Assembly: GCA_903825255.1 (NCBI GenBank)
Contig: CAIJZZ010000045.1
Span: 1-44,927 of the forward strand
Length of the DNA stretch: 44,927 nucleotides
Source: an uncultured bacterium
GTDB lineage: Bacteria > Patescibacteriota > Minisyncoccia > Phycocordibacterales > UBA9973
Direction of reading: 5' to 3'
The notes beneath the pieces are model-generated. The model saw only the letters and a list, made by a program, of their open reading frames with translations, did no database searches and was not told the DNA's origin. How positions within the stretch are numbered: position 1 is the stretch's first letter; the number at the start of each line of letters is the position of its first letter. The position numbers and the translations under genes are program-made. Below, one piece after another: positions 1 through 44,927 of the stretch.

Positions 1-297
1 AGCCTTGGTGAGCCATTACCTCACCAACTAGCTGATATTGCACAGGCCTTTCCCAAAGCGATAAATCTTTACTCAAAGAAATTAATCAGTGAGACCATCT
101 CGTATTAGTCCGTCTTTCGACGGATTATTCGAGACTTTGGGGGAAGTTCCTGCGTATTACTACCTCGTTCGCCACTAATTTCAAACGACCTTTGACTTGA
201 TATAATCGCATCATTGGAAAAATGAAATCCGTTCGACTTGCATGCCTTATCCACGCCGCCAGCGTTCATCCTGAGCTAGGATCAAACTCTAACTAAA
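1..297 (-). rRNA. rrs: 16S ribosomal RNA, 5' part (cut by window edge)
   Basis: On the minus strand the conserved start of bacterial 16S rRNA is readable: AGAGTTTGATC followed by GATGAACGCTGGCGGCGTG and GCATGCAAGTCGAACGG. The gene runs off the left edge, so only about the first 297 nt are present. The mature end is placed by analogy with E. coli. The segment after GATCC reads TAGCTCAG instead of the usual TGGCTCAG, so there is a mismatch to the universal 27F primer. As far as I recall this variant occurs in Parcubacteria, and it supports the lineage guess. No intron is visible in this part. Confidence 0.97.
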
Positions 298-537
298 AGT
301 TAGAACGAAACAAAACAAAAAACAGCAATGATTTTTGTAAATTAAAATTCTTCAAACATGACTATTGCGAAGAATTTCTTTTGTTCCTAGCTCGTAAATT
401 ATTTTTTAAATACAACTTCAAACAAACATTTGAGGACTTGCTCCCGGCTCCTAAGCCGGGGTTCTCAAGTTATTAAATTAACAAAGTCTGCAATATTCAG
501 TGAAATAAAAACGTCCTATCCATATGGACTAGACGCT
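298..537 (-). other. 16S rRNA 5' leader (pre-rRNA)
   Basis: Roughly 240 nt of AT-rich transcribed leader lie between the inferred start site (about 537) and mature 16S. It holds two clear secondary structures: a hairpin at the very 5' end (512-535) and a GC-rich stem at 443-460 (CCCGGCT pairing with AGCCGGG), which can be enclosed by ACTTG/CAAGT at 436-470. The second is a plausible processing stem. No ORF or tRNA is seen here. Confidence 0.6.
512..535 (-). terminator. +1 hairpin with T-run in the rRNA leader
   Basis: The palindrome TCCATATGGA (519-528) is enclosed by CGTC/GACG and followed on the minus strand by GTTTTTATTT. The hairpin begins about two bases after the predicted start site. 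Between map and 16S there is no other terminator, so this could stop transcripts reading through from map, or act as a 5' stabilising hairpin. The same arrangement is seen at tuf, fusA, rpsS and rpsL. Confidence 0.5.
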
Positions 538-543
538 TAAATG

Positions 544-572
544 AGTATATAGGAAGCGAAACCCTATGTCAA
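544..572 (-). promoter_or_regulatory. rRNA promoter
   Basis: On the minus strand a perfect -35 TTGACA (567-572) is separated by 17 bp from TATACT (544-549). This is one of the best sigma70-type promoters in the window, as expected for rRNA. The -35 lies only 9 bp after the map stop codon, so the rRNA unit is joined directly to the adk-pyrH-map operon. Confidence 0.85.
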
Positions 573-581
573 GCTATGAAT

Positions 582-1352
582 TTATTCTAAAATAGTCAGT
601 ATTTCAGGGCCTTTTTCAGTAATCAAGATAGTGTGTTCAAAGTGAGCACTTCGCTTATGATCAGCCGTGCGAAAAGTCCAATTATCCTTTTCTAGGGTTA
701 CGTTTTTTGTGCCTGCATTAACCATCGGCTCTATAGCAATAATCATTCCTTTTTGAAGTGTAGCTCCAGTCCCAGCTTTACCAAAATTTGGAATATATGG
801 ATCTTCATGAATAGCCCGGCCCACTCCATGACCAGCTAAAATCTCCACAATACCGTATCGATAAGGACGTACAAATTTTTCTATCGCATGTCCGATATCT
901 CCGATTTTATTTCCATTTTGAGCAGCTTCAATTCCAATCTTTAAAGATTTCTCCGTCACTTCTAATAATTTTTTTGAAGAATTAGAAATTTCTCCCACAG
1001 GTACAGTGATCGCCATATCGGTAAAAAGATTTTTATGCTTCAATCCTAAATCAAGAGAAACAATATCACCTTCTTTTAAGATTTTATCTTTTTTCGGTAT
1101 ACCATGCACTACTTCTTCATTCACAGAAATACAAATAGTAGCTGGGTAAGCCGTACTTTGCATATCTGGTTTGTAATTTAAAAAAGCTGGTTCATCACCC
1201 ATTTCTCGAATCAATTTCAAAGCATAAGTATCGAGCTCTTTTGTGGAAATCCCAGGCTTTACGATATCCTTCACTTTATATAAAACAGTCGCGAGCCTTT
1301 TCCCGCCCTCACGAATTATTTCTATTTCTTCTGGTGTTTTAATGATTATCAT
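582..1352 (-). CDS. map: Type I methionine aminopeptidase
   Basis: A cytosolic metallo-exopeptidase that removes the initiator methionine from new proteins. The 256-aa length is normal for bacterial type Ia enzymes. The five metal ligands are visible as D101 (SLDLG), D112 (FTDMA), H175 (AGHGVG), E208 (AIEPM) and E239 (HFEH), with the substrate histidine H83 in VVHGIP. No zinc-finger N-terminal extension is present. It starts one base after the pyrH stop codon, so it is the last gene of an adk-pyrH-map operon. In most bacteria map follows secY-adk and precedes infA; here the rRNA promoter follows instead. Confidence 0.97.
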   Translation of the reverse strand: MIIIKTPEEIEIIREGGKRLATVLYKVKDIVKPGISTKELDTYALKLIREMGDEPAFLNYKPDMQSTAYPATICISVNEEVVHGIPKKDKILKEGDIVSLDLGLKHKNLFTDMAITVPVGEISNSSKKLLEVTEKSLKIGIEAAQNGNKIGDIGHAIEKFVRPYRYGIVEILAGHGVGRAIHEDPYIPNFGKAGTGATLQKGMIIAIEPMVNAGTKNVTLEKDNWTFRTADHKRSAHFEHTILITEKGPEILTILE

Positions 1353-1353
1353 T

Positions 1354-2034
1354 TTATTTTATTACTGTTCCTAAAAACTTTTCACCTTTAAGATAATTTT
1401 CTAAATTATCAATCGGCTTGCCGTTCATGATGACCACTTCTATGCCCTCTTTTTCGGCTATCTCTGAAGCAATAGGGTCAAAAGGAGAATTGAGTCCAGG
1501 ATTCCAATCTTTCGGTATTAAAGCTCGATAATCTGCCCAAGATATATTTTCTATCTTTTTAGCATTTGGATTTTTCTTTGGATCAGAATCATAAACATAA
1601 TCAGTATTCGATAAATTAATCACTTTTTTCGCACCGACTTTCTGAGCGATAGAAACTGCCACAAGATCAGTACTATTCCCCGCTTTCCAGCCTCCGCCTA
1701 AAACAATCGGTTTAGTAAAATCGAAAGGCATTGTCGGATCAAGAATTATTTTATCTTCAGTAAATTCAGCACCTAAAATAAGCCTCATAAATTCTGCATT
1801 AAAACGAGTGGAGTAAATTCCCAACCAATCTAAATCGTCATTCCCAAGTTTTGAAATTTCATAAGCAGCTTCATTGTATCGGCGACAAAGCTTCCCACCT
1901 CCAGTAATAATTACAAATTTTTTTCCTTCACTGACAGCCGAAAGAATTAATTTTTTAAAATCTTTCAAAAAATCAGTATCTAGAGAATCAGGTATAATGA
2001 GGGACCCACCAAGTGAAATAATAATTGTTTCCAT
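1354..2034 (-). CDS. pyrH: UMP kinase (archaeal-like amino-acid kinase family)
   Basis: Predicted to phosphorylate UMP to UDP with ATP. It is a 226-aa amino-acid-kinase fold protein with an N-terminal ISLGGSL strand-loop, a GGGKLCRRY nucleotide or UMP segment, and a GGWKAGNSTDLVAV motif. The start ISLGGSLIIPD and the short length resemble archaeal UMP kinases more than the E. coli PyrH type, which begins with KLSGE. It lies between adk and map with almost no spacing, grouping two nucleotide kinases with an N-terminal processing enzyme. Assignment to UMP rather than another substrate of the family is by overall similarity, not by a single diagnostic residue. Confidence 0.85.
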   Translation of the reverse strand: METIIISLGGSLIIPDSLDTDFLKDFKKLILSAVSEGKKFVIITGGGKLCRRYNEAAYEISKLGNDDLDWLGIYSTRFNAEFMRLILGAEFTEDKIILDPTMPFDFTKPIVLGGGWKAGNSTDLVAVSIAQKVGAKKVINLSNTDYVYDSDPKKNPNAKKIENISWADYRALIPKDWNPGLNSPFDPIASEIAEKEGIEVVIMNGKPIDNLENYLKGEKFLGTVIK

Positions 2035-2036
2035 TT

Positions 2037-2624
2037 TTAAAATCCTAAAGCCTTAATAATATCTTTCTGCACGTCTTCGACAGATTGCTCACCATTGATT
2101 GTAAATATTTCATAATCCTTATTATCTTTAAAATAATTCATCGCTGGCACTACCTTATTTATATATTCATTGAATCTTTTAGCGAGTCCTTCTTCTGTGT
2201 CATCCGCTCGGCCTCTCTTTAAATTACGTCTCAAGGCTTCTTCACGTCCTACTTCTATATAAACTATTTTTATATTTTTTCGGTCATAAAACTTCATCAT
2301 TTCTTCAAGCGTTTTGGCTTGTTCTACCGTTCTAGGGTATCCATCAGCAAATAAATGCTTATCATTAGTTAATGAATTAAGAAGAATATTAGCAAAAATA
2401 GAGTTAGTCAAAAAATCTGGCTGAAGCTCTCCTCGTTCAAGAGAGGCTTTCACTATCGAACCGCTATAGCTACCGCTCGATATAAGCTTCCTAAATTCAT
2501 CTCCTGGATAGGCATAGACACATTCTTTGCTATCTTTCTTCTTCAAAAAGTCCATTAAAAGCTTGATTTGTGTACCCTTACCAGATCCCACTATTCCAAA
2601 AAAAACAAAAGTTTCTGTTTGCAT
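2037..2624 (-). CDS. adk: Adenylate kinase
   Basis: Cytosolic ATP:AMP phosphotransferase, 195 aa. Motifs in order: P-loop GIVGSGKGTQ near the N-terminus, YPGDEFRKLI in place of the usual STGDMLR AMP-site motif, DGYPRTVEQA (normally DGFPRT), and RGRADDTEE-KRF-Y near the short LID. The short LID without zinc cysteines fits the small variant. The gene follows the secY region as in many spc operons but is separated from it by two genes, one of opposite strand. Its start is set by a -10 box exactly 6 nt upstream of the ATG, so the mRNA is probably leaderless. Confidence 0.9.
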   Translation of the reverse strand: MQTETFVFFGIVGSGKGTQIKLLMDFLKKKDSKECVYAYPGDEFRKLISSGSYSGSIVKASLERGELQPDFLTNSIFANILLNSLTNDKHLFADGYPRTVEQAKTLEEMMKFYDRKNIKIVYIEVGREEALRRNLKRGRADDTEEGLAKRFNEYINKVVPAMNYFKDNKDYEIFTINGEQSVEDVQKDIIKALGF

Positions 2625-2630
2625 TCCTTA

Positions 2631-2659
2631 AGAATACAAAATTTCTCCTAAATAATCAA
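2631..2659 (-). promoter_or_regulatory. adk promoter (leaderless type)
   Basis: Minus-strand TTGATT (2654-2659), 17-bp spacer and TATTCT (2631-2636), with exactly 6 nt before the adk ATG. Transcription would start at or next to the A of the start codon. It is back to back with the promoter of the divergent adk paralog. Confidence 0.6.
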
Positions 2660-2660
2660 A

Positions 2661-2690
2661 TTGTCTTTTTTTAAAAAAAAATGCTTTAAT
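2661..2690 (+). promoter_or_regulatory. Promoter of the divergent kinase gene (leaderless type)
   Basis: Plus-strand TTGTCT (2661-2666), 18-bp spacer and TTTAAT (2685-2690), with 6 nt before the ATG at 2697. A TTG codon at 2661 is in frame with the gene, but it coincides with the -35 hexamer, so I prefer 2697 as the start. Confidence 0.55.
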
Positions 2691-2696
2691 ATTAGT

Positions 2697-3305
2697 ATGC
2701 AAAGACTTGGATTCAATTTAGCTCTAATGGGTATGATTGCCTCTGGTAAAGAAACTCAAACAGCTATTCTAAAAAAGAAATATGCTCTTCAGCCCGTTGA
2801 AACAGGCGTTTATACTCGAAATTTATTAAAAGAGAAAAGTGCAGATGGTGATTGGGCTAGACGCACTGCTGGAAAAGGTTGGGCTCTACCTGTCGCTTTG
2901 ATGAAAAAATTCCTAATTAAAGAAATAGCCAAAAAATTTAAAAATAAAGATTTAATTTTTATTGGTGGACCGCGCTTGAAACCAGAAGCCCAAATGACCA
3001 AAAAAATATTTAAAGAACTTGGCCAAGATCTTTTTGTTTTATATATTACTCTGCCTGAAAAAGAAGTATATAAACGTTCCCTCAAGCGTAAAGAAGGAAA
3101 TATGAAAGAGATTTACAAAGTCTTTGATACAAAAAAAATAATCAAAAATCGCATCAAGTGGCATGTAGACCAAGTCGGCAAAACGGTAAAATATTTTGAA
3201 AAATTAGGCTGTCTTAAAAAAATAAATGGCAACCAACCGATTGCTAAAGTCGCCAAAGATATCGAAAAGGCCTTAAAAGATCATCAAAAATTATTAAAAA
3301 ATTAA
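2697..3305 (+). CDS. Divergent nucleoside-monophosphate-kinase-like protein (adk paralog)
   Basis: A 202-aa P-loop protein of the adenylate kinase class. It has GMIASGKETQ near the N-terminus, aligned with the GxPGAGKGTQ P-loop, then TGVYTRNLL at the position of the AMP-site motif, and IGGPRLKPEAQM where adenylate kinases have DGFPRT-QA. The second glycine of GKGT is replaced by Glu and the Asp of DGFPR is lost, so it may bind another substrate or be inactive. It is transcribed away from adk out of a 72-bp intergenic region and ends at a bidirectional terminator. It is the only long plus-strand gene in the window. The product could be a nucleotide kinase or a pseudo-enzyme. Confidence 0.75.
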   Translation: MQRLGFNLALMGMIASGKETQTAILKKKYALQPVETGVYTRNLLKEKSADGDWARRTAGKGWALPVALMKKFLIKEIAKKFKNKDLIFIGGPRLKPEAQMTKKIFKELGQDLFVLYITLPEKEVYKRSLKRKEGNMKEIYKVFDTKKIIKNRIKWHVDQVGKTVKYFEKLGCLKKINGNQPIAKVAKDIEKALKDHQKLLKN

Positions 3306-3330
3306 AAATCCCCATTCAAGGGGATTTTTA
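3303..3330. terminator. Bidirectional intrinsic terminator
   Basis: The stem TAAAAATCCCC/GGGGATTTTTA (11 bp) with the 6-nt loop ATTCAA lies between two convergent genes and overlaps the stop codon of the plus-strand gene. A and T runs on either side make it work in both directions. Confidence 0.85.
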
Positions 3331-3333
3331 ATT

Positions 3334-3762
3334 TTAGTTTTCTTTTTTCGGTTCTTCTATAATTTTTTCTGGGTCAAAACCTTCTGCTTTAGCTTTTGCC
3401 TCTGCTTCTGCTTTTTCCAATCTCCTTTTTTTATTTATCTCATCTATCTCTTTTTCAGTTAATTTATTTTGAGGTATATTTGGCAAAGCTTCTTTTTGAA
3501 TTTCAAGCATTAAAGCTTGTGCCTTATCCTCCGTACAAGGTAGCCCTTTTTCTGCAAAAGCATCTTTTATAAAAATTTTGACCGCATCCTTAGCGTGATT
3601 TAAAATCATTCCACTATTAAATTTCGCCAAAAGAGTATCTTTAATCGGACCTATTACTTCTCTATCTTCATTGGTTATTTCAACTGCTTCTACTTTTTTG
3701 ATATCAGAAAACTCTTCTTCTGTTGTTGCTGGTTCTTGTCTTGGAATAAATTTATTATCCAT
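3334..3762 (-). CDS. Hypothetical charged protein
   Basis: A 142-aa protein of unknown function, last gene of the secY transcription unit (21 bp after secY). The N-terminus is acidic (TTEEEFSD), the middle looks helical (IGPIKDTLLAKFNSGMILNHAKDAVKIFIKDAF), and the C-terminal third is a Lys/Glu/Ala coiled-coil-like stretch. No signal peptide or membrane segment. The position directly after secY suggests a role near translation or export, but only by context. A convergent terminator closes the unit. Confidence 0.7.
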   Translation of the reverse strand: MDNKFIPRQEPATTEEEFSDIKKVEAVEITNEDREVIGPIKDTLLAKFNSGMILNHAKDAVKIFIKDAFAEKGLPCTEDKAQALMLEIQKEALPNIPQNKLTEKEIDEINKKRRLEKAEAEAKAKAEGFDPEKIIEEPKKEN

Positions 3763-3783
3763 AAAATTAATTAAATTAATCTT

Positions 3784-5055
3784 TTAATACTCACGCATAG
3801 AAATCTGAGCATCGACTTTTTTGATGAGATCAAGTAATACTGAGACAACGATCAAAAGAGCAGTACCACCAAGGGCAATTGCAGAAATATTAGTTAAAGC
3901 TCGAACAATCAAAGGTAACACCGCAATAAAGCCCAAGAATAATGCTCCCAATAAAGTAATACGGCTTAAGACTTTTGAAATATAAGCGGAAGTCGAAGCA
4001 CCTGGACGAATACCTGGGATAAAAGCTCCATTTTTTTGTAAATTGGTTGAAAGAGCTTCTGGATCGAAAGTAACGGCTGTATAAAAATATGTAAACAAAA
4101 ATACCAAAACGAAATAAAGAACACCGTAAAGAATAGAGGTTTGTGAAAAAGAAATGAGTACATGAGAAATTTTTGAGAGAATAGCATTTGAGGAATTTGC
4201 GAGTACTGTACCGATCATCTGAGGAAATAATAAAATAGAAAGCGCAAAAATTATAGGAATAACTCCCGCTTGATTTACGCGTAGTGGTAAATAAGTCGAA
4301 CCACCACCAAACATTTTATTTCCCCTGACTTGTTTAGCATAAGTTACTGGAATCGGACGCTCCGCTTCGGTCACGATAACTACTCCTGCGATAACAATCG
4401 CTCCGGCTACGACAAACAAAAGAAACAATGGAATCTGAGAAACATCAAAAGAAAAGATTAACTGCCCTATCTCAGATGGAATTTTTGAAACGATACCAGC
4501 AAAGATGATCATCGATACACCATTTCCAATACCGAATTCAGACATAAGCTCTCCAAGCCACATGAGCAATATTGATCCAGCCACCACAATAATTAAATTT
4601 GTAACCTTTTCAAAAGCAGTTAAATTAACCAAAATATTTTGGCTTTGTAATATTGCTAAAAGAGAAAATCCTTGAATAAAAGCAAGTGGTACTGTGAGTA
4701 ATCTTGAATACTGAGTAAACTTTTTTCTACCTGCTTCACCTTCTTCATGATAAAGCTTTTTAAGCGAAGGTACCATGATCGTGAGTAATTGCATAATAAT
4801 CGAACCAGTAATATAAGGGCCTACTCCCAACATAATGATTGAAAGATTAGAAAGTCCGCCACCGGAAAAAATGTTTAAAATACCAAAAAATTGATTATTG
4901 TCCAAAAAACGAGCGAGCTGTACTGTGTCGATGCCTGGAATCGGTATAGCTGCTAGAAGTCTGAAGGCAGCTAAAGAGCCAAAGACAAACAGAATCTTTT
5001 TTCTTAAAGAAACATCTGTCCAGACTAATTTCATTTTATTCCAAAAATTTTGCAT
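3784..5055 (-). CDS. secY: Protein translocase subunit SecY
   Basis: Core channel of the Sec translocon in the inner membrane, 423 aa with about ten hydrophobic segments. Recognisable family motifs include the N-terminal RKKILFVFGSLAAFRLLAAIPIPGID segment read in parts, the GVGPYITGSIIMQLL helix, the cytosolic loop ending in ERPIPVTYAKQVRG, and FDPEALSTNLQKNGAFIPGIRPG before the last helices. It starts one base from the rplO stop, as in the canonical spc operon. No Shine-Dalgarno sequence is visible; the upstream bases are AT-rich. Confidence 0.97.
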   Translation of the reverse strand: MQNFWNKMKLVWTDVSLRKKILFVFGSLAAFRLLAAIPIPGIDTVQLARFLDNNQFFGILNIFSGGGLSNLSIIMLGVGPYITGSIIMQLLTIMVPSLKKLYHEEGEAGRKKFTQYSRLLTVPLAFIQGFSLLAILQSQNILVNLTAFEKVTNLIIVVAGSILLMWLGELMSEFGIGNGVSMIIFAGIVSKIPSEIGQLIFSFDVSQIPLFLLFVVAGAIVIAGVVIVTEAERPIPVTYAKQVRGNKMFGGGSTYLPLRVNQAGVIPIIFALSILLFPQMIGTVLANSSNAILSKISHVLISFSQTSILYGVLYFVLVFLFTYFYTAVTFDPEALSTNLQKNGAFIPGIRPGASTSAYISKVLSRITLLGALFLGFIAVLPLIVRALTNISAIALGGTALLIVVSVLLDLIKKVDAQISMREY

Positions 5056-5056
5056 T

Positions 5057-5602
5057 TTATTTTACTTTCTTCCCGCCTGCATCGCTATGCGTTGCATTTC
5101 GGGCAGGTTTTACTTCTTTTTTAGTTGGGACTTTAACCTCTTTAGGTGCAGGCTTTTCTTTCGTCTCTATTATTACTTCACCTCCGGCTTTGATTATTTT
5201 TTCTTTTGCCGAATCTGAGACCAAACACTTAGAAACTTGAATTTTTATATTGAAATCTAGTTTGCCATTTAATATTTTTACTTCTGGCAACCAACCTTTC
5301 TTTTTCTTTACCACCTTTAATTCATTTAAAATAGTAGGATTTATGGCTCCGCCTTTTGGATAAACTTCTGCGATTTTATCCAAGGAAATTCCAACTGGCT
5401 TTATTTCTATTGAATGAAATCTGTATCCACGATTCTTCGGTAATTTTTTAATAATATCTCGAAGTTCTGGGCGGCGTTTATTACCAGCACGAGCTGTCTG
5501 ACCCTTGCCTCCACGGCCAGAAGTCTTCGCATGCTTACCTCCCCGTCCCACGATACGATCTTTTTTATTCTTATGAATTCTTTTTAAGTTATGTATTTGC
5601 AT
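5057..5602 (-). CDS. rplO: 50S ribosomal protein uL15 with C-terminal palindromic-element insert
   Basis: Late-assembly protein of the large subunit. The first 145 residues or so match uL15: NLKRIHKNKKDRIVGRGG-K-KTSGRGGKGQ, GYRFHSIEIKP, and KIIKAGGEVI near the end. The protein is 181 aa, longer than the usual 145-150, because of a Lys/Pro/Glu tail that ends in KPARNATHSDAGGKKVK. The DNA for that end is an imperfect palindrome, also found in rpsQ, so the tail contains an inserted repeat. It follows rpsE directly: rpmD (uL30), normally between them, is absent. Confidence 0.96.
   Translation of the reverse strand: MQIHNLKRIHKNKKDRIVGRGGKHAKTSGRGGKGQTARAGNKRRPELRDIIKKLPKNRGYRFHSIEIKPVGISLDKIAEVYPKGGAINPTILNELKVVKKKKGWLPEVKILNGKLDFNIKIQVSKCLVSDSAKEKIIKAGGEVIIETKEKPAPKEVKVPTKKEVKPARNATHSDAGGKKVK
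5072..5107. repeat. Intragenic palindromic element (rplO copy)
   Basis: Imperfect hairpin: CCCG (5072-5075) pairs with CGGG (5100-5103), TGCA with TGCA, and CGC with GCG around a TAT loop; the right end reads CGGGCAGG. It is translated in frame as the C-terminus of uL15 (KPAR...HSDAGGK). The same ends (CCCGCCTG and CGGGCAGG) occur at 11109-11138 in rpsQ. Confidence 0.75.
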
Positions 5603-5630
5603 ATAATTATTTTATTCGCTTTGAATAGAG

Positions 5631-6221
5631 TTAATTGGCTTTTTTACTAACCTCTTTTTTTGAAACATCGGCATCTGGGGCGACTGGCACTTCTACTCCA
5701 GCGATCACACTTTCAGGAATTATTTTTGTATATTTTGTAGAGATTTGAGAAAAGGCAGACATCACAGCTCTAGAATTATTTAATTTATTTTTTGTACCAG
5801 ATAAAATCTTTCCGGTAACATCTTTAACTCCAGCTAATTTTACAATATCACGAACTACTGATCCAGCGACGAGTCCACGGCCCTTATTTGGCATAATTTT
5901 GACTGAAGAACTGGAAAATTTAGCAGAGATTTCATGTGGAATAGACATATTTTTAGTAAGCTTCAAGCGAATCATATTCTTCTTGGCACTTCGGAGAGCT
6001 TTATTGATAGCAAGTGATGTATCTCCAGCTTTACCTAAGCCTAGTCCAATACAACCTTTCCTGTCCCCAGCTACCAATGTGACACTAAAAGAAAATCTGC
6101 GTCCACCAGCAACCACACGAGTCACTCGACGAATATTTATTATTTTCTGATCAAATTCTGGTTTAGGTCTATCAAAAGAAGATCGGCGACCAGTATTCTT
6201 TTTTTCATTTCCTTTTTCCAT
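5631..6221 (-). CDS. rpsE: 30S ribosomal protein uS5
   Basis: Small-subunit protein at the mRNA entry and decoding-fidelity region. The S5 N-terminal double-stranded-RNA-binding-like part is seen as FDQKIINIRRVTRVVAGGRRFSFSV and GCIGLGLGKAGD, followed by the C-terminal domain (SVRDIVKLAGVKDVTGKILSGTKN). At 196 aa it has short N- and C-terminal extensions; the last 15 residues are Lys/Asp/Val-rich. It is followed by rplO after 28 nt, with no room for rpmD. No Shine-Dalgarno motif upstream. Confidence 0.97.
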   Translation of the reverse strand: MEKGNEKKNTGRRSSFDRPKPEFDQKIINIRRVTRVVAGGRRFSFSVTLVAGDRKGCIGLGLGKAGDTSLAINKALRSAKKNMIRLKLTKNMSIPHEISAKFSSSSVKIMPNKGRGLVAGSVVRDIVKLAGVKDVTGKILSGTKNKLNNSRAVMSAFSQISTKYTKIIPESVIAGVEVPVAPDADVSKKEVSKKAN

Positions 6222-6232
6222 ATATTTTTATA

Positions 6233-6574
6233 TTAAAATTTAAGTCCTGAAGCTCGAGCCTCATCTGCTACTAATTTGATCCGACCAGTATATTTAAAAC
6301 CATTTCGATCAAAAACAATCGCTTTGATTTTTTTACCAAGCGCAACTTCTGCGATCATTTTACCGACTTGCTTTGCCCTTTCCATTTTAGTTCCTTTGTT
6401 GATTTTAATATCACTTGCTTCAGCCAATGTTTTACCATTTTGATCATCTATCAACTGAGCATAAATAAATTTATTTGAACGAAAAACTGAAAGTCTTGGA
6501 CGTAAGGCTGTGCCTTCCATTTTAGATCTGATTTTTGCCTTTAATCTTATTCTTTTGTCTGTTTTTTTTATCAT
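6233..6574 (-). CDS. rplR: 50S ribosomal protein uL18
   Basis: 5S rRNA-binding protein of the large subunit, 113 aa, normal length. The family pattern is visible as [37 protein letters not shown], then [20 protein letters not shown], and [25 protein letters not shown]. Usual operon place between rplF and rpsE. Confidence 0.97.
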
Positions 6575-6584
6575 TTATTTAAAA

Positions 6585-7118
6585 TTAAGCTGTCTTTTTA
6601 CCTTGTTTTCTCCTAATAACTTCTCCTTCATAGCGCATACCTTTACCTTTATATGGTTCTGGTTTTTTAAGCGCTCGAATTGCAGCAGTGAAGCTACCAA
6701 CTAATTCTTTATCAATTCCAGTAATAGTAATATTGTTCTTTTCGGCAGTAGCAGTAATACCTTCTGGAATTTTAACAACCACTGGGTGAGAAAACCCAAG
6801 AGCAAAAACTAATTCTTTCCCTTTGACTTCGGATTTAAAACCGACTCCTTCTAAAATCAATTTCTTACTATAAGGGGTCTGCACGCCAGCAATCATATTT
6901 TTAATATGGGAAGCATAAGTACCCCAAAGAGATTTTGAAAATTTATCATTGCGTTTTATATCTAAAGTAATCAATTTATCGGCAATTTTTATTGTGATAT
7001 CATCACGAAAATTTTTAGTGAGTGTTCCTTTTGGACCTTTCACCGTCAAAACAACGCCTTCTTTTTTGACTTCTACACCTGCTGGTATTTGTATTTCTTG
7101 TTTACCTATTCTACTCAT
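6585..7118 (-). CDS. rplF: 50S ribosomal protein uL6
   Basis: Large-subunit protein near the GTPase-associated centre, 177 aa. It begins MSRIGKQEIQIPAGVEV and has the repeated uL6 fold: VKGPKGTLTKNFRDD in the first half and the signature PEPYKGKGMRYEGEVIRRKQGK at the end. Operon position rpsH-rplF-rplR is canonical, with short gaps. Confidence 0.98.
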   Translation of the reverse strand: MSRIGKQEIQIPAGVEVKKEGVVLTVKGPKGTLTKNFRDDITIKIADKLITLDIKRNDKFSKSLWGTYASHIKNMIAGVQTPYSKKLILEGVGFKSEVKGKELVFALGFSHPVVVKIPEGITATAEKNNITITGIDKELVGSFTAAIRALKKPEPYKGKGMRYEGEVIRRKQGKKTA

Positions 7119-7127
7119 ATAATTTAA

Positions 7128-7514
7128 TTACCAAATTTTAAATAAAGCTTCGCCTCCGACTTGTTCTTTTCGAGCTTCTTTACCTGATAAAATTCCTTTA
7201 GGTGTCGAAAGGACTAATAATCCTGTACTATTTCGAACAGTATGAATATCCTTCATCCCAAAATATACTCGACGAGATTGTTTGGAAATTCTTTCAACTT
7301 CAGTAATTCTTGGTTTTTTATCAACATAAACCAAACCGATTTCTAATAGCGGCTGGCCTTTTTTAACTTTCTTAGCAACTTCAGTAATGTAACCTTCTTT
7401 TTTCAAACACATAGCAATCGCATTTTTCATCTTTGAATAAGGTAGAAGAACAGACTCCTTGCCTGCAAGACTTCCATTTTTCATCACTATTATCATGTTT
7501 GAAATTGAATCCAT
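7128..7514 (-). CDS. rpsH: 30S ribosomal protein uS8
   Basis: Primary 16S-binding protein, 128 aa. The N-terminal half holds YSKMKNAIAMCLKKEGYI and the C-terminal half the uS8 signature VRNSTGLLVLSTPKGILSGKEARK, with the conserved STPKG. It lies 17 bp downstream of rpsN. In other bacteria uS8 represses its own operon through an mRNA structure; none is evident here. Confidence 0.97.
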   Translation of the reverse strand: MDSISNMIIVMKNGSLAGKESVLLPYSKMKNAIAMCLKKEGYITEVAKKVKKGQPLLEIGLVYVDKKPRITEVERISKQSRRVYFGMKDIHTVRNSTGLLVLSTPKGILSGKEARKEQVGGEALFKIW

Positions 7515-7531
7515 AAATTTTTTTATTTAAA

Positions 7532-7717
7532 TTACCAACTTGATTTTCTAACTCCTGGCAACATGCCTTCATTGGCTAATTCTCGGAAGCAGATACGACA
7601 AATACCGAAATCTCGCATAAAGCCATTACCTCGGCCACAACGAAAACATCGATTTTTTTGTCGTGTTGAGAATTTTGGTACTTTTTTACTTCTTGCTACT
7701 ACTGATGTTTTTGCCAT
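7532..7717 (-). CDS. rpsN: 30S ribosomal protein uS14, zinc-binding type
   Basis: A 61-aa small-subunit protein of the short zinc-containing form: CFRCGRGNGFMRDFGICRICFREL gives two CxxC pairs. First gene of the downstream spc transcription unit, since the accessory insert and terminators at 7920-9546 separate it from rplE. It has its own promoter at 7878-7906. Confidence 0.97.
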   Translation of the reverse strand: MAKTSVVARSKKVPKFSTRQKNRCFRCGRGNGFMRDFGICRICFRELANEGMLPGVRKSSW

Positions 7718-7750
7718 AAATTAAGGAATGCAATGACTATAATTTTTGAG

Positions 7751-7766
7751 CACCCCGACTTGTCGG
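7751..7766. repeat. Short GC-rich hairpin in the rpsN leader
   Basis: CCCGAC, two loop bases, GTCGGG inside an otherwise AT-rich leader. On the minus-strand RNA the stem can be lengthened to 10 pairs with two G-U wobbles. It may be a minimal relative of the CCCG/CGGG palindromes found in rplO and rpsQ, or a leader regulatory stem. Confidence 0.4.
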
Positions 7767-7877
7767 GACGCCATATCTATTAATTGGGATATCTTTGTAA
7801 TATCACGTTTTTTTTCTTAAAAGTCTTATCTCTTAAGGAGAAAAACGGATTAATCAAAGCTCTATTCCCTTACAGCC

Positions 7878-7906
7878 ATCTTAGCAGAAAGGGTAAAATT
7901 AGTCAA
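7878..7906 (-). promoter_or_regulatory. rpsN-rpsH-rplF... promoter
   Basis: Minus-strand TTGACT (7901-7906), 17-bp spacer, TAAGAT (7878-7883). It lies just downstream of the terminator hairpin in repeat A1, so the distal half of the spc operon can be transcribed independently. The leader to the rpsN ATG is about 150 nt. Confidence 0.7.
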
Positions 7907-7919
7907 ATAAATCTACTAC

Positions 7920-7984
7920 CAGGCAAATTTAAAAGGGCGACAAAAATATGTGCCCTTTTAACAATATAAAATCCCCTGAAAAAC
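7920..7984. repeat. Repeat A, copy 1 (terminator-like hairpin)
   Basis: About 65 bp, roughly 95% identical to 9115-9177. It contains the perfect stem TTAAAAGGGC/GCCCTTTTAA around a 13-nt loop and is positioned just after the stop codon of the 93-aa lipoprotein gene. It probably terminates that gene. Confidence 0.85.
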
Positions 7985-7987
7985 AAA

Positions 7988-8269
7988 TTAATGTCCTAAT
8001 ATCATTCCTTCTAAAACGAAAACTGAATCATTTTTAGAAATTGGCTCGTTACTTAAACAAACTGTAACTCCCTTTTTTAGTTTAACTGGAACTGCATAAT
8101 GAAACTTTTTACCAAATCGGCTAAACGCAAAGTATTCATCTCCACTTCTACAAACTGAATTAGCTGTTGCTATTCCAGGACCAGTAAAATCTTTTTTGCT
8201 ATTTTTACAAGCAAATAACGTAAAAAATAATATTACTATTACAAGTTTTACAAAAATAATCTTTTTCAT
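7988..8269 (-). CDS. Small predicted lipoprotein
   Basis: A 93-aa protein with a lipoprotein signal peptide: MKK, a hydrophobic stretch (IIFVKLVIVILFFTLFA) and a lipobox LFAC at Cys21. The mature part is about 70 residues, with two more cysteines that could form a disulphide outside the cytoplasmic membrane. I do not recognise the family. It is sandwiched between repeat A copy 1 and repeat B copy 1, the same bracket that holds an unrelated gene at 9219-9392, and so looks like cargo of a duplicated cassette within the spc operon. Confidence 0.7.
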   Translation of the reverse strand: MKKIIFVKLVIVILFFTLFACKNSKKDFTGPGIATANSVCRSGDEYFAFSRFGKKFHYAVPVKLKKGVTVCLSNEPISKNDSVFVLEGMILGH

Positions 8270-8305
8270 AAGTCCATTTATTTAAATTAATATTAGAAAA
8301 TTAAT

Positions 8306-8420
8306 AAATCTAAACACCCTATAAATAGGCACTTGGATTTACTAACTTTCTAATAAATCTCTATGTCAAAAAACGAGCTTATACCAAAAAACTACCACGA
8401 GAGTGGTAGTTTTGTCAACA
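8306..8420. repeat. Repeat B, copy 1 (terminator plus -35-like box)
   Basis: 115 bp matching 9432-9546 with about six substitutions and no length change. Contents on the minus strand: an intrinsic terminator (AAAACTACCAC, loop TCTC, GTGGTAGTTTT at 8388-8413) that ends the retropepsin gene, then TTGACA (8364-8369), a good -35 box whose -10 partner is unclear (TAGTAAAT is nearest). Confidence 0.85.
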
Positions 8421-8425
8421 GTTCT

Positions 8426-8827
8426 TTACTTGCGATTTTTTAACTCAATTTCTTCCTTTTTTAAATCAAATTTTACAATAAAATTCTCGAAAAATCCTCT
8501 CTGCCCGACAAGACCATACGGCATCATTCTCCCAGCAACATCTGGCATAAAACCTGCTTCTATTTCAAATGATTTTTTACCAACTTCAATATTAACTTTA
8601 TGTAAATAATACAGAGCAACTTTTCCCCCAACGCCGAATACTTGTTGCATTTTGCCTTTCTTAATATCTAAACCGAGAGCTTCTCCTACCTCAGCGTTAA
8701 AAATACAAAAATCAGCCCCAGAATCAACTAAAACTTCATAGCGTAAAAATTTCGAGCCTGATCTTAATTTTATTTCCACTACTGGTCTTAATATATTCGG
8801 ACCAAAGCGCTTATAATTGAATTTCAT
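8426..8827 (-). CDS. Retropepsin-like aspartic protease
   Basis: A 133-aa single-domain protein of the retroviral-like aspartyl protease clan. The active-site motif VLVDSGADFCIF (DSGA at 35-38) is clear, followed after about 70 residues by the second hydrophobic-glycine element GLVGQRGFFENFIVKFD, which matches the LLG-x-D-F-F region of the family although the usual Asp is Arg. Such proteins work as dimers. No signal peptide, so cytosolic. Its start overlaps the stop of the DUF5678-like gene by 4 nt, implying translational coupling. Substrate unknown. Confidence 0.85.
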   Translation of the reverse strand: MKFNYKRFGPNILRPVVEIKLRSGSKFLRYEVLVDSGADFCIFNAEVGEALGLDIKKGKMQQVFGVGGKVALYYLHKVNIEVGKKSFEIEAGFMPDVAGRMMPYGLVGQRGFFENFIVKFDLKKEEIELKNRK

Positions 8828-9018
8828 AAACTTCCAACATAAGCATCTAATGTTAAAGGCATTCTACTAACAACTGGAGAATTGTATCCTTTTTTTTGAG
8901 CCTTGAGTAATGCTTCCTTGAGTGTTTTTCCACTTCCGACAACCGTCTCTTCATCATCTAAAAAAGCCACCCAAAGACCTTTGTATTTTTTATATATTTT
9001 TGACCAATCTTTTGACAT
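8824..9018 (-). CDS. DUF5678-like small protein
   Basis: A 64-aa protein, MSKDWSKIYKKYKGLWVAF-DDEETVVGSGKTLKEALLKAQKKG, matching my memory of DUF5678: a KGKWVAL strand, a VVGSGKTLKEA helix and a short tail. It overlaps the retropepsin gene by 4 nt, and these two families are often neighbours. The start at 9018 is chosen over an in-frame TTG further up because a TATAAT box lies exactly 6 nt before this ATG, implying a leaderless transcript. A toxin-antitoxin-like or protease-adaptor role is possible but speculative. Confidence 0.75.
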   Translation of the reverse strand: MSKDWSKIYKKYKGLWVAFLDDEETVVGSGKTLKEALLKAQKKGYNSPVVSRMPLTLDAYVGSL

Positions 9019-9024
9019 ATTTTT

Positions 9025-9053
9025 ATTATACAAAATACATCCTAATACTACAA
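9025..9053 (-). promoter_or_regulatory. Promoter of the DUF5678/retropepsin pair (leaderless type)
   Basis: Minus-strand TTGTAG (9048-9053), 17-bp spacer, perfect TATAAT (9025-9030), then 6 nt to the ATG. Confidence 0.75.
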
Positions 9054-9114
9054 CAATTAGATGAAGTCAGTATTAAATTCTCTTTTCGCAAGGATAGTCC
9101 TTACTACAATTTAT

Positions 9115-9177
9115 CAGGCAAATTTAAAAGGGCAACAAAAATATGCGCCCTTTTAACAATATAAAATCCCTGAAAAC
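9115..9177. repeat. Repeat A, copy 2 (terminator-like hairpin)
   Basis: Second copy of the element at 7920-7984, with the same 10-bp stem TTAAAAGGGC/GCCCTTTTAA. Differences include two 1-nt indels and loop substitutions, while the stem is unchanged. It lies downstream of the 57-aa gene. Confidence 0.85.
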
Positions 9178-9195
9178 ATTAGTAATTTACGAACC

Positions 9196-9218
9196 TTCGC
9201 AAGGACGGTCCTTGCGAA
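9196..9218. repeat. REP-like palindrome, perfect copy 1
   Basis: TTCGCAAGGAC, one base, GTCCTTGCGAA: an 11-bp perfect inverted repeat directly after the stop codon of the 57-aa gene. An identical-arm copy lies at 15123-15145, and a degraded one at about 9086-9103. Confidence 0.8.
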
Positions 9219-9392
9219 TTACGAAGTATATTTTTCAATAATTTCTGTCACACAAGTATCTACTCCTTTTGATTCCAAAGTAGGTTTATATTGTGCAGAT
9301 ATTTGTCCATCTCTTACTCCAACATTATATGTTTCACGTAACATCTTTTTTAGAAGATCTTTTTTCTTCTCGTTTAAAACTAACTTTTCCAT
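9219..9392 (-). CDS. Small hypothetical protein (57 aa)
   Basis: Sequence begins MEKLVLNEKKKDLLKKMLRE and is mostly helical and charged; no signal peptide or known motif is recognised. I use the ATG at 9392; an in-frame start further upstream would add 22 residues encoded by repeat B and AT-rich DNA. It occupies the same place between repeats B and A as the unrelated lipoprotein gene at 7988. A REP-like palindrome follows the stop codon. Confidence 0.55.
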   Translation of the reverse strand: MEKLVLNEKKKDLLKKMLRETYNVGVRDGQISAQYKPTLESKGVDTCVTEIIEKYTS

Positions 9393-9431
9393 AATATTAA
9401 TTATTAAAAGATTTATAAATTTAAAATTAGC

Positions 9432-9546
9432 AAATCTAAACACCCAATAAATAGGCACTTGGATTTACTAATTTTCCAATAAATCTCTATGTCAAAAAAC
9501 GAATCTATACCAAAAAACTACCACGAGAGTGGTAGTTTTGTCAACA
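9432..9546. repeat. Repeat B, copy 2 (terminator after rplE)
   Basis: Same 115 bp as 8306-8420. Here the hairpin at 9514-9539 ends the rplE transcription unit, and TTGACA at 9490-9495 follows. The repeat thus divides the spc operon just after rplE. Confidence 0.85.
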
Positions 9547-9557
9547 TTTCTAAATTT

Positions 9558-10130
9558 TTATTTCTTTTTTGAGTCCTCTTCTTTCTTAAAAGGAATACCG
9601 ATAAGTTCGTAGAAAGCTAAGCCTTCGGCTTTAGTCTTGGCAGAAGAAACAAAGGTTATAGAGAAACCAAAAACATCTTTGATGTCTTCATCAGCTGTTT
9701 CAGGAAAAATAGTATGTTCTTTAATCCCCATAGTCATGTTTCCGATAGCGTCGACAACAGAGCGATTGATACCACGAAAGTCTTTAGTACGAGGTAAAGA
9801 CACATTTAAGAATTTTTCTAAAAAAGAAAACATTCTTTTACCACGGAGAGTCACCATCACACCGACAGGATCACCTTGGCGGATTTTAAATGATGCAATA
9901 GACTGCTTAGCACCTCGTGGAGAAGGCTTCTGCCCAGTAATTTTGGCTAATCTGTCAGAAATAGCAGTATTTTTATTCTTATCTTTCTTCATCGCGGTTC
10001 CGGTACCAACGTTAAAAATCACTTTTTGCAAACGTGGCGCCGCCATTTTATTTTTATAGTGAAAAGCACCTTTCATTTTATTGAAAGCCTCTCCTTCTTT
10101 TTCTTTTATCGTTAAATGTTTTGGATTCAT
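9558..10130 (-). CDS. rplE: 50S ribosomal protein uL5
   Basis: Central-protuberance protein that contacts 5S rRNA and P-site tRNA, 190 aa. Family features: PRLQKVIFNVGTGTAMKKDKN, LAKITGQKPSPRGAKQSIASFKIRQGDPVGVMVTLRG, FLNVSLPRTKDFRGIN, and IKEHTIFPETADED near the end. The C-terminus carries a short charged tail. It ends the proximal spc unit: an intrinsic terminator in repeat B follows within 20 bp, and rpsN, its usual neighbour, is 1.8 kb away. Confidence 0.97.
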   Translation of the reverse strand: MNPKHLTIKEKEGEAFNKMKGAFHYKNKMAAPRLQKVIFNVGTGTAMKKDKNKNTAISDRLAKITGQKPSPRGAKQSIASFKIRQGDPVGVMVTLRGKRMFSFLEKFLNVSLPRTKDFRGINRSVVDAIGNMTMGIKEHTIFPETADEDIKDVFGFSITFVSSAKTKAEGLAFYELIGIPFKKEEDSKKK

Positions 10131-10139
10131 ATATTTAAA

Positions 10140-10445
10140 TTAAATTTCTTGATCACTCTTTCTGGTGACTCGAACCATTTTGTCACCAATTTTCTTTTTG
10201 CCAATTCTACTACCCTTACCAGTTTTCGGATCTACAATCATAACATTGGAAGCGTGTATCGGCATAGCCACATTTATCATTTGTCCTTTTTCACCGGACT
10301 TTCTAGGACGTTGCGCTTTTTTCATCATATTGATCGTTTCAATGACTACTTTATTTTCCGCTACTAAAACTCTAGAAATTTTTCCTTTCTTTCCTTTATC
10401 CTTACCTGTGATCACTATTACATTATCTCCTTTTTTTAATTTCAT
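10140..10445 (-). CDS. rplX: 50S ribosomal protein uL24
   Basis: Assembly-initiating large-subunit protein, 101 aa, with the KOW motif KKGDNVIVITGKDKGKKGKISRVL read in parts at the N-terminus and the typical GSRIGKKKIGDKMVRVTRKS end. Usual position between rplN and rplE. Confidence 0.97.
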   Translation of the reverse strand: MKLKKGDNVIVITGKDKGKKGKISRVLVAENKVVIETINMMKKAQRPRKSGEKGQMINVAMPIHASNVMIVDPKTGKGSRIGKKKIGDKMVRVTRKSDQEI

Positions 10446-10463
10446 TTTTTAATTCTTTATTAT

Positions 10464-10835
10464 TTAAATTACCTCTGGGGCGAGTGAAATGATTTTCTGA
10501 AAACCTTTTTCTGCAAGCTCTCTCGGAATCGGTCCGAAGACACGTCCAGCTTTCGGATCCATTTTGCCTTTTTCTAATATAACCACAGCATTATCATCAA
10601 ATCGAATATAAGATCCATCTTTTCGACGGAATGGAGCACGAGTGCGAACTACGACAGCTTGATGCACATCCTTTTTCTTTACGCCTTTTCGAGGACTAGC
10701 TACTTTTACTGAAATAATAACTAGCTCGCCTAAGGTAGCATAACGCTTGTGTGCACTACCTAACACCTTGAACACTTTTCCAATAGTGCCTCCGGCGTTA
10801 TCTGTTATATTTACTAATGTTTCTGGTTGAATCAT
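10464..10835 (-). CDS. rplN: 50S ribosomal protein uL14
   Basis: A 123-aa protein of the subunit interface. The family pattern MIQPETLVNITDNAGG, VVVRTRAPFRRKDGSYIRFDDNA, and FGPIPRELAEKGFQKIISLAPEVI is complete and of normal length. First gene of the canonical spc order, directly after rpsQ. Confidence 0.98.
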   Translation of the reverse strand: MIQPETLVNITDNAGGTIGKVFKVLGSAHKRYATLGELVIISVKVASPRKGVKKKDVHQAVVVRTRAPFRRKDGSYIRFDDNAVVILEKGKMDPKAGRVFGPIPRELAEKGFQKIISLAPEVI

Positions 10836-10844
10836 AAAATTATT

Positions 10845-11162
10845 TTACTTGTCCGCCTTTGGCGTGATTACTTTAAAATGCTTATCTTTTGAAATTGGTC
10901 TAGTTTCAATTATTTCTACTTTATCACCAACTTTATATTTATTTTCTGCATCATGCGCTTTGTATTTTTTGTTTATTTTGTAAAATTTACCATATTTTGG
11001 ATGCTTCACAAAACGAGAAACAGAAACGACAATAGTCTTATCCATTTTATCGGAAACGACAATCCCTTTTAAGATTTTGCCATTTTCTTCTTTCTTTTCT
11101 ACTATTTCCCCGCCTGAATGACTTTCAAGTCGGGCAGGTTTTTTTATATTTTTATTTACCAT
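10845..11162 (-). CDS. rpsQ: 30S ribosomal protein uS17 with N-terminal palindromic-element insert
   Basis: 16S-binding OB-fold protein. The conserved part begins near residue 30 ([29 protein letters not shown]) and includes the [23 protein letters not shown] region. At 105 aa it is longer than the usual 80-90 because of the N-terminal stretch [17 protein letters not shown]. The DNA of that stretch is a CCCG...CGGG palindrome with the same ends as the one in rplO, read in the same frame. It thus seems to be an inserted repeat tolerated at the protein surface. Confidence 0.95.
11109..11138. repeat. Intragenic palindromic element (rpsQ copy)
   Basis: CCCGCCTG at 11109-11116 and CGGGCAGG at 11131-11138 bracket a TGA...TCA inner stem. 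The ends match the rplO copy at 5072-5107 and the reading frame is the same (KPAR...HS-GG). Confidence 0.75.
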
Positions 11163-11164
11163 AA

Positions 11165-11386
11165 CTATTTCTTTTTATTATTTTTACCTGCCCGACCATA
11201 GGCGCGGTTTACTTCTGTCAACACTCTCGCGACTTCTCTTTTGAGTGTTTTAATCTCTTTAACATTTTTTGATTTTGAACCTTCTGATTTAAAATGAATT
11301 GATCGAATACTTTCTTCTAAAGAAACGAGCTTCGCTTTAAGTTCACCCTCTGACATTCCTTTTAAGTTTTCTGTTTTTTTAGCCAT
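11165..11386 (-). CDS. rpmC: 50S ribosomal protein uL29
   Basis: A 73-aa two-helix protein at the polypeptide exit. Features: [20 protein letters not shown] and [20 protein letters not shown]. The C-terminus [11 protein letters not shown] is encoded partly by a fragment resembling the CGGGCAGG palindrome end. Usual position between rplP and rpsQ. Confidence 0.95.
11187..11206. repeat. Partial palindromic element (rpmC copy)
   Basis: ACCTGCCCGACC is followed by GGCGCGG; on the minus strand it ends in CGGGCAGGT, the same end as in the rplO and rpsQ elements but in the opposite orientation to the coding frame. Short and degenerate, so the relation is tentative. Confidence 0.4.
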
Positions 11387-11394
11387 ATAATTTA

Positions 11395-11823
11395 TTATTG
11401 ATTATGTGCTCGTGAAATAATTCTTGTCTTGACTGGAAGTTTTGTTCCAGCTTTACGTAATGCTTCGTGGGCAATCTTCTCATCTACTCCATCGACTTCA
11501 AAAATGATACGTCCAGGAAAAACTTCAAAACAATATCCCTGTGGATCTCCTTTTCCTTTTCCCATGCCTACTTCAGCCGCCTTGGCGGTGAAAGGTCTAT
11601 CTGGAAAAATACGAATCCAATATTTACCGGTCTTAGAAAGTGCACGAGACATAGCCTTACGAGCTGATTCTATTTGATTTGATTTCACGCGAGCCTGAGT
11701 TTCTGCTTTCAAACCGAAAGAACCGAAGGATAATTTCGTGCCTCGAGTTTCTGGCGTACGTGATTTCACATTGATACGATCACTTTGCCATTTTCTAAAT
11801 TTTACTTTTTTCGGTACTAACAT
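11395..11823 (-). CDS. rplP: 50S ribosomal protein uL16
   Basis: Protein next to the peptidyl-transferase centre and A-site tRNA, 142 aa. MLVPKKVKFRKWQ, LSFGSFGLKA, WIRIFPDRPFTAKAAEVGMGKGKGDP and AHEALRKAGTKLPVKTRII are all typical. Codons for the Arg substrate of the YcfD hydroxylase cannot be judged. Normal length and position. Confidence 0.98.
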   Translation of the reverse strand: MLVPKKVKFRKWQSDRINVKSRTPETRGTKLSFGSFGLKAETQARVKSNQIESARKAMSRALSKTGKYWIRIFPDRPFTAKAAEVGMGKGKGDPQGYCFEVFPGRIIFEVDGVDEKIAHEALRKAGTKLPVKTRIISRAHNQ

Positions 11824-11832
11824 ATATTTAAA

Positions 11833-12540
11833 TTAATTCTTAACCTCTTTGCTATTTGTATTAAATTCATTTCGAGCAGGTTTTTTATCTGCGAAAATTT
11901 TTCCGCGATAAATCCAGACCTTTATACCGACATCACCGTATGGTAGATGTGCTCGCTCTCTTTTAAAATCAATGTCAGCTCGGAAAGTCTGCAGTGGAAT
12001 CGATCCACGTTTTAATTCTTCAGTACGAGCTATTTCTGCTCCGCCTAATCTTCCGGAGAGCACAATTCTAGCTCCTTCTACTCCACGAGCAGTCATGACT
12101 TTCTCAAGTATTTGCTTTATAACTCGGCGATATGGCATTCTTTTTTCTAATCCTTCAGCAATCATATAAGCCACGATAGCGGCATCTGCTTCTGGGTTTG
12201 AAACTTCAATAATTTCAAGTTTAAAATCTTCAGATTTAGCAAGCTTAAGCTTGGCCATTTTCTTTAAAATATCTTCTTTCAATTTTGTGGCGCCTTCGCC
12301 ATTTCGGCCAATAATAAGACCTGGACGAGAAGTACGGATCATAAAACGAGTAGCCTTTTGACTTCTCTCTATTTCAATAGTGGAAACATACATACCACGT
12401 AATTTCTTTTCTAAATATTCACGTATTAAAACATCCCCTTTTAGATAATCGCAATATTTTTTAGGATCAGCAAACCAACGAGACTTCCAGTCTCGGAGGA
12501 TGATCAATCTATGGGCATATGGATGGACTATTTTAGACAT
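11833..12540 (-). CDS. rpsC: 30S ribosomal protein uS3
   Basis: Small-subunit head protein with helicase role at mRNA entry, 235 aa. It starts MSKIVHPYAHRL, a variant of the usual KVHP-G-RL start. It contains the KH domain (RPGLIIGRNGEGATKLKEDI) and the C-terminal domain (GRLGGAEIARTEELKRGSIPLQTFRADIDF and GDVGIKVWIYRG, read in parts). Usual position between rplV and rplP. Confidence 0.97.
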   Translation of the reverse strand: MSKIVHPYAHRLIILRDWKSRWFADPKKYCDYLKGDVLIREYLEKKLRGMYVSTIEIERSQKATRFMIRTSRPGLIIGRNGEGATKLKEDILKKMAKLKLAKSEDFKLEIIEVSNPEADAAIVAYMIAEGLEKRMPYRRVIKQILEKVMTARGVEGARIVLSGRLGGAEIARTEELKRGSIPLQTFRADIDFKRERAHLPYGDVGIKVWIYRGKIFADKKPARNEFNTNSKEVKN

Positions 12541-12560
12541 AATGAATAGGCTACTAGGCT

Positions 12561-13046
12561 TTAGGCGCTAGGCTTTAGCTTTTTAGGACTCTTAACTTTC
12601 GACTTCTTTTCAATGATTTTTTTCTCAACTTCATCAATTTTCTTTTCTACGTTCTTTTCCGTCTTTTTTATTTCTGTTTTTATTTTTCCGGCTTTTTTAG
12701 TTAAATTTTTCCCAGTTTTTTCTATTTTTTCAGCTAAAACGAGCAAAACATGACTTGTACGTTTATTGATTCTATGTCCTGTACCCATCGCGGCTGGCAT
12801 CATTCGTTTCATCACAATACCTTTATCTACGCGTAATTCTTTTACAAATAAATTTTCTTTTTCAATTCCCATTTGCTTAGCATTCGCTATCGCTGAAAGT
12901 AAAAGTTTTTTCATTGGTTCACTCGCACGCTTCGCTAAAAAATCTAACTCAACTAGAGCTTCAGATACTTTTTTACCTCGAATTAATCCAGCAACTGCAC
13001 GAACTTTTCTTGGAGATTGTCTGTAATTTTTTAAAAATGCTTTCAT
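12561..13046 (-). CDS. rplV: 50S ribosomal protein uL22 with long charged tail
   Basis: Exit-tunnel protein. Residues 1-110 are standard: RQSPRKVRAVAGLIRGKKV, LSAIANAKQMG, and a MMPAAMGTGHRINKRTSHV hairpin that would line the tunnel. A tail of about 50 residues, nearly all Lys/Glu/Ile/Val, follows (KTEKNVEKKIDEVEKKI), giving 161 aa versus the usual 110. The start codon lies at the base of a long inverted repeat (13045-13168) that could control initiation. Confidence 0.96.
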   Translation of the reverse strand: MKAFLKNYRQSPRKVRAVAGLIRGKKVSEALVELDFLAKRASEPMKKLLLSAIANAKQMGIEKENLFVKELRVDKGIVMKRMMPAAMGTGHRINKRTSHVLLVLAEKIEKTGKNLTKKAGKIKTEIKKTEKNVEKKIDEVEKKIIEKKSKVKSPKKLKPSA

Positions 13047-13168
13047 CCCGTTTAGAAGTAGATCGCGATCTTTTCGCTTATCTCTTTATTTATATTTATA
13101 ATTTTACTTTTATCTGATTTCATATTTTTGTTTTTTATATTTATTGCGATCGCGACTTCTAACGGGAT
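13045..13168 (-). promoter_or_regulatory. Long inverted repeat enclosing the rplV start codon
   Basis: Arms at 13045-13070 and 13148-13168 pair over 21 bp (8 + 6 + 7, with 1- and 4-nt bulges) around a 77-nt AT-rich loop. The left arm includes two bases of the rplV ATG and the GATCGCGATC palindrome. A 23-codon ORF (13052-13123, minus) starts in the loop and stops 5 nt before the rplV ATG. It may be a translation-control stem or a palindromic insertion. Confidence 0.55.
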
Positions 13169-13184
13169 TCATATCCATAATTGA

Positions 13185-13538
13185 TTATTTTTTCTTCGCA
13201 TTAGCGTCTGCAGCGACAGCAGTAGCGGACTTAGCTTGAGTAATTTCAGCTTCTTTCTTTTTTTGTTCCAATTCTTTCTGCATTTTACCTCCGTGTTTGA
13301 TGAATTTCTTGGTAGGTGAAAATTCGCCGAGTCTGTGGCCTACCATGTCTTCAGTTACCAATACTTCTATATGGGTCTTGCCATTGTGTACACCAAAAAC
13401 AAAGCCAACCATCTCTGGGGCTATCTGACAAGCTCTTTTCCAAGTCTTGATCATCGGGGTTTGTAACGGATTTTTACCTGCTATTTTCAATAGCAGTTTT
13501 TCGTCCACATTTATTCCTTTTTTGATTGATCGTGTCAT
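13185..13538 (-). CDS. rpsS: 30S ribosomal protein uS19
   Basis: Small-subunit head protein, 117 aa. The core MTRSIKKGINVDEKLL, WKRACQIAPEMVGFVFGVHNGKTH, and VTEDMVGHRLGEFSPTKKFIKHGGK is typical. The last 30 residues are an Ala/Lys/Gln-rich extension. It is separated from rplB, its usual upstream neighbour, by a six-gene insert and has its own promoter and a +1 hairpin, so it heads the rpsS-to-rplE unit. Confidence 0.97.
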   Translation of the reverse strand: MTRSIKKGINVDEKLLLKIAGKNPLQTPMIKTWKRACQIAPEMVGFVFGVHNGKTHIEVLVTEDMVGHRLGEFSPTKKFIKHGGKMQKELEQKKKEAEITQAKSATAVAADANAKKK

Positions 13539-13554
13539 CTTTTATAATAAAACA

Positions 13555-13570
13555 AGCTCGTAACCGAGCT
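13555..13570 (-). terminator. +1 hairpin with T-run in the rpsS leader
   Basis: AGCTCG, loop GTTA, CGAGCT, then TGTTTTATT on the minus strand. It begins at the predicted transcription start. It could also terminate the upstream membrane-protein operon, which has no other terminator. Confidence 0.6.
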
Positions 13571-13577
13571 ACGTTTT

Positions 13578-13605
13578 ATAATAGCAAAATACAAAATAAA
13601 GTCAA
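13578..13605 (-). promoter_or_regulatory. rpsS operon promoter
   Basis: Minus-strand TTGACT (13600-13605), 16-bp spacer, TATTAT (13578-13583). The -35 lies two bases after the stop codon of the upstream gene. Confidence 0.75.
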
Positions 13606-13607
13606 AT

Positions 13608-13964
13608 TTACCAACCGTGAACACCTGAAAATAGTAAAATTAAAAATCCACCTAAAAATAATGGAAATATTAAACCTAAAATTAGAATAATTTTAGCAAT
13701 GTTGTATAGAGATTTATTTTTTGAAAATAAGACTATTAAACTAGCTGTAATAATTATAATCGAGGGTATCCCAGTCAAAAAACTACTTCCAAAAGTAAAA
13801 CTATTAAAACTAGATAAAACAGAGACAATAAGTAAAATTACTGCTAAAACCTGTATTAATTTTGATTTTTTAAAATTAGAAGGAGCTAGCGGAGTCGGTA
13901 TATCTTTTGGGGCTATAGGAGGATTTAAAGGAGATAATGGAGGTATTGGAATATTATTTTCCAT
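13608..13964 (-). CDS. Small membrane protein with proline-rich N-terminus
   Basis: 118 aa. The first 30 residues are unusually rich in proline and isoleucine (NNIPIPPLSPLNPPIAP) and are followed by three predicted membrane segments (about residues 37-55, 64-82 and 90-115). No recognised family. Last gene of the operon between rplB and rpsS. Similar short membrane proteins precede it, so the group may form one membrane complex. Confidence 0.65.
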   Translation of the reverse strand: MENNIPIPPLSPLNPPIAPKDIPTPLAPSNFKKSKLIQVLAVILLIVSVLSSFNSFTFGSSFLTGIPSIIIITASLIVLFSKNKSLYNIAKIILILGLIFPLFLGGFLILLFSGVHGW

Positions 13965-13970
13965 AAAAAA

Positions 13971-14417
13971 TTATTGATTAATGTATTTACTTTGAATATA
14001 GTAAATCGCGTAAGTACAAATAACTACCAAAGCCGTCATCACAACATAAAATTGAAAATCAGTATGATGATTATAAAAATATATTGATACCTGGAAAGCG
14101 AGTTGAAGTGATAAAAAAATACTTACTACAAAATAAGGCACAAGTGCGACCGCATATTTTTCTTTTTTCTGACCAACAGAAAGATTCACAAATAAAGCTA
14201 TAATTAAAAAAAGAATTATTACTACAGCGTGCACAATAATAACAGAAATATTATCAAAATAATCTGGCGATGAGGCTACAAAATATCTTGCCACGTCATA
14301 AAGAACCCTTTCTGCTAAGGCTAGAATGGAAAAACCTAAAAGAAAAATGATGACAAGTCCTAAGGTTGAAAATTTTGTTTCAAAAATATTTTGTTCTGAT
14401 TTTATTATTAGAGCCAT
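13971..14417 (-). CDS. Four-helix membrane protein
   Basis: 148 aa from the ATG at 14417 (an in-frame alternative at 14456 would overlap the upstream gene). Four hydrophobic segments, with a soluble N-terminus of about 15 residues and a cytosolic VGQKKEKY loop between segments two and three. The layout (NSSVGQKK-type loop, paired helices) parallels the C-terminal half of the neighbouring 14422-15081 product, suggesting paralogy. Function unknown. Confidence 0.65.
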   Translation of the reverse strand: MALIIKSEQNIFETKFSTLGLVIIFLLGFSILALAERVLYDVARYFVASSPDYFDNISVIIVHAVVIILFLIIALFVNLSVGQKKEKYAVALVPYFVVSIFLSLQLAFQVSIYFYNHHTDFQFYVVMTALVVICTYAIYYIQSKYINQ

Positions 14418-14421
14418 AAAT

Positions 14422-15081
14422 TTATGATTTAAAAAACTTTTGTAAAAAAAATACAAACCCAGTCAAAACAAGAATCGCCATGACTAAAACAAGATAGACT
14501 CCATAAGTAGCATTTTTATCTAAAATATATGCGCCCGTATGCCAAAGCAATCTCAAAAATAGAAAAGCACTTACTATAAAATAGGGCTGACAAACAATAA
14601 TGAGTTTTTTTCGATCTTGATTAACCATTCCATAAAGTAGGAAAGAAATAAATAAAAATGGAATAGTGATAACTGCATCTAATAAGAGCATGCTATTTAT
14701 ATCATTACCAAATGATATACCCACGTCATGAATTATCTTATTTACTAAAATAAATAAAGAAACAAACAAAACAACAGCCAGCCCTACACTGAATGGGGAG
14801 TTTAAATTAATACTTGATTTACTGCTTATATTTTGTATATTTTGAAATTCTGATTTTATGGTTTCTGTTTCTGGTGGAGTTACGACTGCAGATACTGGAT
14901 TAGTCGGTGAAACCGGCACTGCTATCTTAGGAGTTTGAGCAGAAAGATTAACAAAACCAAAAGCTTCATTAATGTCCTTATCTTGCCAACCATTATTACG
15001 CAATGCAACGACGATTGCCGTATCTTCATAACCTTGAGCTTTGACTGACTTAATATAGTCCACCAATGTTTGATTGATCAT
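14422..15081 (-). CDS. Membrane protein with N-terminal UBA-like helical domain
   Basis: 219 aa from the ATG at 15081. The N-terminal 45 residues (LVDYIKSVKAQGYEDTAIV and LRNNGWQDKDINEAF) look like the short helical module, often seen in Patescibacteria, in which GW-x-x-x-x-I-x-x-AF closes the domain. A Pro/Thr/Val linker follows, then four membrane segments. It starts downstream of a REP-like palindrome. Probably an inner-membrane protein of unknown role; it resembles the next gene. Confidence 0.65.
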   Translation of the reverse strand: MINQTLVDYIKSVKAQGYEDTAIVVALRNNGWQDKDINEAFGFVNLSAQTPKIAVPVSPTNPVSAVVTPPETETIKSEFQNIQNISSKSSINLNSPFSVGLAVVLFVSLFILVNKIIHDVGISFGNDINSMLLLDAVITIPFLFISFLLYGMVNQDRKKLIIVCQPYFIVSAFLFLRLLWHTGAYILDKNATYGVYLVLVMAILVLTGFVFFLQKFFKS

Positions 15082-15122
15082 TCTTTTAATTTTAACAAAC
15101 TGATTAATTAATGCAATAAATT

Positions 15123-15145
15123 TTCGCAAGGACTGTCCTTGCGAA
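15123..15145. repeat. REP-like palindrome, perfect copy 2
   Basis: TTCGCAAGGAC, one base, GTCCTTGCGAA; both arms are identical to the copy at 9196-9218. It sits 3 nt after the stop codon of the 15149 gene, again immediately downstream of a coding region. Confidence 0.8.
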
Positions 15146-15148
15146 GAT

Positions 15149-15607
15149 TTATTTTTCTATAATTCCATAAGGGTCAGCAATATCATCTTTTTTGTTTTTG
15201 GTATGTTGTTTTTGGTCTATATCACTCATAAGCTGCCCAACTTTTGCTAAATTATTCCAAGAGTCCACATTCTGTGGCTTATTTAAATTCTGTCCCTCCG
15301 CATTTCCTTTTCCAAATAACCCAGCCAAACTCATAACTCCTGAAATCACTAAAGGCATAAAAACCCTTATTTTTCTAGTTTTATCCCAAAAATTTCGCTT
15401 CTGTTCTGGAGAGACTGTTTCATCTTTTAAAACTGGATCATTCGCAATTTTTTCAAGCATATCTCCTACCTCCCCGAACTCTCGTTCAAGCTTCTTAATT
15501 CCCTCCTGCTTTTTAAGCGCTTCTATTTTTTCAGCTATCTCCTCTTTACCGCTCACATCTTCAACTGCTTTTTCTGAAGTAATTTTTTGATGTTCGATGG
15601 TTTGCAT
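15149..15607 (-). CDS. Hypothetical protein with central membrane segment
   Basis: 152 aa. A charged, probably coiled-coil N-terminal half (KEEIAEKIEALKKQEGIKKL) is followed by one weak membrane segment (VFMPLVISGVMSLAGLFG, about residues 83-100) and an Asn/Gln/Asp-rich end. It begins one base after the stop of the 354-aa gene, so the two are translated together. No family recognised. Confidence 0.65.
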   Translation of the reverse strand: MQTIEHQKITSEKAVEDVSGKEEIAEKIEALKKQEGIKKLEREFGEVGDMLEKIANDPVLKDETVSPEQKRNFWDKTRKIRVFMPLVISGVMSLAGLFGKGNAEGQNLNKPQNVDSWNNLAKVGQLMSDIDQKQHTKNKKDDIADPYGIIEK

Positions 15608-15608
15608 T

Positions 15609-16673
15609 TTAAGATGCTATACCAAATTCTTGTTTAAATTTATTTATTCTTTCTTCATATTCCTTCGGGTACTTTTTCTCATTTATCAAATACTCATCTT
15701 TTTCTTCTGCTTCATGTAGAAAATCATTTAATTTTTTATTTAAATCTTCCTGTGTTATTACCCCTAGTTCAACTAATTTTTTCCCTACTGAGGAATTAAA
15801 CCAACCATTTATAAGATTCATGTTAGGCTCATCAATTGTTTTTGTTTCTTTTGGATTTGAATACTTAAAAAGATTTTCAATTCTTGCAGGATTATCATAA
15901 ACTTCTTGAACACGAGAATATTCATTATTTTCGTGTCTAATAAGCATATGTTCACGAATCAATGAATTCATCTTATCAAGGTTTGCTTTTTTATCTGGAT
16001 ATTTTTCAACAAGCATTTTAAATACCTTATTGGGTTCTTCATATATAACCCCAATTGGCATCGTTTTGAAAGTCTCAAGAATATTGTCTCTACTTCTTTT
16101 CTTTTCAATAGGATCTGCAATATCCACACCAAAACTTCGGCTTACAAGTTCTTCAGTTTCTGGGTTATTATTAATAATCTGAATAAAATCTTCAACACAT
16201 TTTTTATATTCTTCTGGAAGTTCTTTAAATCTTACATGTAAAGATTCTCTATATTTTTCTATTTCTTCAGGTTTTTTTGGTTTTTCAATATTATGAAAAT
16301 CTTTCTTAAAATCATTAATTTCTTTGTTTTCATTTTGCACTTCTTGGTTAACTTCAATAGGACCCTTCTCTACTTCTTCTATTTTCTGTACTGTTTCTGC
16401 TTTCACTTCAGCAATTTCTGCATCTTTGCTAGCAACTTCTTCTTGCAATTTTTCCGTGGAGCCACCCAATGATTCAACATTATCTTTTTTAGCCTCGATT
16501 GAAGGAGCAACTTCTTCTGCCTTAGCTTCAAGCGCAGTAATCTTCTCTCTAGCTAATTGAGCAATATCTTCATGGCCCAAAAGCACAGCATCTTCAGCGA
16601 ATTTCTCTATATCTTCTTTTTTTTCTAATTTAGGGAGTTCCTTCGCTAATAAATCTTTTTCTGACTCTTGCAT
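15609..16673 (-). CDS. Large coiled-coil hypothetical protein
   Basis: 354 aa. Residues 1-110 are dominated by Glu, Lys, Ala and Val in heptad-like order (SLGGSTEKLQEEVASKDAEI), typical of a coiled coil. The remaining two thirds look globular and helical, with no membrane segment or catalytic motif that I recognise. Second gene of the operon between rplB and rpsS, 4 nt after a 55-aa gene. A scaffold role is a guess. Confidence 0.65.
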   Translation of the reverse strand: MQESEKDLLAKELPKLEKKEDIEKFAEDAVLLGHEDIAQLAREKITALEAKAEEVAPSIEAKKDNVESLGGSTEKLQEEVASKDAEIAEVKAETVQKIEEVEKGPIEVNQEVQNENKEINDFKKDFHNIEKPKKPEEIEKYRESLHVRFKELPEEYKKCVEDFIQIINNNPETEELVSRSFGVDIADPIEKKRSRDNILETFKTMPIGVIYEEPNKVFKMLVEKYPDKKANLDKMNSLIREHMLIRHENNEYSRVQEVYDNPARIENLFKYSNPKETKTIDEPNMNLINGWFNSSVGKKLVELGVITQEDLNKKLNDFLHEAEEKDEYLINEKKYPKEYEERINKFKQEFGIAS

Positions 16674-16677
16674 AAAA

Positions 16678-16845
16678 TTATTCTTTACTTAATATAGATG
16701 CCCGAATCGCATCTATTTTTTGAGCTTCAAGCTCTTTAATATACCCACTAATAATATCTTGGCGTTCTTTGCCAAGTTTCGATAATTTCTCAATGGCTTC
16801 ATTATATATTGCTTCTATTTGTTGAGCTTTTTCTTTGTCAGTCAT
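16678..16845 (-). CDS. Small helical protein (55 aa)
   Basis: The product begins MTDKEKAQQIEAIYNEAIEK and ends RASILSKE; it is entirely helical and charged, perhaps a coiled-coil partner of the next protein. It is the first gene of the insert operon: a good promoter lies 12-39 bp upstream, and the stop codon is 4 nt before the next start. Confidence 0.65.
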   Translation of the reverse strand: MTDKEKAQQIEAIYNEAIEKLSKLGKERQDIISGYIKELEAQKIDAIRASILSKE

Positions 16846-16856
16846 AAATTACATAT

Positions 16857-16884
16857 ATTATATAACTTCATGAAAATAGTGCAA
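16857..16884 (-). promoter_or_regulatory. Promoter of the rplB-rpsS insert operon
   Basis: Minus-strand TTGCAC (16879-16884), 16-bp spacer, perfect TATAAT (16857-16862), with an 11-nt gap to the ATG. The rplB terminator is directly upstream, so this operon is independent of the S10 operon. Confidence 0.75.
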
Positions 16885-16892
16885 ACAAAACA

Positions 16893-16916
16893 AAAACACC
16901 CCTTTCGGGATGTTTT
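16893..16916 (-). terminator. Intrinsic terminator after rplB
   Basis: AAAACATCCC, tetraloop GAAA, GGGGTGTTTT on the minus strand, followed by TGTTTTG. It closes the tuf-rpsJ-rplCDWB unit. Confidence 0.85.
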
Positions 16917-16926
16917 TAAAATTTTT

Positions 16927-17787
16927 TTATTGAGATTTTCTAGACTTTCCAGTCTTGCGACGGGAAACAATGAAAAGATTTGAGTATTTCTTTGGAGTTC
17001 TGGTTTTGCGGCCACCGGTAACTTTACCCCACATAGTCTTTGGCCGCTTGGTACCTCGGCCTTGTCGGCCCTCACCTCCTCCGTATGGATGGTCTACTGG
17101 GTTCATGGCAGTACCTCGGACAGTTGGGCGAATACCTTTCCAACGAGAGCGTCCAGCTTTACCATAATTCTCTAAGTGATGTTCTTCGTTGGAAACAGTT
17201 CCAATACAAGCCCAACAATTTTCAGAAACTTTGCGTACTTCTGTCGAAGGCATTTTCAAGTTTGTGTAACCATCAGCATTTGCCACAACTTGAGCAAAGA
17301 TTCCTGCGGAACGGCCGATTTTAGAACCACCGCGAGGTTTCATTTCAATATTGTAAACAAAAGTACCAACAGGAATATTTTTTAAAGGTAAACGATTTCC
17401 AGGTGCGAGTTCTGCTTTCTCGGAAACTATAAAAGTGGCTCCGGGTCTGACAGATTTTGGTAAAACTACATATCTTTTTTCTCCATCTTTGTAAACAGCG
17501 AGACCAATAAAAGCTGAACGGTTTGGATCGTATTCTACAGATGTGATTTTCGCTGGAATCTCTTTTTTATCATACATAAAATCAACTTCTCTATAAAGAC
17601 GTTTGTGTCCAGCTCCCTTGTGACGAACAGTGATACGGCCTTGGCTATTGCGTCCAACCGAACGTCGGAAACCATGAGTCAAAGACTTTTCTGGTTCGGT
17701 TTTAGTCAAAACTCCACGATACATGACATTCGTCATCTGTCTTCTTGATTTAGTTGTAGGTTTATAGGTCTTCATTTTATTATACAA
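16927..17787 (-). CDS. rplB: 50S ribosomal protein uL2
   Basis: Peptidyl-transferase-centre protein, 286 aa. Features: MKTYKPTTKSRRQMT start, SVGRNSQGRITVRHKGAGHKR, IEYDPNRSAFI-like segment (VEYDPNRSAF), and the C-terminal signature RGTAMNPVDHPYGGGEGR that holds the conserved histidine. Normal length. It overlaps rplW by 8 nt and ends at a terminator, whereas in most bacteria rpsS follows directly. Confidence 0.98.
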   Translation of the reverse strand: MYNKMKTYKPTTKSRRQMTNVMYRGVLTKTEPEKSLTHGFRRSVGRNSQGRITVRHKGAGHKRLYREVDFMYDKKEIPAKITSVEYDPNRSAFIGLAVYKDGEKRYVVLPKSVRPGATFIVSEKAELAPGNRLPLKNIPVGTFVYNIEMKPRGGSKIGRSAGIFAQVVANADGYTNLKMPSTEVRKVSENCWACIGTVSNEEHHLENYGKAGRSRWKGIRPTVRGTAMNPVDHPYGGGEGRQGRGTKRPKTMWGKVTGGRKTRTPKKYSNLFIVSRRKTGKSRKSQ

Positions 17788-18055
17788 ATTCTATTTTATC
17801 TCCTGCTTTTAAATAAACGAGTGCTTTCTTTCCACCTCCTTTAGTACCCGCCTTACCTTTAACAAAAATTTCTTTTTTAGTTATCGGCACGATATTCACT
17901 TTCACTGGTTTTACTTTATACATTCCAAAAATCGCTTTCTTGATTTCTGTTTTATTTGCATTTTCAAAAACTTCAAAAGTGTAAACATTTTGTTCAGCGA
18001 CTAATGATGCTTTTTCGGTGACTCTTGGTTTTTTAATTATTTTTATGTTTGCCAT
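17780..18055 (-). CDS. rplW: 50S ribosomal protein uL23
   Basis: Exit-site protein that docks trigger factor and SRP, 91 aa. Pattern: IIKKPRVTEKASLVAEQNVYTFEV, then KTEIKKAIFGMYKVKPVKVN and the GKKALVYLKAGDKI end. Usual place between rplD and rplB. Confidence 0.97.
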   Translation of the reverse strand: MANIKIIKKPRVTEKASLVAEQNVYTFEVFENANKTEIKKAIFGMYKVKPVKVNIVPITKKEIFVKGKAGTKGGGKKALVYLKAGDKIEFV

Positions 18056-18066
18056 AATATTTTAAA

Positions 18067-18726
18067 TTATCCTCGAGATTCTAAAAACTTTACACTCTCT
18101 TCTGGATTTTCAATTAAAAGATACTGATAATTCAAAACGTCTAATGGATTCAAATTCTTTAAGAAAACTATTTCAAGCTGTGGTAAATTACGAAAACTTT
18201 TTTCAGTCTTTTCACTTCGTCCACTTAGGGCAGTCAAGACTCTAGGCTTTTTTGAATTGGCTAGTGGTTTAAACCCTGTAGCTTTTGATAAATCTTGCAT
18301 GACTTTCAAGGCTTCTTTAGTCTTAATACCTTTTTGAGCTAAAGAATCAACAAAAATAATTTCTCCATCTTTAAATTTTTTAGAAAGTACTGAAAATAGT
18401 GCTTGAGCACGCATTGTCTTAGAAATTTTTCTTTTATAATTTTTCTCAGCTAATGGTCCGTGGGTCACACCTCCACCAACCCAAATAGGTGAACGGGAAG
18501 ATCCGTGACGTGCCCGTCCAGTACCTTTTTGTTTCCAAGGCTTTTTACCACCTCCACGAACTTCTCCACGATCTTTTGTGTCAGCAGTGCCAGCTCGTTT
18601 ATTGGAACGCATCCCTTCCACGACTTGGTGCACTAAGTCAGCGCGCCATTTTGCAGCAAAAACTTTAGCTGGAAGATTTATTTTCCCTGCTTCTCCACCT
18701 TTTTGATTGTATATTGTTGCTTCCAT
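18067..18726 (-). CDS. rplD: 50S ribosomal protein uL4
   Basis: Tunnel-lining protein, 219 aa. The extended loop is clear: RADLVHQVVEGMRSNKRAGTADTKDRGEVRGGGKKPWKQKGTGRARHGSSRSPIWVGGG (given here in pieces: QGTGRARHG-type core, WVGGGVTHGP). The C-terminal globular part follows with NYQYLLI. In other bacteria uL4 also represses the S10 operon; no matching leader is evident. Confidence 0.97.
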   Translation of the reverse strand: MEATIYNQKGGEAGKINLPAKVFAAKWRADLVHQVVEGMRSNKRAGTADTKDRGEVRGGGKKPWKQKGTGRARHGSSRSPIWVGGGVTHGPLAEKNYKRKISKTMRAQALFSVLSKKFKDGEIIFVDSLAQKGIKTKEALKVMQDLSKATGFKPLANSKKPRVLTALSGRSEKTEKSFRNLPQLEIVFLKNLNPLDVLNYQYLLIENPEESVKFLESRG

Positions 18727-18744
18727 TTTATTTATTATCTTAAA

Positions 18745-19359
18745 TTATCTACTGATTATTTCTACTAAAGTTCCACGTTTACCAGTAATGGCTCCTTTGA
18801 CCAACATTACATTATTTTCTTTATCGATAAAAACAACTTTTAGATTTTTCTGAGTGATTCTGTCTGAGCCCATTCGTCCGGCCATACGCATACCTTTTGG
18901 TACGTGTGTACGTAGTCCACCGCCGATAGATCCTGGCTCTCTCTCTGAATGTTTTTGACCGTGAGAACGAGGTCCGCCATGAAAGCCATGACGCTTCACA
19001 ACTCCTTGAAAACCTTTACCCTTAGAAATACTAGAAACTTGTAATTTGTCTCCAACGGCAAAAGTGGAAACATCAAGTACATCACCTTCTTTTACTTCAC
19101 TTTTATCAGTTGGTTTTAAACGAAATTCTTTTAAATCTTTATAAAGTCCGCCCTTCATTTGTCCAAGAACTGCTTTAGTAATTCTTTCTTTTTTCTGTAC
19201 ACCAAAACCGACTTGCACAGCATTATAACCGTCTTTTGTTTTTTCAAAAACACGAGTCACAGTCACAGGTCCAGCTGAAATTATTGTCACAGGGACAACT
19301 ACTCCATCTTCCGTAAAATACTGCGTCATATTCTGTTTTTTTCCAAGAATGAATTTCAT
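18745..19359 (-). CDS. rplC: 50S ribosomal protein uL3
   Basis: Early-assembly protein near the peptidyl-transferase centre, 204 aa. MKFILGKKQNMTQYF, VTVTRVFEKTKDGYNAVQVGFG, KGKGFQGVVKRHGFHGGPRSHG and PKGMRMAGRMGSDRIT are typical. Normal length, in canonical order after rpsJ. Confidence 0.98.
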   Translation of the reverse strand: MKFILGKKQNMTQYFTEDGVVVPVTIISAGPVTVTRVFEKTKDGYNAVQVGFGVQKKERITKAVLGQMKGGLYKDLKEFRLKPTDKSEVKEGDVLDVSTFAVGDKLQVSSISKGKGFQGVVKRHGFHGGPRSHGQKHSEREPGSIGGGLRTHVPKGMRMAGRMGSDRITQKNLKVVFIDKENNVMLVKGAITGKRGTLVEIISR

Positions 19360-19388
19360 AAAATTTTTGTGGTTTTAAACTCGTATTT

Positions 19389-19790
19389 TTACAACATCTT
19401 TACATCAATATCAACTCCAGAAGGAAGAGATAAATTAGTAAGAGACTCAATAGTCTTTGCCGATGGGTTTATAATATCAATCAATCTTTTATGCACTCTT
19501 ATTTCAAATTGTTCTCGTGTATTTTTGTAAATAAAAGAGGCCCGATTGACTGTGTATTTTTTAATCTCAGTAGGTAATGGTATTGGGCCGACGATTTTAG
19601 CATCATAACGCATAGCAGTATCAATGATCTGCTTTACAGACGCATCCAAAATCTTACTCTCGTAAGCACGAACTCGAATGCGAAGCACTACTTTTCCCTC
19701 TTCTTTTTTGACCTTAGTTTTTACAACCTTAGTAGAAGGAGTTTTTGGCTTAACAGTTTTTTTCTTTGTTTTTGTTTCTGTTGTTGGCAT
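19389..19790 (-). CDS. rpsJ: 30S ribosomal protein uS10 with N-terminal extension
   Basis: Small-subunit head protein and NusE transcription factor. The conserved part begins near residue 34 (VVLRIRVRAYESKILDASVKQI) and ends LPSGVDIDVKML. About 30 Lys/Thr/Pro-rich residues precede it, giving 133 aa versus about 103. It follows tuf, as at the str-S10 junction of many bacteria. Confidence 0.97.
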   Translation of the reverse strand: MPTTETKTKKKTVKPKTPSTKVVKTKVKKEEGKVVLRIRVRAYESKILDASVKQIIDTAMRYDAKIVGPIPLPTEIKKYTVNRASFIYKNTREQFEIRVHKRLIDIINPSAKTIESLTNLSLPSGVDIDVKML

Positions 19791-19821
19791 GGATTTGTAA
19801 TCCGTTTTTTAATTAATTTAA

Positions 19822-21015
19822 TTAAGCAATAATTTTAGTAACGACTCCGGCTCCGACAGTCTTACCTCCTTCGCGAATAGCAAACTTTTGTGATTCTTCA
19901 AGGGCAACTGGAGTAACAAGTTTTACAGTTAATTTAGCTGTATCTCCTGGCATAACCATTTCTACTCCATCAGCAAGTAATACATCACCTGTCACGTCTG
20001 TAGTTCGAATGTAAAATTGAGGTTTGTAACCTTTAAAGAATGGAGTGTGTCTGCCACCTTCTTCTTTTTTCAAAACATATACTTCACAAGTAAAGTTATC
20101 ATGTGGAGTAGTGGTACCTGGTTTACATAATACTTGTCCACGGGTAATATCTTCTTTCTTCAAACCACGTAGAAGAATACCAGCGTTGTCGCCAGCCATA
20201 CCTTCTTGGAGGTTTTTGTTGAACATTTCAATACCAGTGACAACTGATTTCTGAGTTGGTTTGATACCGACGATTTCAACTTCTTCACCGACTTTCACTA
20301 CGCCTCTTTCTATCTTTCCAGTTACTACTGTGCCACGGCCTTCAATAGAGAATATATCTTCTACTGGCATAAGGAATGGTTTAGTTGTATCTCGTTCTGG
20401 AACAGGGATATAAGTATCAAGCGCATCGGTTAATTCAAGAATTTTCTTTGCCCAAGGATCATCAATAGATTTTGATTCAAGAGCTTTTAGAGCTGATCCA
20501 CGGATGACAGGAGCATTCGCACCATCGAAACCTTGTTTGGTTAAGAGTTCACGAATTTCTTCTTCTACCATGTCGATCATTTCTTTATCATCTACCATAT
20601 CGCATTTGTTTAAGAACACGATCATTCGAGGCACACCCACTTGCTTAGCAAGCAAAACGTGTTCACGAGTCTGTGGCATAGCTCCATCTGTCGCAGCCAC
20701 GACTAAGATAGCACCGTCCATTTGAGCGGCACCTGTGATCATGTTCTTAATGTAGTCAGCGTGTCCTGGGGCATCGATGTGTGCATAGTGACGAGCGTCA
20801 GTAGCATACTCATTGTGAGAAATGTTAATCGTGATTCCACGAGCTTTTTCTTCTGGAGCATTGTCGATTTGGTCAACCCCTCGAAGACGAACAGTCTTAC
20901 CGGCCATACTTAGGACATGTAAGATTGCAGCTGTTAATGTAGTCTTTCCATGGTCCACGTGACCGATGGTGCCAACGTTTACGTGTGGCTTGTCTCTCTT
21001 AAATTCTTCTGCCAT
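19822..21015 (-). CDS. tuf: Elongation factor Tu
   Basis: GTPase that delivers aminoacyl-tRNA to the ribosome, 397 aa. G1 [10 protein letters not shown], switch I RGITIN, G3 DAPGHADY, G4 NKCDM and the catalytic His in the APGH motif are all visible, followed by domains 2 and 3 ([13 protein letters not shown]). First gene of the tuf-rpsJ-rplCDWB transcription unit, with a 150-nt leader, strong promoter and +1 hairpin. Confidence 0.99.
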
Positions 21016-21149
21016 ATTTTTATGGATTAATAATTAAAACTTAACATACGAGAACCAGTTGCTAAGGCCTAATTACTAATTTAATTAAAACTTATAATAA
21101 TGTTAATAATACTTACGACTATTTACTTTTAGAAAAAAAGTAATAGAAA

Positions 21150-21168
21150 AACCGCAGAAAGTGCAGTT
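21150..21168 (-). terminator. +1 hairpin with T-run in the tuf leader
   Basis: AACTGCA, loop CTTTC, TGCGGTT (one G-U pair), then TTTCTATT. It begins at the predicted start site, 7 nt past the -10 box. Confidence 0.55.
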
Positions 21169-21174
21169 GCATCC

Positions 21175-21202
21175 ATATTATCAGATTAAAAAAGAATGTC
21201 AA
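21175..21202 (-). promoter_or_regulatory. tuf operon promoter
   Basis: Minus-strand perfect TTGACA (21197-21202), 16-bp spacer, TAATAT (21175-21180). It lies directly after the terminator of the upstream hypothetical gene. Confidence 0.75.
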
Positions 21203-21211
21203 ATATAAAAA

Positions 21212-21236
21212 AAATCCAAATTATTAATTTGGATTT
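21212..21236 (-). terminator. Intrinsic terminator after the 114-aa gene
   Basis: AAATCCAAATT, 3-nt loop, AATTTGGATTT followed on the minus strand by a run of eight T. It separates the 21256 gene from tuf. Confidence 0.85.
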
Positions 21237-21255
21237 AAAATTAGGCTTTCATTTT

Positions 21256-21600
21256 TTAAGGTTTTAAGTATTTTGCTGTTTCTTTTTCAAAATACTTTTT
21301 TATAACTTTTAACTCCTCAATAAAAGAATTTTGATTATAAATTTTCTTTAACAAGCAAAGCCATTCTTTTTCAGTAAAAAGATTTTTCCATTCTTTTTGC
21401 TGAATGTATTGGTCTATGAAAGAACCTTTGCAAATTTGTCGGAAAAGCTTTTTATCAACTATTCCTTTACCTTCGATACGAGTATTTTCACATACCACTG
21501 ATCTAATTTTTTCACATGCTGAAAATATTTCAGCATTTTCTGACTCAATAAAAAGTCTTTTTTCCTTTTTTAGGAATGCAAGGAGGTTTAGTGTTAACAT
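21256..21600 (-). CDS. Hypothetical protein between fusA and tuf
   Basis: 114 aa, helical, with three cysteines and no membrane segment. It begins MLTLNLLAFLKKEKRLFIES. Possible promoter TTGAAA-17 bp-TAAATA upstream. It stands alone between two terminators. I do not recognise the family; the place between fusA and tuf does not prove a translation role. Confidence 0.6.
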   Translation of the reverse strand: MLTLNLLAFLKKEKRLFIESENAEIFSACEKIRSVVCENTRIEGKGIVDKKLFRQICKGSFIDQYIQQKEWKNLFTEKEWLCLLKKIYNQNSFIEELKVIKKYFEKETAKYLKP

Positions 21601-21711
21601 AGGCTTTAAATATTTATTATTAGAAACTAATTATTTCAAATAGAATTTATCTTAATATTATCCTTTGTTTATTTTTAAGTCAAATCTATATTTATTATTA
21701 TTAAAGGTAAC

Positions 21712-21749
21712 AAAAAAACCTTATAAATTAAGATTTATAAGGTTTTTTT
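21712..21749 (-). terminator. Intrinsic terminator after fusA
   Basis: A 17-bp perfect stem (AAAAAAACCTTATAAAT and complement) around a 4-nt loop, with T7 on the minus strand. Located 15 bp after the fusA stop; symmetrical enough to work in both directions. Confidence 0.9.
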
Positions 21750-21764
21750 ATATTTATTAAATTT

Positions 21765-23918
21765 TTATTTTCTTGCAGCAATAATAGTTTCGGCAACATT
21801 GTTTGGCACGATATCATAACGTAAAAATTCCATCGTAAAAGAGGCTCTTCCTTCAGTCATGGAACGTAGTCCGGTCATATATCCAAACATTTCAGAAAGA
21901 GGCACAATTGCTTTCAAAACTTTGTTCATCCCTCGGTCTTCCATGCCTTCAATAATTCCGCGTTTTGAAGAAAGGTTACCAGTCACGTCTCCCATAAATT
22001 TCTCTGGAGTCACCACTTCAACTTTCATCATCGGTTCTAGGATCACCGGACGAGCTCGTTTACATGCATCTTGCACAGCCATGGAAGCGGCGATTTTGAA
22101 AGCCATTTCGTTGGAGTCCACTTCGTGATACGATCCATCCCAAAGTTCTACCGAAACATTTACTAATTTGAAACCAGCGAGCACTCCACGATCCAAGCCT
22201 TCTTTGAAGCCCTTTTCGCAAGGAGCAATATATTCTTGTGGAATAACACCTCCTTTAATAGTATTGATAAATTCAAAACCGTTTGCTCGTTTGGTATTTT
22301 TGGGTAAATCTTCTTCCTCTTCTTTAGTCATCATTTCCATAGGTTTAACTTTGATCTTCACATGACCATAGTTACCGCGCCCTCCGGACTGTTTAATATA
22401 TTTACCTTCAGCGTCAGAATTACTGGTAATCGTTTCTCGATAAGCGACTTGTGGTTTACCGACATTGGCTTCCACCGTAAACTCTCTTTTCATACGATCC
22501 ACAATAATTTCCAAATGCAATTCTCCCATGCCGGCAATAATCGTTTCACCTGTTTCTTGATCAGTGGAAACTTTGAAAGTTGGGTCTTCTTGAGCGAGAC
22601 GATTGAGCGCCATTCCCATTTTTTCTTGGTCTGCTTTTGTCTTCGGTTCAATACGTAATTGAATAACTGGTTCAGGGAAAATAATACGATCAAGTTCAAT
22701 TGGTTTCTCTTCGTCACAAATAGTGTCAGAAGTAATAGTGTCTTTAAGTCCGACAGCGGCCGCAATTTCTCCGGCAAAAACTTTTTTCACTTCTTCACGA
22801 TCATTGGCATGCATTCTTAAAATTCGGCCGATACGTTCTTTGTTGCGAGTACGAGGATTGTAAACATATGAACCAGAATTTAAGGTTCCAGAATAAACTC
22901 GGAAGAAAATAAGCTGTCCGACGAAAGGATCTGTCGCTACTTTAAAAGCCAAAGCTGAAAAAGGTTCTTCATCTGAAGCATTTCTCACTATTGGTGCATC
23001 ATTATTGTTTGGGTCAGTTCCAGTAATAGCTGGGATATCTAATGGAGATGGCAAATAATCCACCACGCCATCGAGTACGAGCTGAACTCCCTTATTTTTC
23101 AAAGCAGAACCAGCATAAACAGGGAAAATTTCATTGGCAATAACGCCTTTTCTTAAAAGTTTTTTCAAAGTGGCCATATCTGGAATTTTGCCTTCCAAAT
23201 AATCATTCATCGTGACGTCATCTAATTCCACAATTTTTTCGATGAGTTCACTGTGATGTTTTTCAGCATCAGCTTTCATGTTTTCAGGAATTTCTTTTTC
23301 AATCACTTGATTGCCCATATCGCCTTCAAAGTAAAAAGCTTTCATGGTCAAAAGATCCACGACACCTTCATGTTTTTCTTCAAGACCGATTGGGATTTGT
23401 AAGCGAACGGCTTTTTTGGTCAAACGATCTAAAATCGTAGCAAAAGAATGTTCAAAAGAAGCACCCGTACGATCAAGTTTGTTCACAAAACAAATACGAG
23501 GCACTTTGGCTTCGTCAGCATAACGCCAGTTGGTTTCAGATTGAGGTTCTACTCCAGCCACGCCGTCGAAAACGACGACAGCACCGTCCAATACTCGAAG
23601 TGATCTTTTCACTTCCACCGTAAAGTCGATGTGCCCTGGTGTATCGATAATATTAAAACGATGTTTTTTAGATTTATCCTTTATGTCCGCATAGGTCGGA
23701 GTCCAGAAACAAGTCACTGCGGCAGAAGTGATCGTAATTCCACGTTCTCGTTCTTGTTCCATCCAGTCGGTCGTGGTCTCACCATCGTGCACTTCTCCGA
23801 TTTTGTGCGACACACCAGTGTAAAAAAGCACACGCTCAGTAGTCGTGGTCTTGCCCGCATCAATATGCGCAATAATTCCTATGTTTCTAACTTTTTCTAA
23901 CGGATAATCTCTTTCCAT
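21765..23918 (-). CDS. fusA: Elongation factor G
   Basis: Translocase GTPase, 717 aa. G1 [15 protein letters not shown], switch [11 protein letters not shown]3 DTPGHIDFT and G4 NKLDRTGA are clear; domain IV is seen at [26 protein letters not shown] (in pieces) and the domain V end is FSMEFLRYD-like ([12 protein letters not shown]). Normal length. Between rpsG and tuf as in the str operon, but on its own promoter with genes inserted on both sides. Confidence 0.99.
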
Positions 23919-23949
23919 ATATAATTTTATTTATAATTTAATATTAAAA

Positions 23950-23964
23950 AGCGCTCGATGCGCT
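23950..23964 (-). terminator. +1 hairpin with T-run in the fusA leader
   Basis: AGCGC, loop ATCGA, GCGCT, then TTTTAATATT on the minus strand; it begins at the predicted start site. Confidence 0.55.
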
Positions 23965-23970
23965 CTCCAT

Positions 23971-23999
23971 AATATATAACAAGTGACCTCATTTTGCAA
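23971..23999 (-). promoter_or_regulatory. fusA promoter
   Basis: Minus-strand TTGCAA (23994-23999), 17-bp spacer, TATATT (23971-23976). Confidence 0.65.
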
Positions 24000-24002
24000 A
24001 TA

Positions 24003-24041
24003 AAAAATTCTATAACATATTTAATGCGTTATAGAATTTTT
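24003..24041 (-). terminator. Intrinsic terminator after the 58-aa gene
   Basis: The stem AAAAATTCTATAAC and its complement surround an 11-nt loop, with flanking A and T runs. It ends the small gene before the fusA promoter. Confidence 0.8.
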
Positions 24042-24061
24042 ACTAATTTAACCAATTATCC

Positions 24062-24238
24062 TCAATGATCATACACCTCATGACGAACTTTTCTTTCAAT
24101 TTCCTCAGTACTTTGTATTTCATTTATTCCCGTTAGTAAATCATCTTTAATTTCTGGTTTTATAGAATCACCAGAATTTTTTATGATTTCCTTTAACTGC
24201 TCTATTTTACCCTTTAAACTTCCTCTATATTCCCACAT
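24062..24238 (-). CDS. Small hypothetical protein (58 aa)
   Basis: MWEYRGSLKGKIEQLKEIIK at the start and a charged end ERKVRHEVYDH; helical, no cysteine pairs. A possible promoter TTGAAA-17 bp-TAAATA ends 8 nt before the ATG, and a terminator follows the stop, so it looks like a complete monocistronic unit. Function unknown. Confidence 0.5.
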   Translation of the reverse strand: MWEYRGSLKGKIEQLKEIIKNSGDSIKPEIKDDLLTGINEIQSTEEIERKVRHEVYDH

Positions 24239-24328
24239 AATAACAATATTTAATTAATACTCTAAAAAATTTCAAATTCTCCCCAAATCCTACCACTTCA
24301 TAGGAATTTGTAAAGGGAAAAAATTAAT

Positions 24329-24360
24329 TTACATATATACGCCATGGCTGATATATGTAA
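24329..24360. repeat. Near-perfect 32-bp palindrome downstream of the Cas2-like gene
   Basis: TTACATATAT arms around a GCCATGGC centre, with a two-base mismatch in the arms. It lies 4 bp after the stop codon and is followed by a T-run on the minus strand, so it could terminate the gene. The core ATAYACGCCATGG is shared with the upstream palindrome at 24758-24789. Confidence 0.8.
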
Positions 24361-24364
24361 TACA

Positions 24365-24739
24365 TCACATTGTTTTCTTTTTACTATCGTAAGGCTTAGC
24401 CAATTTGAAGGTTTTAAAATTATCCTCTATTTTTATTTCTTTAAGATATTCTAAAAAGTCTTTCGGTAATGGTGAAGGACCCACCCACACACTTTTTTGA
24501 ATCATTACATATCCAAACTTTATTAAATGTCTTCTAAACCAATCTCTTTCTTTTTTTAATTCAAAAGGAATATCATACATAACAATTAAATTTTTTAGAG
24601 AATTTTTATCAAAGGGAGACAAAAAGGTAAGATGGTAAAATTTTCTTTTTCTATCTTTCTTTTTTATGCGACTTTTATATTTACCTTCTAAAATTGGCAA
24701 ACCAAAAGAGTTTACCTTTATTCCTTTATATGTGGCCAT
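24365..24739 (-). CDS. Solitary Cas2/PaaX-C-like protein
   Basis: 124 aa. From residue 51 the sequence LIVMYDIPFELKKERDWFRR then HLIKFGYVMIQKSVWVGP matches the Cas2 ferredoxin-like fold and the related C-terminal domain of PaaX regulators: the YDIP strand with the Asp that is catalytic in active Cas2, an Arg pair, and QKSVW. The N-terminal 50 residues are basic (YKSRIKKKDRKRKFY) and not a recognisable helix-turn-helix. No cas1, other cas gene or CRISPR array is in the window. The start at 24739 is chosen because TATAAT lies exactly 6 nt upstream. It is bracketed by two large palindromes, suggesting autoregulation or a role on those DNA sites. Confidence 0.8.
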   Translation of the reverse strand: MATYKGIKVNSFGLPILEGKYKSRIKKKDRKRKFYHLTFLSPFDKNSLKNLIVMYDIPFELKKERDWFRRHLIKFGYVMIQKSVWVGPSPLPKDFLEYLKEIKIEDNFKTFKLAKPYDSKKKTM

Positions 24740-24745
24740 ATATAA

Positions 24746-24751
24746 ATTATA
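24746..24751 (-). promoter_or_regulatory. -10 box of the Cas2-like gene (leaderless, no -35)
   Basis: Minus-strand TATAAT 6 nt before the ATG. The -35 position (24769-24774) reads ATGGCG, not a -35 hexamer, and is the centre of the upstream palindrome, so a protein bound there would meet RNA polymerase directly. Confidence 0.6.
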
Positions 24752-24757
24752 TATCAA

Positions 24758-24789
24758 ATGCACATATACGCCATGGCGTATATGTGCAT
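24758..24789. repeat. Perfect 32-bp palindrome (candidate operator) upstream of the Cas2-like gene
   Basis: Every base from 24758 to 24773 pairs with 24774-24789; the centre is CGCCATGGCG and the arms are ATGCACATATA. Perfect symmetry over 32 bp is far beyond chance. It lies between two genes and covers the -35 region of the Cas2-like promoter. Confidence 0.9.
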
Positions 24790-24804
24790 AATTTATTTAT
24801 TTAA

Positions 24805-25305
24805 TTATTTTTTTACAACAGAATCTATCTGAGGAGCTGGCTCGTTAAGAACTAACGACTCTTCTTCAACTTTTTTTGAAAAAACAAAAAGAGAACTTAT
24901 AGTACCTAAAAAGAATAGTATATTGGGTACAAACCCTAAAACTGAAATTATCGGAAAGGGTATCCCCATAAGACTTCCATAAATAATTGAAAACATAAAA
25001 ACACTTGTATCAGAAACCCCACCTACAGAGGCCGCCCAAAATAAACTAGCTAACATACTTATTATAAAAATACCTATAGAGATTTTAGCCTTTTTTAATT
25101 TATTTTTAATTAATAAAAAATAAACCGAAAGCAATAATGAACAACAGAAAAAATAGTAAATTGTTTGCAAAAAAGTATTGTTGTCTGGTATTTCAGCATT
25201 CTCAAAAAAGTACTTGCCAAAAGTGAACCAAATAAAAATAAAAGTTAAATAAAAACCAGAGATTGCTCCAATCAAAACCGATCTTTTTATTGTTTTTAAT
25301 TTCAT
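24805..25305 (-). CDS. Four-helix membrane protein
   Basis: 166 aa with four predicted membrane segments (about residues 9-27, 47-65, 73-93 and 116-143) and a Glu/Ser/Pro-rich cytosolic tail. No known family. TATAAT lies exactly 6 nt before the ATG, so its mRNA is probably leaderless; the rpsG terminator is directly upstream. Confidence 0.65.
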   Translation of the reverse strand: MKLKTIKRSVLIGAISGFYLTFIFIWFTFGKYFFENAEIPDNNTFLQTIYYFFCCSLLLSVYFLLIKNKLKKAKISIGIFIISMLASLFWAASVGGVSDTSVFMFSIIYGSLMGIPFPIISVLGFVPNILFFLGTISSLFVFSKKVEEESLVLNEPAPQIDSVVKK

Positions 25306-25311
25306 AGTTCA

Positions 25312-25317
25312 ATTATA
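25312..25317 (-). promoter_or_regulatory. -10 box, leaderless type
   Basis: Perfect TATAAT, then TGAACT, then ATG on the minus strand. The -35 region overlaps the rpsG terminator stem and is not recognisable. Confidence 0.55.
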
Positions 25318-25330
25318 ACAAAATATAAAC

Positions 25331-25354
25331 AAAAATCCCCTTGCGGGGATTTTT
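25331..25354 (-). terminator. Intrinsic terminator after rpsG
   Basis: AAAAATCCCC, loop GCAA, GGGGATTTTT on the minus strand followed by GTTTATATTTTG. Confidence 0.9.
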
Positions 25355-25373
25355 TAGTATGTAAAATTTTGGT

Positions 25374-25844
25374 CTACCAGGCGAAGTGGGCGAAGGCTTT
25401 GTTGGCTTCAGCCATCTTGTGAGTATCTTCTTTTTTCTTGATAGCCGCACCTTCGTTCTTAGATGCTAAGATAAGTTCTTCGGCGAGTTTGATATGCATT
25501 GGTTGTCCCTTTTTACTACGAGCAGCATCGCGAATCCAGCGCATTGCGAGCATGAGTCGGCGTTCTGGGCGAACTTCACGAGGCACTTGGTAGTTCGCAC
25601 CTCCGATTCTCTTGGAACGTACTTCTGTTAGTGGTCCTGCATTTTTCATGGCTAAGTCAAAAACCTCAAGTGGATTTGGGTTGCCAGTCTTTTCTTTGAT
25701 CACATCAAAAGCTTTGTACATGACCTTGCGGGCAGTTTCTTTCTTGCCGGACCACATGGTGTAGTTAATAAACTTCTCAAGTTTTTGAGAGTTATAAACA
25801 AAGTCTGGTTTTACTATATTTCGATTTTTTACTTTTCTTCGCAT
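25374..25844 (-). CDS. rpsG: 30S ribosomal protein uS7
   Basis: Head-nucleating small-subunit protein, 156 aa, normal length. MRRKVKNRNIVKPD, FDLAMKNAGPLTEVRSKRIGGANYQVPREVRPERR (given in pieces) and LAEELILASKNEGAAIKKKEDTHKMAEANKAFAH-type end are typical. 25 bp after rpsL, as in the str operon; the operon then ends at a terminator instead of continuing into fusA. Confidence 0.98.
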   Translation of the reverse strand: MRRKVKNRNIVKPDFVYNSQKLEKFINYTMWSGKKETARKVMYKAFDVIKEKTGNPNPLEVFDLAMKNAGPLTEVRSKRIGGANYQVPREVRPERRLMLAMRWIRDAARSKKGQPMHIKLAEELILASKNEGAAIKKKEDTHKMAEANKAFAHFAW

Positions 25845-25869
25845 GTTATTTTAATTCTTATTTAAATTT

Positions 25870-26289
25870 TTATTTAGCTGCTTTAGGTCTCTTATTTCCG
25901 TAGAGTGATCGTCCTTGTCGGCGCTTTTCGACTCCTTGAGTATCGAGCACACCGCGAACGATGTGATATCGAACTCCGATCAAGTCTTTCACACGTCCAC
26001 CACGGAGCATGACCACTGAGTGTTCTTGTAAATTATGTCCTTCTCCTGGAATATAAGCTGTGACTTCCATGCCGTTGGTCAAACGCACTCTCGCAATCTT
26101 TCGAAGAGCGGAGTTTGGTTTCTTTGGTGTAGTAGTGGTAACTTTTGTGCAAACTCCTCTTTTAAATGGAGCAGGGAAATAAACTGGTCTGTTTTTAAGA
26201 ACATTAAAACCACGCGCTAATGCCACCGCTTTAGATTTCTTGCGGGTTTTACTTCTATTTTTCTTTACTAATTGGTTTATAGTTGGCAT
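25870..26289 (-). CDS. rpsL: 30S ribosomal protein uS12
   Basis: Decoding-centre protein, 139 aa. [14 protein letters not shown] start, [22 protein letters not shown] with the Lys target of streptomycin resistance (TPKKPNS, wild-type form), [31 protein letters not shown] and [16 protein letters not shown] (in pieces). Slightly long because of a [20 protein letters not shown] insertion common in many bacteria. First gene of its operon. Confidence 0.98.
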
Positions 26290-26315
26290 ACAGTGATTTA
26301 AATATGTAAAACAAA

Positions 26316-26331
26316 AGAGTCCAAAGACTCT
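26316..26331 (-). terminator. 5' hairpin with T-run in the rpsL leader
   Basis: AGAGTC, loop TTTG, GACTCT, then TTTGTTTT on the minus strand. It starts about 10 nt after the predicted start. No other terminator lies between the surface-protein stop at 26380 and rpsL. Confidence 0.55.
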
Positions 26332-26347
26332 AAGAAGACACTAGAGT

Positions 26348-26376
26348 AGATTACTACAAGACTTTAAAAAAAGCAA
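26348..26376 (-). promoter_or_regulatory. rpsL promoter (probable)
   Basis: Minus-strand TTGCTT (26371-26376), 17-bp spacer, TAATCT (26348-26353). It is 3 bp after the stop codon of the upstream gene. Confidence 0.5.
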
Positions 26377-26379
26377 ATA

Positions 26380-28659
26380 TTATATTTTAAATACTTTGTT
26401 TAATACTCCTTTAGTCACTTTTAAGGATTCTGAAGTATAAATCAAAGAATAAGAACCGTCTTCATTTTTCTTTTGAATCTTCACATAATAGTTCCCGTTC
26501 GGTACTAAAATATGATAGTGTCCATTTTGGTCAGCTGCTTTGTGTGCAATCTCTACGTTGGTTTCAAAAGAATACACATTGATTAAAGCAAAGGAAAGAG
26601 GAATATCATTTTGATCTAAAATTTTACCACGAGCTTTTTGTTTAAAATTAGTTCGTCGGAAAATAAAGATAATGATATATAGACCGAAAATTATTAAATT
26701 AAATCTTTCCGGAGAAACGATCAGAGCAAGAGCGGCTGCGGTAAAACCTAGACTAAATAACCAATTAGAAAGACGGGCAACAAAGAGTTCTCTTTTGGAA
26801 TAAAAGCGGAAAATTTTGTCCTTGTTTTTAGCAAATTCATTCCAATCAAATTTAAGTGAATCCATCGGAATATTTTTTACAATCACTTCTTCTCTACCAA
26901 CATTTAAGTAATCACCAAAATATAGATCCTTATATAATTCATCACTGAAATTATTGGATAAGGTTCTAGATGGAAAAGTATAATTAGTCTTTTTCGGTAC
27001 TACTTTATAAGCTCCTGGTTGTACTAAAAATCCGTAACGTCCATCGATGTCTGTGATAGAAGAAGCGACTTCGGCTCCTTCTAAATTAATCAAGGATACA
27101 TAGACTGGGTCAAGGGGTTGTTTAGTGATAGAGTCATAAACTGTGCCCCAAGGTTTTTTACGTTTTCTGATACCTAAAGCAGTTAAGAACATAGACCAGC
27201 CACGGAGAGAGGCGAGAGCGACGTCTGGTATAGAGATAGGGTTTAGAGCAAGTAGTGCACCGGTGGAAACAGTGACTCCTGTAGCCACAGTAGTGACTGA
27301 AGCAATTTTTAATCCATTATGGATTTTCTGAACAGTTGGAGCTGAAAACTTTTTAGCTATGTAATTATTGATTGGAGAAGTGGCAGATTCGATAGAGGAT
27401 AGGATGGAATTGTCTACAAAATTCACAATTGGATTAGAAGAATTAGAGATTAAAGAAGAGATAATGGGTGGAATTTCAGCTGTGGGGGTTTGTGAAATAG
27501 GACCAACACAATTTCCTAATTGTGTACAATTTTTATCTGTTAATAAAACACATTGACCATTTTTTAAAATATAACCATCTGGAGCTTTTGATTGAAATCC
27601 AGGAATATTCGGACAAAAATCAACTGTCGGTAAAACACAATCACCATTTTGCATAATATATCCATCCGGAACTTTTAATTGCATACCAGAAATATTTGGA
27701 CAAAAATCAATTGGTAGAACACATTTACCGTTTTCTAAAACATAACCGTCTGGAACTTTTGCTTGTTCACCAGAAATATTCGGACAAAAATCAGTAGTTG
27801 GAGTTACACAATTTCCACCTATCATTAAAAATCCATTTGGAATTTCAGATTGCATACCAGGAATATTAGGACAAATATCAACGGGTTTTAATAAAACACA
27901 TTGACCATTTTCCAAAACATAACCGTCTGGAACGATTTTTTGATTGCCTGCAAAGTTTGGACAAATATCTACCGTCGGTATAACACAATTTCCATTTTCG
28001 ACTACATAACCATTTGGAACATCTCCTTGAAAACCATCTAAGTTCGGACAAGAATCAACTTTGGCTAAAACACATTTACCGTCCTCTAAGATATACCCAT
28101 CAGACACAATTAATTGATCACCAGAAATATTAGGACAAAGATCTTTTAAGGGAGAGGTAGTTCCACTACCGCCACTAACAGTGACGGGCCTCCAACTTGT
28201 TTTTACGCAAGTATTTGAACCTGGACAATAAAATTTAATCCAACCATAATTTTGTGCCCAAGCATAACCAGAAAATTCACCTAAAATATTAATTGAAACT
28301 CCACCATGAGGTGGTCTAAAATTTATCCACCCTGTATTTTGTCCCCAAGCATAACCGCTCAAGGTTCCAGAAGCTGTATTTTTTACTCCTTGATTATTGG
28401 GTGCTAAATTAATCCAACCGATATTTTCTCCCCAAAGATTTCCAATTAAAGCTGAATCATTGACGCTGACTGGTGTGCCAGTACCGGATGATATTTTCCA
28501 ATTAATACTGCTACCTGTGGTACAACCGATATTTGAACAAAGAAAAGAAGTGTGACTAGAAGCATCAATAGTACCAGTATTAGCATTTACTTTAAAAGCA
28601 AAAAAAATCGAAAAAAATATTAGAAGAAAAGGAAATATTTGTCTTAAAAATTTATTCAT
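26380..28659 (-). CDS. Large secreted or membrane-anchored repeat protein with two CnaB-like domains
   Basis: 759 aa. Signal peptide at residues 1-27. Residues about 75-145 hold three WG-x-N-x-GWI repeats (NLWGENIGWINL, YAWGQNTGWINF, YAWAQNYGWIKF). Residues 174-374 hold seven repeats of about 29 aa of the form CPN-x-x-G-x-Q-x-x-VPDGY-x-LENG-x-CV, with two Cys each, likely disulphide-linked. After a Ser/Ile-rich region come a possible membrane segment (about 455-475), a carboxypeptidase-regulatory/CnaB-like domain (504-560), two membrane segments (632-667) and a second such domain (676-730). This points to a cell-surface protein with both exposed and membrane parts; function in adhesion or host contact is inferred. 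Confidence 0.8.
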   Translation of the reverse strand: MNKFLRQIFPFLLIFFSIFFAFKVNANTGTIDASSHTSFLCSNIGCTTGSSINWKISSGTGTPVSVNDSALIGNLWGENIGWINLAPNNQGVKNTASGTLSGYAWGQNTGWINFRPPHGGVSINILGEFSGYAWAQNYGWIKFYCPGSNTCVKTSWRPVTVSGGSGTTSPLKDLCPNISGDQLIVSDGYILEDGKCVLAKVDSCPNLDGFQGDVPNGYVVENGNCVIPTVDICPNFAGNQKIVPDGYVLENGQCVLLKPVDICPNIPGMQSEIPNGFLMIGGNCVTPTTDFCPNISGEQAKVPDGYVLENGKCVLPIDFCPNISGMQLKVPDGYIMQNGDCVLPTVDFCPNIPGFQSKAPDGYILKNGQCVLLTDKNCTQLGNCVGPISQTPTAEIPPIISSLISNSSNPIVNFVDNSILSSIESATSPINNYIAKKFSAPTVQKIHNGLKIASVTTVATGVTVSTGALLALNPISIPDVALASLRGWSMFLTALGIRKRKKPWGTVYDSITKQPLDPVYVSLINLEGAEVASSITDIDGRYGFLVQPGAYKVVPKKTNYTFPSRTLSNNFSDELYKDLYFGDYLNVGREEVIVKNIPMDSLKFDWNEFAKNKDKIFRFYSKRELFVARLSNWLFSLGFTAAALALIVSPERFNLIIFGLYIIIFIFRRTNFKQKARGKILDQNDIPLSFALINVYSFETNVEIAHKAADQNGHYHILVPNGNYYVKIQKKNEDGSYSLIYTSESLKVTKGVLNKVFKI
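27538..28140 (-). repeat. Seven tandem Cys-Pro-Asn coding repeats
   Basis: DNA for residues 174-374 of the surface protein: seven units of 84-90 bp. Units 3, 5, 6 and 7 are most alike, suggesting recent duplication within the array. Confidence 0.8.
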
Positions 28660-28728
28660 AAATATATTAAGTATTATAACTCATTTAAAAATGCAAAAAA
28701 AGGGACAAGGTTATATTAGGGGATAAAC

Positions 28729-29352
28729 TTAAAAACTAAAATAAAAGAATTTTTTTAAACTACGCCAAAATAAACGGTAAATAAAATATAGATAAATTAA
28801 AATAGTTAAAATAAACGGAAAATCAGGTATAGTAAACGAAGCGAAAGGAATATTAGAAAAAAAATTTATTACTGCAAGTTCATAATGCAAAAATAAATAT
28901 GAGATAAAACCAAGCGGCACTGCGAGTATATAGGAGAGAAGCCCCACAAAACCTGTCAGAAAGCCAAGCAACATCGTAAAAGGGATAAAAGGTAGAATTA
29001 AAAAATTCGCTGGCAATGCCACTACTGAAAGATTCCCCATTTTATATAAAATAAATGGCAAGACTAAGATATATGCCGCACAGGTCACTGTCGTGATGTC
29101 TCGCAATTGAAATCTTTTAGTGACCCAAGTGAAATATTTTTCAATTCTTGGTGCCAAGAAAATCACTGCCACTGTCGCAATAAAAGAAAGTTGAAATGAC
29201 ACATCATATACCAGTAAAAATGGATTAATGAGAATCATGAAAAACAAAGCGAGGATGAGCGCCCGCGCGACATCATAATTCCTGCCAGTCGCGCGGGCCA
29301 CGAGTGCAAGTGTCGCCATAACCCCCGCTCGAATGGCCGTAATGGTTGTCCT
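28729..29352 (-). pseudogene. comEC: 5'-truncated ComEC/Rec2 competence channel fragment
   Basis: The frame encodes the C-terminal competence domain of ComEC: TAIRAGVMATLALVARATGR, NPFLLVYDVSFQLSF and NLSVVALPANFLILPFIPF, with about seven membrane segments. ComEC proteins are normally 500-800 aa; here about 200 aa remain. The frame is closed upstream by TGA at 29353-29355, just where the conserved segment (normally SP-x-x-RA-x-x-MA) should continue, and no ComEC sequence is seen beyond. So the gene was cut by a rearrangement or the contig is misjoined here. An 11-bp GC-rich inverted repeat (29261-29271/29288-29298) lies in its coding sequence. Confidence 0.8.
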
Positions 29353-29373
29353 TCAAAAATCTTTTTAGTATAT

Positions 29374-29541
29374 ATGAAGATACCCTTAATTAGCTTTAAG
29401 GAGATCCAAAAACAAGATAATCCTAGAAGGTCCAAGCATTTCAAGAATTTTCCAATGAAAATATCCCTTGATACACTATCCAATCAAAAAGCACGAAGTA
29501 TGTCAGCTATTTCACGTATAAATTTAGATTCTCATAATTAA
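29374..29541 (+). CDS. Possible small ORF (55 aa)
   Basis: Plus-strand frame beginning MKIPLISFKEIQKQDNPRRS and ending RINLDSHN. Basic, no recognised family, no convincing promoter or ribosome site. Listed because it is the only frame filling the DNA directly after the comEC break; it may be chance. Confidence 0.25.
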   Translation: MKIPLISFKEIQKQDNPRRSKHFKNFPMKISLDTLSNQKARSMSAISRINLDSHN

Positions 29542-29627
29542 TTACTTTATATCCCCTAGTTGAAGTTATTAAAGCTGTCACTGCCCAGCGATATTTTTAA
29601 TTTTATTTTTTTAATATTAAATGCAAT

Positions 29628-29656
29628 TTGTTTTTTATTTTTTTCTATGCTATAAT
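29628..29656 (+). promoter_or_regulatory. Strong promoter of the candidate structured RNA
   Basis: TTGTTT (29628-29633), 17-bp T-rich spacer, perfect TATAAT (29651-29656). A 26-codon ORF starts at 29665 (MIEKVSRRKM...), 8 nt after the box, but overlaps the first hairpin, so either a leader peptide or a non-coding RNA could follow. Confidence 0.65.
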
Positions 29657-29662
29657 ATATCC

Positions 29663-30150
29663 ATATGATAGAAAAAGTTAGTCGTCGAAAGATGATCAAC
29701 TTTACTCCCTGTTATGTTAAGTTAAGTTGCGTTAGGTTAAGTTAAGTGAAACCTGAGGGATCGTGGGAGCATTTGCTTAATTGCGAAGTCAACCCAGCCC
29801 TTGGATGCTATTAAAATGACTTCCCCTGATGCGACTTCGACAGCATTCGAAGTTCGAAGGAACTAGTTTATTATGGACCATATACATAGTAAATTGATTC
29901 CTTCGACAGGTAGCAACTTGAAGGAACCTAACGCATTATTGTGGCCGACTCTTCTCGTAGTACAGATGCCCCTATCAAACGACTTGAAAATTACAGTCTA
30001 AGCTTGGGAAACACATAACATCAATATAGTATCTTCCTAAATAAAGGATAAAAGATATGAGACACTTCCGCAGGTGAATACACCACAGGATATAAAGCGT
30101 AAAAAAATATAGCAATTCCCATTCTAGTCTCGGAAGAGGTTTTAAACAAA
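29663..30150 (+). ncRNA. Candidate structured non-coding RNA (unidentified)
   Basis: No convincing protein is encoded between 29353 and 30341; this part holds a good promoter and several strong helices. Helix 1: 29674-29686 with 29691-29703, 13 positions with one mismatch and two G-U pairs, closed by the tetraloop GAAA. Helix 2: GAAGTCA (29785-29791) with TGACTTC (29817-29823). Helix 3: TCGAAGGAA (29854-29862) with TTCCTTCGA (29898-29906), enclosing a further 9-bp stem (29867-29875/29885-29893). The motif CGAAGTC/GACTTCG recurs, allowing alternative pairings. I could not match it to tmRNA, RNase P, SRP or 6S RNA, nor to a group I or II intron. The 3' end is uncertain. Confidence 0.45.
29711..29750 (+). 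repeat. Pentanucleotide repeat tract
   Basis: Eight consecutive 5-mers, each beginning GT: GTTAT, GTTAA, GTTAA, GTTGC, GTTAG, GTTAA, GTTAA, GTGAA. It lies between helices 1 and 2 of the candidate RNA. Confidence 0.8.
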
Positions 30151-30341
30151 CTTTAAACAATATATACGAATACGAAATGCTAAATAATATAAATATTATT
30201 CAAAAAGCGAAACTCGCTGTTGCATAACCACGTAATTTATAATTTTCAAATAAAAAATATCATAATTAGAAACTTCAAACTCCGAACTTACATATAAAGT
30301 AAGAAGTTTAATATTCCTTGTTAAAATAAAAAGATTCTCAA

Positions 30342-30494
30342 TCAATTATTCTTTTTATTTACTTCTTCTAACCACGAATAAAACAATATCTCAGCCATTT
30401 TGTCTTGAATTTCTCTAGCTTTTAGTATCTCTGATTCGGATAATTTTTGCACTAAAGGCCCTAATGCTTTTTTATATTCTTCGAGAGAGATCAT
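30342..30494 (-). CDS. Small helical protein coupled to the GIY-YIG gene (50 aa)
   Basis: The product begins MISLEEYKKALGPLVQKLSE and ends EEVNKKNN. Its ATG overlaps the stop region of the GIY-YIG gene by 4 nt, a sign of translational coupling. All-helical and charged, like small antitoxin or partner proteins, but no family recognised. Last gene of the riboswitch-headed operon. Confidence 0.6.
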   Translation of the reverse strand: MISLEEYKKALGPLVQKLSESEILKAREIQDKMAEILFYSWLEEVNKKNN

Positions 30495-30736
30495 TTGTTT
30501 TTAATTAAATCTAATTTTTTATCTCTTTTTAATCTCTTAATTCTAGCTTCTTCCTTTGAGGCCATGGATCTGTTTTTAAACTTTTTAGAATAAACCAATT
30601 TAACTGGTCTTCTAGAAGAAGTATATTTTGCACCTAGTTTGCTAGTGCTATGTTCTGTAATTCTACGTTTCAAGTCTGTAGTAATTCCAGTATATAAAGT
30701 CTTATCAGCACATTTAAGAATATAAAGGTAATACAT
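30491..30736 (-). CDS. GIY-YIG domain protein (UvrC/YhbQ-like)
   Basis: An 81-aa single-domain GIY-YIG nuclease family member: YYLYILKCADKTLYTGITTDLKRRITEH holds the YxYIL and YTG-x-T strands and the catalytic Arg in LKRRI; KKEEARIKRLKR-like helix (KEEARIKRLKRDKKLDLI) closes the fold. Most proteins of this size have unknown biological roles. It begins 2 nt after the zeta-like gene and overlaps the next small gene, so it is in the same operon. Confidence 0.9.
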   Translation of the reverse strand: MYYLYILKCADKTLYTGITTDLKRRITEHSTSKLGAKYTSSRRPVKLVYSKKFKNRSMASKEEARIKRLKRDKKLDLIKNK

Positions 30737-30738
30737 GA

Positions 30739-31317
30739 TTAAGGATTAAGATCATTCATTGGAACCTTGCCTAGTCCTAGGTGTGTATATAAGCTCATAA
30801 GAGTTAACTCAAAGCTAAAATATGATGACATATAGTCTTTATCTTCTGTTGTAGCTTTCATGTGTCTCTTGTATGCTTCTGCAACATCACAAACAATTCC
30901 ATTTATATTTACATCATAACCAAGTTCCTTCATCTTTGTAGCAAGAATTGTAATTTGGTCTACATTGTCTCCTATTAATTCAACAACAATATTCTTATGA
31001 TTAGTTATACTATCTCCTAAAATCATATCACATGCCCAAAAACTATAATCAATCAAGCGAGGAGGTTTTTGATCAAAAGCTTTTTCTATAGCTTTACTTA
31101 TTTCTGCAAAATCAAAATTTATATAATCTTTACTAAACTCTTGCCTACGAATAGTAGTTTTACCAGCACCTATACCACCAGTGATAAAAACAAATTTGGG
31201 AGAATCTGATGATTTTACACTTTCAAGAATTGGTTTGATGGTTTCTGCAATTTTAAGATATCCTTCACCAGATATACTTGAAACACTCCCTTTATCATTT
31301 TGCTGATCTTTATCCAT
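30739..31317 (-). CDS. Zeta-toxin-like P-loop kinase
   Basis: 192 aa. A helical N-terminus is followed by a Walker A motif GGIGAGKTTIRRQEF (residues 47-61), NFDFAEISKAIEK (position of the IDAD-type substrate strand in zeta toxins), and NIVVELIGDNVDQITILATKMKELGYDVNINGIVCDVAEAYKRHMKA, with pieces matching the VVE-T strand and the R-x-x-x-R lid pattern. Zeta kinases phosphorylate UDP-GlcNAc; substrate here is unproven. A matching epsilon antitoxin is not recognised nearby, although the adjacent small proteins are untested candidates. Third gene of the riboswitch operon. Confidence 0.65.
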   Translation of the reverse strand: MDKDQQNDKGSVSSISGEGYLKIAETIKPILESVKSSDSPKFVFITGGIGAGKTTIRRQEFSKDYINFDFAEISKAIEKAFDQKPPRLIDYSFWACDMILGDSITNHKNIVVELIGDNVDQITILATKMKELGYDVNINGIVCDVAEAYKRHMKATTEDKDYMSSYFSFELTLMSLYTHLGLGKVPMNDLNP

Positions 31318-31349
31318 TCTTTTATTTTATCACATTATATTAAAATGGA

Positions 31350-31766
31350 TTAATGACTAATTAGTCCAGAAAAAACATTAATCAGTTCATGCTCTTGCTG
31401 ATTTCCTGCTGAAATAAATTTCTTTATTATATTATTAGTTAGTCTTTTATTGGAATCCATATCTTTTACAGTCATAGCAAAACCAGTTGAGATGGTTCTG
31501 TAAAAAGAAACAACAAAGCCTTTAGCTTGAGATAATTCTTTATTAAACTTTATCCAACACTCTATAAGATTAAGTGCTGTTTCGTAATTTGATTGTAATT
31601 TATTTTCTGTGTTTTCTATCTTTAAATAGATAATGCCATTTTCATATCTCTCTAAATTAGAAGCCATTCCTGCATACATTCTACGAAATTTATCTACTCC
31701 ACTAATATACCTTGAAGATATTTCTTTTACCTTAGATTCAGAAAACGTTTGTGTATTGTCGTTCAT
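31350..31766 (-). CDS. Hypothetical helical protein
   Basis: 138 aa from the ATG at 31766; an in-frame alternative start at 31811 would overlap the preceding gene. Almost fully helical, no membrane segment, no recognised motif (contains WIKFNKELSQAKGFVVSFYR). Second gene of the operon, 26 bp after the Cys-rich gene. Confidence 0.6.
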   Translation of the reverse strand: MNDNTQTFSESKVKEISSRYISGVDKFRRMYAGMASNLERYENGIIYLKIENTENKLQSNYETALNLIECWIKFNKELSQAKGFVVSFYRTISTGFAMTVKDMDSNKRLTNNIIKKFISAGNQQEHELINVFSGLISH

Positions 31767-31792
31767 AATTATTTTTATTAATTCTTTTAAAG

Positions 31793-32122
31793 TTATGCTT
31801 GTGCAGGACATGAATCAACTACTGTGCCACCTTTTGTCCTACATTCTTTACATGGCACTAAACTAGCAAAACATGGTCTAAACCAAATACTATTATCTTT
31901 CTCGTCGTATCGCATTGACCCTGATCTATGTATTTTATTCTTCTTACATTTAGAACATAATAGAGTACTCTCACAAAGACAAAGTATTGTTAATGGTCCT
32001 TCCATTTTCTCCATTTCATCTCTAAGAACATAAACCCCCCAATTAATATCCCTTCCCATTACTTCCCCTCTGTATATATTACATACCTCACATTTAATTA
32101 ATCCTTCTGGTATTTTCCCCAT
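31793..32122 (-). CDS. Cys-rich, probably zinc-binding protein under SAM-I riboswitch control
   Basis: 109 aa from the ATG at 32122. It has CEVC at 11-14, CLC near the middle, CSKC, CKEC and a further Cys near the C-terminus: enough for two zinc sites of ribbon type. Longer in-frame starts at 32197 would lie inside the riboswitch expression platform and are rejected. The only Shine-Dalgarno-like GAGG upstream is buried in the terminator stem. No similarity to methionine or SAM enzymes is visible, so its position behind a SAM-I switch is unexpected. Confidence 0.65.
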   Translation of the reverse strand: MGKIPEGLIKCEVCNIYRGEVMGRDINWGVYVLRDEMEKMEGPLTILCLCESTLLCSKCKKNKIHRSGSMRYDEKDNSIWFRPCFASLVPCKECRTKGGTVVDSCPAQA

Positions 32123-32127
32123 AAAAT

Positions 32128-32152
32128 AAAAAATTCCTCTAATAAAGAGGAA
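32128..32152 (-). terminator. Riboswitch-controlled intrinsic terminator
   Basis: TTCCTCT, loop TTATT, AGAGGAA, then TTTTTTATTTT and the ATG on the minus strand. Its left arm (CCT...) overlaps the 3' arm of the antiterminator at 32148-32165, so only one of the two can form. Confidence 0.85.
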
Positions 32153-32192
32153 AGATTTTTTGTGTGGACTAGACACAAAACTCATCTTTCCT
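32148..32192 (-). promoter_or_regulatory. Antiterminator of the SAM-I riboswitch
   Basis: AGGAAAGAT-TTTTGTGT (32172-32192, with a GAG bulge) pairs with ACACAAAAAATCTTTCCT (32148-32165). The 5' arm includes the 3' strand of riboswitch helix P1, so SAM binding should block antitermination and turn the operon off. Confidence 0.75.
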
Positions 32193-32286
32193 GACACTTG
32201 CGTGTCTGGTTGGATTTAGCACCTTACATTTGCAGGTTGCTGTGGGGTCATCGAGCCAATTCTCTACCACCACTCTTGATACAAAC
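32178..32286 (-). promoter_or_regulatory. SAM-I (S-box) riboswitch aptamer
   Basis: Read on the minus strand, the conserved S-box elements appear in order: ATCAAGAG-GGTGG, TTGGCTCGATGACCCC, CAGCAACC, then AAGGTGCTAAATCCAACCAG, a P4 hairpin GACACGCAAGTGTC and GGAAAGATGAG. The internal kink-turn/core residues (AAGAG, GATGA, GCAACC...GGTGCTAA) match the RF00162 consensus as I know it. Helix P1 is short (TATC with GATG). A promoter lies upstream and an antiterminator/terminator pair downstream, so it is a complete transcriptional OFF switch. Confidence 0.93.
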
Positions 32287-32303
32287 TATTCAGTTGTAGA
32301 TAT

Positions 32304-32331
32304 ATTATACCATTTCTATTAATTAAAACAA
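32304..32331 (-). promoter_or_regulatory. Promoter of the riboswitch operon
   Basis: Minus-strand TTGTTT (32326-32331), 16-bp spacer, perfect TATAAT (32304-32309), about 20 nt before the aptamer. Confidence 0.7.
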
Positions 32332-32338
32332 AAATCAA

Positions 32339-33424
32339 TTAAGTAAACCATAATTTTAACTTATAAATGAAACTAACATATTTCTTCATAATATCTATAT
32401 CTTTTTGAAGTAAAAAGTGTTGTCTAATTAATTCTTCATTAGCTAATTTTAATTGAGCTTCATATTGTTGCATTGTTTCTATGTTTCTCCCAGTATAACT
32501 TTTAAGATTTTCTACAAACTTTAAAAAGCCCTGTAAGCTACTTTCGTTTTTTCTAACAATAGATAAAAAGTTATCAGTATGCCCAGGTTGATGGAATGCA
32601 CTTATTTTATTTCCATCTTCTTGAGAAATCTCTTGATTGATATTCTTGTCTAAATATTCAAGATACTTATCAAAATAAACAGCCTGTTTTCTCATTTTAG
32701 TAAGTTGCCTACCAAACTGCATTAGCTTTTTAAATAGTTTCTTCTTTGTAGATTTCTGTTTATTTAAAACACTTTTTATTTCGTTAAAAGCACAAACAAA
32801 ATTCCCATCTGATAAATAACCAAATGTTGTAGTTTCTGTGTGAGTAGTAGTTGTACTAGACATAAACCCTTGGTCCGTAAATGAGCTTGTTTTAATAATC
32901 TTTCTCCCTGTTTTCATAATATCAGCAAAACCAAGAATCATTGCAGTTAGATCAGTGTAAAATTCATTTTGTTTTTCCTTATGCCAAAGTGAATGAAGCA
33001 CAATATGTGAAAGTTCGTGTGCCATAACAGCAATCAATGTTGCTGGATTTTCTGCACAGTTCTCACTTAGTCTTACACTTATAGGAAAGTTAACCATGCT
33101 AGGAGTTCCATAGAATGGAAGATTAGATGGAATAGAAACTTGAGCAGTAATTCCAGCAGTCCCACGATTATTTTGATCTGTCTTCACTAAATGTGTACTT
33201 TGGAAATCATCACTAGAGCTTGGTCTATATCCTTTTGGAACGTAAGAGATATTAACTTCAATTGGTAATCCTAGATATAAGGCAATTGCTTTAATAGCCT
33301 CTTTAACCTTTTTAGAACCTATAAGAGCAACTATTCTCTCATGATCTACAAATTCTTTAATTCCTAATACTGGAATTAATTCTTTAAGGGCCTTTTCTAT
33401 ATAATTATTATCTACTTCATCCAT
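32339..33424 (-). CDS. Zincin metallopeptidase linked to the ABC-3C genes
   Basis: 361 aa. The zinc-binding HELSH (residues 136-140, in AVMAHELSHIVLH) is followed 14 residues later by EFYTD (E154, D158), giving an HExxH plus distal acid zincin of gluzincin type. A Thr-rich loop (SSTTTTHTETTTFGYL) lies near residue 195, then a mainly helical C-terminal half with several Lys/Gln heptads and a weak hydrophobic end. No signal peptide. It begins 11 bp after the stop of the DUF2326 ATPase and shares its strand, so it is probably a fourth component of that operon. Substrate unknown. Confidence 0.8.
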   Translation of the reverse strand: MDEVDNNYIEKALKELIPVLGIKEFVDHERIVALIGSKKVKEAIKAIALYLGLPIEVNISYVPKGYRPSSSDDFQSTHLVKTDQNNRGTAGITAQVSIPSNLPFYGTPSMVNFPISVRLSENCAENPATLIAVMAHELSHIVLHSLWHKEKQNEFYTDLTAMILGFADIMKTGRKIIKTSSFTDQGFMSSTTTTHTETTTFGYLSDGNFVCAFNEIKSVLNKQKSTKKKLFKKLMQFGRQLTKMRKQAVYFDKYLEYLDKNINQEISQEDGNKISAFHQPGHTDNFLSIVRKNESSLQGFLKFVENLKSYTGRNIETMQQYEAQLKLANEELIRQHFLLQKDIDIMKKYVSFIYKLKLWFT

Positions 33425-33435
33425 TTTTTATTAGC

Positions 33436-35208
33436 TTATTCACTAATCTTTTCATTTAATTCTTTTTCATCATAATCAATAGATTGTTTAAATTGTTTAT
33501 AAAATAAAGGTTCTTGAATTGAAAGACTTATTGCTTCCTTGTCCTTAACTTTGAAATTTAACCTTTCATTAGCTACTTCAGGCGACATAGCGTCAGTATT
33601 AAATGTTCCAATATATTGGAAAGAGTCCTCTTTCAATGAACCTAAGTAATTTAAGATATTAAAGGTTGCATCTGTATCAATATCTCCAAAAAGTAATCTA
33701 TCGTGAATTAATAAGTTGTGCGACTTAGCACTAGTATGTTCATTAACCAACAAACTAAGATCATAAATTATTTGCCTACCTCTATTTCGCCCTTCGCTTC
33801 CTTGTCTATCAACTTCAACATCTATTTTAAAGAATTCTTTATTTTTTATGTTTCTTTTTACTCCCAAATCGAAAGAAAAAACTCCATCTCTATTTTTATA
33901 AACCTTCTCATGAATTTCCAAAAATGTTTTTCTAAATGAAGACTCCTTCTCACTTATTAAGAAAAATTTAGCCTGTAAATCATTATATAAAGATTGAAAC
34001 TCAGAAGTAACTTCAGCGATGTTTTTATCACAATAATCTATGTCTTCTAGTAATTTAGAATATTCATTAAAATTATTTAATAAATCATTAGACATAATCA
34101 TTCCACGTTGTAAATGATTTTTACCACTATCAATGATGGTTCTATATTTTGAGATACTCTCATGTTTTATATCAATCTCTGACTCTACTTTTTTTAATCT
34201 GTTTTGTAATCCTTCTTTTTGCCCAGAAAGCATTTCAATTTTAAATACAGACATATTATCTCTAAAGTTTTTTAATTGAATAAAATCCTTCTGAACAAAA
34301 TCGCCTAATCCTTTTATATAATTATTAAAAAAACTTTTTAGATTTTTGTCATCAATAGAAACATCATCGCTTGTATGATTAAGAAATTCTTCAATTTCAC
34401 TCAAGGAAAATACTATCCTGCCTTTCTCCCTTAGTAAATCAGAAAGCAAGGATTCTTCTTGTTGTAAGCTAAAAGAACTATCGGAAACTTGTTTAGATAT
34501 TTCTTCATAAGATAAACCATTTTGTATTTCCTGTATTTTTATTTCTAAATCAGTTTGTAAGGATCTTAATTTTGGAATATCTAAACCTTTTTGTTCAATC
34601 TTCTTTCTACTTAATGCTCTTACTGCATAAATACCATCATAATCATCTTGCTTTGAAGAAATCTCTTCAAATAAATGAACTGGCAAATCAAAAAAGTATA
34701 AACTGGCCTTCAATCGATCAATAGTATTAGAAATGAAGAAATATAAAAATGTAGAATAAGTATAACTTGATTCTTTTATTATAAAATTACAAAACTCTCT
34801 AAAAGAAATTTGTTTGTCTAATCCACACAATTTCGCAAGTTCATTTTTTGTTACGAGTTCATCTTGTTCAATGAAATCTCCACTACCTATCTTCATCTTT
34901 ATACTACCTTGCTTGTTTCTAGCGAGAGTAACGTCTTTGCCATCTATAGTTAGATTAATATATACATATGAATCAACAGGTAAAATACTATCAGGAACTT
35001 TTAATATCCTGCTTTCGGAACTTTTCTTTAAAAGAGCAAAATTAATTAACTCTATAGATAAACTCTTACCAGAACCATTCCTTTGTTCGTTGCTTACCTT
35101 TCCATCTTTATCCTTAGAACTATCTCCAACAATAAAGTTTATGCCTGGCTTGAATTCTAGGGTTTTGAATCTTTTTTCTTCTGACCATACTTTATTGATT
35201 TTAATCAT
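33436..35208 (-). CDS. ABC-3C ATPase (DUF2326-type, SMC/RecN-like)
   Basis: 590 aa. N-terminal IKINKVWSEEKRFKTLEFKPGINFIVG and Walker A NGSGKS (44-49) with the following SIELINFALL; two long coiled-coil stretches between about residues 195 and 420; the C-terminal half-site contains LLIHDRLLFGDIDTDATFNILNYL, matching the DUF2326 Walker B region. Such ATPases drive ABC three-component conflict systems, with DNA or ends as probable sensor ligand. Its start overlaps the middle-component gene by 8 nt. Confidence 0.88.
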   Translation of the reverse strand: MIKINKVWSEEKRFKTLEFKPGINFIVGDSSKDKDGKVSNEQRNGSGKSLSIELINFALLKKSSESRILKVPDSILPVDSYVYINLTIDGKDVTLARNKQGSIKMKIGSGDFIEQDELVTKNELAKLCGLDKQISFREFCNFIIKESSYTYSTFLYFFISNTIDRLKASLYFFDLPVHLFEEISSKQDDYDGIYAVRALSRKKIEQKGLDIPKLRSLQTDLEIKIQEIQNGLSYEEISKQVSDSSFSLQQEESLLSDLLREKGRIVFSLSEIEEFLNHTSDDVSIDDKNLKSFFNNYIKGLGDFVQKDFIQLKNFRDNMSVFKIEMLSGQKEGLQNRLKKVESEIDIKHESISKYRTIIDSGKNHLQRGMIMSNDLLNNFNEYSKLLEDIDYCDKNIAEVTSEFQSLYNDLQAKFFLISEKESSFRKTFLEIHEKVYKNRDGVFSFDLGVKRNIKNKEFFKIDVEVDRQGSEGRNRGRQIIYDLSLLVNEHTSAKSHNLLIHDRLLFGDIDTDATFNILNYLGSLKEDSFQYIGTFNTDAMSPEVANERLNFKVKDKEAISLSIQEPLFYKQFKQSIDYDEKELNEKISE

Positions 35209-35494
35209 GATTTTTTATTATTAGATAAGGTCTTTGAAACTCAACTAAACCAAGCGAATACATAAGTAATATAGACAAATAGATTTGCTGGCTAGGGATT
35301 TTTGAATTTATCTTTTTTACATCATTAAATAATGTATAAATTGATATTTTCTTATCAGTTTTAAGTAATTTAGGATTAGAAACATACTGCTTTAATATAA
35401 TATAACATATTAGTATAGGACTAGAAAAAATACTTGAGTGTTTATCAAAAAGTATCGGACTCTTCTCATTTATTTCTTCTTTAATCTTCTTCAT
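35201..35494 (-). CDS. ABC-3C middle component
   Basis: A 97-aa helical, winged-helix-sized protein: ILICYIILKQY, ISIYTLFNDVKK and YLSILLMYSLGLVEF fit the short middle-component (MC) proteins that link effector and ATPase in ABC-3C systems. Overlaps both neighbours (14 nt with the SMEK gene, 8 nt with the ATPase gene). Assigned mainly by size, pattern and context. Confidence 0.75.
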   Translation of the reverse strand: MKKIKEEINEKSPILFDKHSSIFSSPILICYIILKQYVSNPKLLKTDKKISIYTLFNDVKKINSKIPSQQIYLSILLMYSLGLVEFQRPYLIIKNHD

Positions 35495-36503
35495 TTGTTT
35501 TAAATTCTAAAGGGAAAACATCACATGTAAAAAACATATTTAGAACAAAACTCATAACTTGAGTTTTAGACAGAAATCCAACATTAAAATCGGTCCGTAT
35601 CTTTTCTGTAAGTTTATCAATAGCTACTAAGGGTTTCCCTTGATTACTTTCTAGCACCATAAAACTTTCAGCTCTAAGATACTTTAAAATTAAATCTTTT
35701 TGAATCTCATTTAAATCCTGAGAGAAACATTCAGAGAGACGGTTCTCATAATTAATTAATTTATTATGATCATCATCCGCCCCAGTCATTCCCAATGTAA
35801 GCTTATAAAGATCTATCAACCGTTTCCAGTCATTATCGAATTTATCTTTCTTTTCTTTAGGACTAGATTTATAGATAGAAATGGGGTCTTTCATTTCAGC
35901 CATATCACTTTTTGTTATTCTATCCTTTAAAATTTGGAACAATATCTCAAAGGCCTCACCGTCAACTTGTTTATCTGCCATTACTTTATCTGGAACCTTT
36001 ATCGCATTTTCTACAAATTTACAAATATCTTCTATGTGTTCAAGTTTACTTAAATTATTTATCTCTCTTAAAATATCAGGAATACAAATCACCTTAACGT
36101 CATAATCTTGATATTTAGGACCGAAAGTTTTCATTCCCTTAGTAACATTATTAACTTGTATAATGAATTCTACTTTTGAATATAATTGATTATCTTTCTT
36201 TAGAGGAATTTTACAGAAGGAACTTTTGATCTTAACAAGTGTATTCTCTATGGTTACTTGAATAGCTTTTTTATTTCCTAAATCTAGTAAATCTATGCCA
36301 GGATAATTTGATTTGTCTTTGTTTGTATTAAATAATTTAGAATTATTATCTCGATATAAAATATTAAATAATTCTGCAAAAAAATCCTCTGCAGAGACAG
36401 TTCCGTTGTTTAAATTAATCTTAGCTAAATTCTTATTATTAGCACAAAAGAGTAATATTCTTGAGCTAATTGATTCGATCATTTCTTCTTTTTTAAAAAT
36501 CAT
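35481..36503 (-). CDS. SMEK-domain effector nuclease of an ABC-3C system
   Basis: 340 aa. The N-terminal SMEK domain is clear: LNNGTVSAEDFFAELFNILY, SNYPGIDLLDLGNKKAIQVT (D71, Q82) and IKSSF. It is a restriction-endonuclease-like fold (PD-(D/E)xK class with QxT in the last position) and is presumed to be the effector that damages nucleic acid. The C-terminal 150 residues are helical and probably bind the partners. First gene of the four-gene set, 115 bp after hsdS, so the set may have its own promoter, which I cannot place with confidence. Confidence 0.85.
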   Translation of the reverse strand: MIFKKEEMIESISSRILLFCANNKNLAKINLNNGTVSAEDFFAELFNILYRDNNSKLFNTNKDKSNYPGIDLLDLGNKKAIQVTIENTLVKIKSSFCKIPLKKDNQLYSKVEFIIQVNNVTKGMKTFGPKYQDYDVKVICIPDILREINNLSKLEHIEDICKFVENAIKVPDKVMADKQVDGEAFEILFQILKDRITKSDMAEMKDPISIYKSSPKEKKDKFDNDWKRLIDLYKLTLGMTGADDDHNKLINYENRLSECFSQDLNEIQKDLILKYLRAESFMVLESNQGKPLVAIDKLTEKIRTDFNVGFLSKTQVMSFVLNMFFTCDVFPLEFKTNEED

Positions 36504-36618
36504 AAAGAAATTTTTTAAACATAAATAAGATGTGTATATTTTAACAAATTAAAGAGAATTAATCTAACATATATTTCAATAATTACTCCACCTTATATTG
36601 CCATGCCAACGATGGTTA

Positions 36619-37821
36619 TTATTTAATGGTTATTTGTCCATTCATTAGCATTGGAAGTAGCCAATCTCGTAGCTCTGAGAGTTCTCTATTTTCTTTCTTT
36701 ATTTGTAATAGTTTAAGAAAAATATTCTCCACTTTACTATTAAAAGCTACTATAACTTCTTTGTTATAAGGCACAGCCAAAACATCGATAGAAGAACCTG
36801 CATGTAGTATGTTTGAACCAGTAGCGTATTTTTTAATAGTTTTTTGAATTTCCTCAGAATCAAAAACAAAATACACATAAGCTTTTGGAAAATATCCCTT
36901 CTTTTGATAAATCTTTCTAATACCAGTTGAATAAGCACCTGATATACCAATAACTAATTTACCAACTGTTCCGTCAAATGAAACAAAAATATCATCTTCA
37001 ACTGCAAGAGAAGATCCTGCAATTTCTTTTAATATCCAAGTTTTACTTTCACCATCCATACCCCCTACTTTATAAAAAGGAATATGATTTTCAGTTTCTT
37101 TTAAATCAAAATAATTAGTTGCCCCTGGTTCCATTCCTCTCTCAAATTCTAAATAATCATTTAAAAATAAGCATTCCCACCCCTCTGGAATTTCTTTTTT
37201 TAAATCTTCGCTCCAAACCATCTTACCTTTATTAGTTTTATAGGGTTTCCCATTTTTATTAGGAAAATCAAATTGAACAAACCAATAGTTATATAAAGTT
37301 TTTGCCATTAACTCTAACTCAGAGTTAATTTTGTTATTAAGTTCTATCTTAGAATCTAAACTAGAGAGAACTGATGCTATTTTTTGTTGAACTGTTATAG
37401 GAAAACTAGGAATTAAAAAATCTAAAACCTGAGTCTTGTCCCCACGAGGCATTTTTGTACCCTTACTACCTTTCATCATATGATAAAAAAAATCATCTCT
37501 AAATAATGAATAGTATACAAATTTTGAGTCACTATCTTTTTTGACCTTAAGTGTCAATACATCAGCAGAACTACCACCATTATTTGTGGCATACCAAATC
37601 TTCTTTAGATATGGTCTTATATTTCCAATTAAAATATCTCCTTCCCCATATCCTGCTGTTATTCCTATTTTAGGTGTGTATAGTGCATTAGCTTTACCTA
37701 ATTTATTCTGTAATAAATTATCTGTTCCAATATAATTATCTGGTGATAGTTTAGTAAAACTAATCCGATCATCGGAGTAATCTGCAACACTTCTAAGCTT
37801 TATTGTTTTAACTCTGTCCAT
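36619..37821 (-). CDS. hsdS: Type I restriction-modification specificity subunit
   Basis: 400 aa. Two target-recognition domains, each followed by a helical conserved region: VQQKIASVLSSLDSKIELNNKINSELE plus YNYWFVQFDFPN in the middle, and FLKLLQIKKENRELSELRDWLLPMLMNG at the end. So the protein should read a bipartite DNA site. The ATG at 37821 lies inside the end of hsdM (overlap 14 nt). No inverted repeats or second hsdS copy are seen that would indicate phase variation. Confidence 0.93.
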   Translation of the reverse strand: MDRVKTIKLRSVADYSDDRISFTKLSPDNYIGTDNLLQNKLGKANALYTPKIGITAGYGEGDILIGNIRPYLKKIWYATNNGGSSADVLTLKVKKDSDSKFVYYSLFRDDFFYHMMKGSKGTKMPRGDKTQVLDFLIPSFPITVQQKIASVLSSLDSKIELNNKINSELELMAKTLYNYWFVQFDFPNKNGKPYKTNKGKMVWSEDLKKEIPEGWECLFLNDYLEFERGMEPGATNYFDLKETENHIPFYKVGGMDGESKTWILKEIAGSSLAVEDDIFVSFDGTVGKLVIGISGAYSTGIRKIYQKKGYFPKAYVYFVFDSEEIQKTIKKYATGSNILHAGSSIDVLAVPYNKEVIVAFNSKVENIFLKLLQIKKENRELSELRDWLLPMLMNGQITIK

Positions 37822-39436
37822 AGTCAATCTTATTTAATTGTTTTCTAATTTCGTCTTCTAGTTTTTTTGATTCGGTAAATAATTGGTCAAGATTTTCTGT
37901 ATACTCGTTTATTTTTACTTTAAATTCTTTAGGAGTGATATCAGTGTATTCAATCTTCACATCAAAATATTGGCCTGCACTAAATGAATAATTCTTTTCT
38001 TTAATCTGGTCATACGAAACTGCTACAGTAAAATCTTCTTTCACTTCACGTTTATTAAATGTATTAATAATTAATTGTTCTTCTTCTGGAGAAAGTAATG
38101 TTTTTTGATTCTTTCCATCCTTTACTTTTGTTCCTAGTTTAGAAGCATCCATAAGCACAACATTTCCATCTGTGTTAGCTTTATCAATAAATAAGATAGA
38201 TACATTTGTGCCTGTAGTAGCAAAAATATTACTTGGCATTGAAACTACTCCGCGAAGCATTTTTGATTCAATTAACTTCTCACGTATTCTCATTTCAATT
38301 CCACTTGAAGCTGTAATAAATCCAGTAGGTACAACAATAGCCGCTTTTCCGTTAGGAGCTAAAGAAAACATAATATGTTGAATGAAAAGCAAATAAATTG
38401 CCATCTTGTCTGGACTTTTAGGTGTAACTTTAGGAACACCTGCAAAAAAACGCCCATAGCTCTGCTTGGATTCTATATCATCTCTTTCTTTGCTAAAATC
38501 TAGTTTAAATGGAGGGTTTGAAACGATATAGTTAAAGGTCATTAATTTATCACCAATTTTATGATATGGAGCAAGTAAAGTATCACCCTGAATAATATTT
38601 TGAATAGAGTGTACTAGATTATTTAAAATAAGATTAAGACGAAGTAAACTAGATGACTTCTGTGAAATATCTTGAGAGTAAATAGTACAACGGTCCACAC
38701 CAATAGCATGTGCTAGATTCATAAGAAGAGTCCCAGAACCAGCAGATGGATCATAACAAGTTACATTTTTTACTGGACTATCTACTAAAATAGAAGCCAT
38801 TATTTTAGATACTGCGTGAGGAGTGTAGTACTCAGCATATTTTCCTCCACCATCTTTGTTGTAATCTTTAATAAGATATTCAAATATTGTAGAAAAGAAA
38901 TCGAACTTTTGATCAAATGTTTTTTCAAAACTAAAATTAATAAGTTGATTTATAAGTGCTCTTGCGAAATCATCTCTCTTTGAACTATCTGTAATAAAAT
39001 TACTCAATTCATCAAAGAGTTTTATCTTAGCTCCAGTCTCAGTCTTAACGGAGAAGATATCTTTATTGAAAATAGAAATATCAAGCAATGTATCATCAAA
39101 TATCTTCGCAAACTCTTCATCATTCTGTCGGTTATGAAGACTAGATAAAAAATGTTCCCTTTTAAGTTTCGCACTATCTGGATTCATTTTAAGAAGTAGC
39201 ATATCGTACTCCTTGTTAGTATATTTAGATATTTCTTGTTCCCAGTTTTCAGCTTTTTGTAATCTTTTATCAATCTGTTTTACTTCATAGCCAAACTTAT
39301 CATTCATAAACTTATACAAAAACACTTGAGTAATGATTTTAAATTCATTACCATCATTCCCTAAACCATAAGAAGAGCAAATACCCTTAAGGTTATCAAT
39401 TAATTGTTTTGTTTGTATTGTAAAATCTTGTGTCAT
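37808..39436 (-). CDS. hsdM: Type I restriction-modification N6-adenine methyltransferase
   Basis: 542 aa from the ATG at 39436, one base after the hsdR stop. Helical N-terminal domain, then the SAM-binding motif DPSAGSGTLL (229-238), catalytic NPPF (307-310) and PTGFITASSG near residue 387. It uses SAM, which makes the riboswitch 6 kb away of special interest. Overlaps hsdS. Confidence 0.96.
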   Translation of the reverse strand: MTQDFTIQTKQLIDNLKGICSSYGLGNDGNEFKIITQVFLYKFMNDKFGYEVKQIDKRLQKAENWEQEISKYTNKEYDMLLLKMNPDSAKLKREHFLSSLHNRQNDEEFAKIFDDTLLDISIFNKDIFSVKTETGAKIKLFDELSNFITDSSKRDDFARALINQLINFSFEKTFDQKFDFFSTIFEYLIKDYNKDGGGKYAEYYTPHAVSKIMASILVDSPVKNVTCYDPSAGSGTLLMNLAHAIGVDRCTIYSQDISQKSSSLLRLNLILNNLVHSIQNIIQGDTLLAPYHKIGDKLMTFNYIVSNPPFKLDFSKERDDIESKQSYGRFFAGVPKVTPKSPDKMAIYLLFIQHIMFSLAPNGKAAIVVPTGFITASSGIEMRIREKLIESKMLRGVVSMPSNIFATTGTNVSILFIDKANTDGNVVLMDASKLGTKVKDGKNQKTLLSPEEEQLIINTFNKREVKEDFTVAVSYDQIKEKNYSFSAGQYFDVKIEYTDITPKEFKVKINEYTENLDQLFTESKKLEDEIRKQLNKIDYGQS

Positions 39437-39437
39437 A

Positions 39438-42434
39438 TTATGCTGATATACCTTGAAATTCATTAATATACTCACTTACTACACAATTATTTATATACTT
39501 AGCTGATTCAGAATCTAATTTAATGTTTGTTTTTTCAAAGCCACCAATAACCATTTGCATCATCAATCCATCAAAATAACTTTCATTGTTTAATAATTTA
39601 GCATTAAGTAACACTTTCTCATCAGCTTGTTTCTTAATATCTAAAAGAGTTTCTCCTATTTCACTCTCTCGTGTAGTTATGTTTCCTTTCTCTATTATTC
39701 GTTTATGAATACGAGCATACTTAGCATCGTTTTCATATTTTGCTTTCAATAAATTATTCCTGCGGTTTAGTTCTGTTACTTTGTCATAGATCTGCTGTAA
39801 TGAACCAATATTTTGAGTCATCTCTTCTTGTGTAATTTCATCTAGATTCTTTTTATTAAATAATCTTTTTAGCTCATCATATAACAAAACAAAGTGTGGG
39901 TCCTTTGGATCGAAATTTCCACCAAGTGCTTCACGAGTTTTCCGAAGCATATTTTTAAGCTGATCTGCGATTACAAGCTCCTCTTCTGAAACTTTGTGGA
40001 ACATAAAGATAATATCTTCCAACGCAATGTTTAAAAGATTTGTTGTATCAGTACTATTCTGAAGAGAATCTTTAAGATTAAGTAACTCTAAGCGGTGGGA
40101 GGTTTCATTATAGAGTTCATTGAGTTTCTTAAAATCAATCTTCTCTAATAATTCATAGTGACCCTGCAGACGAATGATGTTATATAAATTTCTTGCTTTC
40201 TCTAAAGCTTTTTTAAGCTCCAATATTACCTTACGATCTTCTATCTGATTAATTTGTTGAGAGAAAGTTTCAGCATTATTTAAATCATAATGATACAACA
40301 TCTCTTTTATCTCCTGTATGTCTTGTTCAATTTCTTCTTTAGAAGCAAACAATCCAGAATATGTCTGCATTTCATCTCCGAGCTCTAATTGCAATTCATC
40401 AAAATATGCTTTATTGGTAGCATCAAATTCCTTACGAATATCTGCAAAATCTACAACATATCCATATCTGAATTCCTTATATGGCCTATTTACTCTCGTA
40501 AGTGTTTGAAGTAAGTTATGATCTTTAATTATTCTACCTATATAAAGTTTCTTGAGTCTCTTGGCATCAAAACCTGTAAGTAACATATTGTATACAAACA
40601 ATAAATCTATTTCACCAGCTTTAAAATCTTCTACTGCATCCTTCTTGTCATCTTTTGAACCAACATCATAAAGTATAAGAGATGCTGTTAATTTTTTAGT
40701 GTCTTTATATTTTCTTTCAAAAATCTCAAACATCTTCTTAGCTTGATCAGAACTATCACAAACAACCATTCCACCGATATTGTTATCAGCAAATCTAATT
40801 CTACTTTTAACAAAATCTTCAACTATATATTCAAGCATTGGCTCTACAAATTTCTCATGTGAATATATAACACGTTTTTCTACATCACCACTCATCACTT
40901 CAACTTCTTTTAAGGTTTTCTCTAGTTGAATTTTATAATTATTCTCTATGCCTTCTCTTATTAATTTAAGAGTATAGCCATCTGCGATAGATGCGTTGTA
41001 ATAATATTTATGAATATAGTCTCCAAAGATTTCTCTTGAGAATCTATCCTTTGTGATAAGAGGTGTTCCTGTTAGTCCAATTAGTATAGCTTTACGATCC
41101 GAGCTAAAAAGATTAGCTAAGAAACTTCCTGTTGGGCTATAACTTCTATGTACTTCATCTAAGAAATAAACTCTTTGTGTATTTATATTATAATCAACTG
41201 TCTTTAATATATCAGTGTCATCTTTAAACTTTTGAATGTTCACAACTGTAATTTCTCTTTTACCTGATAGGTTGTGAATTGCTGTTAACAAATTAAAATC
41301 TTTTGTGAGTTCTTCTTTGGAATTAACTATGTGCACAGTAAGACCACGATTTACAAACTCGTTCTTAGCTTGAATCATTAGATCAATTCTATCTACTATA
41401 AAATAGAACTTAGGAATTATTCCTTTCTTTTGATAATAATCTGTTAAATAATGAACATTATAAAAAGCTAACGCAGTTTTACCACTACCTTGTGTGTGCC
41501 AAATAATGCCTTTGTTTATTCCACTTTCTAATTTATTTTCAATCGCCTTTGTTGCAAACAATTGTGGGTAACGCATTATGTGTTTTTCAAGTCCGTTCTT
41601 CTCTTGAACATAAGCAATACTATATCGCAAAAACATAGCTATTCTTTCTTTACTAAACAACGAAGTTAAAATCCGATTTGTAGGAGTATAGTTATCTTTA
41701 TTAGTTATAAACTCAGGAGAATGTTTTATTGCTAGTAAATTGTTATCTTTCAATACAAAATTTTCAATGTCTTCATCTTCTTCTTTTAGGACCTTAGTTA
41801 AATCAATCTTTTCTTCTTCCCTGAAACAATTAAAGTTCGCATTCTGATATGATGGAGTTCCATAAAATGCTCCTTGAATAGGAACGATTGACTCAGAATC
41901 GTATTCCATATTGTTAGAAAAAACGAGAATCTGAGAAATGTTTATAAATTTCTTAAACTTTTTATTTTTAAATCTTACATTTATTCTATTTCTCTCTGCG
42001 AGTATTCCTTCTTGATTATTTGGTTTTTTAACTTCAATAAACACAAGAGGCATACCATTAATAAGAAGTGTGATGTCTGGACGAAATTCATCATCTCCGT
42101 TCTTGTAAGTAAGTTCAGTAACTACATTAAATGTGTTATTACTAAAATCTTTAAAATCTATAAGTTTTATCCCAGATGTTGCTATCAACTTATTATAAAA
42201 TTCTTGTCCAAGATCATCATTATCAAGAGCAAGAGAAACTTCATCAAAAGTTTTCTTTATGTCGTGCTCTTCAACATCTTTATTTATTTTTAAAAGACTC
42301 TCTCTGAATATATCAGTAAAGATATTTGTATTCTCATCTATCTTCGCATTTGAAAGAGAAATATAATCATATCCTAATTTAGATAGATGTAATATTGCTG
42401 GAATCTTTACTCTTGTGTTTTCATTGAAAGCCAT
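39438..42434 (-). CDS. hsdR: Type I restriction endonuclease subunit R
   Basis: 998 aa. N-terminal PD-(D/E)xK nuclease: FRPDITLLINGMPLVFIEVKKP with D120, E134 and K136. Helicase motor: Walker A TQGSGKTAL (314-322), DEVH box (426-429), GLTGTP and the later TRVNRPYK-type motif VI. A helical C-terminal part binds the HsdM/HsdS complex. Complete, intact frame. Between the DUF4268 gene and hsdM, 16 and 1 bp away. Confidence 0.97.
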   Translation of the reverse strand: MAFNENTRVKIPAILHLSKLGYDYISLSNAKIDENTNIFTDIFRESLLKINKDVEEHDIKKTFDEVSLALDNDDLGQEFYNKLIATSGIKLIDFKDFSNNTFNVVTELTYKNGDDEFRPDITLLINGMPLVFIEVKKPNNQEGILAERNRINVRFKNKKFKKFINISQILVFSNNMEYDSESIVPIQGAFYGTPSYQNANFNCFREEEKIDLTKVLKEEDEDIENFVLKDNNLLAIKHSPEFITNKDNYTPTNRILTSLFSKERIAMFLRYSIAYVQEKNGLEKHIMRYPQLFATKAIENKLESGINKGIIWHTQGSGKTALAFYNVHYLTDYYQKKGIIPKFYFIVDRIDLMIQAKNEFVNRGLTVHIVNSKEELTKDFNLLTAIHNLSGKREITVVNIQKFKDDTDILKTVDYNINTQRVYFLDEVHRSYSPTGSFLANLFSSDRKAILIGLTGTPLITKDRFSREIFGDYIHKYYYNASIADGYTLKLIREGIENNYKIQLEKTLKEVEVMSGDVEKRVIYSHEKFVEPMLEYIVEDFVKSRIRFADNNIGGMVVCDSSDQAKKMFEIFERKYKDTKKLTASLILYDVGSKDDKKDAVEDFKAGEIDLLFVYNMLLTGFDAKRLKKLYIGRIIKDHNLLQTLTRVNRPYKEFRYGYVVDFADIRKEFDATNKAYFDELQLELGDEMQTYSGLFASKEEIEQDIQEIKEMLYHYDLNNAETFSQQINQIEDRKVILELKKALEKARNLYNIIRLQGHYELLEKIDFKKLNELYNETSHRLELLNLKDSLQNSTDTTNLLNIALEDIIFMFHKVSEEELVIADQLKNMLRKTREALGGNFDPKDPHFVLLYDELKRLFNKKNLDEITQEEMTQNIGSLQQIYDKVTELNRRNNLLKAKYENDAKYARIHKRIIEKGNITTRESEIGETLLDIKKQADEKVLLNAKLLNNESYFDGLMMQMVIGGFEKTNIKLDSESAKYINNCVVSEYINEFQGISA

Positions 42435-42450
42435 AAATTTATTTTAATTA

Positions 42451-43548
42451 TTATAAGTTTTTTATAGGTTCAGTAAATGCTTTCTTCATTCTTTCCAATC
42501 CATCAATCAAAAAGTCATTCATTTTCTTATGATCTGCTTCTTCAAAAATACTAACACCATCTAACTGCCACTTAATTCTACAAGTAACCTTGTCATCCAT
42601 TCTTGCCCAAATTAAAGGTGCTCCAAAATCCTTTTCTATTTGCTCCTTTTGTTTAAAGAAATAATCAAAAACTTCTTTGTTTTGAGCTACTCCTTTATTT
42701 ATGTATATTTCTACTCTAGCGTAGGACCTAGTAACAACTAAGTTTATATTTATTCCACTTACTCCCGAACCAATACCGATCCACGCATCCTTACTTGGGC
42801 TTAAGTTTGCACATAAATTATTCTTTTTATTTACTTCCTTTAAAAAATCTGTCCAGAATTCATATCTTACTGAGTATCTATTTTCTAGTTCTTCTTGATT
42901 ACCTATTTCTTCTCTGTTCTTTGATGCAACTTTTATAATATAATCTTCAGCTTCTTTAATAGGTATGATCTGAGAAAAATCTAAAAGAAACTTTTCTCCT
43001 AGTTTGTAAGGTGTAACTTTAAAACATTGAACCCTCAACCCAAAGTTAAGGAGCCATAAAACAGTTGAAGTCACTTCTTTTCTAAACTCGTGAGCAACCA
43101 TTATAAGTCTTTGACTATTTCCAGTATTCAATTTCTCTTTAAAATCTTCATCATCAAAAAAATCTTCCAAAAGCTGTTTAGCACTTTCTTTTATTCCATT
43201 CTTTTTTAAATACTCGTCAAAAATATCTTCAATACCTTCACTAGTTAAGCTTGAACAATATGATGCATATTTTAATGATTGCCATACGACATTCCTACCA
43301 GTATCATCTAGTTTGTTTTCAATAACTACTAAATTACCTTTCTTGTCTAAAGCAAGAAGATCAAGTCTTTCATTTGTATCATCAAAACCTGCAAATTCTT
43401 TTTGAATAATAAGAAGATCCTCACCTAGCGATAAAGGATTTTTTGCTATCCATTCTTGGAGATGTTGTCTTTCTTTAAAACCTGCTGATTTAAAGGTGAC
43501 TTCTTCAAGCTGTTCAATGTCATTCTTGTCTTTATTTATTAAATACAT
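42451..43548 (-). CDS. Nuclease-like protein with C-terminal DUF4268
   Basis: 365 aa. The N-terminal half contains a restriction-like core RLDLLALDKKGNLVVIENKLDD (D63, E77, K79) followed by QSLKYASY, as in NucS- or DUF91-like proteins. The C-terminal half (RYEFWTDFLKEVN, WIGIGSGVSGININLVV and YFFKQKEQIEKDFG) matches DUF4268. It is the first gene before hsdR, 16 bp apart, so probably part of the restriction operon. Role unproven: extra nuclease or regulator. Confidence 0.8.
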   Translation of the reverse strand: MYLINKDKNDIEQLEEVTFKSAGFKERQHLQEWIAKNPLSLGEDLLIIQKEFAGFDDTNERLDLLALDKKGNLVVIENKLDDTGRNVVWQSLKYASYCSSLTSEGIEDIFDEYLKKNGIKESAKQLLEDFFDDEDFKEKLNTGNSQRLIMVAHEFRKEVTSTVLWLLNFGLRVQCFKVTPYKLGEKFLLDFSQIIPIKEAEDYIIKVASKNREEIGNQEELENRYSVRYEFWTDFLKEVNKKNNLCANLSPSKDAWIGIGSGVSGININLVVTRSYARVEIYINKGVAQNKEVFDYFFKQKEQIEKDFGAPLIWARMDDKVTCRIKWQLDGVSIFEEADHKKMNDFLIDGLERMKKAFTEPIKNL

Positions 43549-43752
43549 AATCTATATATAAAAACCTTGTAGTTAAAACTCTTTTCAGCATACCACCAAA
43601 AGCTTATTTTTAAAAGAGATTTCTGAATAGATTTTTAAAGGCGTCTGCGGGCGCAACCGCAAGAACAAAAGCATTTGCACCCATAGGATAAACTACAAAG
43701 AAGATATATATCCAAGCATATACAACTCACACAATACAAGATAGAATATGAG
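43549..43752. other. Intergenic region without a clear gene
   Basis: About 200 bp. It holds a TATATA-type -10 box 6 nt before the DUF4268 ATG and a small GC-rich hairpin near 43645-43665 (TGCGG/CCGCA), otherwise nothing recognised. Confidence 0.4.
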
Positions 43753-43920
43753 CTATTCTTCTGAACCCATTGACTCTCTCATCTGCTGTAATATTAACAT
43801 CACCTCCACGTCATCTGGAATATACACCTCTCCACACTTAGGACATCTAGTCTCACAGCAAGGACAATAATTAAAACTACACTTCTTACAGTCCACAGGT
43901 TTTATTTCAATAGGTTGCAT
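43753..43920 (-). CDS. Small Cys-rich zinc-ribbon protein (55 aa)
   Basis: Begins MQPIEIKPVDCKKCSFNYCP and continues CCETRCPKCGEVYIP; seven cysteines within 20 residues, including C11-x2-C14 and C26-x2-C29, point to one or two zinc sites. The acidic helical end is RESMGSEE. A perfect TATAAT lies exactly 6 nt before the ATG, so its transcript is probably leaderless. It may regulate the restriction operon downstream, by position only. Confidence 0.7.
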   Translation of the reverse strand: MQPIEIKPVDCKKCSFNYCPCCETRCPKCGEVYIPDDVEVMLILQQMRESMGSEE

Positions 43921-43926
43921 ACATTT

Positions 43927-43932
43927 ATTATA
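43927..43932 (-). promoter_or_regulatory. -10 box, leaderless type
   Basis: Perfect TATAAT, 6 nt, ATG on the minus strand; no clear -35. Confidence 0.55.
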
Positions 43933-43956
43933 CTTAAAATTTATAAACAGGAAAAC

Positions 43957-43992
43957 AAAAAAACGGTGAGCCCAGAATTAGGACCCACCGTT
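43957..43992 (-). terminator. Intrinsic terminator after the 77-aa gene
   Basis: AACGGTG with CACCGTT (43962-43968/43986-43992), extended by five inner pairs including wobbles, then seven T on the minus strand. Confidence 0.85.
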
Positions 43993-44008
43993 CAATGTTT
44001 ATCTATTA

Positions 44009-44242
44009 TTACCAAATTGAATTCTCTAGTTCATCAATCCAATTCCTAGCTTCATCTTCTGAAACATAAGGAATTTGATTAATATTTACCTCTCGACCCT
44101 CCCCATCTTCCATATTCTCGCATAATAGACGATAGATAGTTCTTTTCTGATAACTTGTTGCCATTCCTGGTTCGTCTGTACCCTCAAAAAAGAAACTACG
44201 TCTTGAGCCACCAAGGTTTGCTTGTAAAGTTTGTGTAATCAT
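44009..44242 (-). CDS. Small protein with KQ-type C-terminal motif (77 aa)
   Basis: Begins MITQTLQANLGGSRRSFFFE; the part ATSYQKRTIYRLLCENM followed by ISEDEARNWIDEL-like end (VSEDEARNWIDELEN) resembles the short module A-T-x-x-Q-x-x-x-x-x-L ... S-x-x-x-A-x-x-x-I-x-x-L seen at the ends of many phage and plasmid proteins. The upstream neighbour has the same module. Last gene before a terminator; TAATAT lies 6 nt before the ATG. Confidence 0.55.
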   Translation of the reverse strand: MITQTLQANLGGSRRSFFFEGTDEPGMATSYQKRTIYRLLCENMEDGEGREVNINQIPYVSEDEARNWIDELENSIW

Positions 44243-44262
44243 AAATTTATATTAGTTAATAA

Positions 44263-44835
44263 TTATTTTACTGGCATAAGTTTTTGAATCAATTCAGAAC
44301 ATTGGAATTTAGATAAGTATGGAGAGGCTAAAGCTGACAAGAATTCCTCTTTATCTTCTTCATCACAATTCTTCACTAACTTGGTTAAGAAGTTGCGTTG
44401 CTTATCTGTAGCCTCTTGTGATATCTCTTCATCACCAAAGAAAGCTGGAGAATCTGAATCAACTTCATCCTTAGCTTTATTTGTAGATTGATTAATTGTT
44501 TTGAAATACAGAGCATCCATATTCTTAATTCCTCTAACTACTGCATCAACTAAAGAATTTCCAAAACTGTATCTTACTCCACGTTCAAGAAATTTATTCA
44601 TACGATTTACTGTAGCTGAACCTCTCCCAACTGAAATTACTTCATTGCCAATTTTTAAGGTACAAATAAAAGCAATTAACCCAGGTACGTTTTTTAATGT
44701 AGCTAATGTTTCTTTGTCTTCTTCAATAATCGCTGTGATGTTATAAGTGCCTACATTCTTTGCTACTTCTTCTTGAATAGGATTTAGTCTTTCTTTTGTT
44801 TTGTATGGTGGAATACTATTTTTGTATGTGTTCAT
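44263..44835 (-). CDS. Phage-like hypothetical protein (possible ssDNA-annealing type)
   Basis: 190 aa. The N-terminal 120 residues have strand-rich text with ISVGRGSATVNRMNKFLERG and SFGNSLVDAVVRGIKNMDAL, a pattern that faintly recalls phage recombination (Rad52/ERF-like) proteins. The C-terminal 50 residues hold ATDKQRNFLTKLV and LSKFQCSELIQKLM, the same module as in the next gene. Function not established. Confidence 0.5.
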   Translation of the reverse strand: MNTYKNSIPPYKTKERLNPIQEEVAKNVGTYNITAIIEEDKETLATLKNVPGLIAFICTLKIGNEVISVGRGSATVNRMNKFLERGVRYSFGNSLVDAVVRGIKNMDALYFKTINQSTNKAKDEVDSDSPAFFGDEEISQEATDKQRNFLTKLVKNCDEEDKEEFLSALASPYLSKFQCSELIQKLMPVK

Positions 44836-44839
44836 GATG

Positions 44840-44927
44840 TTAAGTTATTTTTTTAATAATAATTGAATTTTGGAGATATTCGACTAGGACTTTTTCTCCA
44901 ATACAAAAACCACATATCTTTTCTAAT
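44840..44927 (-). CDS. Possible C-terminal end of a gene cut by the window edge
   Basis: An open frame enters from the right edge and stops at 44840, 4 nt before the next ATG (28 codons, containing ICGFCIGEKVLVEYL). Operon-like spacing supports it, but it is too short to identify. Confidence 0.35.
   Translation of the reverse strand, partial: LEKICGFCIGEKVLVEYLQNSIIIKKIT

Follow-up and report, generated by a model that had tools for sequence, protein, structure and literature searches.

The window analysed here, the whole 44,927 nt of contig C45, belongs to a Patescibacteria bin of 980 kb (completeness 96%, contamination 6%). The minus strand of the window carries an S-box leader followed by a series of small genes (Table 1). 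The first two of these received the placeholder names SbxB and SbxC. That the leader holds a SAM-I riboswitch had been proposed in a first-pass annotation from the sequence alone, and an Infernal/Rfam cmscan search of the whole window and library gave a significant match to RF00162 (SAM) on the minus strand (61.3 bits, E 6.2e-12; gathering score 44.4 bits), with an alignment spanning the full model from position 1 to 108. The SAM-I core is intact, consisting of AUCAAGAG, GCAACC and GGUGCUAAAUCC (GGUGC-A-UCC). In the cmscan alignment the P1–P4 four-way layout is present, P1 being short and its outer pairs non-standard or weak.

Table 1. Features of the S-box leader and the genes behind it; positions refer to the window unless another locus is named
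Feature	Position	Strand	Evidence or remark
Extended -10 promoter TGgTATAAT	32304..32312	-	read directly from minus strand
SAM-I (S-box) aptamer RF00162	32179..32285	-	cmscan 61.3 bits
AGGAAAGAU, aptamer 3' strand = antiterminator 5' arm	32184..32192	-	9-nt perfect complement to 32156-32148
AUCUUUCCU, antiterminator 3' arm, overlaps terminator 5' arm	32148..32156	-	
Intrinsic terminator, 7-bp stem and U tract	32124..32152 (stem 32152-32134)	-	terminator scan
SbxB (placeholder name), 109 aa, Cys-rich, first S-box gene	31793..32122	-	
SbxC (placeholder name), 138 aa, second S-box gene	31350..31766	-	
Zeta-toxin-like P-loop kinase, 192 aa	30739..31317	-	PF06414 E 8.8e-8
Small GIY-YIG protein, 81 aa	30491..30736	-	PF01541 E 3.2e-17
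50-aa ORF overlapping GIY-YIG gene	30342..30494	-	ORF only
Terminator-like site, may end transcript	30206..30218	-	terminator scan
G123/G033 gene pair	L167 (G123) 5400-6002 + 4818-5369; L076 (G033) 3192-3713 + 3710-4234		both genomes metK-less

The expression platform is complete as well. Over 9 nt AGGAAAGAU pairs perfectly with AUCUUUCCU, and the terminator stem is directly followed by TTTTTTATTTT. Without ligand, the antiterminator fold (-42.3 kcal/mol) and the fold combining P1 with the terminator (-41.4 kcal/mol) are less than 1 kcal/mol apart, and such nearly isoenergetic structures are what is expected of a switch. The 3' arm of the terminator contains AGAGGA, the only SD-like sequence ahead of SbxB, whose start codon lies immediately 3' of the U tract. 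The -35 element of the promoter is weak, hence the extended -10 was missing from a strict consensus promoter scan. Thus aptamer, antiterminator, terminator and promoter, all described as readable at the outset, were each located by cmscan, terminator scan, folding or direct reading, and the S-box of the window is intact with a terminator and a competing antiterminator. This anatomy was established by computation; from it, SAM would be expected to bind and to switch the genes off.

Neither SbxB nor SbxC has a significant match in Pfam, NCBIfam, PADLOC or PHROGs, and the 50-aa ORF has no family match in Pfam, NCBIfam and PHROGs-type profile searches. For SbxC, a start at 31766 agrees with its homologue better than one at 31811. 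The view that the downstream genes lack a link to methionine or SAM held, as profile searches revealed no such family in SbxB, SbxC, the zeta-like protein, the GIY-YIG protein or the 50-aa ORF. AlphaFold models of SbxC and of SbxA, a linked family introduced below, are of low confidence (pLDDT 54-55), and Foldseek matched them to no fold at E <= 0.001. With hits this insignificant and models this poor, the names at the head of the Foldseek list, lipocalin-like among them, were dropped. Searches against PDB sequences returned nothing useful.

The five genes had been taken as one operon. This is certain only for SbxB-SbxC. The zeta-like gene may be transcribed from a separate promoter, since a perfect TATAAT at 31339-31334 lies 16 bp ahead of its ORF. 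The terminator scan found no terminator between SbxC and the zeta-like gene, and the zeta-like, GIY-YIG and 50-aa genes may belong to the S-box transcript, maybe by read-through. In a relative from the Moraniibacteriota (G262) the S-box unit stops after SbxC. The zeta-like gene exceeds the cut-off of PF06414 (32.3 versus 22.3 bits) with a partial match covering 10-140 of 199 positions. It is missing from the 59 relatives compared, and no antitoxin family was recognised among the ORFs flanking it. Furthermore, in the compared loci the S-box unit is not accompanied by the zeta-like and GIY-YIG genes.

The switch lies in the 3' part of the window (about 30-45 kb), where the GC content, about 34-35% over most of the window's other sequence, falls to 29-32% and tetranucleotide use differs from the remainder. 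In seven relatives the stretch upstream of rpsL was compared and lacks the genes of this part. These features together let us conclude that it is a lineage-specific island. The type I restriction system noticed near the switch was recovered by PADLOC (MTase_I E 2.5e-264, Specificity_I 8.5e-93, REase_I 7e-45), and the island also holds ABC-3C-like genes (SMEK 1e-19, DUF2326 4e-17, a weak MC6). This ABC-3C-like set, at 32339-36503, consists of a SMEK protein, a weak MC6-like middle component and a DUF2326 ATPase; a protein of 361 aa encoded in the same segment contains HELSH, a metallopeptidase-like motif.

The bin contains two metK loci. A second S-box is located directly ahead of metK on contig C34, and another metK, without S-box, is found on C30. 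The two contigs are homologous: their pepA copies are 87% identical, and metK and a tRNA-synthetase gene are 70-76% identical at the DNA level. C34 is therefore probably derived from a second, related organism. These duplicated stretches (L161/L162) are also a sign of a mixed bin. The composition of C45 is nearer to that of C30, and full-length fusA is single-copy in the bin. We infer that the organism of the window probably has a metK without S-box, that on C30, and that the S-box of the window is its only one. Among the aptamers inspected, the nearest to that of the window belong to metK S-boxes of the same genus (L024) and the same bin (L001). Judged from this sequence similarity, a local recruitment of the switch to rare genes is probable. 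Joint transfer of S-box and SbxC from Moraniibacteriota is for the same reason not favoured.

To place this locus among related genomes, about 750 Patescibacteria genomes were compared, 384 at the class and 380 at the phylum level. S-boxes occur in 64 of the class-level and 84 of the phylum-level genomes, metK (PF02773) in 103 of the former. At 111 of 146 places inspected metK directly follows the S-box; the remaining S-boxes mostly stand ahead of small genes without recognised family. Comparison of the two lists shows that, of the 64 class-level genomes bearing an S-box, 17 have no detectable metK, which here means no bacterial-type MetK (PF02773) in draft genomes. Twelve metK-less genomes of the class have an S-box over the gathering score, at 53-77 bits. 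Orphan S-boxes score as high as those of metK, and most orphan leaders retain the terminator and the antiterminator pairing better than shuffled sequences do, the terminator counts being rough since the automatic finder overlooks the window's own terminator. High scores and preserved expression platforms in genomes without metK make the orphan S-boxes look selected.

In at least two metK-less genomes, G195 and G089, the SAM user TrmD is retained. There SAM must still be needed and would have to come from outside. In G195 (L081 3429-6551) the S-box is followed by an orphan of 200 aa, located where its relative G213 (L059 1-4091) has metK, with the same S-box position, the same neighbours and khpA and trmD conserved downstream. 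The orphan has thus replaced metK in situ. In G070 (L067 2523-4115) a weak S-box of 36 bits is followed by broken metK fragments, and this locus is a relic of SAM-synthetase loss. Another arrangement, tandem S-boxes of 37.8 and 28.1 bits ahead of metK, was seen in G545 (L171 301-1273).

Genes behind S-boxes without metK were compared all against all. A search of related genomes for S-boxes ahead of the gene set of the window, which the first-pass annotation had suggested, was successful for both genes. In G262, a Candidatus Moraniibacteriota MAG, a 53% identical SbxC homologue follows an S-box in second position. Profiles run against the 384 class-level genomes, and a pattern run against 84,980 species genomes, yielded it as the one other member of the family, S-box-linked too, and an unbiased homology search recovered it again. 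The SbxB homologue, also preceded by an S-box, lies in G705 (L163:3481-3804), a genome from another class, and shows 39% identity in the alignment (shuffle p 7e-9; 3e-7 with Cys positions fixed). SbxB and SbxC are thus each known from two genomes only. SbxA (also a placeholder), which has no significant family match in profile searches, occurs in four genomes (G007, G307, G083 and G262), always behind an S-box, with 36-53% identity between members; the S-box in G007 scores 30.9 bits. Right after SbxA in this genome, on the same strand, follow type III mod and res genes (whole arrangement with the S-box, L166 5509-11262), and this type III system may be partly under SAM control.

G123 and G033 share a further recurrent unit, a pair of genes. 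The first is related to cobalamin adenosyltransferases (PF01923, E 1e-24 to 1e-27) and is followed by a conserved partner. This ATP-using adenosyltransferase under SAM control is a candidate that might replace MetK. When 286 genomes were searched with profiles for SbxA, SbxB and this partner gene, every member lay behind an S-box. Over the 384 and 286 genomes searched with profiles, and for SbxC also the 84,980, there was no S-box-free SbxA, SbxB, SbxC or second gene of the pair. Hence, the linkage between S-boxes and orphan families is recurrent. Many other S-box orphans have no family in common. Most S-box orphans reside in genomes without metK; G705 and G007 have metK elsewhere.

IMG/VR scans detected no relatives of SbxA, SbxB, SbxC or the zeta-like gene in viral contigs, and on this ground a viral origin was rejected. 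The S-box DNA pattern gave 69 matches in viral contigs, apparently mostly chance occurrences within coding sequence plus two metK leaders. One 38-kb IMG/VR contig (L222) has a Patescibacteria-type metK behind an S-box and is either a virus or a misbinned host.

We consider it fairly probable that the leader is a SAM-OFF attenuator and that it controls a low-SAM regulon which is specific to Patescibacteria and encodes small, fast-changing orphan proteins. With SAM bound, P1 would hold the 3' strand of the aptamer, the terminator would form and SbxB-SbxC would be off, AGAGGA being hidden in the terminator in addition. When SAM falls, the antiterminator would form and SbxB-SbxC would be transcribed, perhaps with read-through to the zeta-like and GIY-YIG genes. 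SbxB, SbxC, SbxA and others would then represent a set of orphans repeatedly put under S-boxes, mostly where no SAM synthetase is detectable, and this set may serve a response to SAM scarcity other than methionine or SAM biosynthesis. The location of orphans in housekeeping loci and mostly in metK-less genomes suggests that this response is a general one. The original idea of a SAM OFF switch, in an island, on an operon without recognisable methionine or SAM genes is supported, SAM binding and direction being predicted. A more speculative extension, which we put forward only tentatively, is that the S-box was turned from a regulator of metK into a sensor of SAM supply, and so of host contact or state, that drives changing small proteins. 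Many Patescibacteria would then be unable to make SAM and take it from a host, and SbxB-SbxC would be one of the units driven in this way, lying in a defence island.

An ordinary S-box regulon, in which SbxA, SbxB and SbxC are unrecognised factors for acquisition or salvage of SAM or methionine where metK is absent, would fit the prevalence of S-box orphans in metK-less genomes and the need for external SAM in at least two of them that keep TrmD. We regard it as unlikely, since the sequences suggest small soluble proteins, the searches matched them to no transporter family, and metK is present elsewhere in G705, in G007 and probably, on C30, in the window's organism.

Still less probable, in our judgement, is the proposal that a phage SAM lyase or hydrolase disarms restriction and the S-box thereupon releases a second layer of defence, formed by the zeta-like kinase, the GIY-YIG protein and SbxB/SbxC. 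Phage enzymes degrading SAM, such as SAM lyases, do act as counter-restriction (PMC7877911), and several neighbourhoods are suggestive: the type I restriction and ABC-3C-like genes of the island, the type III genes behind SbxA in G007, a type III restriction-modification system adjoining the S-box gene in G742, and a Panacea-domain antitoxin gene after SbxB in G705. However, related orphans lie in housekeeping loci, beside ribosomal-protein genes in G307 and beside khpA/trmD in G195 and G089. The zeta-like and GIY-YIG genes do not travel with the S-box unit, the former possibly having its own promoter; SbxB and SbxC lack a match in the defence and phage profiles of PADLOC and PHROGs; and no homologue of these families appeared in viral contigs. 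The defence trigger proposed at first is therefore not supported.

In a relic, metK would have been lost or moved and its leader left standing before whichever gene came next, as the G070 fragments behind a 36-bit S-box and the replacement in G195 illustrate. For the window this is very improbable: its aptamer and expression platform are complete, orphan S-boxes score like those of metK, and distant genomes have members of the same families under S-boxes.

In textbooks, S-boxes control the genes for methionine and SAM. A full-text literature search, of incomplete coverage, found no paper joining a SAM riboswitch with the candidate phyla radiation. Well-conserved S-boxes ahead of recurrent orphans, in near-complete genomes lacking MetK, provide a low-SAM handle on genes of uncultured episymbionts and raise the question how a cell unable to make SAM responds once SAM runs out.

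Among known systems, the zeta/PezT toxin kinases (PF06414) share the P-loop and the Zeta_toxin profile match with the third gene of the window, but here the protein has 192 aa, the match is partial and no epsilon- or PezA-like partner was recognised. In auxotrophic Lactococcus lactis a riboswitch is reported to control a methionine transporter (PMC7058034). It would resemble the switch described here in sensing how well the cell is provided with a substance obtained by import, and differ from it in that no transporter was recognised in the window's controlled set. With the SAM-I riboswitches of RF00162 the window shares the aptamer, the core motifs and the transcription attenuator. In a survey of 255 genomes S-boxes were tied to methionine and cysteine metabolism and transport, unrecognised targets included (PMC3766115), whereas the switch of the window heads small orphan genes. 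The S-box-metK units of Patescibacteria have the same leader layout, and those of the same genus and bin include the nearest aptamers; in the window SbxB-SbxC stand in the place of metK, within an island.
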